Origin: Alphaproteobacteria bacterium
GTDB taxonomy: Bacteria; Pseudomonadota; Alphaproteobacteria; Micavibrionales; UBA2020
NCBI GenBank assembly: GCA_025934695.1
Contig: JAICWS010000002.1
Location: forward strand, 310,001-374,000
Length of the DNA: 64,000 bases
Reading direction: 5' to 3'
This document shows, piece by piece, positions 1 through 64,000 of this stretch (within the stretch, counting starts at the first letter, position 1; every line of letters starts with the position of its first letter). The notes beneath the pieces were generated by a model that was given only the letters and a program-made list of their open reading frames with translations, had not been told where the DNA came from and ran no database searches. A program made the translations under genes and the position numbers.

Positions 1-580
1 ACTCCACGGCCTTGTCGAGCACCGGGACCGAGACCGAATTCTTCGCCCAATCCGGCATCGGCTCCTTGTTGCCCTGGTAGTAATACCAGACCGGCAGGTA
101 GAGGAGGAACACGACGATGAAGCCGCGCGCAAGACCGAAGCCCGCGCCCAGCAGCCGGTCGATAATGCCAAGCCCGGCTTCGGCGACCGCCCGGTTCAGG
201 AAGAAGCCGATCAGCGACATGACGAAATAGATGAAGAAGAACACGGAGGCATAGGCGCAGATCTGCGCCAGGTGCTCATGCGCGATGATGCCGAGCGCGA
301 GTTGCCCCTTGGCGAGCTGGGCGTCCGTGCCCTGCGCCGCCGCCGCCTTGGAAACGGCGGCTGCCGCCTGCTGGTCGGCAATCTTGCTGGCGTCGCTGTC
401 GACGTGCAGCCATTTCTCGAACGGCGGGATCATCAAGGGACCGCCGATGTAGGACGCGCCCATGGCGGAGACCAGCGCCACGATGGTGAAGACTTCGCGG
501 ATGATGCCGCGGAAATAGGCGATCAGCATGGACAGGAGCAGGATTATGCCGACGGTGATATCGAGCGCATCGGGGGTCAT
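1..580 (-). CDS. cvpA: CvpA family membrane protein (partial, C-terminus cut by window edge)
   Basis: The minus strand from the ATG at 580 reads 193 codons and runs off the left edge. Hydrophobic segments lie at about residues 6-24, 28-50, 105-125 and 145-168. A linker rich in Ala and Gln (about 65-90) separates the first and second pairs. This is the topology and sequence style of the CvpA/colicin V production family, integral inner-membrane proteins often found next to purF. It starts 3 bases after the radA stop, so the two genes are almost certainly co-transcribed. The radA-cvpA order is typical of alphaproteobacteria, and purF may lie beyond the edge. The family assignment is good; the cellular role is not established from this sequence. 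Confidence 0.85.
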   Translation of the reverse strand, partial: MTPDALDITVGIILLLSMLIAYFRGIIREVFTIVALVSAMGASYIGGPLMIPPFEKWLHVDSDASKIADQQAAAAVSKAAAAQGTDAQLAKGQLALGIIAHEHLAQICAYASVFFFIYFVMSLIGFFLNRAVAEAGLGIIDRLLGAGFGLARGFIVVFLLYLPVWYYYQGNKEPMPDWAKNSVSVPVLDKAVE

Positions 581-583
581 GGC

Positions 584-1951
584 TTAGTCGTCTCCTTCCG
601 AAAACAGCGGCAGAATGTCTTTAAGCTGGCGCGGCTGCACCAGCTTCATGTTCCCCGCGTTCGCGGGTTTCTTTCCCGACAGGCCCGGGATCAGCGCGCT
701 CTTGAATCCAAGTTTATAGGCTTCCTTCAGGCGGTTTTCAATCTGCCCCACGTTGCGGATCTCGCCCGACAGGCCGACTTCGCCGAAAATCACCATGTCC
801 TGCGGCACCGGCACGCCGGTGAGCGAGCTCGCCAGCGCCGCCGCGACGGCCAGGTCCGCCGCCGGTTCCGCGATGCGCAAGCCACCCGCCACGTTGAGAT
901 AAACGTCGTTCGGCCCGATGGTTACGCCGCAGCGCGCTTCGAGCACCGCCAGCACCATCGAGAGGCGCGCCTGGTCCCAGCCGATCACGGCGCGGCGCGG
1001 CGTGCCGAGTGGCGAGGGGGCGACGAGCGCCTGGATCTCGACGAGCACGGGGCGCGTGCCCTCCATGCCGGCGAAAACGGCCGAGCCGGAAATCTCCTGC
1101 TGGCGCTGCGACAAAAACAATTCAGACGGGTTCGGCACTTCGACGAGGCCCTGTTCGGCCATCTCGAAAACGCCGATTTCGTCGGTAGGCCCGAAGCGGT
1201 TCTTCACCGCGCGCAAAATCCGGAACGTATGGCCGCGGTCGCCCTCGAAATAGAGAACGGTGTCGACCATATGCTCCAGCACACGCGGACCCGCGATCTG
1301 GCCTTCCTTCGTCACATGGCCGACCAGCAGCAGGCAGACGCCGCGGCGCTTGGCGGCGCGGATCAATTCGGCGGCGCAGGCGCGTACCTGCGCGACCGTG
1401 CCGGGCGCGGAATCCAGATTGTCCAGATACATCGTCTGGATAGAGTCGATGACCAGCGCGTCGAAATTTTTCTTGTCGATGGTCTCAATGATGTCGCGCA
1501 CGTTGGTGGCCGATGCCAGCTCGACCGGCGCCTGCGCTAATCCTAAGCGCTGGGCGCGCATGCGTACCTGGTCCAGCGACTCTTCGCCCGACACATAGGC
1601 GCAGCGTGCGCTCTTCGACAACAAGGCGGTTGCCTGCAGGAGGATCGTGGATTTGCCGATGCCGGGGTCGCCGCCGATAAGCAGCGCTGAGCCGGGCACC
1701 AGTCCGCTGCCGGTGACGCGGTCGAATTCCTCGATGCCGGTCCTGCGGCGCTGCACATGTTCCGAAGCACCCGACAGCGGCGCGAATTCGATGACCTTGC
1801 CCTTGCCGCGGCCCAAATTCTGGGTCGGGCGGTTCTGCATGCTTTCCTCGACGATGGTATTCCATTCGCCGCACGCCTCGCACTTCCCTGCCCACCGGTT
1901 GTGGGAAGAGCCGCAGGACTGACAGACATAAAGCGTTGCGGGACGGGCCAT
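584..1951 (-). CDS. radA: DNA repair protein RadA
   Basis: 455 residues, the usual length for RadA/Sms. The N-terminal zinc finger has Cys 10, 13, 24 and 27. A RecA-like ATPase core follows, with Walker A GDPGIGKST at 94-102 and the RadA-specific KNRFG motif at 250-254. The C-terminal third is the Lon-protease-like domain. In known bacteria RadA is a DNA-dependent ATPase that helps branch migration and processing of recombination intermediates. It is the upstream gene of a probable radA-cvpA operon. No strong Shine-Dalgarno precedes the ATG at 1951, but the start is fixed by the conserved zinc finger near the N-terminus. Confidence 0.97.
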   Translation of the reverse strand: MARPATLYVCQSCGSSHNRWAGKCEACGEWNTIVEESMQNRPTQNLGRGKGKVIEFAPLSGASEHVQRRRTGIEEFDRVTGSGLVPGSALLIGGDPGIGKSTILLQATALLSKSARCAYVSGEESLDQVRMRAQRLGLAQAPVELASATNVRDIIETIDKKNFDALVIDSIQTMYLDNLDSAPGTVAQVRACAAELIRAAKRRGVCLLLVGHVTKEGQIAGPRVLEHMVDTVLYFEGDRGHTFRILRAVKNRFGPTDEIGVFEMAEQGLVEVPNPSELFLSQRQQEISGSAVFAGMEGTRPVLVEIQALVAPSPLGTPRRAVIGWDQARLSMVLAVLEARCGVTIGPNDVYLNVAGGLRIAEPAADLAVAAALASSLTGVPVPQDMVIFGEVGLSGEIRNVGQIENRLKEAYKLGFKSALIPGLSGKKPANAGNMKLVQPRQLKDILPLFSEGDD

Positions 1952-2086
1952 ATTTTCTAATTAACCAGATAGATTTCGCGGTGGCAAACGATAAGCCGAT
2001 TCTGAAATATTAAAATTTGACAGCCGTTCCAGGTTCTAATATTGCTTTTGTTAATCAAAGGGATAATATTCAGCCGGTACCTGTCT

Positions 2087-2115
2087 TTGACATAATAATT
2101 AAAAAAGGGTAAACT
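2087..2115 (+). promoter_or_regulatory. sigma-70 type promoter for the 2169 gene
   Basis: TTGACA at 2087-2092, a 17-base spacer, then TAAACT at 2110-2115, which is close to the housekeeping consensus. Transcription would start near 2122, giving a leader of about 45 bases before the ATG at 2169. A second weaker pair (TTGACA near 2016, TATTGC) lies upstream in the same direction. Confidence 0.6.
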
Positions 2116-2168
2116 ACTATGATAGACCGAAACGACTGGACCGAGATCGGTTAGAGGGGGTTAACGAA

Positions 2169-3023
2169 ATGGCGAATGAGAACAACGAACCGGGTGCCCA
2201 TATCACCAATTTCGGCACCGGCCCCGACCCCAGCAATCCCGACGATCCGTCCAAGTGGACCGGCTGGCAGCCGCCGCAAGCCAGCAAAGGGGATGTGATC
2301 AAGCACAAGCTCGGTCTCGATGTACGCTTCCCGCCTTCCCTGTGGCTCCGCAAATGGTGCGAATACTGGGGTGAAAAACCCAAGCATAGCTGGACCGTCG
2401 GCGGCCTGTTCACGAAAAACAAATTTGTCGTCTGGCCCTTAAGCCGCGGCGCCCGCCTGGCCGAGCGCGTGATGATGGCCAAAGGCCTTCTCTTTGCCGC
2501 TCCCATTATCGTCGCTCATCCGCTGGCGCTTCCGATCGTGATTCCGCTTATCCTCAGCGCGAAATGCGAGGCGCTGGGACTGGGCATCGTCGCGCAGGGT
2601 TGCACGACGGCCTCGCGTTTCGTGGTGCAGATGTTCGACCAGATCATCAACGGCCACGACGACCAGCGCAGGAAAAAGGCCGAGGAGAAGGGCATTATCG
2701 TTCCCGAGCCGACACAGGCCAACGTCTTCGACCGTCTCATCAAATACGGCAACACCGGCCACTCCCCCACCAATCAGTTCAACAGCAACGCCGCGCCGGG
2801 CGGCAGCAACGATCCGTACAATATCGGCAATACCGTCATCTGGGGCGCCGCAGGCAGCGCGCCGCAGCCCGGCAACGGCCAGAAATACGAGGAGCCCTTC
2901 CAGGTTCCCTCCGAAGACACGGTGCGTGTCGGCAGCTCGGGCCGCGAAAGCGGCTGGCAACACAACCACCACATCGGCAGTTCGGGGCCGCGTCCCAGCC
3001 ACGGCCATGGCGGCGGGGGCTGA
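2169..3023 (+). CDS. hypothetical protein with hydrophobic core and Gly/His-rich tail
   Basis: 284 residues, not recognised. The N-terminus is polar and Pro/Asn-rich. Residues about 95-135 hold a hydrophobic stretch (AAPIIVAHPLALPIVIPLIL) that could span or dip into a membrane. A charged helix follows, then a low-complexity Gly/Asn/Ser tail ending in HGHGGGG. No signal peptide is visible. The start is supported by a purine-rich AGAGGGGG about 9 bases upstream of the ATG and by the promoter at 2087. It is a single gene, bounded on the right by a bidirectional terminator. The tail could bind metal or be unstructured; that is a guess from composition. Confidence 0.7.
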   Translation: MANENNEPGAHITNFGTGPDPSNPDDPSKWTGWQPPQASKGDVIKHKLGLDVRFPPSLWLRKWCEYWGEKPKHSWTVGGLFTKNKFVVWPLSRGARLAERVMMAKGLLFAAPIIVAHPLALPIVIPLILSAKCEALGLGIVAQGCTTASRFVVQMFDQIINGHDDQRRKKAEEKGIIVPEPTQANVFDRLIKYGNTGHSPTNQFNSNAAPGGSNDPYNIGNTVIWGAAGSAPQPGNGQKYEEPFQVPSEDTVRVGSSGRESGWQHNHHIGSSGPRPSHGHGGGG

Positions 3024-3055
3024 TTTCCACCCATTCCACCGGCATAAAAAACTTC

Positions 3056-3086
3056 AGGCCCCTCGTGCGAAACCGCAGAGGGGCCT
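3056..3086. terminator. bidirectional terminator hairpin
   Basis: A perfect 9-base stem (AGGCCCCTC at 3056-3064 with GAGGGGCCT at 3078-3086) and a 13-base loop. It is flanked by an A-rich run on the left and TTTATCT on the right. It lies between the convergent 2169 gene and rplT and can serve both. Confidence 0.75.
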
Positions 3087-3117
3087 TCAGTTTATCTTAT
3101 CGCGGAAAAGACGCTCT

Positions 3118-3486
3118 TTAAGCGGCTTTTTTGCCGGCAGCGGCTTTCGCCTGTTCGCAGATCTTGCCGAAGCCTTCCGCATCGTGCACGGCGATATCGG
3201 CCAGCACTTTGCGGTCCAGCGTGATGCCGGCCGCCTTCAGGCCGCCCATCAGGCGGGAGTAGGTCAGGCCGTGCAGGCGCGCGCCCGCGTTGATGCGCTG
3301 GATCCACAGGCCGCGGAAATCGCGCTTCTTGGCGCGGCGGTCGCGGTATGCGTAGCGCAGCGCCTTTTCAAGGCGCTCGATAGCGACGCGATAGCATTTG
3401 CTGCCGCGGCCATAGTAGCCCTTCGACATGCGAAGGACTTTCTTGTGGCGGTTGATCGAGGCTGTGCCTCCCTTGACGCGTGCCAT
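3118..3486 (-). CDS. rplT: 50S ribosomal protein L20
   Basis: 122 residues, basic, with the highly conserved L20 N-terminus (MARVKGG, then [17 protein letters not shown]) and the [18 protein letters not shown] block. L20 binds 23S rRNA early in large-subunit assembly and in several bacteria represses its own operon. Its ATG overlaps the rpmI stop by one base (TAATG), which implies translational coupling. The stop is followed by the bidirectional terminator at 3056-3086. Confidence 0.98.
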
Positions 3487-3743
3487 TATGCAGCCTCCTT
3501 CGCAGCTTTACCTTCGTAACGGCGCTTTTGGCGCTTCAGCTTGCGCTGGTACGGCAGGTAGTTGTCGAGAAGGATTTTGCCGTCAGCTTCACACATGATC
3601 AGCGTGGAGCGGCCTTCCCGTTTCATTCTTTTGGATTTGTTGGTCATCAGGTGGCGCTTGTGTGCGGCGCGAGCCTGCACTTTACCGCGGCGGGTGACAC
3701 CAAAGCGCTTCTTCGCGCCCGAGTGCGTTTTCATCTTTGGCAT
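3486..3743 (-). CDS. rpmI: 50S ribosomal protein L35 with C-terminal extension
   Basis: 85 residues against the usual 64-67. The N-terminal half ([14 protein letters not shown], then a basic stretch with [12 protein letters not shown]) matches L35. The C-terminal region carries about 20 additional basic residues ending KAAKEAA. It is preceded by a good Shine-Dalgarno (AAAGGA, about 8 bases upstream). It forms an rpmI-rplT pair with the next gene by a one-base overlap. infC, which often precedes rpmI, is not upstream here: the next gene on that side is a divergent PilZ gene. Confidence 0.95.
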
Positions 3744-4004
3744 TTTGTTTTCCTTTCAATAATGAACCGTCCTCGAGGCAGCCAAGACGAGCCAGAGGGC
3801 GGGTGCGGCTTTAAAAAATCCGCTTTATCGCCACAGGTTATATGCCGCCGAGACGTTTAAAGTCAAGCAAATCTGGTGCTTTATGATAAAACACCCACCA
3901 TTATTTTACATAATCTATGATAAACAGCCTCGTCGCGCATTTGGCTTTTATCCACACCGGTCTTATAATGGGCGCGGGGATGTGCAGATGAAAAGGGGAC
4001 GATC

Positions 4005-4400
4005 ATGATCAACAAAATTCTTGAGAAGTTGGGACTAGGCGACGGATCTCTTTATCAGAGCATCGACACGCGCCGCAAGCACATGCGCCATGAAGGCGTC
4101 CAGGGCGAAGTCCTCGTGCAGGACCGGACCTACGGCCTGAAGGACTGGAGCATGGGCGGCATCTGCTTCGAAAGCCAGCTGGGCCCCGGCGTCTCGGTCG
4201 GCGACAAGGTGCATTTCACCCTGCGCTTCCGCCTCCCGCATGAAACCGTGCTGATCGGCCAGACCGGCCGCGTGGTGCGCGCGGCGAAGCGGGCCGTCGC
4301 GGCGGAATTCCTGCCGCTGTCGCCCGAGGCGCGCCGCAAGTTCGCGCGCGTCATCGACAGCCTCCACGCCAATAACTTTCTTGAGTCGCAGGTTGCCTAA
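4005..4400 (+). CDS. PilZ domain protein, probable c-di-GMP receptor
   Basis: 131 residues forming one PilZ domain. The two binding signatures are present: the arginine motif RRKHMR at 23-28 and DWSMGG at 47-52, which fits the D/N-x-S-x-x-G pattern. Proteins with both motifs generally bind cyclic di-GMP and relay it to motility, polysaccharide or cell-cycle targets. A short amphipathic helix precedes the domain. The start is set by AAGGGGACG just upstream of the ATG. No partner gene is adjacent, so the target is unknown; the flagellar region lies about 18 kb away. Confidence 0.88.
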   Translation: MINKILEKLGLGDGSLYQSIDTRRKHMRHEGVQGEVLVQDRTYGLKDWSMGGICFESQLGPGVSVGDKVHFTLRFRLPHETVLIGQTGRVVRAAKRAVAAEFLPLSPEARRKFARVIDSLHANNFLESQVA

Positions 4401-4457
4401 GCCCTGAAAAGACGCTACATATAATGAGGTTTTTCCAATGTTTAAGGAGCCTCATTC

Positions 4458-4778
4458 ATGGGTCCCCTCGTCGGAGTAATGTGCTTTCTGGGCGCCGCGA
4501 TCGCCTGGGCCTTCTTCGCCTTCCAGCCTGAATATGCCAACAAGAGGGCGCTCAGCGTCTTCAACTGGTCGGTCCTGGGCGCGGGCAGCATGATCGTCCT
4601 TGCGCTCATGTTCAACATCGACATGTTCCTGAACATGATCCCCGATGCGGGCAAGTACAAGATCGGCTTCGAATTTGCGGGGGCGCTCGGCGTCGAGGTC
4701 ATCTGGCTCAGCATCATGTTCCTGCTGCGGAATTTCTGGATTTTCAAGCCGCCCCGGCGTCCGGGCGGATGGGGTTAA
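4458..4778 (+). CDS. small inner-membrane protein, three predicted helices
   Basis: 106 residues, not recognised. Hydrophobic segments at about 2-21, 35-57 and 73-93, then a short basic Pro/Arg tail (FKPPRRPGGWG). The Shine-Dalgarno AAGGAG sits 9 bases before the ATG. The stop is only 4 bases from the pyrE start, so it is probably co-transcribed with pyrE. No catalytic motif is visible. Confidence 0.75.
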   Translation: MGPLVGVMCFLGAAIAWAFFAFQPEYANKRALSVFNWSVLGAGSMIVLALMFNIDMFLNMIPDAGKYKIGFEFAGALGVEVIWLSIMFLLRNFWIFKPPRRPGGWG

Positions 4779-4782
4779 GACC

Positions 4783-5478
4783 ATGACCGTGAATTTCGAC
4801 CGCTCCGCCGCCGCCGCCCGCGTCGCGAACCTGCTGCTCGACATCGGCGCCGTCAACTTCGACGCGGTCAAGCCGTTCATTTTCACTTCCGGCTGGGCCA
4901 GCCCGGTTTATATCGACTGCCGGCGCGTGATCTCATTCCTGCCCGAGCGCCGCGAGATCATCCGCCTCGGCGGCGAGCTGCTCAAAGCCTCCTGTGATAT
5001 TTCAAAAGTCGATTATATCGCGGGCGGCGAGACCGCGGGCATTTCCTATGCCGCCTGGCTGTCGGAAGCCCTCGACAAGCCGATGCTCTACGTGCGCAAG
5101 AAGCCCAAGGGCTTCGGGCGCGGCGCGCAGATCGAAGGCCATATGCCCGATGGCGCGAAAGTCCTCCTCGTCGAGGACCTGGCGACCGATGGCGCGTCGA
5201 AGGTCGCCTTCGCGAACGCATTGCGCGATGGCGGCGCCCAGGTGTCCGACGTCTTCTCGGTCTTTTTCTACGGCATCTACCGCGAAAGCGCGCAGATTTT
5301 CGCCGATGCGCAGCTGACGCTCCATGCGCTCGCGACCTGGAAGGACGTGCTGGCCGCGGCCAGGGCGCGCCGGCTGTTCCCGGCGGCGGTCTTCACTGAG
5401 GTCGAAAAATTCCTCGACGCGCCGGCCGAATGGTCGCGCGACCACGGCGGCGCTTTCGAGCGCAAAACCGCCGGGTAA
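4783..5478 (+). CDS. pyrE: orotate phosphoribosyltransferase
   Basis: 231 residues starting at the ATG four bases after the preceding gene. The PRPP-binding loop is VLLVEDLATDGASK (about residues 127-140), and the flexible catalytic loop is RKKPKGFGRGAQIEG just before it. The enzyme joins orotate and PRPP to make OMP in pyrimidine synthesis. The frame continues upstream into the previous gene, but the conserved part begins soon after this ATG, so the shorter start is preferred. The C-terminal part matches the longer alphaproteobacterial form. Confidence 0.95.
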   Translation: MTVNFDRSAAAARVANLLLDIGAVNFDAVKPFIFTSGWASPVYIDCRRVISFLPERREIIRLGGELLKASCDISKVDYIAGGETAGISYAAWLSEALDKPMLYVRKKPKGFGRGAQIEGHMPDGAKVLLVEDLATDGASKVAFANALRDGGAQVSDVFSVFFYGIYRESAQIFADAQLTLHALATWKDVLAAARARRLFPAAVFTEVEKFLDAPAEWSRDHGGAFERKTAG

Positions 5479-5586
5479 TTATCCATAATCCGCATAAATG
5501 TAACGCCTGGCGCGGAATTTGCCGGATGAATTGACATATCCCCAAAATTGCGGTTGAATTGCCCATCTTAGGGAAAAGGTGACCGC

Positions 5587-5817
5587 ATGGACGATTATTA
5601 CGCCCGCCGCGCCTACGACAATACCAACGAAATCCAGCGCGACGTCCGCCGCCTGGCAGAGGCGCAGCGCGCGAATCATGCGTCGCTCGCGACGGCCTTC
5701 AACCGCATGGCCGATGTGCTCGAAACGCTCGTCCACGAAGTCCGCCAGCTGCGCGAGGACCTGAACCCGAAGACGCTCGACAAGCCGCAGCTGCCGCGAC
5801 CCGAAGGAGGCGCGTAA
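5587..5817 (+). CDS. small coiled-coil protein, paralogue of the next gene
   Basis: 76 residues, not recognised. It is mostly one charged helix with heptad-like spacing (DVRRLAEAQRANHASLATAF, then AFNRMADVLETLVHEVRQLR) and a Pro-rich tail. The segment from AFNRMAD to the tail (LDKPQLPRP) closely matches AFNRMAE through VDKPKRLPQP in the following gene. The two therefore look like a tandem duplication. The ATG is preceded by GGGAAAAGGTGACC, which holds a usable Shine-Dalgarno. It lies 4 bases before the next gene, so both are on one transcript. Confidence 0.7.
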   Translation: MDDYYARRAYDNTNEIQRDVRRLAEAQRANHASLATAFNRMADVLETLVHEVRQLREDLNPKTLDKPQLPRPEGGA

Positions 5818-5821
5818 GCCA

Positions 5822-6100
5822 ATGGCTCTCGACGCGAACGATTACAATCTGCTCAAATCCCTGCGCAACGCCACGCGCGAAACGGGAGAGGCGACGGCGC
5901 AGCGGCTCGATAAAATCGTGGACGCGCAGCGCACGCTCATTTCCGCAACGGAAAAATCTCTCGGCAATGACGAGCGCCTGATCGAAGCCTTCAACCGTAT
6001 GGCCGAGGCCGTCGACAATCTCGCGTCCGAAGTGAAGCAGCTGCGCGCAGACCTCGCACCGCCCGTCGACAAGCCCAAGCGCTTGCCCCAGCCGCAATAG
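5822..6100 (+). CDS. small coiled-coil protein, paralogue of the previous gene
   Basis: 92 residues, not recognised. Predicted helical almost throughout. The region from about residue 57 (AFNRMAEAVDNLASEVKQLR) repeats the corresponding part of the upstream 76-residue protein. The N-terminal 50 residues are unrelated to it. The Shine-Dalgarno GGAGG lies about 10 bases upstream, inside the end of the previous gene, which suggests coupled translation. A role as a small oligomerising adaptor would fit the shape but is unproven. Confidence 0.7.
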   Translation: MALDANDYNLLKSLRNATRETGEATAQRLDKIVDAQRTLISATEKSLGNDERLIEAFNRMAEAVDNLASEVKQLRADLAPPVDKPKRLPQPQ

Positions 6101-6166
6101 CGTAGTTTATTCGAAGATCCGGAGTTAGCTGCTTCATAAAGATCGCGGCGAAGCCGCAATGGATTG

Positions 6167-6228
6167 GCACGAAGTTACGAAGTAACGAAGTTTGCGGCGT
6201 GTATCTTCGTGACTTCGTAACTTCGTGC
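6167..6228. repeat. inverted array of an 8-bp iteron (3+3)
   Basis: Three copies of ACGAAGT spaced exactly 8 bp (6169, 6177, 6185) face three inverted copies, ACTTCGT at 6220 and 6212 and a variant TCTTCGT at 6204. The 24-base arms pair with one mismatch around a 14-base loop. A second perfect palindrome, GCTTCGCGCGAAGC, lies at 6253-6266. The array sits between the convergent coiled-coil gene and the site-2 protease gene, so it may also act as a terminator. Confidence 0.75.
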
Positions 6229-6302
6229 GGCGGACTGCCCTATGATAAATGCGCTTCGCGCGAAGCAGGAAAGAACTCTGGCTCTCCGGTTCTCCGGTAA
6301 AA

Positions 6303-7466
6303 TTACGCGGTGCGGCTGGTGATGACGGGCTTGTTGCTGTCGATTTTCATCGTGATGGACAGATAGGCCGCGAGATCGCGGTAGGACACGATGCCCAGGA
6401 AATTCTTTCCGTCGGCCACGAGGACCTGCTCTTTGCGCAGGCGCTGCATGAGGTCGAGGGCGTCGGCGGCGTTGTAATCGGGCCCGACCGAGTTCTTGTC
6501 GGTCAGCGGTTCCATGACACTCGCCACATGCAGCCAATGCCACTTGTGACGGTCGAGCGACAAAATCGCCTGCAGGGTGATAATGCCCGCCAGCTCGCCA
6601 CGGTCGACGACCGGGAAGCTGCGCTGGTAATGCTTGTAGACGTAATTGTCGACAAGGTCAGAAATGGTGAGGTCCGGGGAGACGGTGACGACCTGCGGCT
6701 GCAAAAAGCGCGACACGGTCTCTGTCCCGAGGAGCGAGCGGCTTTCGGTCTGCCGAACCGCATAGGCGCCCGCGCCATGCACGAAGAATCCCAGCAGGCC
6801 GAACCACATGCCCGACAGCATGTCGTTGAACCAGACGATGCGGTAGCAGGCATAGGCAAGCAGCAGGTAAGCGAAGCAGGCGCCCATTTCAGATGCGATG
6901 CGCGTGGCAAGCACCAGGTTGTCCTTCATCTTCCAGATGACGGCGCGAAGCGCGCGCCCGCCGTCGAGCGGGAAGGCCGGCACGATGTTGAAGACGGCGA
7001 TCAACATGTTGAGCCCGCCGAGATATCCCAGCACCTGCCAAGCCGCCGTCGCGTCCGGGAAATACATCTGCACCAGCGCCTTCGCCGCCCAGAAGAACAA
7101 GCCCATCAATGCGCTCATGATCGGACCCGCGATCGCCATCAGGAACTCGCCCTTGGGATGGCTGGGGTCGCCCTTCATGACCGCCACGCCGCCGAAGATG
7201 AACAGCGTGATGCTTTCGATCGGCATGTGGTAATATTCCGCAATCACCGCGTGTGCGACCTCGTGGGCGATGATCGAGGCGAAGATGCCGCAGATCGAGG
7301 CGAAGCCCATCATCTGATAGGTCTGAGGGCTATGGCCCGGATAATCGAGGGGAAAGGCCTTGTTGATGAGCGTCCAGCAGATCAGCACGGACAGGAACAG
7401 CCAGCTGCCATCGGCCTTCACCGGGAAGCCGAAAAAGTGAAACAGGGTGACGCGCCTGAAGAACAC
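6303..7466 (-). CDS. site-2 protease family (M50) membrane metalloprotease with CBS pair
   Basis: 387 residues from the GTG at 7466. This GTG is chosen because GAGG lies 7 bases upstream and the family-typical start (FFGFPVKADGSWL) follows at once. An in-frame GTG at 7541 would add 25 residues. Zinc site: HEVAH at about 68-72, and NIVPAFPLDGG (about 160-170), whose Asp is the third ligand. Five or six hydrophobic helices are present, then two C-terminal CBS domains (about 225-380). This is the architecture of the archaeal/bacterial S2P-CBS group, which cleaves membrane substrates and senses adenylates through CBS. The substrate is unknown. Confidence 0.92.
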   Translation of the reverse strand: MFFRRVTLFHFFGFPVKADGSWLFLSVLICWTLINKAFPLDYPGHSPQTYQMMGFASICGIFASIIAHEVAHAVIAEYYHMPIESITLFIFGGVAVMKGDPSHPKGEFLMAIAGPIMSALMGLFFWAAKALVQMYFPDATAAWQVLGYLGGLNMLIAVFNIVPAFPLDGGRALRAVIWKMKDNLVLATRIASEMGACFAYLLLAYACYRIVWFNDMLSGMWFGLLGFFVHGAGAYAVRQTESRSLLGTETVSRFLQPQVVTVSPDLTISDLVDNYVYKHYQRSFPVVDRGELAGIITLQAILSLDRHKWHWLHVASVMEPLTDKNSVGPDYNAADALDLMQRLRKEQVLVADGKNFLGIVSYRDLAAYLSITMKIDSNKPVITSRTA

Positions 7467-7579
7467 CGTCTTGCCTCTATGACCGTATTGCGGAAAAAGC
7501 CGTTCCCTCGCCGAGGAAGAGGCCTTGGCTTCCCTTGCCACTTTCCATTAAAATATACCCCGATGGGGAAAGACAAGAC

Positions 7580-8110
7580 ATGAAAATCATGCACCCCCGC
7601 CCAAGAAGGGCGATGTTTGCCCTGACGGCGGCGCTTTTCTTAGGCGGCTGCGCCAACCTGCCGCCCTGGTTTCCGGGACAGCAGTCGCAGCAGTATCATC
7701 CGCTGGACAGCGAGGTCGCCCAGATGGCGGCGCCTCAGCCGCCGCCGCCCGCGACGCCCCCGCTCTATTGCCGGATCGGCCGCGGCGACGCGCATTTCGC
7801 CAAAGGCTGGGCCGGCTACAACGAAGCCTTTTTCAGCCTCGAGCCTGATGCGCGGGTGACCGTGCCCATCGTCGAAAGGAAAGGCGGCGGCATGGCGCAG
7901 GTCGTGGGCATTTTCGACACGGGCGGGCAAAAGCTCATCTTCTGCCCGATGGTCGACGGGCCGCCCGACAAGCGGATCGCCTGCACCAGCCTTTACGCGC
8001 TGGACGACGACCTGACCGCGGGCGTCAAGCGCACCTTCGACATCCCCTCGGCGCTCCGCGGGGCCTCGATCACCTGCGCCTACCGGCAAGATGCGCTGCA
8101 GAAGCTCTAG
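7580..8110 (+). CDS. putative lipoprotein
   Basis: 176 residues from the ATG at 7580, chosen because it gives a compact signal peptide: basic n-region with RPRR, hydrophobic core, lipobox LGGC with Cys 24. The mature part begins with a Pro-rich linker (about 55-65). It continues as an unrecognised domain with four Cys (C69, C139, C151, C168 roughly), possibly disulphide-bonded in the periplasm. It is divergent from the site-2 protease gene. No residues resemble a known enzyme. Confidence 0.7.
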   Translation: MKIMHPRPRRAMFALTAALFLGGCANLPPWFPGQQSQQYHPLDSEVAQMAAPQPPPPATPPLYCRIGRGDAHFAKGWAGYNEAFFSLEPDARVTVPIVERKGGGMAQVVGIFDTGGQKLIFCPMVDGPPDKRIACTSLYALDDDLTAGVKRTFDIPSALRGASITCAYRQDALQKL

Positions 8111-8201
8111 CCTTGCGCGCCCCGGTAAGCTTGCTGTAAGAAAAACGAGCCATATTTTATGTTTTTAAGAGTATCGAAAGCCCTTTAAGGAAGGCGCCAC
8201 T

Positions 8202-8882
8202 TTGCGTATCTTACTCGTCGAAGACAACCGGCGGCTGTCCGAAGCCGTGCAGGAAAGCCTCATGAAGGCCGGGTTCGAGGTCGATCCCGTCCACGATGGC
8301 GACGGTGCGCTCGCCGCCGCCTCCGGCCAGCAATATGACGCAGTGGTGCTCGACCTCGGCCTGCCGGACATGGACGGCATCGAGGTGCTCAAGAAACTCC
8401 GCGCGCGGCGCGACACGGTGCCCGTCCTGATCCTGACCGCGCGCGATGCGCTGTCCGACCGCGTCGATGGCCTCAACAAGGGCGCGGACGATTACCTCGT
8501 CAAACCTTTCGAAACCGAAGAGCTTGTCGCGCGCCTCAAGGCGGTGCTGCGCCGGCCCGCCCGCGCGCTCGACGCGGTGCTGACGCTCAATAACCTGTCC
8601 TTCGACACCATCAGCCGCGAGGCCGTGGTGGGCGCGTCGCGCCTCGGGCTGTCCCGGCGCGAAACCGACCTCCTGGAGCAGCTGATCCGCGCCTCCGACA
8701 AGATCGTGACCAAGAAGGCGATCGAATCCCGGCTCTACAGCTACGAGGAAAAGGGCTCGGTCAATTCGGTCGAGGTCCTCGTTCACCGCCTGCGCAAGAA
8801 GCTGCTGGCGCAGGAAGCCGGCATCGAGATCCACACCCTCCGCGGCATCGGCTACATGATGACGGGATCGAAGGAATGCTGA
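8202..8882 (+). CDS. OmpR/PhoP-type response regulator
   Basis: 226 residues starting at TTG 8202, supported by AAGGAAGG about 9 bases upstream. Receiver domain 1-115 with acidic pair E7/D8, phospho-acceptor D51 (VVLDLGLPD), T79 and K101 (KPF). The C-terminal winged-helix DNA-binding domain (about 125-222) includes the recognition-helix region SVNSVEVLVHRLRKKL. It overlaps the histidine kinase gene by 7 bases, so the two form a coupled pair. The sequence is closest in style to the PhoP/QseB/TctD branch; the signal is unknown. The TTG start may limit expression. Confidence 0.93.
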   Translation: MRILLVEDNRRLSEAVQESLMKAGFEVDPVHDGDGALAAASGQQYDAVVLDLGLPDMDGIEVLKKLRARRDTVPVLILTARDALSDRVDGLNKGADDYLVKPFETEELVARLKAVLRRPARALDAVLTLNNLSFDTISREAVVGASRLGLSRRETDLLEQLIRASDKIVTKKAIESRLYSYEEKGSVNSVEVLVHRLRKKLLAQEAGIEIHTLRGIGYMMTGSKEC

Positions 8883-10258
8883 AGACCGTCGCGGGCAATT
8901 CGCTGCAGGGGCGGCTGCTGCGCCGCATTTTCGCCATTTGCATCATCGCCATTGCCGTGACGTTCCTGACCGTCTACACGCAGATGGACCGCTCGCTGGA
9001 CATGTTGCGCGACCGCACGGTTGAAGAACAGGCCCGCGATCTCAGCGCTTACCTCGTCCCGGGGCGTTCGGTGAACAAGGCCGCTTTCGCGTTGCCCGAC
9101 CGCATCCGGCTGTTCTACGCCAAGGCGGGCCCCGCATACCAATATCTCGTCCGCGACAAGGGGGGCCAGATCCTGTTCCGTTCCCCTTATGCCTATGCCA
9201 GCTATTTCCCGGCTGTTCCGGCGCAGGACGGCAAGTTCAATTTCGTGGGTCCCAGCGGCTACGCCTTCAAGGGCTACGCGCTGCGCGAGACGCTGGGCGG
9301 CAACGACTATGACATCGAGGTGGCGCAGACGACGCGCGCCGCCGGCATGATGTCGGACCAGATCAGCGACAGCTTCATGCGGCACCTGGTGTGGATCGGC
9401 CTGCCCTTCTGTCTGGCGCTCCTCTACATCATCATGTCGACAGTGCGGCGCAGCTTCGGGCCGCTGGCCGCCGCCGCGCGCGAAGTGGGCCGCGTCAGCA
9501 TCACTGCGCCCGAGCTGCAGGTCCGCGAGGAGGAGCTTCCCGACGAAATCGTGCCCTTCATCAAGGCCATCAACTTTTCCTTCCGCCGCCTCGCCAAGTC
9601 CCTGCGCGAGCAGAAGGAACTCACCGCCAATCTCGCCCACGAGTTGCGCACGCCGCTCTCCGTGCTCAAGACGAACATCGAAATGCAGGGCAAGACGCCG
9701 CAATCCGCGAAAATCCTGCGCGACGTGGACGCGATGATCAAGCTTGTAAACCAGATGCTCGACATGACGCGCCTGGAATATGCGGATACCATCGAAATGA
9801 AGGACGTCGACCTGTCGTCCATCCTCAGCCAGGTCTGCCAGGATCTTTGGCCCTTGTTTTTGAAAGCGCATCGGGAACTTCGCGTCAGCGGCGTGGATGC
9901 GCCCGTCACCGTGCGCGGCGACCAGGACCTGATCTACCGCGCGATCCGCAACGTGCTCGACAACGCGCTGGAACACAGCCCGGCCAAGACGCCGGTCGAG
10001 GTCTCCTTGAGCGGATGCGCGATCCGCGTGCGCGACCACGGCGCCACGATCCCCGAAGGCCTGCGCGAAAAAATCTTCGACCGCCTCCAGCGCGCGCCAT
10101 CGGCGGCCTCCCGCGCGGGTGCGGGTCTCGGCCTTTCCATCGTCGCCCGCACCATGGAAATCCACGGCGGCCGTGCCGGCCTCGAGCCCGCGGCGGGTGA
10201 GGGGAACGTATTCCTGCTTGATTTCGGGACGGCGCAGGGACGCAAGGCCGCGGCCTAA
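8876..10258 (+). CDS. sensor histidine kinase, partner of the 8202 regulator
   Basis: 460 residues. TM1 about 15-34 and TM2 about 170-190 enclose a periplasmic domain of about 135 residues. A HAMP-like segment follows, then the H-box ANLAHELRTPLS with H255. The ATPase domain has N-box LDNALEHSP (N363), G1 VRDHGA and G2 GAGLGLS. The F-box region reads FDRLQR instead of the usual FERF, a mild deviation. It autophosphorylates H255 and passes phosphate to D51 of the upstream regulator. The start overlaps the regulator stop. The sensor domain was not matched to a known ligand family. Confidence 0.93.
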   Translation: MLKTVAGNSLQGRLLRRIFAICIIAIAVTFLTVYTQMDRSLDMLRDRTVEEQARDLSAYLVPGRSVNKAAFALPDRIRLFYAKAGPAYQYLVRDKGGQILFRSPYAYASYFPAVPAQDGKFNFVGPSGYAFKGYALRETLGGNDYDIEVAQTTRAAGMMSDQISDSFMRHLVWIGLPFCLALLYIIMSTVRRSFGPLAAAAREVGRVSITAPELQVREEELPDEIVPFIKAINFSFRRLAKSLREQKELTANLAHELRTPLSVLKTNIEMQGKTPQSAKILRDVDAMIKLVNQMLDMTRLEYADTIEMKDVDLSSILSQVCQDLWPLFLKAHRELRVSGVDAPVTVRGDQDLIYRAIRNVLDNALEHSPAKTPVEVSLSGCAIRVRDHGATIPEGLREKIFDRLQRAPSAASRAGAGLGLSIVARTMEIHGGRAGLEPAAGEGNVFLLDFGTAQGRKAAA

Positions 10259-10261
10259 GGC

Positions 10262-10510
10262 TTATTCCTTCGAACCCGCCACCAGCGCTTCCGCCAGCTT
10301 TATCGCCACCGCCTCGATCGGCCAGCGCGCCGCCGGCCGCGGTTCGGTGCAGGCGCCCGCTTCGAGCTGACGGGCGATGCGTTCGGCGTGAATCGCCGCC
10401 AGCCGCCGTACTTCGCGCGAAATCGGGTTTTCAGGATCGGGGTCGAGCAGGGCGGCCAGCACGACGGCCTCGCTCAAGGTTTGGAATTTCAGTGCTGGTT
10501 CATCGTCCAC
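10262..10510 (-). CDS. hypothetical small protein
   Basis: 82 residues from the GTG at 10510, which has GGAG about 10 bases upstream. The frame is open to 10627, but the extra 39 codons would cover the strong terminator at 10556-10596, so the shorter start is preferred. The protein is helical, with LSEAVVLAALLDPD and an Ala/Glu-rich segment. No family was recognised. It is convergent with the histidine kinase, 3 bases from its stop. Confidence 0.5.
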   Translation of the reverse strand: MDDEPALKFQTLSEAVVLAALLDPDPENPISREVRRLAAIHAERIARQLEAGACTEPRPAARWPIEAVAIKLAEALVAGSKE

Positions 10511-10555
10511 GAATTTGACACTCCGGCTGCCCTCGGGGTGGTTCTCGGCATCCCT

Positions 10556-10596
10556 GAAAAGAAAAACCGGTTCCGGAAGAAAGGTTCCGGAACCGG
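10556..10596 (-). terminator. Rho-independent terminator after the 10749 gene
   Basis: Read on the minus strand: perfect 12-base arms (CCGGTTCCGGAA at 10596-10585 and TTCCGGAACCGG at 10578-10567), a 6-base loop, then TTTTTCTTTTC (10566-10556). It lies about 150 bases downstream of the 10749-12119 gene and would end its transcript. Confidence 0.85.
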
Positions 10597-10748
10597 GTTC
10601 TTCACGAGAAATATGCGCCGTCCTCAAGCCCCGCGCGAAAGGATGATTTTCCGCAGCCAGGGCCGGCGCATCTTCAATTTAGCCAGAGCGAGCTTACGCG
10701 AAGCTTACCGCCGCGTTCTGGCAAACGCTTCGGCGGAAGACGAAGGCC

Positions 10749-12119
10749 TCAGCCGAAGTTGAAATCGGTGCCGGGCTTCTTGCGGGGCGGCAGGCCGGAG
10801 GCGTCATTCGCCGGCGGCGGCAGCATCTTCTTGGGCGCATGCTCGGCGATGAATTCCTGCAGGGCCTGGACCTTCTGGTTGAAGGCGGTTTCCAGCTCGG
10901 GCGCGTCCAGCGTGCCGAAGAGGGGGCGGACGGCGCTCTGCGCGGCGGCGGAGACGCCCTGCAGCTGCAGCACGGCCTGGCGTTCCATCATGCGGCCGAC
11001 CTCGGGCGGCATGTCCATGCCGGGCGGCAGGCCAAGCGGCGGGTTCTTGAGCTGGTCGAGCATCTCGGTCACGCTTTCGCGCACATGGTCGAGCTTCATG
11101 GTCAGGTCCGCGACCATGATCTGGCGGAATTCGACGGGCGCCGATTTCAGCACCGGCAGCGGGCCGGGGTTGTGCACGGTGTGGTTGCGCACGAGATCCA
11201 GCACGTCCCAGTCCAGCTTCTTCTCGAGGAAGTTGAAATCGTCGGTGTTGAGGTCGCGGATGCCGACATCGAGCAGCGCGCCCGCGACGGCGAGCGCGTT
11301 TTTCGACGCAGGCAGGTCGGACAAGAGCTTGCCCGCGGCCAGCGCGCCTTCGAAATCCTCGGGCAGCACGCGCGGGTTGTTCGTCAGCACCTCATAGGCG
11401 GCGCGGACTTTCGGTTCGTCCAGCAGGCCGGTTTCGTCGAAGGACGGATAGCGCACGTCAGCGGGCGCGCCCATCGCGCCCATGCCGGGACCGGCCACCA
11501 TGATGCCGATCTGGGCCAGTTTTTCCTGCTGCTCCTGCTGCGAGATCTTGAACTCCTCGACCTTGTCGGCGAAAAGCTGCTCGAGCTGCGGCAGGCTCGT
11601 CTTGCCGTCGAGGCTGGTGGCGAGGCGGCCGTAGACGCCGGTGTCGGGCAGCATGCCCTGGATCATCGGCACCAGCGATTCGAGCTGGCGCGGGTCGGTG
11701 ATGCCGTTCTGCAGGCTGCTCAGCATCTGGTCCATGCGCTCGCCCTTCTGGCGGATCTCGTCGAAGACCGCGATCGCGTTCGCCATCGCGAGCAGTTTCA
11801 CGGGATCGCTCGCCTGGTCGATATAGGCGTAGCCGGTGCGGCTGTGCCTGACGGACTCTTCCATGTCGCGGACGATGTCCTTGCCGTAGGAACGCTCGAA
11901 CAGGCCCCAGGCCGCGGGCGGCGTCGTCGACAGAAGGGCCAGCACCAGCATCTGCGGATCCGCGCCGGCGTTGTTCAGCGTCTGCGCAATATGAATGCCG
12001 AAATCCTCGGACATGCCCGTTTCCTTCGCCATGTCCTTCGCATTTTTCGCGTAGGTCGTATAGGCTTTCAGGACGTTGATGTCGTTTTGCGGCAAACCTG
12101 CGGCGCGGTAATCCATCAT
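10749..12119 (-). CDS. degenerate RelA/SpoT-HD-like protein, copy 1
   Basis: 456 residues from the ATG at 12119 (GAGGAG 10 bases upstream; a TTG at 12137 is a possible longer start). Not a named family. Residues about 40-125 follow the layout of the HD hydrolase domain of Rel/SpoT: a helix like IHIAQTLNNAGAD, then LVLALLSTTPPAAWGLFERS, YGKDIVRDMEES, and later KLLAMANAIAVFDEI. The catalytic His-Asp of the HD pair reads Ser-Thr, and the late Asp is missing. If the fold is right, the site is dead. The rest is helical, with a Pro-rich C-terminus. It is a paralogue of the neighbouring 12337 gene. Function unknown. Confidence 0.75.
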   Translation of the reverse strand: MMDYRAAGLPQNDINVLKAYTTYAKNAKDMAKETGMSEDFGIHIAQTLNNAGADPQMLVLALLSTTPPAAWGLFERSYGKDIVRDMEESVRHSRTGYAYIDQASDPVKLLAMANAIAVFDEIRQKGERMDQMLSSLQNGITDPRQLESLVPMIQGMLPDTGVYGRLATSLDGKTSLPQLEQLFADKVEEFKISQQEQQEKLAQIGIMVAGPGMGAMGAPADVRYPSFDETGLLDEPKVRAAYEVLTNNPRVLPEDFEGALAAGKLLSDLPASKNALAVAGALLDVGIRDLNTDDFNFLEKKLDWDVLDLVRNHTVHNPGPLPVLKSAPVEFRQIMVADLTMKLDHVRESVTEMLDQLKNPPLGLPPGMDMPPEVGRMMERQAVLQLQGVSAAAQSAVRPLFGTLDAPELETAFNQKVQALQEFIAEHAPKKMLPPPANDASGLPPRKKPGTDFNFG

Positions 12120-12152
12120 GGCGGGGGCACTCCTCAAGGGGCTGAAAAATCG

Positions 12153-12171
12153 TACGGGACTTAAACCCGTA
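12153..12171 (-). promoter_or_regulatory. leader hairpin upstream of the 10749 gene
   Basis: In the minus-strand leader, TACGGG and CCCGTA pair around TTTAAGT, and CGATTTTTC follows. Similar short hairpins (ACGGG, loop with TTAA, CCCG) occur in the leaders of the two ligase genes at 52856-52872 and 54769-54781. Confidence 0.45.
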
Positions 12172-12194
12172 TCATGTTCTTTTTATGGCTATAT

Positions 12195-12224
12195 TTTTTA
12201 GCACCCGGCTCTTCGATATGTCAA
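12195..12224 (-). promoter_or_regulatory. promoter of the 10749 gene
   Basis: TTGACA (12224-12219), an 18-base spacer ending in GTGC (extended -10), then TAAAAA (12200-12195). Upstream is TTCACATAACTT, shared with the promoter of the paralogous gene at 13713-13742. Confidence 0.6.
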
Positions 12225-12237
12225 CGAAGTTATGTGA

Positions 12238-12272
12238 ACAAAAGCGGCGCACGCCTGAGGACCAGGCGGCGC
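12238..12272 (-). terminator. terminator after the 12337 gene
   Basis: On the minus strand GCGC-CGCCTG pairs with CAGGCG-(T)-GCGC around a 5-base loop (12272-12247). CGCTTTTGTTC follows. It lies 65 bases downstream of the stop of the 12337 gene and just upstream of the promoter of the 10749 gene. Confidence 0.6.
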
Positions 12273-12336
12273 TTTGAATTGAATTTCAGGCTGTTAGCAA
12301 AAGCTCAGCAGAAAACGCCGCTGAATTCTTTATTTG

Positions 12337-13650
12337 TCATATAGTCGGACCAGATCCCGGGCGGCGCATGCGCAGGATCGTGCGGTTGCCGTTGGCCGCT
12401 GCCGCCGCGGGCGCATGCGCGGCCACGAACTGGTTCATGTCCTTCAGATGCGCGTCGAAGATCTGGTCGAGCTCCTTCGAGCCGGTCTTGTTGTGAATGG
12501 GGGCGAGGGCCTCGGGAATGATCTTCAGCAGCATCCGCAGCGGCTGCAGCGATTCCGCTTTCATTTCCGCGGCCACGTTTGAGTCCATCAGCTTCTGGCG
12601 GCGCTCGAGGAATTCCATCAGGTTTTCGCTTTCCTTGCGCGCCCAGTCGAGCGAGACGATGCCCTTGGCCACGGCCAGCTGGCGCACCGGTTCCGGCGCA
12701 TCCGCGATCGGCGCCGCGGATTCCATGCAGGCGTCGCTGATGTTGTATTTGCCGAGGATATCCATGACCGCGGGCGGCAGTTTCTTCGCGAGGAATTGAT
12801 TGTCGTCGGGCGTGCGGCGGGTCAGGCCGGCATCAAGCATGCCGGCGGCGATCGTGGCCGGGTTTTTCGGGCCCGCCAAATCGGACATCAGGCGGCCAAT
12901 CGAGAGCGCGGCGGCAAGCGGAACCGCGGTGACGCGCGTGTCGTGGTTCAGGATCTCGTAAGCCTGGCGCACTTCGGGCGCATCGAAAAGCCCGTGATCT
13001 TCGAAACGAAGCGCATGTATTTCCGCTTCATCCTTCTCGTCATCGTCGCCGATGCCGATCTCGGAGAGCTGCGCGTCCATCTCCTTGCGCGCATCCAGGT
13101 ATTCGGCGAGCTTCGCCGTATAGGCTTTTTCGAGTTCGGGATAGGCCGTGCCCTTGAGCTTGTCTTCCAGGCGCGCGTACATCTTGCATTCGGGCATCCG
13201 CACCGCGTGCAGGATCTGGACCGGGCTTTCGCCCAGGTCTTGCAGTGACAAGGTGGTGCCCAGCTCGCCCGCGGTCTTGATCAGCTTGTCGAAAGCGACG
13301 ATGGCGGCACCCATCGCGAGCCCCTTCACCTCGTCACTCGCCTGTTCAGCATAGGTATAGCCGGTGCGCACGTGCTTCCAGGCTTCGTCGAGCTTGTCCA
13401 TCCTCTCCTTGCCGAAGCGTTTTTCGATGACGCTCCAAGCCGTATCGGGCACCGACATCAGCAGCGCGAGCGCCATGAGATCGTAGGCGGCGGGACTTGC
13501 TTTCTGGATCGTTTGCGCGACCTGTACCGGGTAATTCTCATCGAGGCCCGAGAGGGTGGCGAAATCCTTCGCGTTGGTGCGCCAGGCGCAGAAGGCTTTG
13601 AATACATCGCCCTGCGTCATCGGCAGTCCGGTTTCGCGACATTCCATCAT
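12337..13650 (-). CDS. degenerate RelA/SpoT-HD-like protein, copy 2
   Basis: 437 residues from the ATG at 13650, which aligns with the MM(D/E) start of its paralogue; a TTG at 13674 is also in frame. The N-terminal 120 residues align with the 10749 protein and with the Rel/SpoT HD layout: YPVQVAQTIQKA, LALLMSVPDTAWSVIEKRFG, KGLAMGAAIVAFDKLI. The HD pair is replaced by Met-Ser. A central acidic stretch (DDDEKDEAEI) is followed by a helical C-terminal half. The promoter is shared in design with the paralogue. A regulatory or scaffolding role would fit a dead enzyme, but this is inference. Confidence 0.75.
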   Translation of the reverse strand: MMECRETGLPMTQGDVFKAFCAWRTNAKDFATLSGLDENYPVQVAQTIQKASPAAYDLMALALLMSVPDTAWSVIEKRFGKERMDKLDEAWKHVRTGYTYAEQASDEVKGLAMGAAIVAFDKLIKTAGELGTTLSLQDLGESPVQILHAVRMPECKMYARLEDKLKGTAYPELEKAYTAKLAEYLDARKEMDAQLSEIGIGDDDEKDEAEIHALRFEDHGLFDAPEVRQAYEILNHDTRVTAVPLAAALSIGRLMSDLAGPKNPATIAAGMLDAGLTRRTPDDNQFLAKKLPPAVMDILGKYNISDACMESAAPIADAPEPVRQLAVAKGIVSLDWARKESENLMEFLERRQKLMDSNVAAEMKAESLQPLRMLLKIIPEALAPIHNKTGSKELDQIFDAHLKDMNQFVAAHAPAAAAANGNRTILRMRRPGSGPTI

Positions 13651-13712
13651 CGGTGCACCATTGTTGTTCAACAAAAATCTCGAGGCCGTTCATCTGTCTT
13701 GTGACGGCATTA

Positions 13713-13742
13713 TCTTTAGCACCGGAGAGGTTATTATGTCAA
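13713..13742 (-). promoter_or_regulatory. promoter of the 12337 gene
   Basis: TTGACA (13742-13737), an 18-base spacer ending in GTGC, then TAAAGA (13718-13713). The upstream TTCACATAACTT matches that in front of the paralogous 10749 gene. Confidence 0.6.
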
Positions 13743-13766
13743 TGAAAAGTTATGTGAAATAATGTT

Positions 13767-14678
13767 TCATTCCGCCGCGGCCGGGGCGGATTTTTTCTTT
13801 GTGTATTCAATAGCTTGCTTGATTAAAACGCGCATGTTCCGGCGCGTCTGCTCAAAGCCTGCGGTCTTGCGCCTTGTTTTCTCGTCCATGTACAGCGGGC
13901 GGCTGATTTCGATCTGCAGGCTGTGGCGATTCCGCGCCGGATCGGCCCATTTGCGCACCAGCTCCACGCCTTTATAGGGTCGGTTGATGGCGACGCGATA
14001 GCCCATCTGTTTGAGGGCCGCAGCCATGTAGCGCGTGAAATCGCCAGCGCAGCAGGTGCCATCGCGGTCGCCTAAGACAATGTCGGCGGCGGCGGCCGAG
14101 CCGCCCGGCATCGAATGGCAGTTCAGGTGCCAGACGCCGCCGAACGCTAAAAAAGCCTCATCCAGCAGCGTTTCCAGCGTGTCGTGATAGGGCCGGTAAT
14201 AGCGCTCGATGCGCTTGCGGATTTCGACGGGGCTCAGCCGCCGGTCGTAAATCGGCTCGGGCCGGCCCGCCTTGTAGAGCCGCCGCACGAGGCCCATGCC
14301 CATATCGGAGCGCGTCGTGGGACTGGCTTTTCCCGGCCAGGGCTTGTTCAGCAACAAGGGGTCGATATCGTCTTCGGCCCGGTTGGGGTCGATATAACAG
14401 CGCGGGAAGGTAGCCGCGAGCAGGGGGATGCCCATATCGGGGGCGTCGCCAAAAAGTTCGTCGACATAGGCGTCTTCGGACTCACGCAGCCAGGCCTTCG
14501 GGCAGGCATGGCGGAAATCTTTCGGGTAGAGGGTCCCGCTGTGCGGGCTGTCGAGGACAAGCGGGGCCGCGGATACGGGTGGTTTTTGACAAATGAGCAC
14601 TTTATCCAAGCCCATGAACCTCTTCAAAACAGGCGAAATTGCTGCTAACAAAGCAGGTGGAAAGCCTTTAAATTCCAT
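13767..14678 (-). CDS. N-formylglutamate amidohydrolase family protein
   Basis: 303 residues from the ATG at 14678; a downstream ATG at 14615 with AGAGG close by is an alternative. The family signatures are visible: LVLDSPHSG near residue 42, TFPRCYIDPNRAEDDID near 90, and WHLNCHSMPGG near 190. In known members zinc hydrolyses N-formyl-L-glutamate to formate and glutamate, the last step of one histidine degradation route. No other hut gene is adjacent, so a broader amidohydrolase role is possible. It is divergent from argE with about 30 bases between the starts. Confidence 0.88.
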   Translation of the reverse strand: MEFKGFPPALLAAISPVLKRFMGLDKVLICQKPPVSAAPLVLDSPHSGTLYPKDFRHACPKAWLRESEDAYVDELFGDAPDMGIPLLAATFPRCYIDPNRAEDDIDPLLLNKPWPGKASPTTRSDMGMGLVRRLYKAGRPEPIYDRRLSPVEIRKRIERYYRPYHDTLETLLDEAFLAFGGVWHLNCHSMPGGSAAAADIVLGDRDGTCCAGDFTRYMAAALKQMGYRVAINRPYKGVELVRKWADPARNRHSLQIEISRPLYMDEKTRRKTAGFEQTRRNMRVLIKQAIEYTKKKSAPAAAE

Positions 14679-14708
14679 TATACACCAAAGCGAAAGAGCG
14701 GCGCCATC

Positions 14709-15878
14709 ATGACCAAGACCGTCCTGTCCTCCCAAGAGATGCTGGCCAAGCTCGTCAGCTTCGACACCACGAGCGTGAAGACAAACCTCGAACTCATCCA
14801 CTGGGTTCAGAATTACCTCAACGAATACGGCATCAAGTCGACGCTCATCCACGACGAGACGAAGAATAAGGCGAACCTCCACGCCGTCGTCGGCCCGGCC
14901 GAGAAACCGGGTGTCGTGCTTTCCGGCCATACTGACGTCGTCCCCGTCGAGGGACAGGCCTGGGACAGCGACCCGTTCAAGTTGCGCGACCACAACGATC
15001 ACCTCTACGCGCGCGGCACCTGCGACATGAAAGGCTTCATCGCGGTCGCTCTCGCAAAACTTCCGGAGATGGTGAAAAAGCCGCTTCAGGCTCCGGTACA
15101 TTTTGCCTTCTCCTACGACGAGGAACTGGGCTGCCTCGGCGCCCACAGTCTTGCCGAATACATCGGCAAAATGCCCGTCAAACCGAAGCTTTGCGTGGTG
15201 GGCGAGCCCACGCTCATGAAAACGATCACCGGCCACAAGGGCATCTGCGACCTCGAGTGCACGGTGCACGGCAAGGAATCCCATTCGTCGCTGGCGCCCT
15301 ACGCCGTCAACGCGGTCGAGTATGCGGCGGAACTCGTCGCCTACGCGAAATCGGTCGCGCGCCGCATCGCGAACGAAGGGCCCTTCAACAAGCAGTTCGA
15401 TCCACCCTTCACCACGGTGCATGTCGGCGTCTTCAAGGGCGGCACCGCGCTCAACATCGTGCCCAACAGGTGCGAATTCTCGCTCGAGGTGCGCAATATC
15501 CCCGAGGTCGATTCCGAAAAGATCATCGAGGAAATCCGCCAGTACGCCTTCAAGAACCTCGAGCCGCGCATGAAGGACATCGACCCGAAAACCGGCTTCG
15601 AGTTCAAATACACCGCCGGCGTCCATGCCTTCGACATCGCCAACGACAACCCGATGGTCGACCTTGTCCTGTCCCTTTCCGGCGCTAATTCAACCGAGAA
15701 GGTCAGCTTCGCGACGGAAGCGGGCATCTTCCAGCACGAAGGCATCCCGACCGTCGTCTGCGGCCCCGGCTCCATCGCCCAGGCCCACAAGCCCAACGAG
15801 TTCATCGCCAAGGAACAATTGGTCAAATGCGAGAACTTTATGGACAGACTGGTTGACAAATTGAGGACGGCAGCCTAA
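14709..15878 (+). CDS. argE: acetylornithine deacetylase (M20 family)
   Basis: 389 residues. Metal-site residues: H74 and D76 in LSGHTDVVPV, D106 in ARGTCDMKGF, and the E138-E139 pair in SYDEELG. The dimerisation domain lies at about 180-290 and begins KGICDLECTVHGKESHSS. The best-supported family role is removal of acetyl from N-acetylornithine in arginine synthesis; succinyl-diaminopimelate desuccinylase is the main alternative within M20. The WDSDPF motif and length favour ArgE. It is a single gene, or is followed by the unknown 15920 gene 41 bases on. Confidence 0.9.
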   Translation: MTKTVLSSQEMLAKLVSFDTTSVKTNLELIHWVQNYLNEYGIKSTLIHDETKNKANLHAVVGPAEKPGVVLSGHTDVVPVEGQAWDSDPFKLRDHNDHLYARGTCDMKGFIAVALAKLPEMVKKPLQAPVHFAFSYDEELGCLGAHSLAEYIGKMPVKPKLCVVGEPTLMKTITGHKGICDLECTVHGKESHSSLAPYAVNAVEYAAELVAYAKSVARRIANEGPFNKQFDPPFTTVHVGVFKGGTALNIVPNRCEFSLEVRNIPEVDSEKIIEEIRQYAFKNLEPRMKDIDPKTGFEFKYTAGVHAFDIANDNPMVDLVLSLSGANSTEKVSFATEAGIFQHEGIPTVVCGPGSIAQAHKPNEFIAKEQLVKCENFMDRLVDKLRTAA

Positions 15879-15919
15879 AACAATCTTTCATTTCAAACCC
15901 TTGCTTTATTGGGGCAATC

Positions 15920-16597
15920 ATGACAACATCACAGCAGGCAGTACGGCAATCTTCTGACAAGGCGGGTGGCAATATGTTCGATCAGTATAACTGGCAGAAA
16001 GTGACAGGCGCCCAGCTCGAGCCGTTCCTGAAGCTGATCAACCCGATCCAGGGCAAGCACAACGCCAGCGCCGCGACCTCGACCGCGGAATGGTGCCAGC
16101 TCCCCTTCTACAATTCCATCGGCCTCGTGCGCGTGAACGACACGGCCTGGCCCGCGAACACGGGTCCCTTCTGGTTCCTCGCCAAGCAGGGCCGCATGTT
16201 CCTGCTCGACGGTTCCTCCGCGCCGATCCATGACGCGAACGAAGCGGATCCCATCAAGGTCACCGAAGCCAACACGCTCGATTACCTGCGCTTCTTCTGC
16301 TACTTCGTCCACGGCGACGAAGGGCCCTTCCTCATCGTCGAGGACCTCAACCATCCGGCTCTCGACCAGACCAAGCTCGACCCGAACACGAAAAAAGTGA
16401 TCGAGGGCGCGATCCGCCCCGCCGCTTTCGAAGGCCGCACCGCCGAAGGTGCCTATGAGGCCTCGGCCATGGTCCTTTACGGCAACGCGCTCTTCTCCGC
16501 GCGCTTTTCGATGACCGAAAACGGCATGATCGAAATGATCGACGACGAACCCGTCGCCGCCGACCTGCCGGTCAAGAAGATCAAGCCGAATTATTAA
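15920..16597 (+). CDS. hypothetical protein
   Basis: 225 residues, not recognised. An internal Met at residue 19 (MFDQYNW) could be the true start, since the first 18 residues are polar and Ser/Gln-rich. The protein is mixed alpha/beta, with aromatic-rich segments (GPFWFLAKQGRMFLLDGS, YLRFFCYFVHGDEGPFLIVE). It ends with a basic KKIKPNY. No signal peptide or membrane helix. It follows argE in the same direction and may share its transcript. Confidence 0.7.
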   Translation: MTTSQQAVRQSSDKAGGNMFDQYNWQKVTGAQLEPFLKLINPIQGKHNASAATSTAEWCQLPFYNSIGLVRVNDTAWPANTGPFWFLAKQGRMFLLDGSSAPIHDANEADPIKVTEANTLDYLRFFCYFVHGDEGPFLIVEDLNHPALDQTKLDPNTKKVIEGAIRPAAFEGRTAEGAYEASAMVLYGNALFSARFSMTENGMIEMIDDEPVAADLPVKKIKPNY

Positions 16598-16732
16598 TTC
16601 GCAAAGCGTGCCGCAAACGCACGGCTGATCCTCAGCGGTTTCCCGACTGAAAAATCCTTCTGCATGACGGGCTGCCTTTCCGCCCGGCCATCGCTGTGCC
16701 GCGCTACCGAAGTTTCCGGGAGGGAGCAGCTG

Positions 16733-17500
16733 TTACTTACACAAGGTCAGGAACGGGAACGTGTAAGGCGAATTACTGGGGCTTTTGGGTTTGGGAGGGG
16801 CGGCCTTGTGCCCGGCCGGACCATTCGACGTGGGTACCGGCCCGATCATCTCGTCGATATTGACGGGGTGGTTTCCTTCCAGCGCGAGGCGCGTCTTATG
16901 CGCCTGCGGAAAACGGCTTTCCACGACGCGCGCAAGCAGCGCGTCGTGCCGCGAATGCCTCGCCTGCACATTGGCAGGATAAAGCCAGCGCTTGGAATAG
17001 TCTTCGACGATATCCGCCTGCTGCTCCACGCCGAAGTCGCGCCACTTCGATTGCGCGTCCAGCGTATAGGCATAGACCCCGAAGTTGCGGAACGAAAACG
17101 CCAGATGCTGGCCCTGCCAGGTATGCGTGGCTTCATGCATGAAGAAGCCGTATTTGTATTGGCCGTCCTTGCTGTAATCCCGCGACCAGTTCTCCGGCCC
17201 GTAGAAATCGATATGCGAAAACGGGGGCAGCACCATGCCGCCGGCGCCGGGCGCCACGCAGTGCTGGATATCCTTGTCGCCCCTGAAATGCTTGCGCAGC
17301 TTTGACGCGTTGATCTCGGGCCCGAAGACCTGCTGGACCATCTGTGTTTCGCCGGGGGTGAGTTTTTCGCCGCGGCCCGTATAATTCGCGCCGATCCAGC
17401 CCCCATAGAGCAGGCCCGCGCCCAGCACGAGGCCCACGACGACCTTCGCTGCCGCTTTCGCGAAAGCCTTGATCAAAGACCCTTTGCGCTTTTCAGCCAT
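16733..17500 (-). CDS. membrane-anchored HExxH putative metalloprotease
   Basis: 255 residues from the ATG at 17500; a longer frame to 17593 has no better start signal. A basic N-terminus and one TM helix at about 18-38 anchor a periplasmic domain. The zinc motif MHEATHTWQGQ places H122, E123 and H126. VEQQADIVEDY (E159 region) supplies a likely third ligand. This spacing resembles DUF4157/eCIS-core-like domains with MHE.TH..Q. The tail is Pro/Lys/Ser-rich. Substrate unknown. It is divergent from the ubiquinone hydroxylase gene. Confidence 0.7.
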   Translation of the reverse strand: MAEKRKGSLIKAFAKAAAKVVVGLVLGAGLLYGGWIGANYTGRGEKLTPGETQMVQQVFGPEINASKLRKHFRGDKDIQHCVAPGAGGMVLPPFSHIDFYGPENWSRDYSKDGQYKYGFFMHEATHTWQGQHLAFSFRNFGVYAYTLDAQSKWRDFGVEQQADIVEDYSKRWLYPANVQARHSRHDALLARVVESRFPQAHKTRLALEGNHPVNIDEMIGPVPTSNGPAGHKAAPPKPKSPSNSPYTFPFLTLCK

Positions 17501-17653
17501 GCAAAAGTGCGCCTGTCCCTTGCGAATCCATTCTGTTTGAAGGTTCCAAGCGTAGTACACTGAGGCCATCGCCGCAAGACAGCATATTTCCATGCGATTT
17601 CAACGAAGCCTCCGGCGCTTGTGTCGGCGGGGCGGGGGCGTTAAAACAAGACC

Positions 17654-18886
17654 ATGAAAGACCTGCGGGCGGACATTCTGATTATCGGCGGGGGCCTCTC
17701 GGGCCTCACTTTGGCGGCCGTGCTCGGCGAAGCCGGGGCGGAGGTGATCGTGGCCGACCGCGAAAAGCCGGTCACGCAGCTCGGCGAAACTTACGACGGC
17801 CGCACGACCGCGATCTCTTACGCCTCGCATCAGGTCATGAAAGCGGCTGGCGTCTGGGAGCTGATCGAGACAGATTGCGAGCCAATCCTCGATATTCGCG
17901 TGGCCGACGGCAACGCGCCCCTGTTCCTGCATTTCGCGACCGACGCCGATGCCAACGGCGCGCCCTTCGGCTGGATCATTGAAAACAATATCCTGCGCCG
18001 CCGCCTGTTTGAAAACCTGAAACGCTTCGACAATGTCACGCATCTCGCGCCTGTCGAAATCGCGGAATTCTTCAATGAAACCGGGCATTCCGGCATCGTG
18101 CTGAAAGACGGGCGGACATGCGCCGCCCCCCTGCTGATCGGCGCGGATGGGCGCGCCTCGGCCGCGCGGAAATGGCTCGGCATCGGCGTCGCCGAATGGT
18201 CGTATAAACAATCGGCCATCGTCTGCAACGTCGCTCACGAGCATGACCATGAAAACGTGGCGGTCGAGCATTTCCTGCCTCAGGGACCTTTCGCCATCCT
18301 GCCGATGACACGGAGCGCCGCGGGCGAATATCGGTCTTCCGTCGTCTGGACAGTCGAGGAAAGCCAGGCGGCCAAACTTCTGAAGCTGCCCGCCGAAAAA
18401 TTCGACGCGGGGCTGCAAAAGCTGTTCGGCGAACACTTAGGTCGCGTGCGGCACGTGTCCAAGCCGATGGGCTACCCCTTGCGGCTGCTCCATGCGAACA
18501 ACTATACCGGTCCCCGCGCCGTGCTGATGGCCGAGGCCGCGCATGTGATACATCCCATTGCGGGGCAGGGGTTGAATTTGAGCATGCGCGACATCGCGGT
18601 GCTGGCCGAAATCATCGTCGATCGGCTCAAACTGGGACTCGACCCCGGGGTCCCGGCGGCGCTCGAGACTTATGCGGCCTGGCGGCGCACCGATACGCTG
18701 CTGATGGCAGGCTTTACCGATGTGCTGAACCGTCTCTTTTCCAATAATCTGAAATCAGTTGCCGTAATACGTGGTTTGGGGATTGGAATTGTTGATAAAA
18801 TACCCCCCCTGAAGGGGTTTTTCGCGCGCCAAGCGATGGGACTGGGGGGTAAATCGCCCCGTATCATCCGCAACGGACGGCTTTAA
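17654..18886 (+). CDS. UbiH/COQ6-family FAD-dependent hydroxylase
   Basis: 410 residues. The FAD-binding dinucleotide motif IIGGGLSGLTLA sits at 10-21. The GADGRASAARKW motif lies at about 155-166, and the second FAD motif MAEAAHVIHPIAGQGLNLS at about 290-308. The usual Gly-Asp before AAH reads Ala-Glu here, a small departure. This family hydroxylates the ring of ubiquinone precursors (UbiH, UbiF, UbiL, COQ6). Which position it acts on cannot be told from sequence alone. It is a single gene upstream of ihfB. Confidence 0.88.
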   Translation: MKDLRADILIIGGGLSGLTLAAVLGEAGAEVIVADREKPVTQLGETYDGRTTAISYASHQVMKAAGVWELIETDCEPILDIRVADGNAPLFLHFATDADANGAPFGWIIENNILRRRLFENLKRFDNVTHLAPVEIAEFFNETGHSGIVLKDGRTCAAPLLIGADGRASAARKWLGIGVAEWSYKQSAIVCNVAHEHDHENVAVEHFLPQGPFAILPMTRSAAGEYRSSVVWTVEESQAAKLLKLPAEKFDAGLQKLFGEHLGRVRHVSKPMGYPLRLLHANNYTGPRAVLMAEAAHVIHPIAGQGLNLSMRDIAVLAEIIVDRLKLGLDPGVPAALETYAAWRRTDTLLMAGFTDVLNRLFSNNLKSVAVIRGLGIGIVDKIPPLKGFFARQAMGLGGKSPRIIRNGRL

Positions 18887-18989
18887 CCTTTTATTCATTT
18901 GATTTCTAAGAGTTTTTCTTGACGTTTCTTGGATTCTTCGACTACCCTTAAATGGTGCTTTGAATTTTCACGAGGGATAACAAGCCGCC

Positions 18990-19301
18990 ATGACCAAATC
19001 AGAATTGATCCTCAAGCTCGCCGAGCTCAATCCGCACCTCTACCAGAGCCACGCGGAGCAAATCGTGGACACGATTTTTGAAGAAATTACAAAGGCATTG
19101 GCGAACGGTTCCCGCGTCGAGCTGCGGGGCTTCGGCGCGTTCTCGGTCAAGCAACGCAAGGCGCGCATGGGCCGCAATCCGCGCACCGGCGAAACCGTGA
19201 AAGTCGAAGACAAGCGCGTTCCCTTCTTCAAAATCGGCAAGAAAATGCACGAGCGCCTGAACGGCATCGTTTCCGATGAAGAAGACGATATGAAGGATTA
19301 A
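18990..19301 (+). CDS. ihfB: integration host factor subunit beta
   Basis: 103 residues. Matches IHF-beta/HU: MTKSELI at the start, [17 protein letters not shown], the DNA-intercalating arm GRNPRTGE and [12 protein letters not shown]. The acidic tail DEEDDMKD is an extension beyond the usual 94-95 residues. It bends DNA for recombination and sigma-54 transcription, which is relevant to the flagellar promoters in this window. It lies 54 bases upstream of lapA; the ihfB-lapA order is common in alphaproteobacteria. Confidence 0.95.
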
Positions 19302-19355
19302 GCCTTCAAGGCTCCTTTATCCCGCTTTTTTAAAGCTCTTTTGCCGGGAAGATGA

Positions 19356-19694
19356 ATGGCTTACCTGACGCTCATCATCACCATTCCGCTCACCCTCTTC
19401 GCGCTGGCCTTCGCCGCTTCCAACAGCGCCACCGTCAAATTCGGACTCTGGCCGCTCGACCAGACCTGGGAAGTCCCGTTAAGTATTTTGGGCCTCGGCA
19501 TGCTGGGCCTGGGCTTCCTAAGTGGTTCACTCTTCATATGGATTCTCTACCAGCGGCTGCGTTTTCGCCATTGGCAGCACAGCCGGAAAATTTCCCGGCT
19601 TGAAAAAGAACTCGACAGTTTAAATAAAAAGGTGGAAGAAGGTGCCCGGACTGACAGGAATCAGCCGACCGGCACCTCCCTCGTCCAAAAGTAA
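19356..19694 (+). CDS. LapA-domain (DUF1049) inner-membrane protein
   Basis: 112 residues. TM1 about 3-20, a short loop containing the conserved FAASNSATVKFGLWPL, and TM2 about 42-65. A charged coiled coil follows (SRKISRLEKELDSLNKKVEE). This is the LapA layout; LapA helps control lipopolysaccharide assembly in enterobacteria through LapB/YejM. Here it follows ihfB and precedes a Nudix gene by 23 bases, probably as one operon. Confidence 0.88.
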   Translation: MAYLTLIITIPLTLFALAFAASNSATVKFGLWPLDQTWEVPLSILGLGMLGLGFLSGSLFIWILYQRLRFRHWQHSRKISRLEKELDSLNKKVEEGARTDRNQPTGTSLVQK

Positions 19695-19717
19695 ACCTTG
19701 TCGAAGAGTTCAATCGC

Positions 19718-20143
19718 ATGAAGCGCGTGCAGAAAGTCGTGGCCTATATTACGCTCGGCTCGCGCCTGCTCGTCTTCACCCATCGTGATTATCCTGAATC
19801 CGGCGTGCAGGTCCCGGCCGGCACCGTGGAAGAAGGGGAAGCGCTTGACCGGGCGGTCCTGCGCGAGGCCGAGGAAGAAACCGGCCTCAAGAACCTGAAG
19901 CTCGTCAAGTACCTGGGCTCGCGGGACTTCGACGCCGCCGTCTCCGCCAACCCCGGTGAAATTCATGAGCGCCATTTCTTCCACCTGGAAGCCGCCAACC
20001 CCGCGCCCGAAAAATGGCGCCACTGGGAAATGACTCCCCATGGCGAGGACAAGACGCCGGTCGCCTTCGACCTCAGCTGGGCGGAAAAAAACAACGCCGA
20101 ACTCTTCTACGATTTCGGCGCCCTGCTCGAAAAAATCGCCTGA
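19718..20143 (+). CDS. Nudix hydrolase
   Basis: 141 residues with a complete Nudix box from G35 to about L57: GTVEEGEALDRAVLREAEEE, including REAEEE for Mg2+ binding. It hydrolyses a nucleoside-diphosphate-linked compound; the substrate cannot be inferred. The C-terminal part has a Trp-rich strand (EKWRHWEMTPHGED). It is the last gene of the ihfB-lapA-nudix run and ends 7 bases from the convergent 20151 gene. Confidence 0.92.
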   Translation: MKRVQKVVAYITLGSRLLVFTHRDYPESGVQVPAGTVEEGEALDRAVLREAEEETGLKNLKLVKYLGSRDFDAAVSANPGEIHERHFFHLEAANPAPEKWRHWEMTPHGEDKTPVAFDLSWAEKNNAELFYDFGALLEKIA

Positions 20144-20150
20144 ATAATTT

Positions 20151-21362
20151 TTAAGCCTTCACGGGAAAGGTAAGTACGCTTGTCGCCGGCCTGACGTAGC
20201 CGAGCGCGCGCAGGGAACGCTCGAGGGCATCACGCGTTTCACGGTCGCGTTCCTGGTCGAGCTGGCTTTTCAGCCCCTCGCGGATGTCCGTTGCTTCGAC
20301 GCCATTGCGCGCGCAGTTCATCAATCCTTCCGTGATCATGCGGCGGTGATGCGCTTCAGGCTCGCCCTGCAGCGCGCCCAGCAAAACCTTGCTGCAGGTT
20401 TCCGCGGCGGGTCCGCCCTGATCGGCGAAATGCGACAGCGTGCAGATATAATTGCGGCGGCGGTCCTTGTTCGCGGCGCCTGTGTCGCGGAATTTCGCGT
20501 AATCACTTTCCATCTGCACGATGACCGGCAGCGGGTGCTTCTCGCCGATCTGCGCGAGGGCGCTGGCATAGGCGGCGACGCCATCCGAGCCGTTCTTTTC
20601 AGCGACGCCAGCGGCAAGCGCGGCGATCGCCTGCGGCAAGGAACCCTGGTGGCGGCCCGCGATCTTCGCGATGTTCTGTGTGACGTTGCGCAGCGTGCCG
20701 GCGTCGGCTTCTTTCTTTCCGGCTTTCGACAGGCTGGTCACGACGGCGCCCGCCTGCGACGCGTATTTTAAGGCCAGGTCGCGCAGATCGTTCGCGAGCA
20801 TGATGCGCGAATAAGGATCGGCTTCTTCCAGAAGCGCTTTCGATGCGCCCGCCACGGCAACCGCGCCCGCGGCTTCGTATTTGATGCCCAGCGCCATGAG
20901 CGAATTTTTCTCGGCATTGCGCGCATAAGGATCTTTTTCTCGGGCCAAGGCGCCCGAAATGGCCGCTGCCGCCGGAACGGCCAGTGCTTCATGCGCGATG
21001 CCAATGTCGCGCACCAGTGCCGCCAGCATATAGCGCGTGCCCGGGTCCTTTTCTGTGACCAGCGCGGCAGACAAGCTTTGCAGCGCAAAGTCGCCCTGCG
21101 TTTCGTCCTTCAAGCCGGTCTCTTTGAGCATGCGCGCGGCGATCCAGCGCGAACCGTAATCCGCCATGCCGGGCAGGGCCTCGGCCAGTTTTTCGGCGAC
21201 GGGCGCGGCCTCGCCGTTGAAGGTCAGGGCCATGTCGGCCAGTTTCTGGCGCTCGGCGGCGACGTCGCTGATGCTTAAACCCTGCCGGCCCGCCAGCTTG
21301 TTCAGGATATCGCTGAGGCGGGTCAGGCTGTCGGTTTCGGGTTGAGTAAGGGTGTCGGTCAT
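20151..21362 (-). CDS. helical-repeat (HEAT/ARM-like) protein
   Basis: 403 residues from the ATG at 21362, chosen for AAAAGG 6 bases upstream. It is entirely alpha-helical. Repeating units of about 38-40 residues contain a KDP/EDP-Y-R motif: VTEKDPGTRYMLAALVRDIG, AREKDPYARNAEKNSLMALG, LEEADPYSRIMLANDLRDLA. This is typical of a solenoid scaffold such as HEAT. No enzymatic motif. It has its own promoter (21462-21490) and a structured leader. Confidence 0.72.
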   Translation of the reverse strand: MTDTLTQPETDSLTRLSDILNKLAGRQGLSISDVAAERQKLADMALTFNGEAAPVAEKLAEALPGMADYGSRWIAARMLKETGLKDETQGDFALQSLSAALVTEKDPGTRYMLAALVRDIGIAHEALAVPAAAAISGALAREKDPYARNAEKNSLMALGIKYEAAGAVAVAGASKALLEEADPYSRIMLANDLRDLALKYASQAGAVVTSLSKAGKKEADAGTLRNVTQNIAKIAGRHQGSLPQAIAALAAGVAEKNGSDGVAAYASALAQIGEKHPLPVIVQMESDYAKFRDTGAANKDRRRNYICTLSHFADQGGPAAETCSKVLLGALQGEPEAHHRRMITEGLMNCARNGVEATDIREGLKSQLDQERDRETRDALERSLRALGYVRPATSVLTFPVKA

Positions 21363-21401
21363 GGAGCGCCTTTTTTTAGTGTCCGGAATGTCCATTAAGG
21401 A

Positions 21402-21445
21402 TTGAAAACACAGGGGGTGCCCGACAGGGGCAAGCCCGTTTTCAA
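21402..21445 (-). promoter_or_regulatory. structured 5' leader of the 20151 gene
   Basis: On the minus strand TTGAAAAC (21445-21438) pairs perfectly with GTTTTCAA (21409-21402). Between them is a GC-rich stretch with GGGC/GCCC pairs. It lies between the promoter and the ATG at 21362. A frame of 18 codons (MFLKTGLPLSGTPCVFNP) spans it, but nothing supports its translation. Confidence 0.4.
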
Positions 21446-21461
21446 AAACATCGTACTCACC

Positions 21462-21490
21462 ACTCTACGCTCATTCATGCATTATGTCAA
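21462..21490 (-). promoter_or_regulatory. promoter of the 20151 gene
   Basis: TTGACA (21490-21485), a 17-base spacer and TAGAGT (21467-21462). It is divergent from the promoter at 21526, with 35 bases between the two -35 boxes. Confidence 0.6.
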
Positions 21491-21525
21491 ATTAACCAAA
21501 GTAAACAGGTAGTTGTTTTCCATAT

Positions 21526-21554
21526 TTGACGATAATAATTCAATATGATAGGGT
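21526..21554 (+). promoter_or_regulatory. promoter of the 21584 ankyrin gene
   Basis: TTGACG at 21526-21531, a 17-base spacer and TAGGGT at 21549-21554, about 30 bases before the ATG at 21584. Confidence 0.5.
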
Positions 21555-21583
21555 GTGCGCAGTTTTTTAAGGGCCGGGACTTC

Positions 21584-22132
21584 ATGACCAAACTCCATAC
21601 CGCGCTGATGCAGGGCAAGGGCAGGGAAGCCCTGCGCGTGATCGAGACGGGCGAAGCCCCCCTCGACGCGCAGGACGATGCGGGACGCACCGGCCTGATG
21701 CTGGCGATCGCGCAAAGCATGAACAGCGTCGCCGAAAAATTGCTCGAGAAGCAGGCGCGCACCGACCTGACCGACAAGTACAACCGCACGGCGCTCGACA
21801 TGGCAATCGACTGCGAGAACGAGGCAGGCCGCAACATGCTGTACCGCCGTCTCGACGCGGCGGGCATCCAGGCCGAGACCGACAAGGCCGCCCGGCGCGG
21901 CGATGTGAACGCGCTCGCGTTCCTTGTCGATGAGATGGGCGCCTCCCTCGTCGCGAAAAACGCCCGCGGCAAATCCGCGCTGGACGAGGCGCATCTCGAA
22001 ACCCAGTTCGACGCCGCTGCCTATATCGACGACAAGATTGCCGCTTTGCCGGACGAGGTTGCCCATACCCTGCGCGCCGGCGCGCGCAAGCCCGTCAAGC
22101 CGATGAAGACGATCGTGCTGAAGAAAAACTAG
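21584..22132 (+). CDS. ankyrin-repeat protein
   Basis: 182 residues from the ATG at 21584 (GGG close upstream); an upstream ATG at 21545 overlaps the -10 box and is unlikely. Ankyrin-type units: APLDAQDDAGRTGLMLAIAQ followed by a helix, then TDLTDKYNRTALDMAIDCEN, then a degenerate third repeat ASLVAKNARGKSALDEAHLE. It ends with a basic tail (KPVKPMKTIVLKKN). Cytoplasmic and likely to bind protein partners. A second ankyrin gene lies at 41522. Confidence 0.82.
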   Translation: MTKLHTALMQGKGREALRVIETGEAPLDAQDDAGRTGLMLAIAQSMNSVAEKLLEKQARTDLTDKYNRTALDMAIDCENEAGRNMLYRRLDAAGIQAETDKAARRGDVNALAFLVDEMGASLVAKNARGKSALDEAHLETQFDAAAYIDDKIAALPDEVAHTLRAGARKPVKPMKTIVLKKN

Positions 22133-22188
22133 CCCTTATGAATTTGTGATAAACCCTGCCAGGGTCTTATTGAGATTAAGATAAGAAC

Positions 22189-22391
22189 CCCACCGATGAA
22201 CACAGATAGACACGGATAAAAAAGTGCCGCAGGCTTTTTCCTTCCTTTCGAATTAAGGACCACGGATGGATGAGATCGGCACTGATATTCTTTCTTATCC
22301 GTGTCTATCTGTGTTCATCTGTGGGATTGTTAAAATGCCTGCGGCGCAAGAATAGACTTTCATTCGTGTCTATTCGTGTTCATTCGTGGGG
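22189..22391. repeat. palindromic intergenic repeat with a third degenerate arm
   Basis: Left arm 22189-22219 and right arm 22295-22325 are 31-base inverted repeats with one mismatch, carrying GATGAACACAGATAGACACG. A third, diverged copy in right-arm orientation lies at about 22359-22391 (CATTCGTGTCTATTCGTGTT) and also pairs with the left arm, including GAACCCCAC. It fills the 309-base gap after the ankyrin gene, where no gene was found. Confidence 0.75.
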
Positions 22392-22441
22392 TTCTTTCTC
22401 GCCATCAGCAAGGCAAGCGCGTGAATGTAACAGGGCCTGAA

Positions 22442-25400
22442 TTAGCCGCCCTTGCCGGATTTGTAGTTGTCGAGGAAGCCTTTGAACATGTCGACTTCGC
22501 CGGTTACCTTCAGGATCGTCTGGGCGTCGGAGAGTTGCGACCCGGCGCTGGTGCGCGTCACGACGCTGAAAGTGGGCCAGAGTTTCGTCGGCTGCATCGC
22601 CTCCGCATAGATCGACTTGATGCGCGCGACGTTCGCGGCATCGCCCGCCAGCTTATAGGCGACCGCGGAATTTACGACCATCTGTGCGTCATCGTCCGAT
22701 AAAGGTTTTCCGGCGGGCGGCAGCAGGGCTTCGATGGCGGCGGCCGCCTGGTCCCATTTCTTCGCGTGCCAGAGCACGTCAGCCTTGAGGTGCAGCGCAT
22801 CTTTAGAGCCCACCTGCGACAGGAGCGCGATGGCCTCGTCCGTGCGATTCATCTGCGAGAGCGCACGGGCTTTCAGCAGCGCGCGTTCCTGCTTTACGCC
22901 TGCGTCGCCCGCGCCTTCGGTGGTTTGCAGCGCGGACAGTGCCTTCTCGGCCGAATTATCCAAGAGATAAATCGTGGCCAGCTTCGCGCCCACCGCCGGC
23001 ACCTTCGCCTGCGGCACCTGGCCGCCCTTGAGCTGGCTTTCGAGGATCTTCTCCGCCTTGTCGAGCAGGTCGATGCTGATCAGGCTGTCGGCGAAGGACA
23101 GCGTCGCGACCGCCGCGTCGGGCCCTTGCGGCATCAGGGAATTGAATTCGGTGTAGATCGACACGGCTTCGAGGGGCTGGATGTCCTTCGTCTCGCCGCC
23201 GACGAAGATGTTCGAGAAGACCTTGCCCATGTCTTCCTTGATCGGCTGGCTGTCGTCGAGAATTTCATCCGACAGCGCCGCCGCCGTCTTCATGTCCTCG
23301 AGCCCCGACAGGTACTGCTTGTTCTGGACCTTAAGCTCGCCCAGGTTCTGCAGGATCGCCACTTCGAGGGCATCGCCGCGCCAGGCGAAGCGCAGGGAAT
23401 CGACGAGGTCGATCGCCTGCTTCAACGAGATCTTCTTGTCTTTCAGGCGCAGGTCGGCCAGCGCCAGCGAAGCCTTGGTGTGGTAAAGGCGGTCGAGCCC
23501 GAAGGCGACCGGCTCCCACAGCTTGATGGCATCGTCATCCTTGCCCTTTTGCCGCGCGGCTTCGCCCTTCAGGTACTGGATGGCGGCTTCGTAATGCTCG
23601 TTCAGGCTGCCCGACATGGAATCGAGCGTGGACAAAAGGTCCGTGGCGCTCGCGGTGTGGCCGAGACGCAGGGCCGATTCAGCCATGTAGATCGTGAAGG
23701 GCACCGCGATATTGTCGGGATATTGCAGCAGCAGCCGGTTGCTGGAGGGGAAGGACTGGTTCGCCTTGTGCCACTGCTCCGACGCCGCCGCCGCATAGCC
23801 GATCCACAGGTTCACTTCCGGGTTCTGCTGCAGCAGCGGATGCGACAGGTCCTGCATGGCGTCCTGGTAATGGCCCGCCATGGCGCTCGCCGCGCCGCGC
23901 AGCGCGATGAAGTTCGGGTTCTTGTCCATGTCGGGATTTTCCTGCTCGATCAGCCTGAAAACCCCTAAGGCCTCCTGCCCGAAGTTGTTGGAGAAATAGA
24001 GGAGCGCCAGCTTCATCAGCAGGTCCTGCCGCTCTTCCGGCTTTGTCGCGGCGGCGGCCTTGTCCTCGAGGATGCGCACGTTGCCGTAGAGCTTCGCGAC
24101 GCCGCCCTTGCGCCAGGACGGGAAGTCGAACAGGCGCGTCGCGTTCTGGCCGTCTTCGCCGCCTTTGCTTTCCTCGATGGCGCCCGGCGTCGCGCTGATG
24201 CCATTAGGTGCGCTTACGATGATGAAATTTTCGAGCCGGTTGACATGGATGTCGTCGGACAAGGGGCGGATTGCCATGCCGATGGCGGCGGGCAGGATCT
24301 CCACTTCGGGGAAACGGCGCGACTGGTCGATGCGCTCATCCTGCTGCAGCGTCGCTACCACGTACATGGTATCTCCCGATGCCGGGTCCGGGACTTCCAT
24401 GGGCTCGCTCGGGTCCTGCAGTTCCGCCATCAGCTTCGCGGTGCGGCTGGACTCGTCGTAGTTGACGTTGACCGCGGCGTTCGACGGCGACTGCGTTTGG
24501 TTGGCATTGATGTAAACGTCCCAGGTCAGGCTGTGCTTGGCGATGCTCAAGTAACGTTTGGGCGGCAACGTGTAGCGATAGGCCGTCCCGCCCTTGAATT
24601 TGACGATCTGCGCCGTGCCCAGGAGCCCGGCTTCCGGCCCGCTCACCTCGGGCGCTACGGCGCCCGCGGCCTCGGAATTCAGTACGATCCACAGCATGTC
24701 GAAGCGCGAGAAGACGGCGATGCGCGTGGGCTCGACCGTCGAAATCGACACCTTGGTGGGCTCCTGCTCGACAGGCGCGACCGGAGCGGCCGGCATCGGC
24801 GGCGGCTCTTTGTCGACGAGGATGTTTGGCGCGGCGACTTTCGCTGCGACGGCGGCGACGCTGGGCTCGGCGGGTTTTGCTTCCGGCGCGGGAGCGGGCG
24901 TGGGTTTGGCTTCGGCTTCGGCGGCTTTTGTTTCGCCCGTGGGAGCCTTCGTTTCACTCGCGGCGGTTTTCGTTTCAGGGACGGCCTTGGTTTCAGGCGC
25001 GGTGGCCTTCGCCTCGGCGGGCGGTATCTTCGCGTGCTTGTGCCGGAGCGCTTTGGGCGCGGCGGCGGCCAACTGCGGCGCGGCGTGCGGATGCGCCGAG
25101 GCATAGATGTCGACGAGAACCTTGTTATTCAGCCGGTAGTCTTTCACAGTCGCGCCTTCGGCCAGCGAGAGCGCGATGCGCAGCGTGCCGGCATCGGGTT
25201 TCGCGGCCTGCATGCTGTCGATGAGGCGCAGGCGACGGCCCGGCAACGCGACATTCGCCGAAGTGTCGAAGGTCAGCACGAGAGACTTGTCGGCGCGCTC
25301 CGCGCGGTAGGCGGTCAGTTGCGAGAAATCAAAAACAAGGCGCGTGTAATCCGCATGCTCGCCCACGCGCAAGGACGCGCGCGGTCCCGGCGCGGGCGCG

Positions 25401-25546
25401 AGAGGCGCGGCTGCCGGTGCCGCCGCGGGCGCTGCCGCAGACGCTGTTTGCGCCGCCGCGGTCCCCGCATTCAGGCAAAGCGCCAGCGTCGCCGCCATGC
25501 AAAGCGGCGCGAAGCGCAAGGCCAGGTTTTTCAGGCGTGACAGCAT
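22442..25546 (-). CDS. large exported AMIN-like/TPR repeat protein
   Basis: 1034 residues from the ATG at 25546 (an adjacent TTG is in frame at 25549). Signal peptide about 1-33 with cleavage after AGTAAA, followed by an Ala/Pro-rich linker. An AMIN-like beta domain (about 55-150: YTRLVFDFSQLTAYRAE) is followed by a low-complexity segment with repeated ETKA units (about 165-225). A second beta region follows, and from about 480 to the end come tetratricopeptide-like helical repeats. AMIN domains target envelope complexes. Its position downstream of a CheY-like receiver and the fliL-fliM genes suggests a periplasmic flagellar or envelope scaffold; this is inference. Confidence 0.8.
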   Translation of the reverse strand: MLSRLKNLALRFAPLCMAATLALCLNAGTAAAQTASAAAPAAAPAAAPLAPAPGPRASLRVGEHADYTRLVFDFSQLTAYRAERADKSLVLTFDTSANVALPGRRLRLIDSMQAAKPDAGTLRIALSLAEGATVKDYRLNNKVLVDIYASAHPHAAPQLAAAAPKALRHKHAKIPPAEAKATAPETKAVPETKTAASETKAPTGETKAAEAEAKPTPAPAPEAKPAEPSVAAVAAKVAAPNILVDKEPPPMPAAPVAPVEQEPTKVSISTVEPTRIAVFSRFDMLWIVLNSEAAGAVAPEVSGPEAGLLGTAQIVKFKGGTAYRYTLPPKRYLSIAKHSLTWDVYINANQTQSPSNAAVNVNYDESSRTAKLMAELQDPSEPMEVPDPASGDTMYVVATLQQDERIDQSRRFPEVEILPAAIGMAIRPLSDDIHVNRLENFIIVSAPNGISATPGAIEESKGGEDGQNATRLFDFPSWRKGGVAKLYGNVRILEDKAAAATKPEERQDLLMKLALLYFSNNFGQEALGVFRLIEQENPDMDKNPNFIALRGAASAMAGHYQDAMQDLSHPLLQQNPEVNLWIGYAAAASEQWHKANQSFPSSNRLLLQYPDNIAVPFTIYMAESALRLGHTASATDLLSTLDSMSGSLNEHYEAAIQYLKGEAARQKGKDDDAIKLWEPVAFGLDRLYHTKASLALADLRLKDKKISLKQAIDLVDSLRFAWRGDALEVAILQNLGELKVQNKQYLSGLEDMKTAAALSDEILDDSQPIKEDMGKVFSNIFVGGETKDIQPLEAVSIYTEFNSLMPQGPDAAVATLSFADSLISIDLLDKAEKILESQLKGGQVPQAKVPAVGAKLATIYLLDNSAEKALSALQTTEGAGDAGVKQERALLKARALSQMNRTDEAIALLSQVGSKDALHLKADVLWHAKKWDQAAAAIEALLPPAGKPLSDDDAQMVVNSAVAYKLAGDAANVARIKSIYAEAMQPTKLWPTFSVVTRTSAGSQLSDAQTILKVTGEVDMFKGFLDNYKSGKGG

Positions 25547-25664
25547 CAAAAAAAGGCACCCCGGAAAGTGCAGTTCCCCACGGTCAAGAATACACGAAAA
25601 ATCGTTGAAAATCAGTTAGTCAATAAAATTGACATAAGGTTTGGGAGGCGGGGTTCAAGAGCAA

Positions 25665-26042
25665 TCAGAAATCCCCGAAGACGGTGACGAGCTTGCTCTT
25701 GAGCGTCACCGCGTTATAGGGCTTCACGATGTAGTTGGTGACGCCGGCCTGTTTGGCCTCGATCACGCTTTCCGTCTTGTTCTCGGCGGTGACCATGATG
25801 AAGGGAACCTTGTTGCCCTGCGCGCGCACCTGCTTGAGCAGGTCGAGGCCGGAGATCGGCTCCATGTTCCAATCCGAGATGATGAGGCCGTACTGTTTTT
25901 CCGACAGTTTCGTCAGCGCCGTGCCGCCGTCGCGCGCTTCATCGACATTCTTGAAGCCGAGGCTCAGAAGCAGGTACTTCATGAGCTGCGTCATCGTCTG
26001 GAAATCGTCCACGACCAGGATGCTGATGTTTCTGTCGATCAT
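25665..26042 (-). CDS. CheY-like single-domain response regulator
   Basis: 125 residues, a receiver domain only. Acidic pair D12-D13, phospho-acceptor D57 (LIISDWNME), T85 and K107 (VKPYN). The DWNMEP sequence and lack of an output domain are typical of CheY proteins that bind the flagellar switch. Its position next to motE-like and fliM supports a motility role. No kinase is adjacent. AGGGG lies immediately before the ATG, an unusually short spacing. Confidence 0.93.
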   Translation of the reverse strand: MIDRNISILVVDDFQTMTQLMKYLLLSLGFKNVDEARDGGTALTKLSEKQYGLIISDWNMEPISGLDLLKQVRAQGNKVPFIMVTAENKTESVIEAKQAGVTNYIVKPYNAVTLKSKLVTVFGDF

Positions 26043-26197
26043 CCCCTAAGGCTTACCCCGTCGAGTATCTCTTCCGGGCCGTTTAGAAGAATGCCGCTCT
26101 TCCAAAGGCCTGCTTCCCCAATTCTATTGTGCCCTGCGATCGGTTAAGCTTTTGTAAACCAAGGCGTTAACGATCTTTTCCGTGGCGGCAGAAGGGG

Positions 26198-27025
26198 TTA
26201 ATGGGCGGGGGCGGCGAGGCCTTGCTGCTGCGCCTCTTTCTTGATCGCGGCAGCGGCGGGAAGCTCGCGCTGCTGCATGAGGCGAATCGTCACGAGGCGG
26301 GCCTTGTCGGGGTCCATGGCGGCCAGAATGGGGCCGACCTTGCGCTGGTCTTTTTCGCTCATCCGGCCGATGACAGCCATGAGCACGTCCATGTCGAGCG
26401 TGTTGAAGATCGTCGCCGCTTCCTTAGGCTTCATCTCTTCGTAAATCTTGACGAGGCTCGTGATGCGCTCGTCCTGCTCCGTCTGCTGCTGGCCGAGAAG
26501 GTTTTCCAGCTCGCCCTTGAGCTTGTTGAGCTCGGTGATCTTGTGGTCGACCTCCTGTTCGGCGGCGGACAGGAGGGCCTCGCGCTCGGCCAGGCTCTTC
26601 TCGCGCTTGTCCAGCTCGTCGCGGCGCTTGGACAGCGACTGCAGGACCTCAACTTCCGAGGCGCTGAAACTCGCATTGCCGTCGGGCGGAGGCGGCAGCG
26701 CATCGTCCTTGTTCGCATCCTTCACCGGCACGGGCGCGGCTGAAGGCGCAGCGGCCGCCGAAGCCGCGTCGTCGGGCGCATGCGCGCTGTCCTGCACTTT
26801 CTTGTCGAGATCCGCCTGGCTTGGCGCGTCTGACTCGGCCGGCGGCGGGGGCGAATGAAGCTGCTGCGGGCTGAAGCCGCCGGCATTGGCCGGGCGCGTG
26901 AGGCCGATGTCATCGCCGGATCCCTGGCCCTGGAAGGTCGCGACGTTGATGAGGCGGAAAACGAAAGCGAAAGCCAGCGCGACCGCGAGGCCGGTGAAAA
27001 TATTGGCGGGCCGAAAGATTTTCAT
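26198..27025 (-). CDS. MotE-like flagellar protein
   Basis: 275 residues. One N-terminal TM helix (about 9-27) and a Pro/Ala-rich linker. A coiled coil follows at about 130-185 (SKRRDELDKREKSLAEREA). The C-terminal domain contains EMKPKEAATIFNTLDMDVLM and DPDKARLVTIRLMQQRELP, like MotE and the MgtE N-terminal fold. In Sinorhizobium MotE is a periplasmic chaperone of MotC. The name follows family resemblance and flagellar context. Strong Shine-Dalgarno (GGGAGGG). Confidence 0.82.
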   Translation of the reverse strand: MKIFRPANIFTGLAVALAFAFVFRLINVATFQGQGSGDDIGLTRPANAGGFSPQQLHSPPPPAESDAPSQADLDKKVQDSAHAPDDAASAAAAPSAAPVPVKDANKDDALPPPPDGNASFSASEVEVLQSLSKRRDELDKREKSLAEREALLSAAEQEVDHKITELNKLKGELENLLGQQQTEQDERITSLVKIYEEMKPKEAATIFNTLDMDVLMAVIGRMSEKDQRKVGPILAAMDPDKARLVTIRLMQQRELPAAAAIKKEAQQQGLAAPAH

Positions 27026-27043
27026 GTCAACCCTCCCTTATTT

Positions 27044-27514
27044 TCAGGACGAGTGTTGCTTGGCGCGCAGGGCTTCCAGCAGTTCTTTTTCGGCACGCGT
27101 GCGCGGCATGCCGGTGGATTGCTTGTCGGTCTTTTCCATCGCGGGCTTTTCGGCTGCCGCTGCGGTTTCCTTCGGCTGCGCGGGCCCGCCACGGCGCGCC
27201 AGCGTCTCCAGGCGCTCGGCCAGGCTGTCGCCCGCTTGCACGATGATCTCGAGCTCGTCGGCCAGGCCGCGCGCGGCATTGATCTTGTCCTGCAGCCTGT
27301 CCCCGCTCTGCTGCGCGGCTTCCCTTAAAGACCGGGTCGCTGCGTCGGCGCGCGACGTCGCGTTGTTGATCGCCTCGATCAGTTTTTCGAAGGCCTTGCG
27401 GTCCGCGCGCATGTCGTTGAACTGGCGCGACAGGCGGCGCGCATAGATGATGGCAGCGGCCAGCGCTGCCAGCGTGATGACGTCGAGAATGAGGGTGACG
27501 TAAGGATTCATCAC
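27044..27514 (-). CDS. DUF6468-like membrane protein in fliM operon
   Basis: 156 residues. One TM helix at about 5-25 and then a long charged helix (RRLSRQFNDMRADRKAFEKL) and a Pro/Lys-rich tail ending in a short helix (KELLEALRAKQHSS). Such proteins recur directly downstream of fliM in alphaproteobacteria; I recall the family as DUF6468 but could not check this. Its ATG overlaps the fliM stop by 4 bases (ATGA), so translation is coupled. Confidence 0.75.
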   Translation of the reverse strand: MMNPYVTLILDVITLAALAAAIIYARRLSRQFNDMRADRKAFEKLIEAINNATSRADAATRSLREAAQQSGDRLQDKINAARGLADELEIIVQAGDSLAERLETLARRGGPAQPKETAAAAEKPAMEKTDKQSTGMPRTRAEKELLEALRAKQHSS

Positions 27515-28599
27515 ATATCCTCGCTCTTCTCCTCGGGCTCGATATATTCCTCGATCGAGCAGGCGATCTGGCCCTGCTTCTGGCCCACTTTCGCCATGAA
27601 CATGGAATGGTCGCCCACGCGCATCTCGATCAGGTCCTCAGGTCTAGTGTTCAGGATGACGGTCGAGCCGACCTGCCAGTTGACGAGGTCGTCGAGCGAT
27701 ACGGTCGTCTCGCCCAGGATGGCGGAGAGCTGGATGTCGGTCTGGAACAGCTCGCGCGTCAGGTGCGTCTCCCAGATCGTGTCGCGTCCGAATTTTTCGC
27801 CCATGAACATCTGCAGCAGCAGCTCGCGGATGGGCTCCAGCGTGGCGTAGGGGATGAGAATTTCGATGCGGCCGGAACGGTCGCCCATATCGATGCGCAG
27901 GCGCACGAGCACGCCCGCGTTGTTGCTCTGCGTGATGGTGGCGAAGCGCGGGTTGGTCTCGATGCGCTCGAGGCGGAAGCTGACCGGCGAGAGCGGGTCG
28001 AAGGCCGAGGACAGGTCGTTGAGCACGACATGCACCATGCGCTCGATCAGCTTGGTCTCGATGGTGGTATACGGACGGCCTTCCACCCTCAACGCCGAGG
28101 TGCCGCGCCGGCCGCCCAGCAGCACGTCGACGATCGAATAGATCAGGGCCGAGTCCACGACCATCAGGCCATGGTCGTCCCATTCCTCCGCCTTGAAGAT
28201 GCTGAGCATGGCGGGCAGGGGGATCGAGTTCAGGTAATCGCCGAAACGCACCGACGAAATATGGTCGAGGCTGATCTCGACGTTGTCGGAGGTCAGGTTG
28301 CGCAAGGAGGTCGACATCAACCGCACGAGGCGGTCGAAGACGACGTCGAGCATCGGCAGGCGCTCGTAGTTGACGAGCGCGGAGTTGATCAGCTCCATGA
28401 TGCCGGTTTTTTCGGATCCGCCGCTGTCGTCGAAGCCCAGCAGGCTGTCGATTTCCTTCTGGTCGAGGATGCGGCCGTCTTCGGTGACCGCCTCGGCGGG
28501 CGGCGTATCGTCGGCCAGCTGGTTCCATTCCGCCAGCTTGTCCTTGTCGTCGGCCAGCGCCACGTCGGTCGGCAGTCCCTTGTCGGTCGGCTTGTTCAT
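27511..28599 (-). CDS. fliM: flagellar motor switch protein FliM
   Basis: 362 residues. The N-terminal CheY-binding-type motif is QKEIDSLLGF (about 48-57). The middle domain includes FDRLVRLMSTSLRNLTSDNV and SIPLPAMLSIFKAEEW. The C-terminal SpoA domain includes LDDLVNWQVGSTVILN. It forms the C-ring with FliG and FliN and binds phospho-CheY to switch rotation. The N-terminus is somewhat extended, with about 45 acidic residues before the EIDSLL motif. It overlaps fliL by 4 bases. Confidence 0.96.
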   Translation of the reverse strand: MNKPTDKGLPTDVALADDKDKLAEWNQLADDTPPAEAVTEDGRILDQKEIDSLLGFDDSGGSEKTGIMELINSALVNYERLPMLDVVFDRLVRLMSTSLRNLTSDNVEISLDHISSVRFGDYLNSIPLPAMLSIFKAEEWDDHGLMVVDSALIYSIVDVLLGGRRGTSALRVEGRPYTTIETKLIERMVHVVLNDLSSAFDPLSPVSFRLERIETNPRFATITQSNNAGVLVRLRIDMGDRSGRIEILIPYATLEPIRELLLQMFMGEKFGRDTIWETHLTRELFQTDIQLSAILGETTVSLDDLVNWQVGSTVILNTRPEDLIEMRVGDHSMFMAKVGQKQGQIACSIEEYIEPEEKSEDM

Positions 28600-29234
28600 T
28601 GGACCAGTATCTCCTGGAACAGCACGTCGCGGACCTTGACATCGGGCGCGGCGGCCCGGACGCGGCTTAACAGCTCGATTTTCATGCGGTACATGCCCGA
28701 CGATCCTTTCAGATCCTCCAGGCGCAGTTCACGCAGGTAAGTCTGGAACTGGTCGACGACGCGCGGCTCGATGCTGCTGAAGGCTTTCGCGTCGTCCTTG
28801 CTCTCCAGCTCGACCTGCAGGGTGATCTTCAGATAGCGCGGCGCCTTCGACGTCGTCTGCAGGTTCACGATCATGGGTTGCAGCTCGACGAACTGGCCGG
28901 GCGGCTGCGCCGCCGTCTGCTGCGCCAGTTCCTGGGCGCAGGCGGCGTAATCCTTGCTGTCCTCGGTGACGGTGCTGCAATCGACTTTTTTCTGCTGGAA
29001 TTTCGCCAGGAAGCCGCCGTAATAGGCGACGGCGCCCGCGATCGCGATAATCAGGACCGGCGCCATGACGAAGAGAAGAAGCTTCTTTTTGGAGACCGGG
29101 CCGCCGCCATCGGCATCGCCGCCATCGGCGGCCATATCGTCAGACGGCGCGACCATATCCTTGTCGACCGCCTTCAGTTCGGGCTTCATAGAAGCCTTGT
29201 CGCCGTCCTTCTTGGCTTTCTTGGTCTCTGCCAT
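28596..29234 (-). CDS. fliL: flagellar basal-body protein FliL
   Basis: 212 residues from the ATG at 29234, preceded by AAGGGG 6 bases upstream. The cytoplasmic Lys/Asp-rich N-terminus is followed by one TM helix (about 50-72). The periplasmic stomatin-like FliL domain contains FVELQPMIVNL and ends VLFQEILVQ. FliL surrounds the stator and modulates torque. It is the first gene of the leftward operon fliL-fliM-DUF6468-motE, downstream of the sigma-54 type promoter at 29292. Confidence 0.93.
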   Translation of the reverse strand: MAETKKAKKDGDKASMKPELKAVDKDMVAPSDDMAADGGDADGGGPVSKKKLLLFVMAPVLIIAIAGAVAYYGGFLAKFQQKKVDCSTVTEDSKDYAACAQELAQQTAAQPPGQFVELQPMIVNLQTTSKAPRYLKITLQVELESKDDAKAFSSIEPRVVDQFQTYLRELRLEDLKGSSGMYRMKIELLSRVRAAAPDVKVRDVLFQEILVQ

Positions 29235-29291
29235 CCCCGGCCCCTTATGACAATCCAAAATCAGGGACTGCCAGTAAACTCCTCATAACCC

Positions 29292-29307
29292 TGCATATAT
29301 CGTGCCA
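29292..29307 (-). promoter_or_regulatory. sigma-54 type promoter for the fliL operon
   Basis: The minus strand reads TGGCACGATATATGCA (29307-29292). The -24 GG and -12 GC are separated by exactly 10 bases and the -24 element TGGCAC is perfect. The start would be near 29281, about 47 bases upstream of the fliL ATG. Confidence 0.65.
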
Positions 29308-29525
29308 CGATTAATATAGTTTGTCAGTTTCATTTTATCAGGAATTGCGGGCGCGATTGTAATCAGTTTTCGTAAAAATCACGGCAACCCGGAAACGCCC
29401 ATAACCGATGTTTTGGAAAAAATTTCCGCCCAGGCCGAAGGCGCGTGCCTTGCCCGCCGCGGTTTTGCCACGCACGAAGCCCGTTGCGCTGTTGCTAACA
29501 TACTGAAAAATAGAACCAATCAGGT

Positions 29526-29542
29526 TTGGCATGGTTTCTGCA
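29526..29542 (+). promoter_or_regulatory. sigma-54 type promoter for the flgF operon
   Basis: TTGGCATGGTTTCTGCA at 29526-29542 has GG (29528-29529) and GC (29540-29541) 10 bases apart, as sigma-54 needs. It lies 97 bases upstream of the flgF ATG and faces away from the fliL promoter. The remaining sequence from 29308 to 29638 shows no convincing gene. Confidence 0.55.
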
Positions 29543-29638
29543 TTACCTTTCTGCGGGTTAATCGTGACCGTGTCCTCAAGCTGCAAAAAAACAAATTAGG
29601 GGACGCGGGCGGATAAGAAAGTCAAAGGTGGTCCAACA

Positions 29639-30367
29639 ATGGAAAATATCTCCTATGTCGGAGCGTCACAGCAGGTGGCGCTTGCCCAGCAGATCGAAGT
29701 GACGGCGAACAACATCGCCAACATGAACACGCCGGGCTTCAAAGCGAAGGAGATGCTGTTCACGGATTACATCACCACGCCGAAAAACGGCGCCCCCATC
29801 CATCAGTCCAACGACTACGCGACGTATCGCGATCTTTCCATGGGGAACCTCAGCCAGACCTTCAACCCGCTCGACGTCGCCATCGACGGCAAGGGGTATT
29901 TCGTGGTGCAGACGCCCGAGGGCGATACCCGCTACACCCGCGCCGGATCCTTCTCGCTCAATTCGCAAAGCCAGCTCGTCGACCAGTCGGGCGATGTGGT
30001 CCTCGGTGACTCCGGCAGCCCGCTCGTCGTCCAGACCAGCGCCAAGCGCGTCACCATCGGCATCGACGGCAAAATCGCGTCGGAACAGGGCGACATCGGC
30101 AGGCTCAAGGTCGTCAGCTTCGACAACGAACAACAGCTGATCAACGTCGGCGACAACCTCTATGACGCCGGCTCCCAGCCCGAGCAGACGATCGACTCGG
30201 TGCATGTCGAGCAGGGCGTGCTGGAAGGCTCGAACGTGAACCCGATCTCCGAGATGAACAAGATGATTTCACTGATGCGGATGTTCCAGGCCGCGCAGAA
30301 CATGCTGCAGGACGACCACAACCGCATCACCGACGCGATCAGCAAACTGACGCAAGTGTCGGCCTAA
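29639..30367 (+). CDS. flgF: flagellar basal-body rod protein FlgF
   Basis: 242 residues. The rod-protein N-terminal motif is ANNIANMNTPGFKAKEM at about 22-38. The central region contains NPLDVAIDGKGYFVVQTPEG and RYTRAGSFSLNSQ. The C-terminus has the conserved helix (MNKMISLMRMFQAAQNMLQD). FlgF is part of the proximal rod. It is the first gene of flgF-flgG-flgA-flgH and has AAAGGTGG upstream of the ATG. Confidence 0.95.
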   Translation: MENISYVGASQQVALAQQIEVTANNIANMNTPGFKAKEMLFTDYITTPKNGAPIHQSNDYATYRDLSMGNLSQTFNPLDVAIDGKGYFVVQTPEGDTRYTRAGSFSLNSQSQLVDQSGDVVLGDSGSPLVVQTSAKRVTIGIDGKIASEQGDIGRLKVVSFDNEQQLINVGDNLYDAGSQPEQTIDSVHVEQGVLEGSNVNPISEMNKMISLMRMFQAAQNMLQDDHNRITDAISKLTQVSA

Positions 30368-30389
30368 AGGAATTGAAGGAGGATAGACA

Positions 30390-31178
30390 ATGTCACTGAC
30401 CCTCGACATCGGCGCCACCGGGATGCTCGCGCAGCAGCTCAACGTTGACGTGATCTCCAACAACATCGCCAACATGACGACGACCGGCTACAAGCGCCAG
30501 CGCGCCGAATTCCAGGATCTGCTCTACCAGACGACGATCCGCCCGGGCGCCCAATCGTCCGAACAGGGCACGACGATCCCCTCGGGTATCCAGCAGGGTC
30601 TCGGCGTGAAGACCGGTTCGGTCTACCGCATCAACGAACAGGGCTCGCTCCAGGTCACCGGCAACAAGCTCGACCTCGCGGTCCAGGGCGCGGGCTACTT
30701 CCAGATCCTGATGCCCGACGGCACCACCGCCTATACGCGCGACGGCTCCTTCCAGGTCGACCAGAATGGGCATATCGTCACCTCCCAAGGTTACGAGCTC
30801 GAGCCCGGCATCACCATCCCGACCGATGCCGTGGACGTGACCATCAACTCCGCCGGCCAGGTGCTCGTCAAGCTGCAGAACCAGACCAACCTGAACGTGG
30901 CGGGCCAGATCCAGCTCGCGGTCTTCCCGAACGAAGCGGGCCTCGACGCGCAGGGCAACAACCTCTTCAAGGACACCGAGGCCTCGGGCAAGGCGGTCCT
31001 CGGCAATCCCGGCGACACCGGCTACGGCACGCTGCAGCAGGGGTCGCTCGAGTCATCGAACGTCAACATCGTGCAGGAAATCACGTCGCTCATCCAGGCG
31101 CAGCGCGCTTACGAAATGAACTCGAAGGTCATCCAGGCCGGCGACGACATGCTGACCACGATCACGCAGATCCGCTAA
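30390..31178 (+). CDS. flgG: flagellar distal rod protein FlgG
   Basis: 262 residues, the standard FlgG length. The N-terminal motif is VISNNIANMTTTGYKRQRAE. The domain contains LQVTGNKLDLAVQGAGYFQI and the C-terminal LESSNVNIVQEITSLIQAQR. It forms the distal rod. A strong Shine-Dalgarno (AAGGAGG) lies 9 bases before the ATG. It is 22 bases downstream of flgF. Confidence 0.97.
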   Translation: MSLTLDIGATGMLAQQLNVDVISNNIANMTTTGYKRQRAEFQDLLYQTTIRPGAQSSEQGTTIPSGIQQGLGVKTGSVYRINEQGSLQVTGNKLDLAVQGAGYFQILMPDGTTAYTRDGSFQVDQNGHIVTSQGYELEPGITIPTDAVDVTINSAGQVLVKLQNQTNLNVAGQIQLAVFPNEAGLDAQGNNLFKDTEASGKAVLGNPGDTGYGTLQQGSLESSNVNIVQEITSLIQAQRAYEMNSKVIQAGDDMLTTITQIR

Positions 31179-31209
31179 CCAGGGTTTTGGGAGTTAAGGG
31201 GTAGGGAAC

Positions 31210-32190
31210 ATGTTTCAGATCGACAACGTCAAAAAGCCAGATATGAAGCGCCTGATGATGGCGGTCGCCATGGTGGCCTTCGTCGTCAACAGCGCTTGGG
31301 CCGCCGACCTCACGCCGAAAAGCGACGTAACGCTCACCTCCGACAGTCTGACGCTCGGCGATATCTTCTCGGGCGTCGATCACGACTCATCCTATGTGCT
31401 GGCCCCGGCCCCGGGCTATGGCCATACGCTGACCCTGAACGCGAAGGACCTGCAGCGCGTCTCCGAGGCCTTCAATCTCGGCTGGGCACCCGTAACGGGC
31501 CACGAGCAGACGGTCATCCACCGCTCCTCGCACGACGTCGATCACTTCGCCATCGAGGCGGCGGTCGGCAAGGGCATGTCCGACGCGGTCAAGGGCCAGC
31601 GCTTCGACGTCGAACTGTCCGACCGCAATATTTCCTTTCACGTGCCCGAAGACCAGCCGACGACGGTCCGGGCCGACAACCTGCGTTATGACATGGCGGC
31701 GGGCACCTTCAGCGCCACGATCGAAGCGCCCGCCAGCGGCGCGCATCAAGCGGTCAAGCGCGACGTCAGCGGCAAGATCTTCCCGCTCGTTTCCGTGCCC
31801 GTGCTGCATAGCGCGATGCGCCAGGGCGACACCATCGCGGCTTCCGACATCGACCACATCGACATGCGCAGCTGCAACGTCGCCGCTTCGACCATCGTGG
31901 AGGATTCGAAACTGATAGGCATGTCGCCGCGCCGCGGCATCATGCCGCTGCGGCCCATCGCCGCCAGCGAAATCACGCCGCCGCAGCTTATCAAGAAGGG
32001 CGATACCGTCATCATGGAAATGAAGTCGGCGCTCATGACGCTGACCGTGCAGGGCAAGGCGCTCGACAACGGCGCCGAAGGCGACAGCGTGCGGGTCGAG
32101 AATCCGACGTCGAACCATGTCGTCCAGGCCATCGTCACCGGCGCGAAGACCGTCTCGGTCGCGGCGCCCGCGGCGGACAGCGGCACATAA
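31210..32190 (+). CDS. flgA: flagellar P-ring formation chaperone FlgA
   Basis: 326 residues. Signal peptide with a hydrophobic core MMAVAMVAFVVNSAWA and likely cleavage near residue 32; a start at the second Met (31243) would give a more standard signal but has a weaker ribosome site. The C-terminal SAF-like domain (about 195-320) contains VPVLHSAMRQGDTIAASDID and GMSPRRGIMPLRPI, typical of FlgA. It assists FlgI polymerisation in the periplasm. Confidence 0.92.
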   Translation: MFQIDNVKKPDMKRLMMAVAMVAFVVNSAWAADLTPKSDVTLTSDSLTLGDIFSGVDHDSSYVLAPAPGYGHTLTLNAKDLQRVSEAFNLGWAPVTGHEQTVIHRSSHDVDHFAIEAAVGKGMSDAVKGQRFDVELSDRNISFHVPEDQPTTVRADNLRYDMAAGTFSATIEAPASGAHQAVKRDVSGKIFPLVSVPVLHSAMRQGDTIAASDIDHIDMRSCNVAASTIVEDSKLIGMSPRRGIMPLRPIAASEITPPQLIKKGDTVIMEMKSALMTLTVQGKALDNGAEGDSVRVENPTSNHVVQAIVTGAKTVSVAAPAADSGT

Positions 32191-32219
32191 GAAGAATTCA
32201 ATCGAGGGAGTAAGGGAAA

Positions 32220-33005
32220 ATGAAAAACAAGAACACGAAAATCTGGGTGGAACTGTCGAGAAAGACGGCGCTGGCGGTGTCCTGCGCGGCGCTGCTGTCG
32301 CTCACCGCCTGCAGCGGCGCGTTGGACCAGCTGTCGCGCGTCGGCAAAACGCCGCCGATGGCTCCCGTCGACAACGCCTACCAGCAAAGGGGCGCCTACC
32401 GGCCCGTCGCCATGCCGATGCCGATGGAGGTCGCCGTCAACAAGCAGGCGAATTCGCTGTGGGAGCCCGCCCGCCAGACCTTCTTCAAGGATCAGCGCGC
32501 CAACAAGGTGGGGGATATCGTGACCATCCTGATCGACATCAACGACCTCGGCAACCTCACGAACGAAACGAAGACGACGCGCACCAATACAGAGGACCAG
32601 GGCCTGTCGAATTTCCTGGGCCTCGAAAGCCTGGGCAGTAAAGTGTTGCCTCATACCTATGATCCGTCGCACCTGGTCGGCCTGAACTCCGACCAGGAGA
32701 AGGACGGCAAAGGCACGCTCAACCGGCAGGAGCAGATCCAGCTCAAGCTCGCGGCGGAAGTGACGCAGGTGCTGCCCAACGGCAACTTCGTCATCAAGGG
32801 CCGCCAGCAGGTCCGCGTCGACTACGAGTTGCGCGACCTGACGCTCGACGGCGTCATTCGGCCCGAAGACATCCTGAACAACAACTCGGTTTCTTACGAA
32901 AAGATTGCAGAAGCCCGCATTTCCTACGGCGGCAAAGGCTCGATGAGCGACATCCAGCAATCGCGCTGGGGCGACCAGGTCATCGACGCGGTGTTCCCCT
33001 TCTAG
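32220..33005 (+). CDS. flgH: flagellar L-ring lipoprotein FlgH
   Basis: 261 residues. Lipoprotein signal with lipobox LTAC (Cys 31). FlgH motifs: LWEPARQTFFKDQRANKVGD, then VTILIDINDLGNLTNETKTT, and the C-terminal LTLDGVIRPEDILNNNSVSY, ending with QSRWGDQVIDAVFPF. It forms the outer-membrane L-ring. It is the last gene of the rightward flagellar operon: the terminator at 33084 follows, and flgI and flgJ are not next to it. Confidence 0.96.
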   Translation: MKNKNTKIWVELSRKTALAVSCAALLSLTACSGALDQLSRVGKTPPMAPVDNAYQQRGAYRPVAMPMPMEVAVNKQANSLWEPARQTFFKDQRANKVGDIVTILIDINDLGNLTNETKTTRTNTEDQGLSNFLGLESLGSKVLPHTYDPSHLVGLNSDQEKDGKGTLNRQEQIQLKLAAEVTQVLPNGNFVIKGRQQVRVDYELRDLTLDGVIRPEDILNNNSVSYEKIAEARISYGGKGSMSDIQQSRWGDQVIDAVFPF

Positions 33006-33083
33006 GAATATCGATCAAGCAGAATACGATTTGGAGAGATTAACCCTGACCACCCCAACTTTTTCAGGTTCTATCCTGAAACG

Positions 33084-33113
33084 GGCCGGCGCAAGCCGGC
33101 CTTTTTTCTTTTT
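33084..33113 (+). terminator. Rho-independent terminator of the flgF-flgH operon
   Basis: GGCCGGC (33084-33090), GCAA tetraloop, GCCGGCC (33095-33101), then TTTTTTCTTTTT. It overlaps the stop of the convergent 33112 gene. Confidence 0.92.
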
Positions 33114-33546
33114 AGCGCGGGCGCGGCAGCTTGCGGTGTTTTACCGGATCGACAATCTCGGGGCGCTCCCAGCAGATGCCCGGTGGCACGTTGGTCGTGA
33201 GGCCGGTCGTCGGCAGCAGATGGTCGAGGTCGATCTTCTCGGAAATGCGCCCGATATCGGGAATGGTCTTCAAGGCGGCCAAGCCTTTGTCGGTTGTGAT
33301 CACCCAGATCATGTCGTTCGACCCGCCGTCATAGCCGGAACCGTCGTTGACAATCCGGCCGCCATGTTTCGTCGTCACGCGTTCCTCGACCGTCTGCGCG
33401 AGGCTCATCAGTTTTTTGCGCAAGGCCGCCCGTTTCCACGGCTCGCCCACCGCGGGGCCTTTCGCGCGGATCTCGTCCGGCAGTTTGGGATGCGCGGTGA
33501 CGATCAGGTAGTCCTTCATGCCGTCATTGGGATCTTCGATGCTCAA
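33112..33546 (-). CDS. hypothetical protein
   Basis: 144 residues from TTG 33546, which has AGAGG 6 bases upstream; an internal ATG at 33519 is the alternative. Not recognised. It is a mixed alpha/beta protein with MKDYLIVTAHPKLPDEIRAK, a Gly/Asp-rich turn (NDGSGYDGGSNDMIWVITTD) and a basic C-terminus (KHRKLPRPR). No signal or membrane segment. The pattern of a strand, a loop and an aromatic-flanked strand recalls small binding domains but gives no function. Confidence 0.6.
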   Translation of the reverse strand: MSIEDPNDGMKDYLIVTAHPKLPDEIRAKGPAVGEPWKRAALRKKLMSLAQTVEERVTTKHGGRIVNDGSGYDGGSNDMIWVITTDKGLAALKTIPDIGRISEKIDLDHLLPTTGLTTNVPPGICWERPEIVDPVKHRKLPRPR

Positions 33547-33661
33547 AATGGGCCTCTTCTAATGCAGCCCGATCATAACTAATTTACATAACAAGTCAAT
33601 TGAAAAATAGGGAGCAGCTGCGCCCTATCGCGGCGATGAACTGGCGAAAAATGAGGTGGGA

Positions 33662-34876
33662 TTAACCCCGCGCGTCGCCCTTGAAGCGCAGGCGGAAGGG
33701 CTGGCCCTTTTTCCAGACCAGTTCGGGCGTGTCGATGCGCATGGAGTCGAGGAAGATGCGGCCTTCCTGCGCCAGACCCGCGTCGCAGACTTGCGTGAAT
33801 TCGACCGCCTGTGCCAGCTCGCCCTTGATCTTGTGGACGCGGTTGGCGCTGTAATTGAAGACATAGGTCAGCGGCAGCCCATCCTTGTCGCGTGAGCAGA
33901 TTTCGACCTGGTCGGCGCCGGGTGGCACCACGGTGCCATCGTCATTGGGCAGCCAGCGCTCGCTGCTCTTCCAGCCGCGCGCGAGGCTCTGGCGGTAAAT
34001 TTCCTTCTGGCCGTTCACGCGCACTTCCACGGCGGCGGCTTCTTCGGCGAAAGTCTCGTCGACGATGCCGCGATGCTTCAACCAGTCCAGGAACGGCTTG
34101 CGTTCTTCCGCCGTGATGTCGCGGTCGCCGCCGAAAACGCGCTGGTAATAAAAGCTGTTCATGTAAGCTTCGACGAACTGCCGCGGCTGCAACAGGTTGT
34201 TGTCGAGAATGGCGTCCAGATGCGCCTCGTGCCCGCGCGCGGCCGCGCGGATGGCGGCCTGCGCGAGCATCATCTGCTGCTCGGCGCGGTGCAGGGTAGA
34301 ATGGCTGTCGGTCAGCTGCGCGAACGTCTTTGCGATCAGCGCAAAGACGCCGCTGCCCGGCTTTTCCGCGGCGGGGATCAGGGTGCTGCGCGTATAATGC
34401 TCGATCTCCTGACGCACAGCATCGTCGGCGTCCGCGCAACTGGTCTGCTTCTTCTCGGCGAATTTCAGCAGCAGGTAGGCGGCGGTGACATTGTCGGTCT
34501 CGGCGGCTTTCGCCAGACCTTCGGACACACGCAGGTTGCCATCGAAGCCCAGGCTCTTGACGCCGCCCAGCAGCAAATGCCCGGTTTCGCGCAAAGGCCG
34601 GTTTATGAGGTACCAGACGCGCCAGTTCTGTCCCGTCTCGATGGCCGAGATCAGCGCGCTTGCGACATCGCCGGTCGTCGCATTGCGGATTTTACGGGCC
34701 CAGCGGCGGTCGGCCCGGGTGGGCGCCGGCACGCTGATATCCTGTTCCTGGCCCGCGATGTTGAGGTAGGACGAGGGTTCAGCTTCAGGCGCGACCTCGC
34801 TGGCGTCGCGTTTGAACTTCTTCCAGATATATTCCAGCATCGGCTGCCCGAAAAAATGTTTGAAAAGATGGCCCAT
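33662..34876 (-). CDS. hypothetical helical protein
   Basis: 404 residues, not recognised. The first 300 residues are helical, with short repeating units (ALISAIETGQNWRVWYLINR, GLAKAAETDNVTAAYLLLKF, AAIRAAARGHEAHLDAILDN) that resemble a degenerate ankyrin/solenoid. The last 100 residues are beta-rich (QVEICSRDKDGLPLTYVFNY, FRLRFKGDARG). No signal peptide. It stands alone between a convergent and a divergent gene. Confidence 0.65.
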   Translation of the reverse strand: MGHLFKHFFGQPMLEYIWKKFKRDASEVAPEAEPSSYLNIAGQEQDISVPAPTRADRRWARKIRNATTGDVASALISAIETGQNWRVWYLINRPLRETGHLLLGGVKSLGFDGNLRVSEGLAKAAETDNVTAAYLLLKFAEKKQTSCADADDAVRQEIEHYTRSTLIPAAEKPGSGVFALIAKTFAQLTDSHSTLHRAEQQMMLAQAAIRAAARGHEAHLDAILDNNLLQPRQFVEAYMNSFYYQRVFGGDRDITAEERKPFLDWLKHRGIVDETFAEEAAAVEVRVNGQKEIYRQSLARGWKSSERWLPNDDGTVVPPGADQVEICSRDKDGLPLTYVFNYSANRVHKIKGELAQAVEFTQVCDAGLAQEGRIFLDSMRIDTPELVWKKGQPFRLRFKGDARG

Positions 34877-34975
34877 AATACAGGGCGGGGGCCTTTAGTC
34901 AATCAGCGGGGGAACGAAGAGGGCGCCGGAAAACCATTGAAATCATTGTTCAAAAAAATCATTGCCCATAAAGAC

Positions 34976-35002
34976 GGAATAACTTATGAATATTGTTATT
35001 CC
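34976..35002. promoter_or_regulatory. inverted repeat upstream of the 35027 gene
   Basis: GGAATAAC (34976-34983) and GTTATTCC (34995-35002) are perfect 8-base arms around 11 bases, 25 bases before the ATG at 35027. It may be an operator or a leader stem. Confidence 0.4.
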
Positions 35003-35026
35003 TGATCAAAACCGGCCAAACGGAAA

Positions 35027-35587
35027 ATGCACAAGCTGCTCACATTCGAGGAGATCAAGCACGCGATCATCGCGAGCCTGTCGCCCGACCTGCTGGAAAA
35101 ACAGTATCGCGACAAATTGTCGCCGGACGACCCGCCGGAAACGGGGCACTGCGCCGTCGCGTCGGAAGCTTTCTATCACATCGCGGGCGGACGGCAGGCC
35201 GGCTTTATGCCGGTCGTCTGCGGCTATGCCGCCGACGCGGCGGGACATATGAAATTCGGCGCCGAAAAACTGCAAGCGCTGAAAACGCCCGGCTGGGAAA
35301 AGGAAACGCACTGGTGGATCCGCGGCCCGAAAGACGGGCGGCGCGGGGCGGGACAGATATTCGACGTCACGGCGCGCCAGTATCCCGAACCCTATCCGTA
35401 CCAGCATGGGCACAATACCGGCTTCATGCAGCCGCAGCAAAAGCCCTCGAAACGCGCGCAGGTGGTGATCGACCGCGTGATTGAAAAATTAGGCGCACAG
35501 ACGCTCAAAAACTATCGCGCCGCCAATATCGCGGCATTCCGCAAATATCCAAAACCAGGTAATTCTCCCCACATTCCAAGACCATAA
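35027..35587 (+). CDS. YunG-like protein with Cys-His-Asp triad pattern
   Basis: 186 residues. Three spaced motifs, GHCAVASEAFYHI (C42), THWWIRG (H95) and GQIFDVTARQYP (D113), match the order Cys, His, Asp of a papain-like or transglutaminase-like fold. They recall YunG-type proteins, whose pattern is HCA...HYW...IDLT.xQF. The activity is unknown and the triad is inferred. The C-terminal 60 residues are basic. The Shine-Dalgarno is weak (ACGGAAA). Confidence 0.65.
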   Translation: MHKLLTFEEIKHAIIASLSPDLLEKQYRDKLSPDDPPETGHCAVASEAFYHIAGGRQAGFMPVVCGYAADAAGHMKFGAEKLQALKTPGWEKETHWWIRGPKDGRRGAGQIFDVTARQYPEPYPYQHGHNTGFMQPQQKPSKRAQVVIDRVIEKLGAQTLKNYRAANIAAFRKYPKPGNSPHIPRP

Positions 35588-35667
35588 CCGCCTGACCTCA
35601 GGGGCGCAGGATTCCCAAACCGCGCCCGTGTCATATATTATATAGCCTGTAACGTCAGGGGTATCGC

Positions 35668-37050
35668 ATGAGAACGTCCGATGCATTCACCGCGGCCACC
35701 CGTTTCGGGCTGGGCGCGCGCAAGGGGGATTTCCAGACCATCGCGTCCGATCCGCGCGGCTGGCTCGACGCGCAGCTCGACGCGCGCTATGTGCCGAGTG
35801 CGGCTTTGAACAAATTCCCCTCGACGATGGATTCGATCCGCTACATGCGCGACGAAATGCAGATGAAGCGCGAGCAGAAGCAGGAGAAAAAAGAGGCGCT
35901 GGCGCAGAACCTCGACGCGGCCGCGAAGATTAAGGGCGCGCAGCAGGAACTGCGCCAGGACTATGTGACGCAGGTGGCCGAGCGCACGCGCGGCATGGCG
36001 GATTCACCTGCCCCGTTTTTCGAGCGTCTCGTCCAGTTCTGGAGCAATCATTTCACCGTCTCGACGACCAAGCAGCAGGATCTTGCACTCGTCGCTGCCT
36101 TCGAGCGCGACGCGATCCGCCCGCACGTGCTGGGAAACTTTCATGACATGCTGCGCGCCTCGACGCGCCACCCGGCGATGGAGATTTATCTCGACAATTT
36201 CCGCTCCATCGGGCCGGATTCCCTGGCGGGGCGCCGGCGCGACAAGGGGCTCAACGAAAACCTCGCGCGCGAGATCATGGAACTGCATACGCTCGGCGTG
36301 AACGGCGGCTATACGCAGAAGGACGTGACCGAATTCGCCAAGATCCTGACCGGCTGGACCGTCGACGCCGATGGGCGCGGCGACGGCAGCGGCTTCTTCT
36401 TCGCGCCGAACCTGCACGAGCCGGGCCCGAAGACGCTGCTTGGCCAAGTCTATTATGAAGATGGGGTGAACGAGGGCGAACGGGCCCTGTCGGCTTTCGC
36501 GGCGCACCCGTCAACCGCCAAATTCGTCGCGACCAAACTGGCCCGGCATTTCATCGCCGACGATCCGCCGCCTGCTGCCGTCGATATGCTGACGGCGACC
36601 TTCAAGCGCAGCAACGGCGAACTCCTTCCGATGTACCGGATGCTGATCGTCATGGACGATGCCTGGGCCAACCCGCTGGCCAAGGTCAAGACGCCGAACG
36701 ATTTCATTGTCTCGATTCTGCGCGCGACCGGTGTCTCCCAAACGACAGACGATAAAACGATCGCTGGCGCGTTCCGCACGCTGAACCAATTGCCGTTTTC
36801 CGCCCCGTCGCCGGCGGGCTGGAGCGACAAAGGCGGCGACTGGATCGGCGCCGAGGCGCTGCTGCAGCGCATCGACGTCGCCCGTTATGCCGCGCGCGGC
36901 ATCTTTGCGCATACCGACCCGGGCCAGCTCATGGAAGACACCATCGGCCCGATCGCGTCCGACGAGACAAAACGCGCCGTGGCCCATGCCGGTTCGGCGG
37001 CCGAAGCCATTACGCTGCTCTTTGCCAGCCCCGAATTCCAGCGGAGGTGA
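35668..37050 (+). CDS. DUF1800 family protein, copy 1
   Basis: 460 residues. Family signatures: TAATRFGLGARKGD at the start, FFERLVQFWSNHFTVS, LNENLAREIMELHTLGVNGG with TQKDVTEFAKILTGWT, and the C-terminal ASPEFQRR. DUF1800 proteins are nearly always encoded beside DUF1501 proteins, as here. Their role is not established. No clear export signal. A charged helix (about 60-95: MKREQKQEKKEALAQ) distinguishes this copy from the next. Confidence 0.92.
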   Translation: MRTSDAFTAATRFGLGARKGDFQTIASDPRGWLDAQLDARYVPSAALNKFPSTMDSIRYMRDEMQMKREQKQEKKEALAQNLDAAAKIKGAQQELRQDYVTQVAERTRGMADSPAPFFERLVQFWSNHFTVSTTKQQDLALVAAFERDAIRPHVLGNFHDMLRASTRHPAMEIYLDNFRSIGPDSLAGRRRDKGLNENLAREIMELHTLGVNGGYTQKDVTEFAKILTGWTVDADGRGDGSGFFFAPNLHEPGPKTLLGQVYYEDGVNEGERALSAFAAHPSTAKFVATKLARHFIADDPPPAAVDMLTATFKRSNGELLPMYRMLIVMDDAWANPLAKVKTPNDFIVSILRATGVSQTTDDKTIAGAFRTLNQLPFSAPSPAGWSDKGGDWIGAEALLQRIDVARYAARGIFAHTDPGQLMEDTIGPIASDETKRAVAHAGSAAEAITLLFASPEFQRR

Positions 37051-37134
37051 TGCTTGGGCCCGCACATGCAGCCGCTTTTCGGGGATTGCCGCGCGCCTTT
37101 TCCGCCCTGTATCATGACAGAGGGGGAAGGTGAC

Positions 37135-38499
37135 ATGGCTGCGAGAGTGCAGGGTTTTATCGCCGCGACAAGATTCGGCCTCGGCGCGAAGCACGGGGAC
37201 TTTGACGTCATCGGCAATGATCCGCGCGGCTGGCTGACTTCCCAGCTCGACGCCAAATTCATTCCGGTCAAAGATATTCCCGCGCCGCCCGATGCGGGCG
37301 CGGTCGCCGCCGAGCCCTGCGTCATGAGCTGCGATGCGCCGGCCGCCGACCAGCCGGATGAAGCACGCAGCGAAAAGCTGAAAATCATCCTTGCGGAATC
37401 GAATGCGCTTTACACCAGGGTCGCCGCCGCCCGCACCCGCGCAACCGCGCTGTCGCCCGCGCCCTTCTTCGAGCGCCTCGTCCAGTTCTGGAGCAATCAT
37501 TTCACCGTTTCGGTGACAAGACGGCAGGATTTCGGCGTGCTGGCGTCCTTCGAGCGCGACGCCATCCGTCCGAATGTATTAGGTAGCTTTCACGATATGC
37601 TGCGCGCCTCGACGCGCCATCCCGCCATGCTCGCTTATCTCGACAACCGCATGTCGATGGGCCCTCATTCTGTCGCTGCTCAAAACGGTGGTGCGGGCGG
37701 CGGACTGAACGAAAACCTCGCCCGCGAGATCCTGGAGCTGCATACGCTCGGCGTGAATGGCGGCTACAGCCAGGCGGATGTGACGGAATTCGCCAGGATA
37801 CTCACCGGCTGGACCTCGCGCCGTGGCCTGGAAGCAACGGACTTCGCTTTCTCGGCCCAGCTGCATGAGCCGGGCGACAAGAAGCTTCTCGGCGACACTT
37901 ACCATGAGGCGGGCGAAGATGAAGGAGAACAGGCGCTGAAAAAACTCGCGCAGCACCCGGCGACCGCCAAATTTATCGCCATCAAGCTGGCGCGCCATTT
38001 CATCGCCGACGAACCGCCGCGAGGTGCGGTCGATAAACTGGCATCGGCGTTCAAAGAGCATGAGGGCGCCTTCGTGCCGCTCTATCAGGCGCTGCTCGCG
38101 ATGGACGAGCCGTGGCAGGATCCGCTCGCCAAGCTCAAGACGCCTAACGACGTGGTGCTTTCCGTCCTGCGCGCCACCGGCATCGCGGCGGATCTGAGCG
38201 ACGCCAAAATCATCGAAATCCATAAACAATCGGGCCAGATGCCCTGGGCAGCACCCTCCCCCGCCGGCTGGAGCGACAAGGCCGCCGACTGGATGGGCGC
38301 GGAAGCCTTGCTGCAGCGCGTGGCTTTCGCCCGTTTTGTCGCGCGCGAAGTGCATACGAAGCTCGACCCGCCGGTGCTGATGGACGATACCATCGGCCCC
38401 GTCGTCACCGCCAATACGCGCGCCGCCGTCGCCAGCGCCGGCAGCGCCGAAGACGGAATCACTTTATTGTTCGCCAGCCCGGAATTTCAGAGGAGATAG
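37135..38499 (+). CDS. DUF1800 family protein, copy 2
   Basis: 454 residues from the ATG at 37135; earlier in-frame starts would encode the Shine-Dalgarno region. It repeats the signatures of copy 1 (FIAATRFGLGAKHGD, PFFERLVQFWSNHFTVSV, GLNENLAREILELHTLGVNG, ASPEFQRR), so the pair arose by tandem duplication. A Cys-containing segment at about 55-75 (AEPCVMSCDAPAAD) replaces the charged helix of copy 1. The DUF1501 gene follows after 3 bases. Confidence 0.92.
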   Translation: MAARVQGFIAATRFGLGAKHGDFDVIGNDPRGWLTSQLDAKFIPVKDIPAPPDAGAVAAEPCVMSCDAPAADQPDEARSEKLKIILAESNALYTRVAAARTRATALSPAPFFERLVQFWSNHFTVSVTRRQDFGVLASFERDAIRPNVLGSFHDMLRASTRHPAMLAYLDNRMSMGPHSVAAQNGGAGGGLNENLAREILELHTLGVNGGYSQADVTEFARILTGWTSRRGLEATDFAFSAQLHEPGDKKLLGDTYHEAGEDEGEQALKKLAQHPATAKFIAIKLARHFIADEPPRGAVDKLASAFKEHEGAFVPLYQALLAMDEPWQDPLAKLKTPNDVVLSVLRATGIAADLSDAKIIEIHKQSGQMPWAAPSPAGWSDKAADWMGAEALLQRVAFARFVAREVHTKLDPPVLMDDTIGPVVTANTRAAVASAGSAEDGITLLFASPEFQRR

Positions 38500-38502
38500 G
38501 CC

Positions 38503-39723
38503 ATGAAAGACATTCATATCTCGCGCCGCAGGTTATTGCAGGGCATCGGCTGCGCCGCTTGCGCCACCGCCTTCTCCGGCATCCGCGTCGCCTTCGCCGC
38601 GGCGCCCGTCGACCAGCGGTTCATCTTCGTCATCCTGCGCGGCGCGATGGACGGGCTGAATGCCATCCCGCCCTATGGCGATCCGAACTACCAGTCGGCC
38701 CGCAACGGCATCGCGCTCCCGGCGTCGGCCTATACGCCACTCGACACTATGTTCGGCGCGCACAAGAATTTCGAAGCCTTCACCGCCATGTTCAAGTCCG
38801 GCGAAGGCGCCGCCGTGCAGGCGGTCGCCACGCCGTACCGTGAACGCTCCCACTTCGACGCGCAGAACGTGCTGGAATCGGGCGGCACCGGCCCGCACAT
38901 CATCAATGACGGCTGGCTCAACCGCGCCCTCGCGCTCTACGGGCCGCAGCAGGATTCACTCGGCCTCGCGGTCGGGCAGACGATCCCGCTCGCGCTCCAA
39001 GGCGGCGTGCCGGTCGGCACCTGGGCGCCTTCGGCGCAAGGTTTGCCGGATGAAACCATGCTGCTGGCGCTCGACAAGCTTTACCAGCACGACATGCTGT
39101 TCCACACGGCCTTGTCGCAGGCGGTCGACGTGCATGACATCGCCGACCCTGCCCTGCAGGGCACTGACATGAAGGCAGCGGGCGGCGGAAAGAACCTGCG
39201 CAACGCGGGCGCCATGAAAAACACGGTCGAGGCGGTCGGCAAAATTCTCTCCGATCCCAAGGGTCCGCGCCTCTGCACCATCGAGCTCGGCGGCTGGGAC
39301 ACGCATGCGCAGCAGGGCACCGACAAAGGCATCCTCGCCAATAATTTTGCCGCGCTTGACGCCGGCTTCGGCGCGATGAAGGAGGCGCTCGGCGAAAACT
39401 GGAACAAGACCGTCGTGCTGGCCGCGACCGAATTCGGCCGCACCGTCGCGCAGAACGGCACGGCGGGCACCGACCACGGCACGGCTTCCGTCGCCTTCCT
39501 GCTCGGCGGCGCCATCAACGGCGGGCGTGTCTACGGCCAGTGGCCGGGCCTTTCCAGCTCGCAGCTCTACCAGAACCGCGACCTGCGTCCGACGACCGAC
39601 CTGCGCTCGCTCGCCAAGGCGGTCCTCACCGATCACCTGCGCCTGCCCGCGCGGGAGGTTGAAGCGAAGGTCTTCCCCGGCAGCGACACCGCGCGGCCGC
39701 TGGAAGGGATTATAAAAGCTTGA
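38503..39723 (+). CDS. DUF1501 family protein with Tat signal
   Basis: 406 residues. Twin-arginine signal SRRRLLQGIGCAACATAF at about 7-24, with cleavage near AFAA. Core signatures: FVILRGAMDGLNAIPPYGD, ELGGWDTHAQQ, VVLAATEFGRTVAQNGTAG with TDHGTASVAFLLGG. This is the DUF1501 family, related in fold to alkaline-phosphatase/sulfatase enzymes, exported folded. It ends the three-gene DUF1800-DUF1800-DUF1501 operon. Substrate unknown. Confidence 0.93.
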   Translation: MKDIHISRRRLLQGIGCAACATAFSGIRVAFAAAPVDQRFIFVILRGAMDGLNAIPPYGDPNYQSARNGIALPASAYTPLDTMFGAHKNFEAFTAMFKSGEGAAVQAVATPYRERSHFDAQNVLESGGTGPHIINDGWLNRALALYGPQQDSLGLAVGQTIPLALQGGVPVGTWAPSAQGLPDETMLLALDKLYQHDMLFHTALSQAVDVHDIADPALQGTDMKAAGGGKNLRNAGAMKNTVEAVGKILSDPKGPRLCTIELGGWDTHAQQGTDKGILANNFAALDAGFGAMKEALGENWNKTVVLAATEFGRTVAQNGTAGTDHGTASVAFLLGGAINGGRVYGQWPGLSSSQLYQNRDLRPTTDLRSLAKAVLTDHLRLPAREVEAKVFPGSDTARPLEGIIKA

Positions 39724-39743
39724 AATCCTTAGCCGAATAATAT

Positions 39744-39773
39744 TTGACATAACGCGAGAGGTTTGATTATAGT
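39744..39773 (+). promoter_or_regulatory. promoter of the 39834 gene
   Basis: TTGACA at 39744-39749 and TATAGT at 39768-39773 (18-base spacer), or TTATAG one base earlier with 17. It lies in the 110-base gap after the DUF1501 gene. Confidence 0.6.
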
Positions 39774-39829
39774 GACACCTGTTGGAGGCCCTAAACCGGG
39801 CCTTTCGCCAAAAATGAAAAGGGTGTCAC
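39772..39829 (+). promoter_or_regulatory. inverted repeats in the leader of the 39834 gene
   Basis: GTGACACC (39772-39779) and GGTGTCAC (39822-39829) are perfect 8-base inverted arms. They enclose GGCCC/GGGCC (39787-39791, 39798-39802). The right arm overlaps the only plausible ribosome site before the ATG at 39834. The left arm overlaps the -10 box, so the outer pair may act as DNA rather than RNA. Confidence 0.45.
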
Positions 39830-39833
39830 GCAT

Positions 39834-40340
39834 ATGGAACCGGTCAAATCAACCTACATCGCCATCACCGATTATAATTTCCGCAGCAGCCGGGGCACGC
39901 CCGTCACCGACGAGCGGGACGCGGTCCAGAAAGCGCTCGCGGCGCACGGCATCAGCTTCCAGACCTACGAAGTTTCTTCCGTCACACTCGGCGGCAAGGA
40001 GCTGAAGGGCGAGCCCGAGAATTTCTCACCGCGGCGCTGGGTCGGCATCGACCGCGTCTATACGCGTGATGAAGTCATCCAGTCGATGAAAGACGACATG
40101 GCGCGGGAGCGGGATTCCTTCATGAAAGGGGCGATCAAATCCGTGATCGGCGAATACGAAAAAATGCCGGCGGATTCGATGCACATTACCGGTCTCGAAC
40201 GTCAGGGTGAATTCATCACCATCGGCAAGGATGAAAAGGTTTTCGACCGCCAGGGCCAGCAGGTCTGGCCACCGGCGCCGCCCGCAACCGTGCAGGTCAT
40301 CAAGCCGCTGAAGAAGATCCAGCTCAAGCCGGGACCCTAA
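39834..40340 (+). CDS. hypothetical protein
   Basis: 168 residues, not recognised. It begins with a strand-rich part (STYIAITDYNFRSSRGTPVT). A charged helix follows (TRDEVIQSMKDDMARERDS), and a C-terminal strand pair (HITGLERQGEFITIGKDEKV) runs into a Pro/Lys tail. No signal or membrane segment. It is driven by its own promoter and overlaps the convergent ogt gene by 4 bases. Confidence 0.65.
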   Translation: MEPVKSTYIAITDYNFRSSRGTPVTDERDAVQKALAAHGISFQTYEVSSVTLGGKELKGEPENFSPRRWVGIDRVYTRDEVIQSMKDDMARERDSFMKGAIKSVIGEYEKMPADSMHITGLERQGEFITIGKDEKVFDRQGQQVWPPAPPATVQVIKPLKKIQLKPGP

Positions 40341-40870
40341 AGCGCCTTTTCGCCTTTCAGCAACGCCAGCTTGATGGCCGGACCCCAGCCGTAATTGATG
40401 CGGCCCGAATCCTTGTTCACGACACGGTGGCAGGGAACGACGATGGACACCGTGTTGCGCCCGACGGCGGAGCCGACCGCGCGCACCGCCTTCGGCGCGC
40501 CGATTTTCCGCGCGACCGCCTCATAAGTGCTCAACTTTCCGGCTTTGATCTTCAGCAGCTCTTTCCACACTTTGAGCTGGAACGGCGTGCCATACAGCAC
40601 GAGTGGAGTGGAGAGCTGCTCGAGACGATCAGGCCACAGCTTCGCGATCTCAGCCGCGATTTTACGCGTGGATTTGGCGTTCTCGACCAGTTCGGCGCCG
40701 GGCCAGTCCTTTGCGAGGCGGTTTTCATCGCAATTGATGCCCAACCAGCACAGGCCATCGTCGCTCAAGGCTACCAGGATATCGCCGACCGGGAATTCAT
40801 GGATGCCCCAGCTCAGCGTTAACCCGCGCCCGCGCTTTTGTTTCGACGCGGGTCTTGCGATGACTTTCAT
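40337..40870 (-). CDS. ogt: methylated-DNA-protein cysteine methyltransferase
   Basis: 177 residues. The active-site motif is VVPCHRVV with C147. The DNA-binding helix region is AVRAVGSAVGRN, and GTPFQLKVWKELLKI opens the catalytic domain. It transfers alkyl groups from O6-alkylguanine to itself. The usual GGYxGG after the motif reads GRINYGWG, a family-tolerated variant. It is divergent from nth, with 40 bases between the starts, so two base-repair genes share one intergenic region. Confidence 0.93.
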   Translation of the reverse strand: MKVIARPASKQKRGRGLTLSWGIHEFPVGDILVALSDDGLCWLGINCDENRLAKDWPGAELVENAKSTRKIAAEIAKLWPDRLEQLSTPLVLYGTPFQLKVWKELLKIKAGKLSTYEAVARKIGAPKAVRAVGSAVGRNTVSIVVPCHRVVNKDSGRINYGWGPAIKLALLKGEKAL

Positions 40871-40910
40871 TTTCCGCTCCGCCGCTATAATTTATGAAGC
40901 GGAGTATCGC

Positions 40911-41543
40911 ATGAAACCCGACAAAATCGAACAGTTCTTCGCCCGCCTCAAAAAGCAAAATCCCGAACCCAAGGGCGAGCTGGAATATACCAATCCCTAC
41001 ACGCTGCTCGTCGCCGTCGTCCTGTCCGCGCAGGCGACCGACACGGGCGTCAATCGGGCGACGAAGGGACTATTCAAAATCGTGAAGACGCCCGAAGACA
41101 TGCTGAAGCTGGGCGAAGCGAGCCTCATCGAACATATCAAGACCATCGGGCTTTACAAGAACAAGGAGAAATTCGTCATGGCGCTGTCGCGCCTGCTGAT
41201 CGAGCATCACGGCGGCAAGGTGCCGAAGAACCGCGAGGACCTCGTCAAGCTGCCGGGCGTGGGGCGCAAGACGGCGAATGTCGTGCTCAACATCGCGTTC
41301 GGCGAGCCCACCATCGCCGTCGATACCCATATCTTCCGCGTCTCCAACCGCACGGGTCTCGCGCCCGGCAAAACGCCGGAGCAGGTGGAAGAAAAGCTGG
41401 AGAAAGTGGTGCCCGACAAGTACAAGCATCACGCGCATCACTGGCTGATTTTGCATGGGCGCTATGTCTGCAAGGCGCGCAGGCCCGAATGCGCAAGGTG
41501 CGTGGTGTACGACCTCTGCGCCTATCCCGACAAGACGGCGTGA
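40911..41543 (+). CDS. nth: endonuclease III
   Basis: 210 residues from the ATG at 40911. The helix-hairpin-helix motif LPGVGRKTANVVLN contains catalytic K120, and D138 lies in VDTHIFRVSNR. The [4Fe-4S] cluster cysteines are C187, C194, C197 and C203. These positions equal those of E. coli Nth. It is a bifunctional glycosylase/AP lyase for oxidised pyrimidines. The upstream open frame covers the ogt gene on the other strand and is not part of the protein. Its 3' end overlaps the convergent ankyrin gene by 22 bases. Confidence 0.97.
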   Translation: MKPDKIEQFFARLKKQNPEPKGELEYTNPYTLLVAVVLSAQATDTGVNRATKGLFKIVKTPEDMLKLGEASLIEHIKTIGLYKNKEKFVMALSRLLIEHHGGKVPKNREDLVKLPGVGRKTANVVLNIAFGEPTIAVDTHIFRVSNRTGLAPGKTPEQVEEKLEKVVPDKYKHHAHHWLILHGRYVCKARRPECARCVVYDLCAYPDKTA

Positions 41544-42640
41544 CGGACGAGCGCGGTTTTCGCTTTCAGGCGCAGGCGCAGGGCGCGGCCGGCAGGTGTT
41601 TCCGCTTTCTTTTCGTCCGCTTTGGCCAGGAACGGATTTTCCGCGCGTCCCGCCAGCATCTGCCGGGTGAATTCTTCCATGCCCTCGTTATTGCCGAGCC
41701 GCGCGAGTTCCAGCAGGTTCGCGGGTGAACCATCGGTGCGCGGCGCCTCAGCGTCGGCGCCGAGGTAAAGCAGCTTGGTGACCGCCTTGCGGTTGCCCGC
41801 CTTCACGGCGGCCTGCAATGGCGTCATGCCGGTGTCGGCGGAACGCAGATTGATATCCGCACCGGCATCCAGCAGCGCGTCGATCAGCGCGTCGCCATCC
41901 TTCCTCAGAATGGCGCGTTGCAGCGGCTGCTCGGCGAAGGCGGCCCCGGCGTCGGGAGAGATGCCTTGGGACAACACGCGGTTCAGCGCCGCGAGGTCAT
42001 CATTCATCGTGGCGTCCGCAATCATGCGCGCCTGTTGCACCTCCGGCACGATTGCTAACAGCGACGGCGCCTGGTCGAAGATCAGCTTCTCTTCCCGCAG
42101 ACCCAGCGCCGCGCCATGGTCCAGCAGCAGCTGCAGGCAGTCGCGCCCGCGCTGCGGATTATCCTTACAGGTATATTCGACGCGGCCGATCAGCATGGTT
42201 GCCGCGGTGGATTTATGCTCTTTCGTCACCGCGTGAATATCCGCGCCGGCCTCGATGAGCACCTTCAGCGTGTCGTAATGGCCTTCCAGCGCCGCATGCA
42301 TCAGGGGCGTGAAGTCCTGCGAACCTTCCTTGATGTCGATGTTCGCGCCGGCTTCGATCATCTTCCGGACAACGCCGGCGCGGTTCTTCCTGGCCAGGAC
42401 GGTCAGGGCAGTGCCGCCGGTGCTCCCATGGGCGTCAATATTCGCCCCTTTCTCGAGATACCGTTTGCGCAGCAGCTCCCAGAGCCCATCGTCGGTCTTG
42501 ATCTTGCGCAGGTATTTTCTGTAGGTCTCCTCCGAGCCCGCGAAGTCGGCGTCGAAGACGAGATCGTCGCCAAGACTCTTTACCCGGTTCTTGAAAACCC
42601 GGTTCGCCAGTTTCGACAATGCTCCGACCTTGATCTCCAT
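41522..42640 (-). CDS. ankyrin-repeat protein
   Basis: 372 residues. About six to seven ankyrin units, the clearest being TGGTALTVLARKNRAGVVRK, DFTPLMHAALEGHYDTLKVL and GMTPLQAAVKAGNRKAVTKL, each followed by an IEAGANI/YLGADAE-type turn. The N-terminal 65 residues are not ankyrin, and the C-terminus is basic (RALRLRLKAKTALVRH). Cytoplasmic, with a probable protein-binding role. It is driven by a strong promoter with an embedded palindrome (42657-42689). Confidence 0.88.
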   Translation of the reverse strand: MEIKVGALSKLANRVFKNRVKSLGDDLVFDADFAGSEETYRKYLRKIKTDDGLWELLRKRYLEKGANIDAHGSTGGTALTVLARKNRAGVVRKMIEAGANIDIKEGSQDFTPLMHAALEGHYDTLKVLIEAGADIHAVTKEHKSTAATMLIGRVEYTCKDNPQRGRDCLQLLLDHGAALGLREEKLIFDQAPSLLAIVPEVQQARMIADATMNDDLAALNRVLSQGISPDAGAAFAEQPLQRAILRKDGDALIDALLDAGADINLRSADTGMTPLQAAVKAGNRKAVTKLLYLGADAEAPRTDGSPANLLELARLGNNEGMEEFTRQMLAGRAENPFLAKADEKKAETPAGRALRLRLKAKTALVRHAVLSG

Positions 42641-42656
42641 GGGGCCCCTTTTGCTG

Positions 42657-42689
42657 AAGTATTATACATAATACTTGAGTGTGTGACAA
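42657..42689 (-). promoter_or_regulatory. consensus promoter with operator palindrome
   Basis: On the minus strand TTGTCA (42689-42684), a 17-base spacer and a perfect TATAAT (42666-42661). AAGTATTATACATAATACTT (42657-42676, plus strand) is a 20-base palindrome with 9-base arms. It covers the -10 box, the usual place for a repressor operator. Confidence 0.7.
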
Positions 42690-42753
42690 GCGAAACCTGC
42701 ATGGATTTCGTCTATAAAAATCCGGCTTTACAGCGGTTTAATGGAAGGAATGG

Positions 42754-43365
42754 TCAGCCCGCGATCTTTTTCAGGCACTTCGACTGGCTCTGCAGCGCGA
42801 TGGGCGCGGTGCGCGGCGCGGCGCCGGGAGCGAGATCGTCCTTGAGCTGGAAGTCGACATAGGCGACGGCGCTTTCGCCTTTTTTGCCGGGCGTGTCATA
42901 GAAATAAAAGTCGACGACGCAGGCGCGGCTCTTGTACTGCCAGATGCGGGCATCGGCATCCTGGCGCTGCATGGCCGGCACGCCGAACATGAACCTGATT
43001 TCCTGCTCGGTCAGGTGCTGGAGCGACGAGGGATCGCCCTCCACATAGCCGCGGGCGCGCGCGACATAGCCGGGCGCCGGATGGTAGTCCGCGTCGCGGG
43101 CAATCACCCGGTCGGGGAAAAGCGCGGCGCGGATATGGTCCATGCCCTGGAACAGCTCGTTCATGCCCGAGGTCTGCGAGGTCTTGCAGCTGCCCACCAG
43201 CAGCATCATGAGCGGCAGGAAGGCGATGACCAGGCGCGTGATGCGGCGCGCATTGCGGCGCATATGGGCATAGAAGGCCATGAACCCTTCATCGGCAGCC
43301 GCGAGCAGCCGCGCGGCGGGGTCATGGTCCTGCAGCGTCCTGAAATGGAGCGTGGGGTTCTTCAA
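42754..43365 (-). CDS. hypothetical membrane-anchored protein or lipoprotein
   Basis: 203 residues if started at the TTG that directly follows the bactofilin stop; ATGs at 43281 and 43263 are alternatives. A basic stretch RRNARRITRL precedes a hydrophobic segment LVIAFLPLMMLLVGSC, which resembles a lipobox (Cys about 60). From the 43263 start this would be a standard lipoprotein signal of 26 residues. The periplasmic part contains LTEQEIRFMFGVPAMQRQD and VVDFYFYDTPGKKGESAVAY. It is probably co-transcribed with the upstream bactofilin gene. Function unknown. Confidence 0.62.
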   Translation of the reverse strand: MKNPTLHFRTLQDHDPAARLLAAADEGFMAFYAHMRRNARRITRLVIAFLPLMMLLVGSCKTSQTSGMNELFQGMDHIRAALFPDRVIARDADYHPAPGYVARARGYVEGDPSSLQHLTEQEIRFMFGVPAMQRQDADARIWQYKSRACVVDFYFYDTPGKKGESAVAYVDFQLKDDLAPGAAPRTAPIALQSQSKCLKKIAG

Positions 43366-43917
43366 TTAATACCCAACCGCCCGGCGGAAGACACGGGGGC
43401 GTTCCTCTGTCGATTCTTCGTCAGAATTGTCAAACAGATTTTCCACATTGTCGTTGTCGCTCGCGACGGAGGCCGCGGGCGCGGGTTGTTCTGCAGTGGC
43501 GGCGGGCGCCGGAATGACCGTCATGCGGCCCTCGATCTTCGCGCCGGCTTCGCATTCGACGCTGCCGTATTCGACTTCGCCCGTGACACGGCCGGTCGAC
43601 TTGATGGTCAGGCGGCCCGACACGGTGAGCTTGCCCTCATAGCGGCCGGCGATAACGGCGTCCTGCACATGGGCGGAGCCAGCGAAGACGCCGGCTTCCA
43701 GGATGTCAACGCGGCGCGCCGAGAAGCCCTGCGCATTCACGGTGCCTTCGACAACCAGATGGTCGCAGCAGCCGATATCGCCATTCAGGCTGATCTCGCG
43801 GCCCACGATCAGGCGGCGGCTTTCTTCTTGGCTGGAAGCGGCATAGGTATTGGAGCTGTTCAGCATGGAGCTGTGACCCGGAATATCGCTGCGGATGGTT
43901 TTCTTTTCGATGGACAT
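43366..43917 (-). CDS. bactofilin family cytoskeletal protein
   Basis: 183 residues from the ATG at 43917 (GAGG 9 bases upstream). The core, about 35-135, is the bactofilin beta-helix: LIVGREISLNGDIGCCDHLV, EGTVNAQGF, GKLTVSGRLTIKSTGRVTGE, YGSVECEAGAKIEGRM. It is flanked by disordered tails, as usual. Bactofilins polymerise without nucleotide and position envelope enzymes or stalk/pole structures. It is paired with the membrane-anchored 42754 protein, a possible partner. Confidence 0.92.
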   Translation of the reverse strand: MSIEKKTIRSDIPGHSSMLNSSNTYAASSQEESRRLIVGREISLNGDIGCCDHLVVEGTVNAQGFSARRVDILEAGVFAGSAHVQDAVIAGRYEGKLTVSGRLTIKSTGRVTGEVEYGSVECEAGAKIEGRMTVIPAPAATAEQPAPAASVASDNDNVENLFDNSDEESTEERPRVFRRAVGY

Positions 43918-44244
43918 GGTTATGTGCCTCATTCTAATCGGGACGCCCTTTTTGCCAATACCCAATCATCGATGGACGAAGATTATGTATTCATGCGAGG
44001 GAACGGAGGAATCCATACCACGGCGGGGTGAGCGGGGCGACTCATTGTTTTTTGATTAAACATAATACGAGCGTTTATTTGCGCGAATGACGGAGTGCCC
44101 TGTGGAATGTCAGGGGGATAGGAATTTGCGATTCAGGATTACATAATGCCGGAATTTTTTCAGGGGAAGCGCGCGGCGGATGGAATCGCGCGGCGAATCA
44201 GCTGTGGCTTTTTGGACTCATTTGGCGAGGAAATCGTTCACTGA

Positions 44245-44330
44245 CGTCATTCCCGCGAAAGCGGGAATCCCACTGAATGAAAACCGTTGCGCATAATTTT
44301 CACGATCCCCGCTTTCGCGGGGATGACGGG
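44245..44330. repeat. inverted pair of a CGTCATTCCCGCG-type repeat
   Basis: CGTCATTCCCGCGAAAGCGG from 44245 and an inverted copy ending 44329 (GATCCCCGCTTTCGCGGGGA). Each is itself a hairpin. It lies in the 535-base gap between bactofilin and lysS, where no gene was found. Confidence 0.7.
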
Positions 44331-44359
44331 AAAAGAAGAGGATGACGGAAAAATACGAA

Positions 44360-44443
44360 TGTCATCCCGAGCGAAGCGAGGGATCTTTTCTCGCGCCGCC
44401 AAAGATTCCTCAGTCGCGCGACGTGCGCTCCTTCGGAATGACA
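44360..44443. repeat. TGTCATCCCGAGCGAAGCGA-type intergenic element
   Basis: Starts TGTCATCCCGAGCGAAGCGA at 44360 and ends GGAATGACA at 44443, so its ends are inverted. It lies just 3' of lysS. The same kind of sequence is a common dispersed element in many bacterial genomes. Confidence 0.6.
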
Positions 44444-44452
44444 GGCTGAAAA

Positions 44453-45967
44453 TTATTTCGCCGTGTGCCGCAGCGTCGGGAAGGCGATGACGTCGCGGAT
44501 GCTCTGCGAATTGGTCAGCAGCATCACGAGGCGGTCGATGCCAATGCCGAGGCCGCCGGTGGGCGGCATGCCGTATTCGAGGGCTTCGACGAAATCCTCG
44601 TCCAGCATCTGCGCTTCCTCGTTGCCCTTTTCGCGGGCTTCCATCTGCGCCTTGAAGCGCGCGAGCTGGTCGAAGGGGTCGTTGAGCTCGGAGAAGGCGT
44701 TCGCCACTTCCCAGCCGTTGACATAGGTTTCGAAACGCTCGGTCAGCTGCGCGTCGGTGCGGTGCACCTTCGCGAGCGGCGAAATATCCTTGGGCAGGTC
44801 GATGATATGCACGGGCTGGATCAGCGTATCCTCAACCTTTTCGGCGAAGATCGCCTCGACGACCTCGCCCCAGTTCGCGCCGTCCTTGACGTGCACGCCC
44901 AGCTCGCCGGCCTTTTTCGCGGCTTCCGCGGCATCCGCGATCTTCGAGAAGTCGACTTTCGTCGCTTCCTTCACCAGCTCGACCATCGTCTTGCGCGGCC
45001 AAGGGGCCTTGAAGTCGATTTCGTTCTCGCCGAACTTCACTTTCGTCTGGCCGCCGTTCACGGCTTTGGCCGCGGTTTCAACGAGGCGCTCGGTCAGCGC
45101 CATCATGTCGTTATAATCGGCGTAGGCCTGATAGATTTCGACCGAGGTGAATTCCGGGTTGTGCTTGACCGAAATGCCTTCGTTGCGAAAGCAGCGGTTG
45201 ATCTCGAACACGCGGTCGAACCCGCCGATGATCAGGCGCTTGAGGTACAATTCCGGCGCGATGCGCAGGAACAGTTTCATGTCGAGCGCATTGTGATGCG
45301 TGACGAAAGGCTTGGCAGAGGCGCCCCCCGGGATCGGGTGCAGCATCGGCGTTTCGACTTCCATGAAACTCTCGGCGGTCAGCACCTGTCGGATGACCGC
45401 GATGATCGCGCTGCGCTTGCGGAAGGTCTCGCGGCTCTCCTCGTTCATAATAAGGTCGAGATAGCGCTGGCGGTATTTGATCTCGGTGTCGTGGATGCCA
45501 TGGTATTTTTCGGGCAGCGGACGCACCGATTTGCCCAGCATCTCGACTTTTTCGGCGTTGATCGTGAGTTCGCCGGCGGGCGTGCGGCGCACGATGCCGG
45601 TCACGCCGATGATGTCGCCGATGTCGTAATGTTTCATCTGCTCCAGCACATCGGCGGGCAGGCTCTGCTTGTGCGAGAAGATCTGGATCTTGCCCGTCGT
45701 ATCGCGCAGGTCGACGAACATGCCCGAGTTGCGGTGCGCCATGATGCGCCCGGCCACCGACACCGTGTCCTTGGTGACCTCGCCGTTCTTGAGGTCGGCA
45801 TATTTCTTCTGCAGGTCGGCCGCCATCGCGCTCACGGCGAAGCGGTAGGGGAAGGGATTGATGCCGCGCACCTGCAGCTGCTTCATGTTCTCGATCTTCG
45901 CCTCGATCAGCGCGTTCGAATCCGTCGCCTGCGGCGCGGGGGCGTTCTGGCTTTGCTGTTTCGACAT
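44453..45967 (-). CDS. lysS: lysyl-tRNA synthetase, class II
   Basis: 504 residues. Anticodon-binding OB fold at about 60-165 ([19 protein letters not shown]). Motif 2 is [20 protein letters not shown], motif 3 [14 protein letters not shown], and the C-terminus [15 protein letters not shown]. It charges tRNA-Lys. The Gln/Pro-rich N-terminus is longer than in E. coli by a few residues. It is a single gene flanked by repeat elements on both sides. Confidence 0.97.
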
Positions 45968-45993
45968 GTCCGTTCTCTCTCTTTATTCCTTGT

Positions 45994-46107
45994 TCCCTCT
46001 CCCGCAACAGCGGGAGAGGGTTAGGGTGAGGGGCTTAGCGATGTTGAAACATCAAATACGGCTAAGCCCCTCATCCCCCGCCTTCTCCCGCTATCGCGGG
46101 AGAAGGA
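45994..46107. repeat. dispersed palindromic repeat, copy 1 (subtype A)
   Basis: Ends TCCCTCTCCCGC and GCGGGAGAAGGA are inverted. The core has perfect 13-base arms, TGAGGGGCTTAGC and GCTAAGCCCCTCA. It lies between lysS and a GNAT gene. Confidence 0.85.
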
Positions 46108-46115
46108 GCCTTCGT

Positions 46116-46547
46116 TTATTTCTCCAGCACCATATCATAATGCGGAATACCCGCATCCATATATTCGCCGCCGCGGGTTTTGAAACCCAGCTTCTCGTAG
46201 AAAGGCACCGCGTGGCTCTGCGAACTCAGCTTGAACAGATGTATCTGGCCGTTCTTGCGCAGCTCGTTCATGATATAGCGCATCAGCACGCGGCCGATGC
46301 CCTTGTTGCGATAGTCCTTCAGCACCGCCACGCGCTCGATCTTGGCGGCCGAGCCCAGGAAGCGCACGCGGCAGGTGGCGACCATTTCGCCGTCGGCTTT
46401 CGCCGCGAAATGCCGGGCGGCTTCGTCCTGCCCGTCGATCTCCAGCTCCGCCGGCACCTGCTGCTCGCCCACGAAGACCTCCGTCCGGATGAGGAAGCAC
46501 AGCTTCATATCCTCTGGCGTCACGACGGGAAAGCATCTGACCTGCAT
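46116..46547 (-). CDS. GNAT family N-acetyltransferase
   Basis: 143 residues. The acetyl-CoA binding motif is KIERVAVLKDYRNKGIGRVL (Q/R-x-x-G-x-G/A as R-N-K-G-I-G). The C-terminal SQSHAVPFYEKLGFKTRGGE is typical of ElaA-like GNATs. The early segment FLIRTEVFVGEQQVPAELE also fits that branch. Substrate unknown. Confidence 0.92.
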   Translation of the reverse strand: MQVRCFPVVTPEDMKLCFLIRTEVFVGEQQVPAELEIDGQDEAARHFAAKADGEMVATCRVRFLGSAAKIERVAVLKDYRNKGIGRVLMRYIMNELRKNGQIHLFKLSSQSHAVPFYEKLGFKTRGGEYMDAGIPHYDMVLEK

Positions 46548-46737
46548 GGCGGTTCCTTTAAAACTCGTGGGGAATTGTTGCGAAAACAGGCAGTTGACGC
46601 AAGCAGCGATTGGATTAAGTTTATTGCCATAACCAAGGCATCGTTCTCCATAAGCATCGCGCTAGTTAATTGTATATGGCCCGATTTGCCAAAATCGTCT
46701 AAAACAAAACGAGAACTGACACCCAAGCGAAGTAGTG

Positions 46738-49527
46738 ATGTCCCAAGCCGCCGCCCCGACCCCGGCAACCGCCCGCCGTTTGCTTATTCCGAAGGCCCCC
46801 GTGCTGGTCATGGGCGGCCACAGCCTCTATTGCCTGACGCTGGACGGGGAGCTCAAGCGCCTGTCGGACGATGAAGCGCGGGCGACCGTCAGCCAACATA
46901 TTCCAATCGCCTGTAACGCGCCCGCCATCGCGCAGCGGCTGAAGGTCGAGCGGTTCGCGGCCTATGACCTGCTCGAGCTTTACGCCTTTATCCATCCCGG
47001 GCGTTTCTGTGTGCCGACGCCCAAAGGCCTGGCGCGCGCGCTGAACCTGCTGGAACCGGCGTCGCCCGAAGATCAGTGCCTGTCCTTGCGCGACACCATC
47101 CGCCACCTGCTGGCCGACCTCACCCTCCCGGGCCGCGAGGAAAAGAGCGACCCTGCCGCGCTCGCCGCGATGATGGGCCTGACCGACAGTGCGAACGATG
47201 AAAACCTCGGCTGGCCTTGGGCGCCGGTTATTCTGGCGGCGCTCGGGCGCGATGTGAACAAGCCCTCGCGCGGCGAAATGAAGGCCGCGATGCGCATCTG
47301 GGATAAACTGCCCGAATGGGCCATCCATGCGCCCGAACCCGCGCCGGGACATTTTGGCGTTGAAGAAAGCGAGGCGCTGGATCGGCTGTCGCGGCTGCTC
47401 GAACGCCAGAAAAAGGAAGACCGCGAGGAACAGCGCAATTACGCCGCGACGCTCGCCAAGGCCTTCTCGCCCTGCGATCACGAAGAACAAACGCATGTCG
47501 TGCTGGCCGAGGCCGGCACCGGCACCGGCAAGACGCTGGGATACTTGTCACCCGCGACCGTCTGGGCCGAGAAAAACGGCGGCGCGGTCTGGGTTTCCAC
47601 CTTCACGCGCAACCTGCAACGCCAGGTCGATGCCGAACTCGACAAGCTTTACGACGACCCGGTCGCGAAATCGCGCAAGGTCGTGGTGCGCAAAGGGCGC
47701 GAGAATTACCTGTGCCTGCTCAACCTGGAAGATGTGGCGCAAGGTCACGGCATTCTCACCAACGGCTTGAACGCGACGGCGCTGGGCCTGATGATCCGCT
47801 GGGCCGCGGTGACGGACGACGGCGATCTCGCCGGCAAGGACTTTCCCGGCTGGCTTATGAGCGTGCTGGGCTGGAATCGTGTTAACGGATTTGCTGATCG
47901 CCGCGGCGAATGCATCTATTCCGCCTGTCCGCATTTCAACAAATGCTTCGTCGAAAAGAGCATCCGCAAGGCCAAGCGCGCCGATATCGTCATCGCCAAC
48001 CATGCGCTGGTCATGCACCAGGTGGCGGGCGTGGGGCCCGACGACGTGCTGCCAGGCCGTTACATCTTCGACGAAGGCCATCACCTGTTCGAAGCCGCCG
48101 ACAGCGCTTTCGACGCGCAGCTCAACGGCCACTGGACGGCGGATTTGCGTCGCTGGCTGCTGGGCTCGGAAACCGGGCAGAAAAGCCGCGCGCGCGGCGT
48201 GAAGCGCCGTCTCGACGACATCATCGCGGGCGATGAAGAGGCAATCAAGCAGGTCGAACATCTGCTCGAGGCCGCCCGCGTGCTGCCGGGCCCGCAGTGG
48301 CGCCAGCGGCTGGCGGAAGGCAATCCGAAAGGCGTGCTGGAGCAATTCCTGCTGCTCTGCCGCCAGCAGGTCTATGCCCGCAACAAGGAGCATGGTGGCT
48401 TTTATTCGCTCGAAACCGAAACGCGCCCGCCGATCCCGGGCCTGCTCGAAGCCGGCACGGCGCTGGGGCTGCGGCTGAAGGATTTGCAGAAGCCAATGCT
48501 GGCGCTGATCAAAATCCTGCAGCAGAAGCTGGAGGATGAGGCCGAAACGCTCGACAGCGCGATGCGCGAGCGGATTCATTTTGTCAGGAACTCCCTCTAC
48601 CGCCGCGCGCAGTACGAAGTCGGCGCCTGGATCGAAATGCTGGCCTCGCTGAAAAATGAGAAAACCGAAGGCGTGGTCGACTGGCTCGAAGTCACGCGCG
48701 CCGACGGCAAGGACGAAGATATCGGTTTCTACCGCTATTACGTCGACCCGGTGCGCATCTTCGCCGAAACGCTCAAACCCCATGCGCAGGGCGTGGTCAT
48801 CACCTCGGCCACTTTGCGCGACGTGTCGGAAGAAGATGCGGAGGGATGGAAAAGCCCCGCCTCGCGCACGGGCTTGAAGTTTTTGTCGGAAGAGCCGAAG
48901 CTCTTCAACGTCGCCTCGCCCTTCAATTACCCGCAGCAGACGCGCGTCATTATCGTGGGCGATGTGCGCAAGGATAATCCGGGCGAAGTCGCGGCGGCCT
49001 TCCGCGAATTGTTCCTGGCGGCGGGCGGCGGCGCGCTCGGCATTTTCACCGCGGTGCAGCGCCTGCGTTCCGTGCATGAGAAGCTCGTTCATCCGCTGGA
49101 GGAAAAAGGCATCCATCTTTACGGCCAGCATGTCGACCCGCTCGACACCGGCACGCTCATCGACATTTTCCGCGAAGAAGAAAACGCCTGCCTGTTAGGG
49201 ACGGATGCCACGCGCGACGGCATCGACGTGCCGGGGCGCTCCCTTCGCCTCGTCGTCTACGACCGCGTTCCCTGGCCGCGTCCGACGCTGCTCCACAAGG
49301 CGCGGCGCGAACATTTCGGCAAGGGCACCGACGACATGCTGACGCGCTTCAAATTGAAACAAGCCTACGGCCGCCTCATCCGCCGCGCCGACGACAAAGG
49401 CGTGTTCGTGATGCTCGACGGCGCGCTGCCGACGCGCTTGCTCACCGCCTTCCCGCAAGGCGTCGAGGTGCAGCGCATCGGCCTCGCCGAGGCGATCGGG
49501 ATTACGAAGAGCTTCCTGAAAGAATGA
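46738..49527 (+). CDS. DinG/Rad3-type ATP-dependent DNA helicase
   Basis: 929 residues from the ATG at 46738 (a GTG three bases earlier is in frame). Walker A is EAGTGTGKT at 258-266, and Walker B FDEGHHLFEAAD is the DEAH box. The Fe-S cluster cysteines lie in YLCLL and GECIYSACPHFNKC. The C-terminal helicase motif region contains GTDATRDGIDVPGRSLRLVV. The N-terminal 200 residues (LVMGGHSLYCLTLDGELKRL and on) form a non-canonical domain seen in alphaproteobacterial members. It is a 5'-3' helicase for R-loops or repair. A weak promoter (TTGACG/TAAGTT) lies near 46594-46621. Confidence 0.92.
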   Translation: MSQAAAPTPATARRLLIPKAPVLVMGGHSLYCLTLDGELKRLSDDEARATVSQHIPIACNAPAIAQRLKVERFAAYDLLELYAFIHPGRFCVPTPKGLARALNLLEPASPEDQCLSLRDTIRHLLADLTLPGREEKSDPAALAAMMGLTDSANDENLGWPWAPVILAALGRDVNKPSRGEMKAAMRIWDKLPEWAIHAPEPAPGHFGVEESEALDRLSRLLERQKKEDREEQRNYAATLAKAFSPCDHEEQTHVVLAEAGTGTGKTLGYLSPATVWAEKNGGAVWVSTFTRNLQRQVDAELDKLYDDPVAKSRKVVVRKGRENYLCLLNLEDVAQGHGILTNGLNATALGLMIRWAAVTDDGDLAGKDFPGWLMSVLGWNRVNGFADRRGECIYSACPHFNKCFVEKSIRKAKRADIVIANHALVMHQVAGVGPDDVLPGRYIFDEGHHLFEAADSAFDAQLNGHWTADLRRWLLGSETGQKSRARGVKRRLDDIIAGDEEAIKQVEHLLEAARVLPGPQWRQRLAEGNPKGVLEQFLLLCRQQVYARNKEHGGFYSLETETRPPIPGLLEAGTALGLRLKDLQKPMLALIKILQQKLEDEAETLDSAMRERIHFVRNSLYRRAQYEVGAWIEMLASLKNEKTEGVVDWLEVTRADGKDEDIGFYRYYVDPVRIFAETLKPHAQGVVITSATLRDVSEEDAEGWKSPASRTGLKFLSEEPKLFNVASPFNYPQQTRVIIVGDVRKDNPGEVAAAFRELFLAAGGGALGIFTAVQRLRSVHEKLVHPLEEKGIHLYGQHVDPLDTGTLIDIFREEENACLLGTDATRDGIDVPGRSLRLVVYDRVPWPRPTLLHKARREHFGKGTDDMLTRFKLKQAYGRLIRRADDKGVFVMLDGALPTRLLTAFPQGVEVQRIGLAEAIGITKSFLKE

Positions 49528-49532
49528 GAATT

Positions 49533-49650
49533 GTAACCCCGGCGAAAGCCGGGGTCTTGGCACCATCAGCACAAATGGCGGAAATCGCCTTTGAACGATG
49601 ACCGCCATTATTCCTGATAGATTTTAGACCCCCGCTTTCGCCGGGGTTAC
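49533..49650. repeat. inverted repeat between convergent genes, likely terminator
   Basis: 25-base arms (49533-49557 and 49626-49650, one mismatch), each also a hairpin of the CCCCGGCGAAAGCCGGGG type. An inner AATGGCGG/CCGCCATT pair is present. It lies between dinG and the convergent zeta-inhibitor gene. Confidence 0.75.
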
Positions 49651-49657
49651 AGGTGTT

Positions 49658-49981
49658 TCACGCCGCCATAATCGCCTTCTTCGCGGCGGCGAGGTGGACG
49701 TTGTATTCGTTCTCGAGGTGGTGTTCGGTCATCTCGACGCCACCAGCCGCGAGGTCCTTTTTCACTTTTTTCAGGACGTGGTGAATGCCGCCCTTTTCGA
49801 AGTCCGCTTCCAGCACTTCATCGGCATATTTTTCGGCGTCAGGGCCTTTCTTGCCGAGCTTAACGGCGACCCACTGCCCGAAGTGGCGCACGGCACGGGA
49901 TTCCACCTTGAAGCGCAGTTCCTCGTCATGCTTGAACTTGTTTTCGAATGCCTTCTGGCGATCGTCGAAAGATGATGTCAT
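49658..49981 (-). CDS. ATP synthase inhibitor subunit zeta (DUF1476)
   Basis: 107 residues, all alpha-helical. It begins SSFDDRQKAFENKFKHDEEL and continues VESRAVRHFGQWVAVKLGKK, which are signatures of DUF1476. In Paracoccus this protein is the zeta subunit, which inhibits reverse rotation of the F1Fo ATP synthase. The family is essentially alphaproteobacterial. It is a single gene, away from the atp operon. Confidence 0.95.
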   Translation of the reverse strand: MTSSFDDRQKAFENKFKHDEELRFKVESRAVRHFGQWVAVKLGKKGPDAEKYADEVLEADFEKGGIHHVLKKVKKDLAAGGVEMTEHHLENEYNVHLAAAKKAIMAA

Positions 49982-50066
49982 GACTTTTGGCCCTCTGTTT
50001 TTAAAACTTTGACTATTTTAGCCGCGCGGCCTAGATAACTCAAAGCAACATTAGACATAGCTAAAA

Positions 50067-50720
50067 ATGGCTGAAAAACAAGAAAAAAAGCCGACCAATA
50101 TCTGGTACCAAGGCCCCTGTTATCTGCACGATTTACCGGAAATCGGCAAGGGCCTGAAGCATCTCGGCAAAAATCACCCCGAGCTGAAAGCGGCGCACCG
50201 GCGCATCGGCACCCTGCCGTGGCGCAAGCAACCGGAAGGCTTCGAGGGGCTGGTCTATACCATCCTCGGCCAGCAGGTCTCGGTCGCGGCGGCGGCGCAT
50301 ATGGCCGCGCGGCTCAAAGCCGCGATTCCCGAAGTCACGCCGCGCCGCTTCATGAAGCTCGATGACGCAGCCTTGCGCGAAATCGGGCTCAGCTATGCGA
50401 AGATCAAATACTGCCGCGATCTCGCCGACCGCATCACCGGCAAAAAATTCGTGCCCGCCGACGTGGCGCAGATGGACGATGCGGAGGCCTTCGCGGCGCT
50501 GGTCGATCTCAAGGGCATCGGCCCCTGGAGCGCCGAAATTTACCTGATGTTCTCGCTCGGCCGCGCCGATGTCTGGCCGGCGGCGGACTTAGGCATCCAG
50601 GCCGGGTTGCAGCGGCTCTACGGCCTCAAAACCCGTCCCGACACCAAAAAAGCCCGCAAAATGGGCGATATCTGGGCCCCGCACCGCTCCGCCGCCTCCC
50701 TCATTGTGTGGCGCGCCTGA
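50067..50720 (+). CDS. DNA-3-methyladenine glycosylase II (AlkA-type)
   Basis: 217 residues. HhH-GPD fold: FEGLVYTILGQQVSVAAAAH, helix-hairpin-helix LKGIGPWSAEIYLM (148-161) and catalytic D174 in WPAADLG. It removes alkylated purines. It lacks the N-terminal beta domain of E. coli AlkA, as do many bacterial homologues. folE follows by 20 bases. Confidence 0.92.
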   Translation: MAEKQEKKPTNIWYQGPCYLHDLPEIGKGLKHLGKNHPELKAAHRRIGTLPWRKQPEGFEGLVYTILGQQVSVAAAAHMAARLKAAIPEVTPRRFMKLDDAALREIGLSYAKIKYCRDLADRITGKKFVPADVAQMDDAEAFAALVDLKGIGPWSAEIYLMFSLGRADVWPAADLGIQAGLQRLYGLKTRPDTKKARKMGDIWAPHRSAASLIVWRA

Positions 50721-50740
50721 AAAATGCTATAGACTAGCCT

Positions 50741-51349
50741 ATGGCAACCAAGAGCAAATTGTCCGTCGTCGAAGTCAAACGCCCCTCGCGCGAGGAGGCG
50801 GAGGCCGCCATTTCCACGCTCATCCGCTGGATCGGCGAAAATCCCGAGCGCGAAGGGCTGAAAGAAACGCCGCGCCGCGTCGTGAAGGCTTTCGAGGAAT
50901 ATTTCGAAGGCTACAACATGAAGGCCGAAGACATCCTCGGCCGCACCTTCCGCGAAGACATGGGCGGGTACAACGACCCGGTCCTCATCCGCAATATTGA
51001 GGTGGAATCGCGCTGCGAACACCATATGGCGCCCTTCATCGGCTTCGCGCATGTCGCCTATATTCCCGACGGGCGCATCCTCGGCTTGTCCAAGCTCGCG
51101 CGCATCGTCGACATGTACGCGCGCCGCATGCAGGTGCAGGAACGGCTGACCTCGCAGATCGCCAACGCGCTCCAGCAATTCGTCAAGCCCAAGGGCGTTG
51201 CCGTGCTGATCGAGGCCGAGCATTTCTGCATGAAGATCCGCGGCGTGCGCAAGGATCACTCCAAGACCATCACCACCCGCTATCTCGGCGCCTACAAGAA
51301 AGACGCAGGGTTGCGCGCGGACTTTCTGCAGAAGATCAAAGGGACTTAA
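50741..51349 (+). CDS. folE: GTP cyclohydrolase I
   Basis: 202 residues. Zinc ligands C92, H95 and C163 ([18 protein letters not shown]) and the conserved [20 protein letters not shown]. It converts GTP to dihydroneopterin triphosphate, the first step of folate and pterin synthesis. It is likely in one operon with the glycosylase upstream. Confidence 0.97.
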
Positions 51350-51401
51350 AAGCCAAAAATTTTTGCGCAAATCTCCTCTCCCAGAGGAGAGGATATTGGC
51401 G

Positions 51402-52796
51402 CTAAAACTGCATTTTTCTTTTTTGCGCCGCGCTGTCGTTCTTCGGCACAACATCCTTCTGCATAAATGCCGTCACATCCGCCAGCGTCTCGAACTTCTG
51501 CGCAAAAACCTTCGCGTCACAATTGCCGGTCATCAGCACATCCATCAGCCGCGCCATGTCTTTCTGCGGCGCGTTGGCGTAGGTGGCGAGGATGCCGGCG
51601 ACATCCTTGGCGAAGTCCATCAACCGCCCCGTGCCGAAAGGGACATCCATGAACTTGCCGCCGTTATTGACCGCCGCGTCGCGGCTGGCGAGGAACAGCG
51701 GCGCATCCGCTTTAGGATTGCCGGTGAAGCCGTAGTCTTTCAGCAGTTCGTCGAAAGCTTTCGCCGCCGCGCTTTCGGGCACGAGTGTCGCGGACAGGAT
51801 GACAGCCATCGCCGGTTGGTCGATGCCGCTGTCCGCGCCCCGCACTTCCATGCGCTTGCCGATGGTTTTTCCCTGTTCGTCGCGCAGGTTGCAGACCTTC
51901 ACGTCGTTGTAGAGGAAGGTTTCCGCAAGGTCATAGTTGGATTGTGTATTCAGCCCGCGCTCGATCAGCTTTTCGAAGGTCAGCCGGTCATTCGCGGTCG
52001 ATGGAATAATCGTCCCGTCGAGGTCATAGGCGAAGTGCATCGGCGCTTTGAACACCGCCTCGATCTGGTTGCGGACGAATTCCTGCCCGTTCGACGCCTT
52101 CAGGAACGCCGGCGAAATCCCGCCCGCGTCGCCGTAGCCGAGGTAATATTTGCCGCGCGGCAGGTAATCGAGTTTTTTGTTCTCGTTCACGATGAAGCCG
52201 CTCGACGAGGCGGTAGCCACCATCAGCAGCGGCGTCAGCGCGTAGGCGCGGTAGACCATGCGGAACATTTCATCCGCGTCCTTGGGTGAAAAGCTGGTCT
52301 GCACGCTCGAGGTCAGCATCGGCAGGCGAAGCGTATCGGCGTCGAAAAGCTCTTGCATGGCCTTCAGGCTCACCTGCAACCGCTCGCGGCTGACCATGTT
52401 GCCAAGCGCTTCTTCTTTCGTCGTCGTCGGCACGATGGAAAAGGGCGAGCGCGTGAGACCGTCATCATTCGCGGCTTTTTCAAAAACACCGAGATCGGCT
52501 TTCATTTTCGCCAGCAGGCCGGTGATATCGTTCGCGGCGAAAGGCGGGCCCGCATATTCCAGCACGCCCGCCGGTTCCAGTTGCGCGTCGAAGCCTTGGC
52601 CTTTTAGTTTCGCCTGCAACGCCTGCATCTGCGGCGCGGGCGGAACGGCGGGCTTGGTTACGCCGGATTTGATCAGCGGCATCTCGACTTCGGCGCCCAT
52701 CTTGCCGGTATATTCGACGGGCGGAGGGGCATAGAGGGGCAGCGCCTCCTCGATTGAGGAAATTTTTCTGGTGTTGGTTTTCTGTACGTCGGTCAT
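51402..52796 (-). CDS. glutamate-cysteine-ligase-like protein, copy 1
   Basis: 464 residues. Motifs match the plant/proteobacterial class of GshA in order: KMGAEVEMPL (substrate/metal strand), AGVLEYAGPP, SSVQTSFSPKDADEMFRMVY with LTPLLMVATASSSGF, IEAVFKAPMHFAYDLDG, and GKRMEVRGADSGI. The fold joins the gamma-carboxyl of glutamate to an amine using ATP. Cysteine as partner is not guaranteed because the leader is histidine-rich. It is a paralogue of the 53267 protein. The upstream attenuator-like leader (52875-52951) is described separately. Confidence 0.8.
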   Translation of the reverse strand: MTDVQKTNTRKISSIEEALPLYAPPPVEYTGKMGAEVEMPLIKSGVTKPAVPPAPQMQALQAKLKGQGFDAQLEPAGVLEYAGPPFAANDITGLLAKMKADLGVFEKAANDDGLTRSPFSIVPTTTKEEALGNMVSRERLQVSLKAMQELFDADTLRLPMLTSSVQTSFSPKDADEMFRMVYRAYALTPLLMVATASSSGFIVNENKKLDYLPRGKYYLGYGDAGGISPAFLKASNGQEFVRNQIEAVFKAPMHFAYDLDGTIIPSTANDRLTFEKLIERGLNTQSNYDLAETFLYNDVKVCNLRDEQGKTIGKRMEVRGADSGIDQPAMAVILSATLVPESAAAKAFDELLKDYGFTGNPKADAPLFLASRDAAVNNGGKFMDVPFGTGRLMDFAKDVAGILATYANAPQKDMARLMDVLMTGNCDAKVFAQKFETLADVTAFMQKDVVPKNDSAAQKRKMQF

Positions 52797-52855
52797 GACG
52801 AAAATCCTGTTTCAGCCCATCGCTAGGGCGGTTGATCATGCGGTGATGTAAGGGG

Positions 52856-52872
52856 ACGGGCTTAAGGCCCGT
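52856..52872 (-). promoter_or_regulatory. second leader hairpin of copy 1
   Basis: Minus strand ACGGGC (52872-52867), loop CTTAA, GCCCGT (52861-52856). ACATCACCG follows at 52849-52841. The same order occurs upstream of copy 2. Confidence 0.5.
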
Positions 52873-52874
52873 TA

Positions 52875-52899
52875 AAAACAAAACTGGCTCAGCGCCAGT
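52875..52899 (-). terminator. attenuator terminator within the His-rich leader
   Basis: On the minus strand ACTGGC (52899-52894) pairs with GCCAGT (52888-52883) around GCTGA, which contains the leader stop codon. TTTGTTTTT follows directly. It ends transcription before the 51402 gene unless the stem is prevented. Confidence 0.6.
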
Positions 52900-52951
52900 G
52901 ATGATGGCGATGGGAATGCAGTGCGGAAATTTGTTGCATAAGGTTCGTCAT
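52889..52951 (-). CDS. histidine-rich leader peptide
   Basis: 20 residues: MTNLMQQISALHSHRHHHWR. Five of the last nine are His. The ATG lies 8 bases after the likely -10 box and has no Shine-Dalgarno, so the transcript may begin at or next to the AUG. Rhizobial trpL, [14 protein letters not shown], is likewise leaderless and ends with the sensed residues before Arg. The final codons form the terminator stem. Translation is inferred, not shown. Confidence 0.6.
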   Translation of the reverse strand: MTNLMQQISALHSHRHHHWR

Positions 52952-52958
52952 GGCGAAG

Positions 52959-52988
52959 AGTGTCGCTGATTTACGGTGATTCTGTCAA
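52959..52988 (-). promoter_or_regulatory. promoter of the His-rich leader and copy 1
   Basis: TTGACA (52988-52983), an 18-base spacer and GACACT (52964-52959), a weak -10. CTTCGCCATGACGAA follows and is nearly shared with the copy 2 leader. Confidence 0.5.
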
Positions 52989-53043
52989 TGAAATAATGTT
53001 GCGGTGCTTGTTTTGTTCAACAGCATCAATGTCGTGCGCAACT

Positions 53044-53156
53044 TCCCCTCTCCCGCCGAAGGGCGGGAGAGGGTTAGGGAGAGGGATTGTCCTGCATGTT
53101 GAGTTCGGGACAATCCCTCTCCCCCTGCCCTCTCCCAACATGCGGTGGGAGAGGGA
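53044..53156. repeat. dispersed palindromic repeat, copy 2 (subtype B)
   Basis: Ends TCCCCTCTCCCGCC and GGTGGGAGAGGGA. The core arms are GAGAGGGATTGTCC and GGACAATCCCTCTC. It lies between the two ligase paralogues. Confidence 0.85.
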
Positions 53157-53166
53157 GCAAGGAGCG

Positions 53167-53277
53167 CTAGTCGATCACGTCGAACGAATGATTGTCTCTT
53201 TCGTCGATGCGGCGCTTCTCCTCCGTCGCAGAAGCGGGGGCGGTTTGCGGGATCTTCTCCAATTCCTCATGCAACAT
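53167..53277 (-). CDS. 36-residue protein coupled to copy 2
   Basis: The ATG at 53277 overlaps the stop of the 53267 gene by 11 bases, with AGG 6 bases upstream. The peptide runs MLHEELEKIPQTAPASATEE to DNHSFDVID; it is strongly charged with a helical start. No homologue was recognised. It would be translated by re-initiation after the ligase. Confidence 0.4.
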   Translation of the reverse strand: MLHEELEKIPQTAPASATEEKRRIDERDNHSFDVID

Positions 53278-54697
53278 GGCGCACCTGTGCCTTGGGCTGG
53301 TTGAGGTTGGCGGCGAGGGGTTTGCCTTTTTGCAGTTCGGCGGTGACGTCGCTCAGCGTCTTGTACTTCGCAGCATGCAGCTTCGCGTCGCAGTCGCCGG
53401 TGAGCAGCACATCGCAGAGCTTCGCGACCTCGGGCCCCACGGTCTTGTCGTTCGCATAGTGCGCCGACATAAGCCCCGCCACATCCGCTGCGAAATCGCG
53501 CAGGGACAAGGGCTGGCGCGTGACCGGGTCGATGCCGAACGGCACATCCATGAACTTGCCGCCATGCTCGACCGCGGCCTTGCGCGCGGATAGCAGGAGC
53601 GGCGCATCCGCTTTCGGATTGCCGGTGAAGCCGTAATCTTTCAGCAGGGCATCGAAAGCCTCCGCCGTCCTGCCGTCGGGGATCAGCGCGGCCGTCAGCA
53701 GCAGCACGCTCGCCGGCTGGTGCAGGCCGGAATCGGCCGGGCGCACTTCCACCCGCTTGCCGACGACCTGGCCTTCCGCGTCGCGCAGGTTGCAGATCTT
53801 CATGTCGTTGTAGATGAAGGATTCCGCCAGCTCATAGTTCGACTGGGTGTTCAGCCCCTTCGCCGCGAGATTACGGAAGGTGAAGCTCTCGCCTTTGCCC
53901 GGGCGCATTAATTTACCCTCGAGGTCATAAGCGAAGAACATCGGCGCGTCGAACACGGCGACGATATGGTTGCGCACCATGTCATCGGCGGTCGAGGATT
54001 TAAGGAAGCTCGCGGCGATGCCGCCCGACGGGCCGTAAGCCTCATAATATTTGCCGCGCGGCTGAACATCCTTGCGCTCGGGTTCGTTACAGGAAAAACC
54101 GGACGAGCTGTTCATCGCGGCGTAAAGCAGCGGCACCAGCGCATAGCCGCGCTTGAGCATGCGGAACATCTCGTCCTGGTCCGCGGGGCTGAACGAGGTC
54201 TGCACGCCGGTGGTGAGCAGCGGAATATTTTCCGTGCCGCGCGGGTAGGATTCGGCAAGGGTGGCCAGGCTCGCCTCGAGGCGCTCGCGCCCGACCTTGT
54301 TGGCCAGCGCCTCTTGCGTCGTCGTGGTGGGAAGGATGCAGAAGGGGGCGCGGGCATAGCCGCGCTCGGCGGCGGTGGCTTCGAAAACCGCCATATCTTT
54401 CTTCGACTGCGCCACCAATTTCGCGACATCCGATACCGCTACGGGCGGGCTGGCATATTCGAGCACGCCTGCCGCCTCCAGCTGCGCGTCGTGGCCTTTG
54501 CTTTTTAATTCCTGCGCCATCGCGGTCATTTCGGCGGCGACGGGAATGGCGGGCTTGGCGGCGCCCGGCTTGTACAGCGCCATTTCAACTTCGAGGCCGA
54601 CCTTGCCGCGATATTCGGCCGGCGTCGCGGTGTATAGGCCCCGCGCCTCTTCAGGTGAATTGATTAAACGGTTTTTGTTGCGGACGACGTCCGTCAT
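53267..54697 (-). CDS. glutamate-cysteine-ligase-like protein, copy 2
   Basis: 476 residues, aligning with copy 1 over its full length: KVGLEVEMALYKPG, AGVLEYASPP, GVQTSFSPADQDEMFRMLKR with LVPLLYAAMNSSSGF, VAVFDAPMFFAYDLEGK, GKRVEVRPADSGLHQP. Active-site regions are kept, so both copies are probably active. The partner amine is unknown; the upstream leader is Phe/Tyr-rich, unlike that of copy 1. Regulation by aromatic amino acid supply is inferred. Confidence 0.8.
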   Translation of the reverse strand: MTDVVRNKNRLINSPEEARGLYTATPAEYRGKVGLEVEMALYKPGAAKPAIPVAAEMTAMAQELKSKGHDAQLEAAGVLEYASPPVAVSDVAKLVAQSKKDMAVFEATAAERGYARAPFCILPTTTTQEALANKVGRERLEASLATLAESYPRGTENIPLLTTGVQTSFSPADQDEMFRMLKRGYALVPLLYAAMNSSSGFSCNEPERKDVQPRGKYYEAYGPSGGIAASFLKSSTADDMVRNHIVAVFDAPMFFAYDLEGKLMRPGKGESFTFRNLAAKGLNTQSNYELAESFIYNDMKICNLRDAEGQVVGKRVEVRPADSGLHQPASVLLLTAALIPDGRTAEAFDALLKDYGFTGNPKADAPLLLSARKAAVEHGGKFMDVPFGIDPVTRQPLSLRDFAADVAGLMSAHYANDKTVGPEVAKLCDVLLTGDCDAKLHAAKYKTLSDVTAELQKGKPLAANLNQPKAQVRHVA

Positions 54698-54768
54698 GAT
54701 GAATGCCCTCGTTCAGGGCCGCTCTTGTTCGAAGCGGTCTTTTAATTGGATTTCGGTGATGTGGCTGG

Positions 54769-54781
54769 CGGGTTAAACCCG
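54769..54781 (-). promoter_or_regulatory. second leader hairpin of copy 2
   Basis: Minus strand CGGG, loop TTTAA, CCCG (54781-54769), followed by ACATCACCG at 54762-54754. It corresponds to the element at 52856-52872. Confidence 0.45.
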
Positions 54782-54794
54782 TAAACGAGAATGT

Positions 54795-54816
54795 CTTTGG
54801 CTGTTAGCAGCCAAAG
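54795..54816 (-). promoter_or_regulatory. stem-loop containing the stop of the aromatic leader
   Basis: Perfect 9-base arms CTTTGGCTG and CAGCCAAAG (minus strand) around a CTAA loop that holds the leader stop codon. No U-tract follows, so it is not a simple terminator. Confidence 0.6.
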
Positions 54817-54857
54817 TAGGGATAAAAGAAGAAGTTGTTGTTCCACACATTCGTCAT
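54804..54857 (-). CDS. Phe/Tyr-rich leader peptide
   Basis: 17 residues: MTNVWNNNFFFYPYFGC. It begins MTN like the other leader and carries three Asn, then FFFYPYF. The ATG is 10 bases after the -10 box, so the 5' UTR would be only a few bases. The last codons form the stem at 54795-54816. It resembles pheA- or pheST-type leaders in composition. Translation is inferred. Confidence 0.6.
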   Translation of the reverse strand: MTNVWNNNFFFYPYFGC

Positions 54858-54866
54858 AATGGCGAA

Positions 54867-54894
54867 AGGGTAGCACAGGAGCCCCTGCTGTCAA
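54867..54894 (-). promoter_or_regulatory. promoter of the aromatic leader and copy 2
   Basis: TTGACA (54894-54889), a 16-base spacer ending TGTGC (extended -10) and TACCCT (54872-54867). An imperfect hairpin (GCTCCTGCTG and CAGCAGGGGC, 54922-54881) overlaps the -35. Confidence 0.5.
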
Positions 54895-55020
54895 GTATTT
54901 TTCGTAAATACCCAGCAGGAGCATTTCTCTGCGCATTGAAAACAATGGTTTTTTAAAGAAGAAAACCCTGTTTTGCAAAGAGGGTTCTGTTTAACGAAAC
55001 GCTTTGCTATAAGTCGTCCC

Positions 55021-55746
55021 GTGATTCACGCCATTTTTATCGATATGGACGACACGCTGATCGGAACGACGGCGTTGTACGAAGCCGCCAAGGACGCCTT
55101 CGACGCCTATCTCGCGCCCTACGGCGTGTCGCGCGACGAACTCGAGCGCATCTACGACCAGGCGGAGCGCGATCTCTTCGCCGTCCACGGCTATTCCCGC
55201 GCGCGGTTCCCGGCCTCGTTCGAACAGACGCTGAAGCACTTTATTCCCGATGCGACGCCGGACATGATCGCCGAGGTGCGCGGCTTCGGCGAAAAGGTGT
55301 TCGACACGCAAGCCCCCCTGTTGCCGGGCGTCGATCAGGCGATGGAGCTGCTGTTCGCCAAATATCCCGTCTATCTCGTCACGCAGGGCGATAAGTCGGT
55401 GCAGGAAGACCGCATCGCGCAACTGCCCTTCCGCGACCGTTTCGCGGGCGTCTTTATCATCGACCAGAAGTCGACCGAGACCTTCGAAAATCTCGCGGCG
55501 CAGCTCGGTTATGCGCCGGATGACATCGCGATGGTCGGCGACAGCCTGAAATCCGATGTCAATCCTGCCGCGGCGGCGGGGCTGAAGGCCTTCTGGGTAC
55601 AGGGCGCGAACTGGGAAATGATGGAGAATTCCGACCGGGAGTGTCCGCCCGGCGCGAAGAGATTTTCGAACCTGCTGGATGCCGCGCGCGATATCTGCGG
55701 CGACGCCGCGCCCGTCGCCACGCCGAAGCAGGCGCCGAAGCCTTAA
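55021..55746 (+). CDS. HAD-superfamily hydrolase
   Basis: 241 residues from GTG 55021, chosen because the HAD strand [12 protein letters not shown] follows at once; a TTG at 54973 would add 16 residues. Motif I is DMDDT. The motif II region is [10 protein letters not shown], the motif III Lys is probably K in DQKSTETF, and motif IV is [13 protein letters not shown]. It is probably a small-molecule phosphatase of the Gph/YjjG type. It overlaps the convergent nadK by 4 bases. No good ribosome site is visible. Confidence 0.85.
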
Positions 55747-56504
55747 GGCATAAACTGTTCCTTGATCATGCGCTCGTCGAGGTTCATCTCGGGGTCGAAA
55801 AGCAGCGATATTTCGATGGATTTATCCTGCCAGCACTCGACCGTTTCGACGTCGCGGATCTCGGTGAAGTCGGCGACCGCTGACACAGGGCGGTTGGGCG
55901 CTTCGAGCGCGGTGATCTTCAAAACGGCGGAATGCGGCAACAGCGCGCCGCGCCAGCGGCGGGGTCTGAAGGCGCTGATCGGCGTGAGCGCGAGGATATT
56001 TGCATCGAGCGGGATGATGGGCCCGTGCGCCGACAGGTTATAAGCGGTCGAGCCCGCGGGCGTGGAAAAGATGATGCCGTCGCAGATAAGTTCTTCGAGG
56101 CGCTCGACATTGTCGATGGTGATTTTCAGCTTCGCCGCCTGGCGCGTCTCGCGTAAGAGCGAGACTTCGTTGATGGCCAGCGCATCGCGCATGCGTCCGG
56201 TCATGGTGGTGACGCGCATGCATAAGGGATTGAGTTTAACCGTTTGCGCGCGCTCGAGGCGTTCCTTCAAGCCTTTTTCGCGGTATTCGTTGAGCAGGAA
56301 GCCCACCGAGCCGCGGTTCATGCCGAACACGGGTTTCTTGTGCTTGATGGATTCATGCAGCGCGCGCAGCATGGAGCCGTCGCCGCCCAGCGCCACGACG
56401 CAATCCGCATCTTCCAGCGATGTGTCGCCATAGGTCGAGGCCAGGCGCTTGCGCGCTTCCTGCGCCTGTGCGGTTTCGGCGGCGAAGAAATGGGGTTTCA
56501 TCAT
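55743..56504 (-). CDS. nadK: NAD kinase
   Basis: 253 residues from the ATG at 56504 (a second ATG follows directly). Motifs: [13 protein letters not shown] at 36-48, [13 protein letters not shown], and [20 protein letters not shown]. It phosphorylates NAD to NADP. The open frame continues to 56591 through a dispersed repeat, and those residues are repeat-derived. The repeat end (GAGAGGGA) sits 5-10 bases before the ATG and is the only Shine-Dalgarno candidate. Confidence 0.94.
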
Positions 56505-56508
56505 CTGT

Positions 56509-56620
56509 TCCCTCTCCCGCGCTCGTCGCGGGGGAGGGTTAGGGAGGGGGATTGTCCCGCATGTCGAGTTCGGGACAATCCCACTCCCCAACCCTCTCCC
56601 AACATGCGTTGGGAGAGGGA
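56509..56620. repeat. dispersed palindromic repeat, copy 3 (subtype B)
   Basis: Ends TCCCTCTCCCGC and TTGGGAGAGGGA; core GGATTGTCCCGC to CGGGACAATCCC. It fills the space between glmM and nadK and touches the nadK start. Confidence 0.85.
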
Positions 56621-56648
56621 GTCAGCGCCTCTCTTCAACGAAACCGAG

Positions 56649-58013
<1,365 letters not shown>

Positions 58014-58172
58014 TTATTCTCCGATCCCTTGAACCGCCGTCGCTTCTAGCACCATGCCATATATGGCGCAAAAACGGAACCTTACCAGTTTTCATAAATT
58101 GAACACAAGTCGTTACGGAGTGATGCAGCTTTTGGAAGATTGAGAGCGGACAGCGCAAATCGCGCACTGGAG

Positions 58173-58337
58173 TCCCTCTCCCGCGCTAGCGGGAGAGGCG
58201 GAGGAGAGGGGCTTAGCGGTGGTAATTCAGCACAGCGTATCGATGAACAGAAGGGTCTCCCTTCATCAGCGCCACGAGCAAAACAACCTCGGTTAAGCCC
58301 CTCACCCTAACCCTCTCCCGCTATCGCGGGAGAGGGA
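58173..58337. repeat. dispersed palindromic repeat, copy 4 (subtype A, long core)
   Basis: Ends TCCCTCTCCCGC and GCGGGAGAGGGA. Inner arms GAGGGGCTTA and TAAGCCCCTC are separated by about 70 unrelated bases. It lies in the 436-base gap upstream of glmM; no gene was found in the rest. Confidence 0.85.
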
Positions 58338-58449
58338 ATAAGTGCGGAAAATTTTGCGGTGCGCCCTCTTCCGTCACATGGCCGGAGAGGGGATGGTAGT
58401 GAGTTCTCCAAACGCAGAAATTTTGCTAGCGTGAAAATTGTGAGGCAAC

Positions 58450-58602
58450 ATGTCCAAGGGCAATCCAAAAAAATCTCGAGAAGAAGACCCTCGTTGGCGT
58501 CCCGCAGAGATTGCCTTTGTTATTGTAGCATTTATTGGAATTTTGGCCTTTGCCGTCTATAAGTTTAAGATCTGGTTTATTGAGCTAAGCATGGGCTTTT
58601 AA
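58450..58602 (+). CDS. 50-residue membrane protein
   Basis: Starts MSKGNPKKSREEDPRWRPAE and continues into one TM helix, IAFVIVAFIGILAFAVYKFK (about 21-40), ending IELSMGF. GAGG lies 5 bases before the ATG, ideal spacing. The coding sequence is AT-rich beside its neighbours, suggesting recent gain or relaxed selection. It overlaps the convergent GNAT gene by 18 bases. Not recognised. Confidence 0.6.
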   Translation: MSKGNPKKSREEDPRWRPAEIAFVIVAFIGILAFAVYKFKIWFIELSMGF

Positions 58603-59124
58603 CAACCTGCCAATATCCTCCCACACATACGTCACATCGGGCAGCTCGAAACCGTCGTACTTGAAAACGCCGGTTTTCACCAGCTTGCCGCCCAGCTTCT
58701 CGTAGAACCGCCGCGCCGGCGCATTTCTCTCCAGCACGTTCAATTGCAGCGAGGTATAGCCATTCGCCGCCAGCTGCTCGGCCATTTCGCACATGAGGTT
58801 GCGGCCGATGCCCTGACCCTTGGCTTCGTCGAGCAGGTAGATCGCGTAAATCTCGCCGCGTTTGTCATCGGCCGCTTCGCGCGCGCGGCCGCAGGCGCCC
58901 ATGCCGGTGATTTTGCCGTCGGTTTCGACCACGAAGCGAAGGGTCTTGCTCGCAGCGTCGGCCAGCGCGGCTTCGACGCGCAGCTTGTCGGCCTCGATGT
59001 TCAGTTTCTTCAGCAGCTCGTCCGGCACGATGCCGCCGTAGCTTTGCCGCCATGCAGTAATGCGCACGCGGGCGATGTCGGCCGCGTCTTTCAGCTTGGC
59101 GCGGCGGACGGTGAAAAACTCCAT
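58585..59124 (-). CDS. GNAT family N-acetyltransferase
   Basis: 179 residues. Acetyl-CoA motif IYLLDEAKGQGIGRNLMCEM (Q-G-I-G). The N-terminal VRRAKLKDAADIARVRITAW is typical of RimI-like or toxin-resistance GNATs, and LNVLERNAPARRFYEKLGGK forms the C-terminal strand-helix. Substrate unknown. Confidence 0.92.
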   Translation of the reverse strand: MEFFTVRRAKLKDAADIARVRITAWRQSYGGIVPDELLKKLNIEADKLRVEAALADAASKTLRFVVETDGKITGMGACGRAREAADDKRGEIYAIYLLDEAKGQGIGRNLMCEMAEQLAANGYTSLQLNVLERNAPARRFYEKLGGKLVKTGVFKYDGFELPDVTYVWEDIGRLLKAHA

Positions 59125-59252
59125 ATCACATAATCCTGTTATAAAATTGCATATTTGAGGCCTTTTTGGTCAAAAAACAAATAGGTATAGTGGACGCTCA
59201 TTCACATTCACGCGTTTGTGCCGGCATCGGTATGAACCCGGAGCATAGTAAA

Positions 59253-60992
59253 ATGACACAGGCTGCAAATCAAATTCAGATGGGCGCCGAACAAGGCGCG
59301 CAACCTCTTTTCGAAAACGGCAAATGGGTCTGGGAACGCCACTATCCCGAAGGCGTGAACTGGAAGACGCCGATCGCGAAAAAGCCGCTGTTCCACATCA
59401 TCGACCAGGCGGCGGATAAATATCCGCACAACACCGCGATCGAATTCGCCGGCAGAAGCTGGAATTACGCCGAGCTGGGCCGCATGGTCAATCGCGTGGC
59501 GGCGGGGCTGCAGGATTTGGGCGTCACCAAGGGCACCAAGGTCGGGCTGTTCCTGCCGAACACGCCTTATTCCATCATGTTCTTCTTCGGCATCCTGAAA
59601 GCCGGCGGCACGGTCGTGAACTACAACCCGCTCTACGTCGAGCGCGAGCTGCAGGGCCAGATCGAGGACAGCGAAACCGATATCATGGTCACGCTCGACC
59701 AGCAGCCGCTCCTCGACAAGATGGAGACGATGCTTAAAGTCACGCGCCTGAAGAAACTCATCGTCTGCCCCGCATCCGGCGTGCAGCCGTTCGTGACGCA
59801 GATCCTGGGCATGATCACCGGCAAGGGCCGCAGTCGCATCGCGGCTGACGAGCGCCATGTGCTGTTCGACGATGTTGTCGACAATGACGGCGCGCCCGCC
59901 CATGTCACCATCGACCCGCTCGACGATGTGGCCGTGCTGCAATATACCGGCGGCACCACCGGCATTCCCAAGGGCGCGATGCTGACGCATGCGAACCTTT
60001 ACGCCAACATGATGCAGATCGTCACCTGGGTGAAAGATCTGCGCTTCGGCCAGGACAGCATCGTGGGCATCCTGCCGCTGTTCCATGTTTTCGCGATGAC
60101 GGTGGTGATGAATTGCTCGATCTACGCGGGCCTGAAAATCCTCCTGTTCTCCAAGTTCGACGCGAAAGAAGTGATGGAGGCGATCGAGAAGCACCGCCCG
60201 ACGCTCTTTCCCGCCGTGCCTGCCGTCTTCAACGCGATCGCGAATTCGCCGGAGGTCGGGAATTACGACTTCTCGTCCTTGCGCTTCTGCATTACGGGCG
60301 GCGCGCCGATGGCGGCCGACGTGCAGCGCCTGTTCGAGGAAAGAACCGGCTCCGCCTCGCTCGCCGAAGGTTACGGCCTCACCGAAGCCGCGCCCGGCTG
60401 CACCTTCAACCCGCCCATCGGCCGCAAAAAAGCCGGCTCCGTCGGACAACCGGTGCCGGGCACAATTGTCGAGATCCTCAGCCGCGACGAGCCGCATCGC
60501 GTGCTGGGCGTCGGCGAAAAAGGCGAAGTCTGCATCTCGGGCCCGCAGGTCATGAAAGGCTATTACCGCCGTCCTGAAGCGACCGCCGAGCAGATCAAGA
60601 ACGGCCGCCTGCACACGGGCGATGTCGGTTACCTGGACGAGCATGGCTACCTTCACCTTGTCGACCGCATCAAGGACCTGATCCTCGTGCGCGGCTACAA
60701 TGTCTATCCGCGCATCGTGGAAGAAGCGATCTACTTGCACCCGGCGGTCGAGGAATGCATCGTGGCGGGCGTGCCTGACCAGGAGCGCGGCGAAAACGTC
60801 TGGGCCTGGGTCAAACCGGCTGCCGGCAAATCAGTCTCGCCCGACGCGCTGAAGGAATTTTTGATCGACAAGCTTTCCCCCATCGAAGTCCCGCGCAAGA
60901 TCATCGTGCGCGAAAAACCGCTGCCGAAAACGGCGGTCGGCAAGTTGTCCCGCAAGGACCTGCTCGCCGAGGAAGGGATCGTCCGCAAGTAA
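59253..60992 (+). CDS. long-chain acyl-CoA ligase, copy 1
   Basis: 579 residues from the ATG at 59253 (GGAG 9 bases upstream); longer starts lack a site. AMP-binding motifs: YTGGTTGIPKGAMLTH (P-loop), GYGLTEAAPG, HTGDVGYLDEHGYLHLVDR and the C-terminal Lys in LPKTAVGKLSRKD. It activates fatty acids to acyl-CoA through an acyl-AMP. The closest named relative in style is FadD. It is coupled to the next paralogue by TAATG. Confidence 0.92.
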   Translation: MTQAANQIQMGAEQGAQPLFENGKWVWERHYPEGVNWKTPIAKKPLFHIIDQAADKYPHNTAIEFAGRSWNYAELGRMVNRVAAGLQDLGVTKGTKVGLFLPNTPYSIMFFFGILKAGGTVVNYNPLYVERELQGQIEDSETDIMVTLDQQPLLDKMETMLKVTRLKKLIVCPASGVQPFVTQILGMITGKGRSRIAADERHVLFDDVVDNDGAPAHVTIDPLDDVAVLQYTGGTTGIPKGAMLTHANLYANMMQIVTWVKDLRFGQDSIVGILPLFHVFAMTVVMNCSIYAGLKILLFSKFDAKEVMEAIEKHRPTLFPAVPAVFNAIANSPEVGNYDFSSLRFCITGGAPMAADVQRLFEERTGSASLAEGYGLTEAAPGCTFNPPIGRKKAGSVGQPVPGTIVEILSRDEPHRVLGVGEKGEVCISGPQVMKGYYRRPEATAEQIKNGRLHTGDVGYLDEHGYLHLVDRIKDLILVRGYNVYPRIVEEAIYLHPAVEECIVAGVPDQERGENVWAWVKPAAGKSVSPDALKEFLIDKLSPIEVPRKIIVREKPLPKTAVGKLSRKDLLAEEGIVRK

Positions 60993-62698
60993 TGTCAGGA
61001 GCCGCTCTGAAAATGTCGCACCCCGCGCCCAAGCATAGTGAAAACGATCACCTCTGGGTCCGCAGCTATGCGCCGGGCGTGGCCTGGGACATCAGCGTGC
61101 CCGACCAGCCGCTGTTCACCTTCTTCGACAAGACGGTCGAGCGCTTCCCCGATAGGCCCGCCATCCACTTCGGCGGCCATGTCTATGATTACCGCACGGT
61201 GAACCAGCTGGTGTCGCGGGCGGCCAAGGGCCTGCAGGAAATCGGCGTCGGCAAGGGCGTGAAAGTGGGGCTATTCATGCCCAACACCGCTTATTCTGTC
61301 ATCATGTATTACGCGGCCCTGAAAGCGGGCGGCACGGTCGTCAACTATAACCCCGTTTATATCGAGCGCGACCTGATCGTGCAGGCCGACGACAGCGAGA
61401 CCGACATCATCGTCACCGTCGACCTGCCGCCCCTCGTCGACAAGATCAAGGCGCTGCTGGAAAAAACGCGCATCCGCAAGGCCATCGTCTGCCCGGTCAA
61501 GCAGAACCTGTCCTCGACGACGAAGACGCTCGACCTGCCGGCCATCGGCACGAAAGACGCCTGGCTCTGGTTCAGCGACATCACGCGCAACGACGGAAAA
61601 TTCTCGCCTGCCGCGATTAACCCGTCCGAGGACGTGGCGGTGCTTCAATATACCGGCGGCACGACCGGCATCCCCAAGGGCGCGATGCTGACGCACCGCA
61701 ACCTCGTCGCCAACACGATTCAGATCGGCCAGTGGTACGCGGGCGCGGAAGACGGCAAGGATAGCATGATCGCCGTCCTCCCGCTGTTCCACGTCTTCGC
61801 CATGACGGTCGTCATGAACATGTCGATCATGAAGGGCATGGAGCTTTTCATCATGCCGCAGTTCACCGTCCCTGAGCTGCTCGAGCTGATCAAAAAAGAA
61901 AAGCCCGCCTATGTTGCGGCGGTGCCGACCATGTATATCGCGATGGCGAATTATGACCGCATCGGCGAATACGACTTCTCATCGATCAAATTCTGCCTCT
62001 CGGGCGGCGCACCGCTGCCCGCGGACGTCAAGCGCGTCTATGAGCAGCGCACAAAAGCGAAACTGGTGGCAGAGGGATATGGTTTGACTGAATGCTCGCC
62101 GGTCGTCACCTGCAACCCGATTTCGTCGAAAGCGCGCGCAGGCTCGATCGGCCTGCCAATCCCCGGCTGCCTGGTCGAGATCGTCAGCCTCGAAGACGGC
62201 AAAACTGTTTTAGCGACCGGGGAAAAGGGCGAAATCTGCATCTCCGGCCCCCAGGTCATGAAGGGCTATTACAAGAACCCGGTCGAAACCGCGAACGTCC
62301 TGCGCGACGGCCGCTGCCATACCGGCGACGTCGGCTATATGGACGAGGACGGTTTCGTCTATATCGTCGACCGCGTGAAGGATCTCATCCTTGTCGGCGG
62401 CTATAACGTCTATCCGCGCCATGTCGAAGAAGTCATCTATGCCCATCCGGCGGTCGAAGAATGCATCGTGGCGGGCGTGTCCGATAAGCTGCGCGGTGAG
62501 GCGGTGCATGCCTGGGTCAAGCTCAAGGCGGGCGAATCCGTCAGCGTCGATACGTTGCGCGCCTGGCTGCACGACAAGCTGTCGCCCATCGAACTGCCGA
62601 AGAAAATCCACATCCGCAACGAGCCGCTGCCTAAAACGGCGGTCGGCAAACTGTCGAAACGCGACCTGCTGGTGCAGGAAGGGATTCAGAAGCGGTAA
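60992..62698 (+). CDS. long-chain acyl-CoA ligase, copy 2
   Basis: 568 residues, overlapping the previous stop by one base. Same motifs: YTGGTTGIPKGAMLTHRN, GYGLTECSPV, HTGDVGYMDEDGFVYIVDR and LPKTAVGKLSKRDL. It is clearly paralogous to copy 1. The difference GLTECSPVVTCNP versus GLTEAAPGCTFNP near the adenylate site may mark different chain preference. Both are made from one transcript. Confidence 0.92.
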   Translation: MSGAALKMSHPAPKHSENDHLWVRSYAPGVAWDISVPDQPLFTFFDKTVERFPDRPAIHFGGHVYDYRTVNQLVSRAAKGLQEIGVGKGVKVGLFMPNTAYSVIMYYAALKAGGTVVNYNPVYIERDLIVQADDSETDIIVTVDLPPLVDKIKALLEKTRIRKAIVCPVKQNLSSTTKTLDLPAIGTKDAWLWFSDITRNDGKFSPAAINPSEDVAVLQYTGGTTGIPKGAMLTHRNLVANTIQIGQWYAGAEDGKDSMIAVLPLFHVFAMTVVMNMSIMKGMELFIMPQFTVPELLELIKKEKPAYVAAVPTMYIAMANYDRIGEYDFSSIKFCLSGGAPLPADVKRVYEQRTKAKLVAEGYGLTECSPVVTCNPISSKARAGSIGLPIPGCLVEIVSLEDGKTVLATGEKGEICISGPQVMKGYYKNPVETANVLRDGRCHTGDVGYMDEDGFVYIVDRVKDLILVGGYNVYPRHVEEVIYAHPAVEECIVAGVSDKLRGEAVHAWVKLKAGESVSVDTLRAWLHDKLSPIELPKKIHIRNEPLPKTAVGKLSKRDLLVQEGIQKR

Positions 62699-62783
62699 GC
62701 CGTTCGTTTCTTTTTTGAAAATCTTTATTTATGAAGTCGTGCCGTTATCTGACGCGCCGAAGCCCGACTGTTTTGCGTTATGT

Positions 62784-62950
62784 TCCCTCTCCCGCGCTAG
62801 CGGGAGAGGGTTAGGGTGAGGGGCTTAACCGAGATTCTTCTGCTCCTCGCGCCTACAACGAGGGGTCAAATCTTTCTCCTCGTCGCTGCCTGCTGAATGA
62901 CTACCGCTAAGCCCCTCACCTCCACCTCTCCCGCTAGCGCGGGAGAGGGA
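62784..62950. repeat. dispersed palindromic repeat, copy 5 (subtype A, long core)
   Basis: Ends TCCCTCTCCCGC and GCGGGAGAGGGA; inner arms GTGAGGGGCTTA and TAAGCCCCTCAC. It occupies part of the 441-base gap after the acyl-CoA ligases, where no gene was found. Confidence 0.85.
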
Positions 62951-63063
62951 CCCTGGCGCACCATTTGCGTTGCCAACTTTCGGAAGATCCGCGTCGACGC
63001 GCTTTGATATCGAGGGAAGTTTCGAAATTATCTATATTTTTCAAAAGCTTGCAAAAACCCCGG

Positions 63064-63092
63064 TTATCATTTCCATATAAATATGATACTAT
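63064..63092 (+). promoter_or_regulatory. possible promoter of the 63140 gene
   Basis: TTATCA at 63064-63069, a 17-base spacer and TACTAT at 63087-63092, in an AT-rich stretch 48 bases before the GTG. Confidence 0.4.
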
Positions 63093-63139
63093 ATGGCAGA
63101 GCCTGAAAAATCAGGCGTCGCAAAAAGGCGGAGGTTGGT

Positions 63140-64000
63140 GTGGCGGGTGCATTGAAAAAAGGCATGTTGTGCGTCGCGTTTGCGGCGGCGGTCGGCGGTC
63201 TTGCGGGCTGCGATAATAAACCGGCGCAACCCAAAGTGAACTTCGATGGGCTTCCGGTCGTTTCCCAGCATGTGAAGGCCCAGGCATCGCAGGCCGCGCT
63301 TCTCGAAATGCGCACCGAGGGCGAAGCCAAGATGCTCAAAACTCACCAGGTCACGCAAAAAGAATATGACGAAGACAAGAAGGACGGCGATTCCCGCATC
63401 GCCCTCATGCGTAGCGAATTCGTCGGCGCAGACCAGGCCGCCTTCGACGCGTACTTTCGCAGCGAACTAAAGCAGCGCGGCTTCCCCGGCCCCGGCGACA
63501 AAATGCCGGGCGAGGCGGCGGCGCCCGCGCTCAGCGCGTCAGCCCAGGCACAAGCCGGGACCATGCAGCCCGCCGTCAAGATGCTTCTCGCCAACAGCAA
63601 CCATGTCATCGGGCCCGGTGGCACCGAGAAACCGCTCGCTGGCACGACCACGCGCGAAGCGATCTTCCCCGGCGGTCCGCAGGAAAACGTCACGCGCATC
63701 GACGCGGGCGCCTTGCAGCCGGGCCAGAAATATTTCTTCGAGGGCAAGCTGTTCGTCGACGGCACCATGAAATCCGGCGTGACGCTGAACGTGGCCGGCA
63801 AAGTGGTGCTCAACGGCACCGCGCCCCAGAACACCACCATCAACGTCGTCCAGCCGACCAAGAGCGTGGGCGGCAAGGACGTGCTGCTTTACAACGATCC
63901 CGACCCCGCCATCCGCATCAATGGCGGCGTCGCCCCCAACGTGACGCTGCATACCAACGGCGGCAAGACCGTCTTTGGCACGCCGTTGCAGCCCGCGCCG
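63140..64000 (+). CDS. putative lipoprotein (partial, cut by window edge)
   Basis: 287 codons are visible, open at the right edge. GTG start with GGAGG 5 bases upstream. Lipoprotein signal with lipobox LAGC (Cys about 24). The first mature part is helical and charged (ALLEMRTEGEAKMLKTHQ). From about residue 190 it becomes beta-rich (FFEGKLFVDGTMKSGVTLNV, AGKVVLNGT), suggesting a repeat or beta-helix region. Not recognised. It is likely periplasmic or on the outer membrane. Confidence 0.75.
   Translation, partial: MAGALKKGMLCVAFAAAVGGLAGCDNKPAQPKVNFDGLPVVSQHVKAQASQAALLEMRTEGEAKMLKTHQVTQKEYDEDKKDGDSRIALMRSEFVGADQAAFDAYFRSELKQRGFPGPGDKMPGEAAAPALSASAQAQAGTMQPAVKMLLANSNHVIGPGGTEKPLAGTTTREAIFPGGPQENVTRIDAGALQPGQKYFFEGKLFVDGTMKSGVTLNVAGKVVLNGTAPQNTTINVVQPTKSVGGKDVLLYNDPDPAIRINGGVAPNVTLHTNGGKTVFGTPLQPAP

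Follow-up and report, generated by a model that had tools for sequence, protein, structure and literature searches.

The pheL, hisL and trpL leaders of E. coli are short open reading frames that contain runs of codons for the sensed amino acid, and the trpL stop codon is positioned between the two arms of hairpin 1:2. Leader peptides specific for a single amino acid normally precede genes that make or charge that amino acid. The arrest peptides TnaC and SpeFL can do without a run of control codons. The trpL RNA of S. meliloti begins at the ATG of trpL, and the trpL attenuator, for which the antiterminator and terminator have been proven, controls trpE(G) in tryptophan biosynthesis (PMC7298713). 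Here, we describe a 100-base element upstream of a gene (gene B) in a 64,000-nucleotide stretch of DNA from an alphaproteobacterium of an uncultured family (the window). The element quite likely acts as a ribosome-mediated attenuator that senses amino acids, as trpL and hisL do. A target without a known function is unusual for an attenuator and counts as a point against this reading.

Gene B (53267..54697; minus strand, as are all genes, leaders, promoter elements and hairpins with coordinates below) encodes a 476-aa divergent GCS2/GCL-fold ligase-like protein. It is preceded by a leader ORF with Phe/Tyr control codons, MTNVWNNNFFFYPYFGC followed by a stop codon (54804..54857). Upstream of this ORF are a −35 element TTGACA (54889..54894) and a weakly matching −10 element TACCCT (54867..54872), separated by a 16-nt spacer, and the leader ATG is located 9 bases past the −10 element. 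A Phe/Tyr-rich leader behind TTGACA, in which a perfect 9-base stem carries the stop codon in its loop, had been reported in the first-pass annotation, and its exact translation, coordinates and stem were all confirmed. Among 646 small ATG ORFs of 10–40 codons in the window, the B leader alone has six or more Phe or Tyr residues in nine. Since its ATG follows only 9 bases after the −10 element, leaderless translation is predicted, and the B leader transcript is probably leaderless or nearly so, as in S. meliloti trpL. The −35 element (TTGACA or TTGACG, 16–18 nt from the −10) is kept in all B orthologues. Across the leaders of gene B and of its neighbouring paralogue, gene A, the best −10 element lies 6–12 bases from the ATG (19/19), and no Shine-Dalgarno sequence was seen before the leader ATG in any of the 19. 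A scan of 668 kb returned 106 candidate leaderless ORFs behind TTG-type promoters, and every one of the top nine by strength of residue run was an A or B leader. No Rfam family matched anywhere in the window above its gathering score, and the matches at the B leader were at chance level only. The common TTGACAGAATC string was rejected as a regulon signature, as exact copies of it occur at just three places in the genome, two of them before unrelated genes.

The B leader is kept in nine genomes, with its final nine codons conforming to [FY]F-x-Y-x-YFG-x-stop and differing by synonymous codon changes. The orthologous leaders are MTNKWNIAFFSYSYFG, MANNKNIAAPYFSYAYFGG, MKTVSQIAVTYFAYAYFGG (three genomes) and MTNAKHIAVFFF[GS]YAYFGA (three genomes). 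A comparison of orthologous leaders for missing aromatic codons had been proposed as a check, and the Phe/Tyr block proved to be present in all nine B orthologues with an intact gene. At the control positions, pairwise codon differences kept the F/Y class 30 times and changed it 5 times (the pairs are not independent), compared with 25% of random single-base changes that would retain this class. In the B copy of genome G014, possibly through an assembly error, the gene contains an in-frame TGA, and the leader has neither the aromatic motif nor a stop codon. These patterns bear on the possibility that the ORF is a product of chance in an ordinary 5′ UTR, conserved for the sake of its hairpins only. 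Although the ORF partly overlaps the hairpin at its stop codon, such an origin is highly improbable, given that the aromatic codons upstream of the hairpin change synonymously with their class retained, that the frame is kept in nine genomes, and that the G014 copy has lost the motif and the leader stop alongside its in-frame TGA. The A leaders, all of which are His-rich, and the clade D leaders, all of which have a WWR end (see below), argue in the same direction. The gene B family is found in the same bacterial family and in a few other genomes of the class (4/385 class genomes at E 1e-15).

The leader TAA is located in the loop of hairpin H1 (CTTTGGCTG-CTAA-CAGCCAAAG; 54795..54816), whose stem is a perfect 9 bp; among the stop-like triplets of the window, only 0.4% are enclosed in such a stem of 9 bp or more. 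All A and B leaders have an H1 at their stop codon, and among B orthologues H1 covaries, with CUG/CAG replaced by CGG/CCG and the outer C-G pair by U-A. A second hairpin without a U-tract, H2 (CGGGU-UUA-ACCCG; 54769..54781), varies in sequence but retains its structure in most B orthologues. A third small hairpin, not conserved in sequence, precedes the gene B ribosome binding site (54719..54737), and in the genome designated G000 a further small hairpin covers the presumed Shine-Dalgarno GAGGG of gene B (54705..54719). Palindromic intergenic repeats of the CCCTCTCCC..GGGAGAGGG type occur at 53045–53160 and 56515–56625 of the window.

Under attenuation, transcription would begin at, or shortly before, the leader ATG, and a ribosome translating the 17-codon ORF would trail RNA polymerase. 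With Phe/Tyr-tRNA in short supply, the ribosome would wait at the aromatic codons, while a good supply would allow it to reach the stop codon. Its position would determine whether H1 forms around the stop codon and, through H1, the expression of gene B. The signal would then be Phe/Tyr supply, with scarcity turning the gene on, and the output of H1 and H2 could be termination (with no strong U-tract), pausing, Rho or mRNA decay. In ribosome-masked folding, H1 was free with the A-site at the first control codons and blocked once the A-site had reached the final five codons or the stop codon. At the level of sequence, support for attenuation comes from the ORF with its conserved aromatic codons, the leaderless geometry, the covariation of H1 and the leaders of the paralogues.

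The blocking of H1 by a ribosome at the stop codon, as computed, would also be expected of a ligand-induced arrest peptide of the TnaC/SpeFL type, in which ribosomes stall on or close to the stop codon when free Phe/Tyr is in excess, H1 stays open and the gene is induced. The enzyme would then use up the amino acid in excess, a logic that would suit a consuming ligase, and the best-conserved residues of the various leaders (YxYFG-x, HHW-x, WWR and RM) directly precede the stop at a fixed spacing. However, the last codons double as the 5′ arm of H1, so RNA constraint accounts for part of this conservation, and several control codons in a row are the hallmark of tRNA sensing. Paralogue C (see below) has a SAM-II-like element that would moreover be switched on by scarcity, if it acts like known SAM-II elements (PMC9373788). 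We consider an arrest peptide unlikely and retain tRNA-sensing attenuation as the preferred reading.

An antiterminator/terminator pair of the classical type, part of the earlier proposal, was looked for and not found; in a by-eye search, a classical 2:3 antiterminator was present in single genomes only. Stems followed by four or more T in eight downstream of the stop were found in none of the 10 A and none of the 9 B leaders, and a U-rich tail after H1 is present in G000_A only. An intrinsic terminator for A and B was rejected, as none is conserved, and this lack of a conserved U-tract terminator is a point against the attenuator reading. Among clade D leaders, a terminator-like stem with a T-run lies downstream of the stop in 3/13, against 2% in shuffles. 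Neither alternative pairing of the 3′ arm of H1 nor sequestration of the Shine-Dalgarno sequence had a consistent effect over the 19 leaders of A and B, and Shine-Dalgarno accessibility did not change consistently. In the folding calculations, an upstream pairing competes with H1 as long as no ribosome occupies that place, and lowers H1, in some genomes (G004_B, G005_B, G006_B and G008_A) but not in others. In the stretch after H2, C exceeds G, which as a sign of Rho is suggestive only. Pairing over a long range between the two start-codon regions was rejected, since it rests on a chance palindrome and is not conserved.

Besides gene B, four further paralogues of GCS2 type in the family (A, C, D and E) have the same leader layout. 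Gene A (464 aa; 51402..52796), the neighbouring paralogue of gene B, is 57% identical to it. Its leader promoter has a −35 TTGACA (52983..52988), its leader ORF, MTNLMQQISALHSHRHHHWR followed by a stop codon, contains His control codons (52889..52951), and the stop codon is located in the loop of its own H1 (ACTGGC-GCTGA-GCCAGT; 52883..52899). That the paralogue shares the leader design with other codons, as the first-pass annotation had it, holds throughout: the A leaders are His-rich in 10/10 genomes and end in HHW-x before the stop, and the H1 stem has the same 6 bp in all 10. The tandem A and B leaders are probably of common origin. In clade D (G000:C3 near 927074; L126–L138), Trp leaders ending in WWR and a stop located in a hairpin were found in 13/13, one of them as WWRY. 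In clade E (G000:C6 near 222067; L139, L140, L141, L145 and L146), all five leaders have Arg-rich ends with CGA CGA, and a TTG-type promoter was located for 3/5. A downstream block of clade E, GGAGCCTTCCTCGTCTG..CGGGCA..ACTCCA, is near-identical in three genomes.

Clade C carries a uORF that ends in RM, with its stop at a hairpin, in 9/9. Most or all of the nine have a SAM-II-like element at the orthologous position, although its matches to SAM_alpha (19–25 bits, best 25.3) are below the Rfam gathering score of 36. Paralogue C is probably under a SAM/Met sensor, judging from these sequence features. The order at the C loci (L033 3787–3859 and eight more) is SAM-II-like element, uORF ending in RM and a stop, and C gene; the gene after C encodes a conserved short protein (MTTFKIHTPETAPE..). 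A candidate cysteine leader before C, MSACCRVTNS, was rejected, as its frame is lost in G006 and G009 and the block matches the SAM-II-like element. The parallel control by different amino acids first suggested for A and B would extend to putative Trp and Arg sensors, and probably SAM/Met sensors, on these further paralogues.

The occurrence of a conserved short peptide peculiar to each enzyme clade could also be explained if the peptide were itself the product, for example serving the adjacent GCL-fold enzyme as substrate or partner, or acting in trans, as has been reported for peTrpL (PMC7298713). This explanation has very little probability: the N-terminal halves of the leaders vary freely, the stop codon and hairpin co-evolve at the RNA level, and paralogue C combines a riboswitch-like element with a uORF in which only RM and the stop are conserved.

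Outside the family, on distant homologues from other parts of the order, Trp leaders were found on L025 (MNNTVIQICSFWWWRF) and on L022 (MNKLDQNTIKTTWQWLLK), which is 45% identical to L025, and a candidate Met-rich leader, MNSQNRRTSMMKMPAMMPMRRGRNRV, lies upstream of the distant homologue L024 (one or two genomes each). In the L024 leader, the stop is flanked by the arms of a 10-bp long-range inverted repeat. A second F/Y-rich small ORF, MSQRRFVAFFLFYNSNFFFYAF, is located between the Trp leader and the gene at L022. No such leaders were seen on canonical GshA genes, YbdK-like genes or f3 homologues, and no Phe/Tyr leader was seen at pheA.

The gene B protein has both a GCL fold and a GCS2 domain, the latter with a Pfam score of 25.2 bits, while no NCBIfam match and no solved structure related by sequence were found. 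Its AlphaFold2 model (33 sequences) has a pLDDT of 93, and the closest solved fold is that of plant glutamate-cysteine ligase 2gwc (Z 36.8 over 404 residues). Like 2gwc, gene B keeps the Glu and Arg motif positions, which are invariant across its family; unlike it, gene B shares only 17% identity with the plant enzyme and is accompanied by a separate canonical-looking GshA gene elsewhere in the same genome (GCS2 score of 201 bits). When L058, the GshA-like protein of that genome, was used as a BLASTP query, B proteins were absent among the 22 best matches. The description of gene B as a GshA-like paralogue in the first-pass annotation calls for one correction: gene B does encode a GCS2/GCL-fold protein, but its identity as canonical GshA was rejected on the lack of an NCBIfam match, the presence of the distinct GshA-like gene and the absence from the L058 best matches.

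HisG and HisD are missing in 17/18 genomes of the family, G000 included, so these bacteria probably need histidine, as far as gene content tells. The sole genome with both, G013, has no A, B or C genes. Prephenate dehydratase is present in 16/18 family genomes and Phe hydroxylase in 15/18, with a full-length TyrA in G015 only. By this gene content, Tyr is probably made from Phe, and the two would form one supply line, which fits a leader that mixes Phe and Tyr codons. Auxotrophy as the common theme of the leaders was rejected: it is true of His only, as Phe and Tyr can be made.

For each paralogue enzyme, the switch is probably the supply of a single amino acid, as its leader would predict, and this gives a hint at what the enzyme handles. 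The His-sensing member A is especially telling, as its lineage has no histidine biosynthesis. Our tentative proposal, which we hold with somewhat less than even confidence, is that, within this alphaproteobacterial order, a GCL-fold family has split into members for single amino acids (His, Phe/Tyr, Trp, Arg and probably Met), each with its own attenuator or riboswitch, and that the leader reveals the substrate. On the attenuator reading, the sensor would have been exchanged from paralogue to paralogue inside one ligase-fold family, two tandem genes included. The literature searched yielded no published description of attenuators specific for single amino acids on GCS2-type genes. The leaders would give a hint, of a kind seldom had from DNA alone, of the substrates used by a functionally uncharacterised family, and those of the paralogues form a natural series for the change of attenuator specificity after gene duplication.

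Like pheL, hisL and trpL of E. coli, the leaders described here contain runs of sensed codons, and H1 around the stop resembles the 1:2 hairpin of trpL; unlike them, they precede other target genes, and no 3:4 terminator or 2:3 antiterminator was found. The short leader with conserved residues near the stop is shared with TnaC (PMC8429421) and SpeFL. Paralogue C, in which a SAM-II-like element is paired with a downstream short ORF, is similar to the metA SAM-II leader of S. meliloti (PMC9373788), but C is a GCS2-type ligase and its SAM-II match is below the Rfam gathering score. Unlike S. meliloti trpL, the leaders here precede ligase-like genes of the GCL fold and, in A and B, lack a U-tract terminator. 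As in S. meliloti trpL, a leaderless short ORF is located at the transcription start, here by prediction, with control codons 2–4 codons before the stop, and several of the leaders share the N-terminal pattern M[TA]N..NI[AS] with peTrpL, a resemblance noted without a statistical test.
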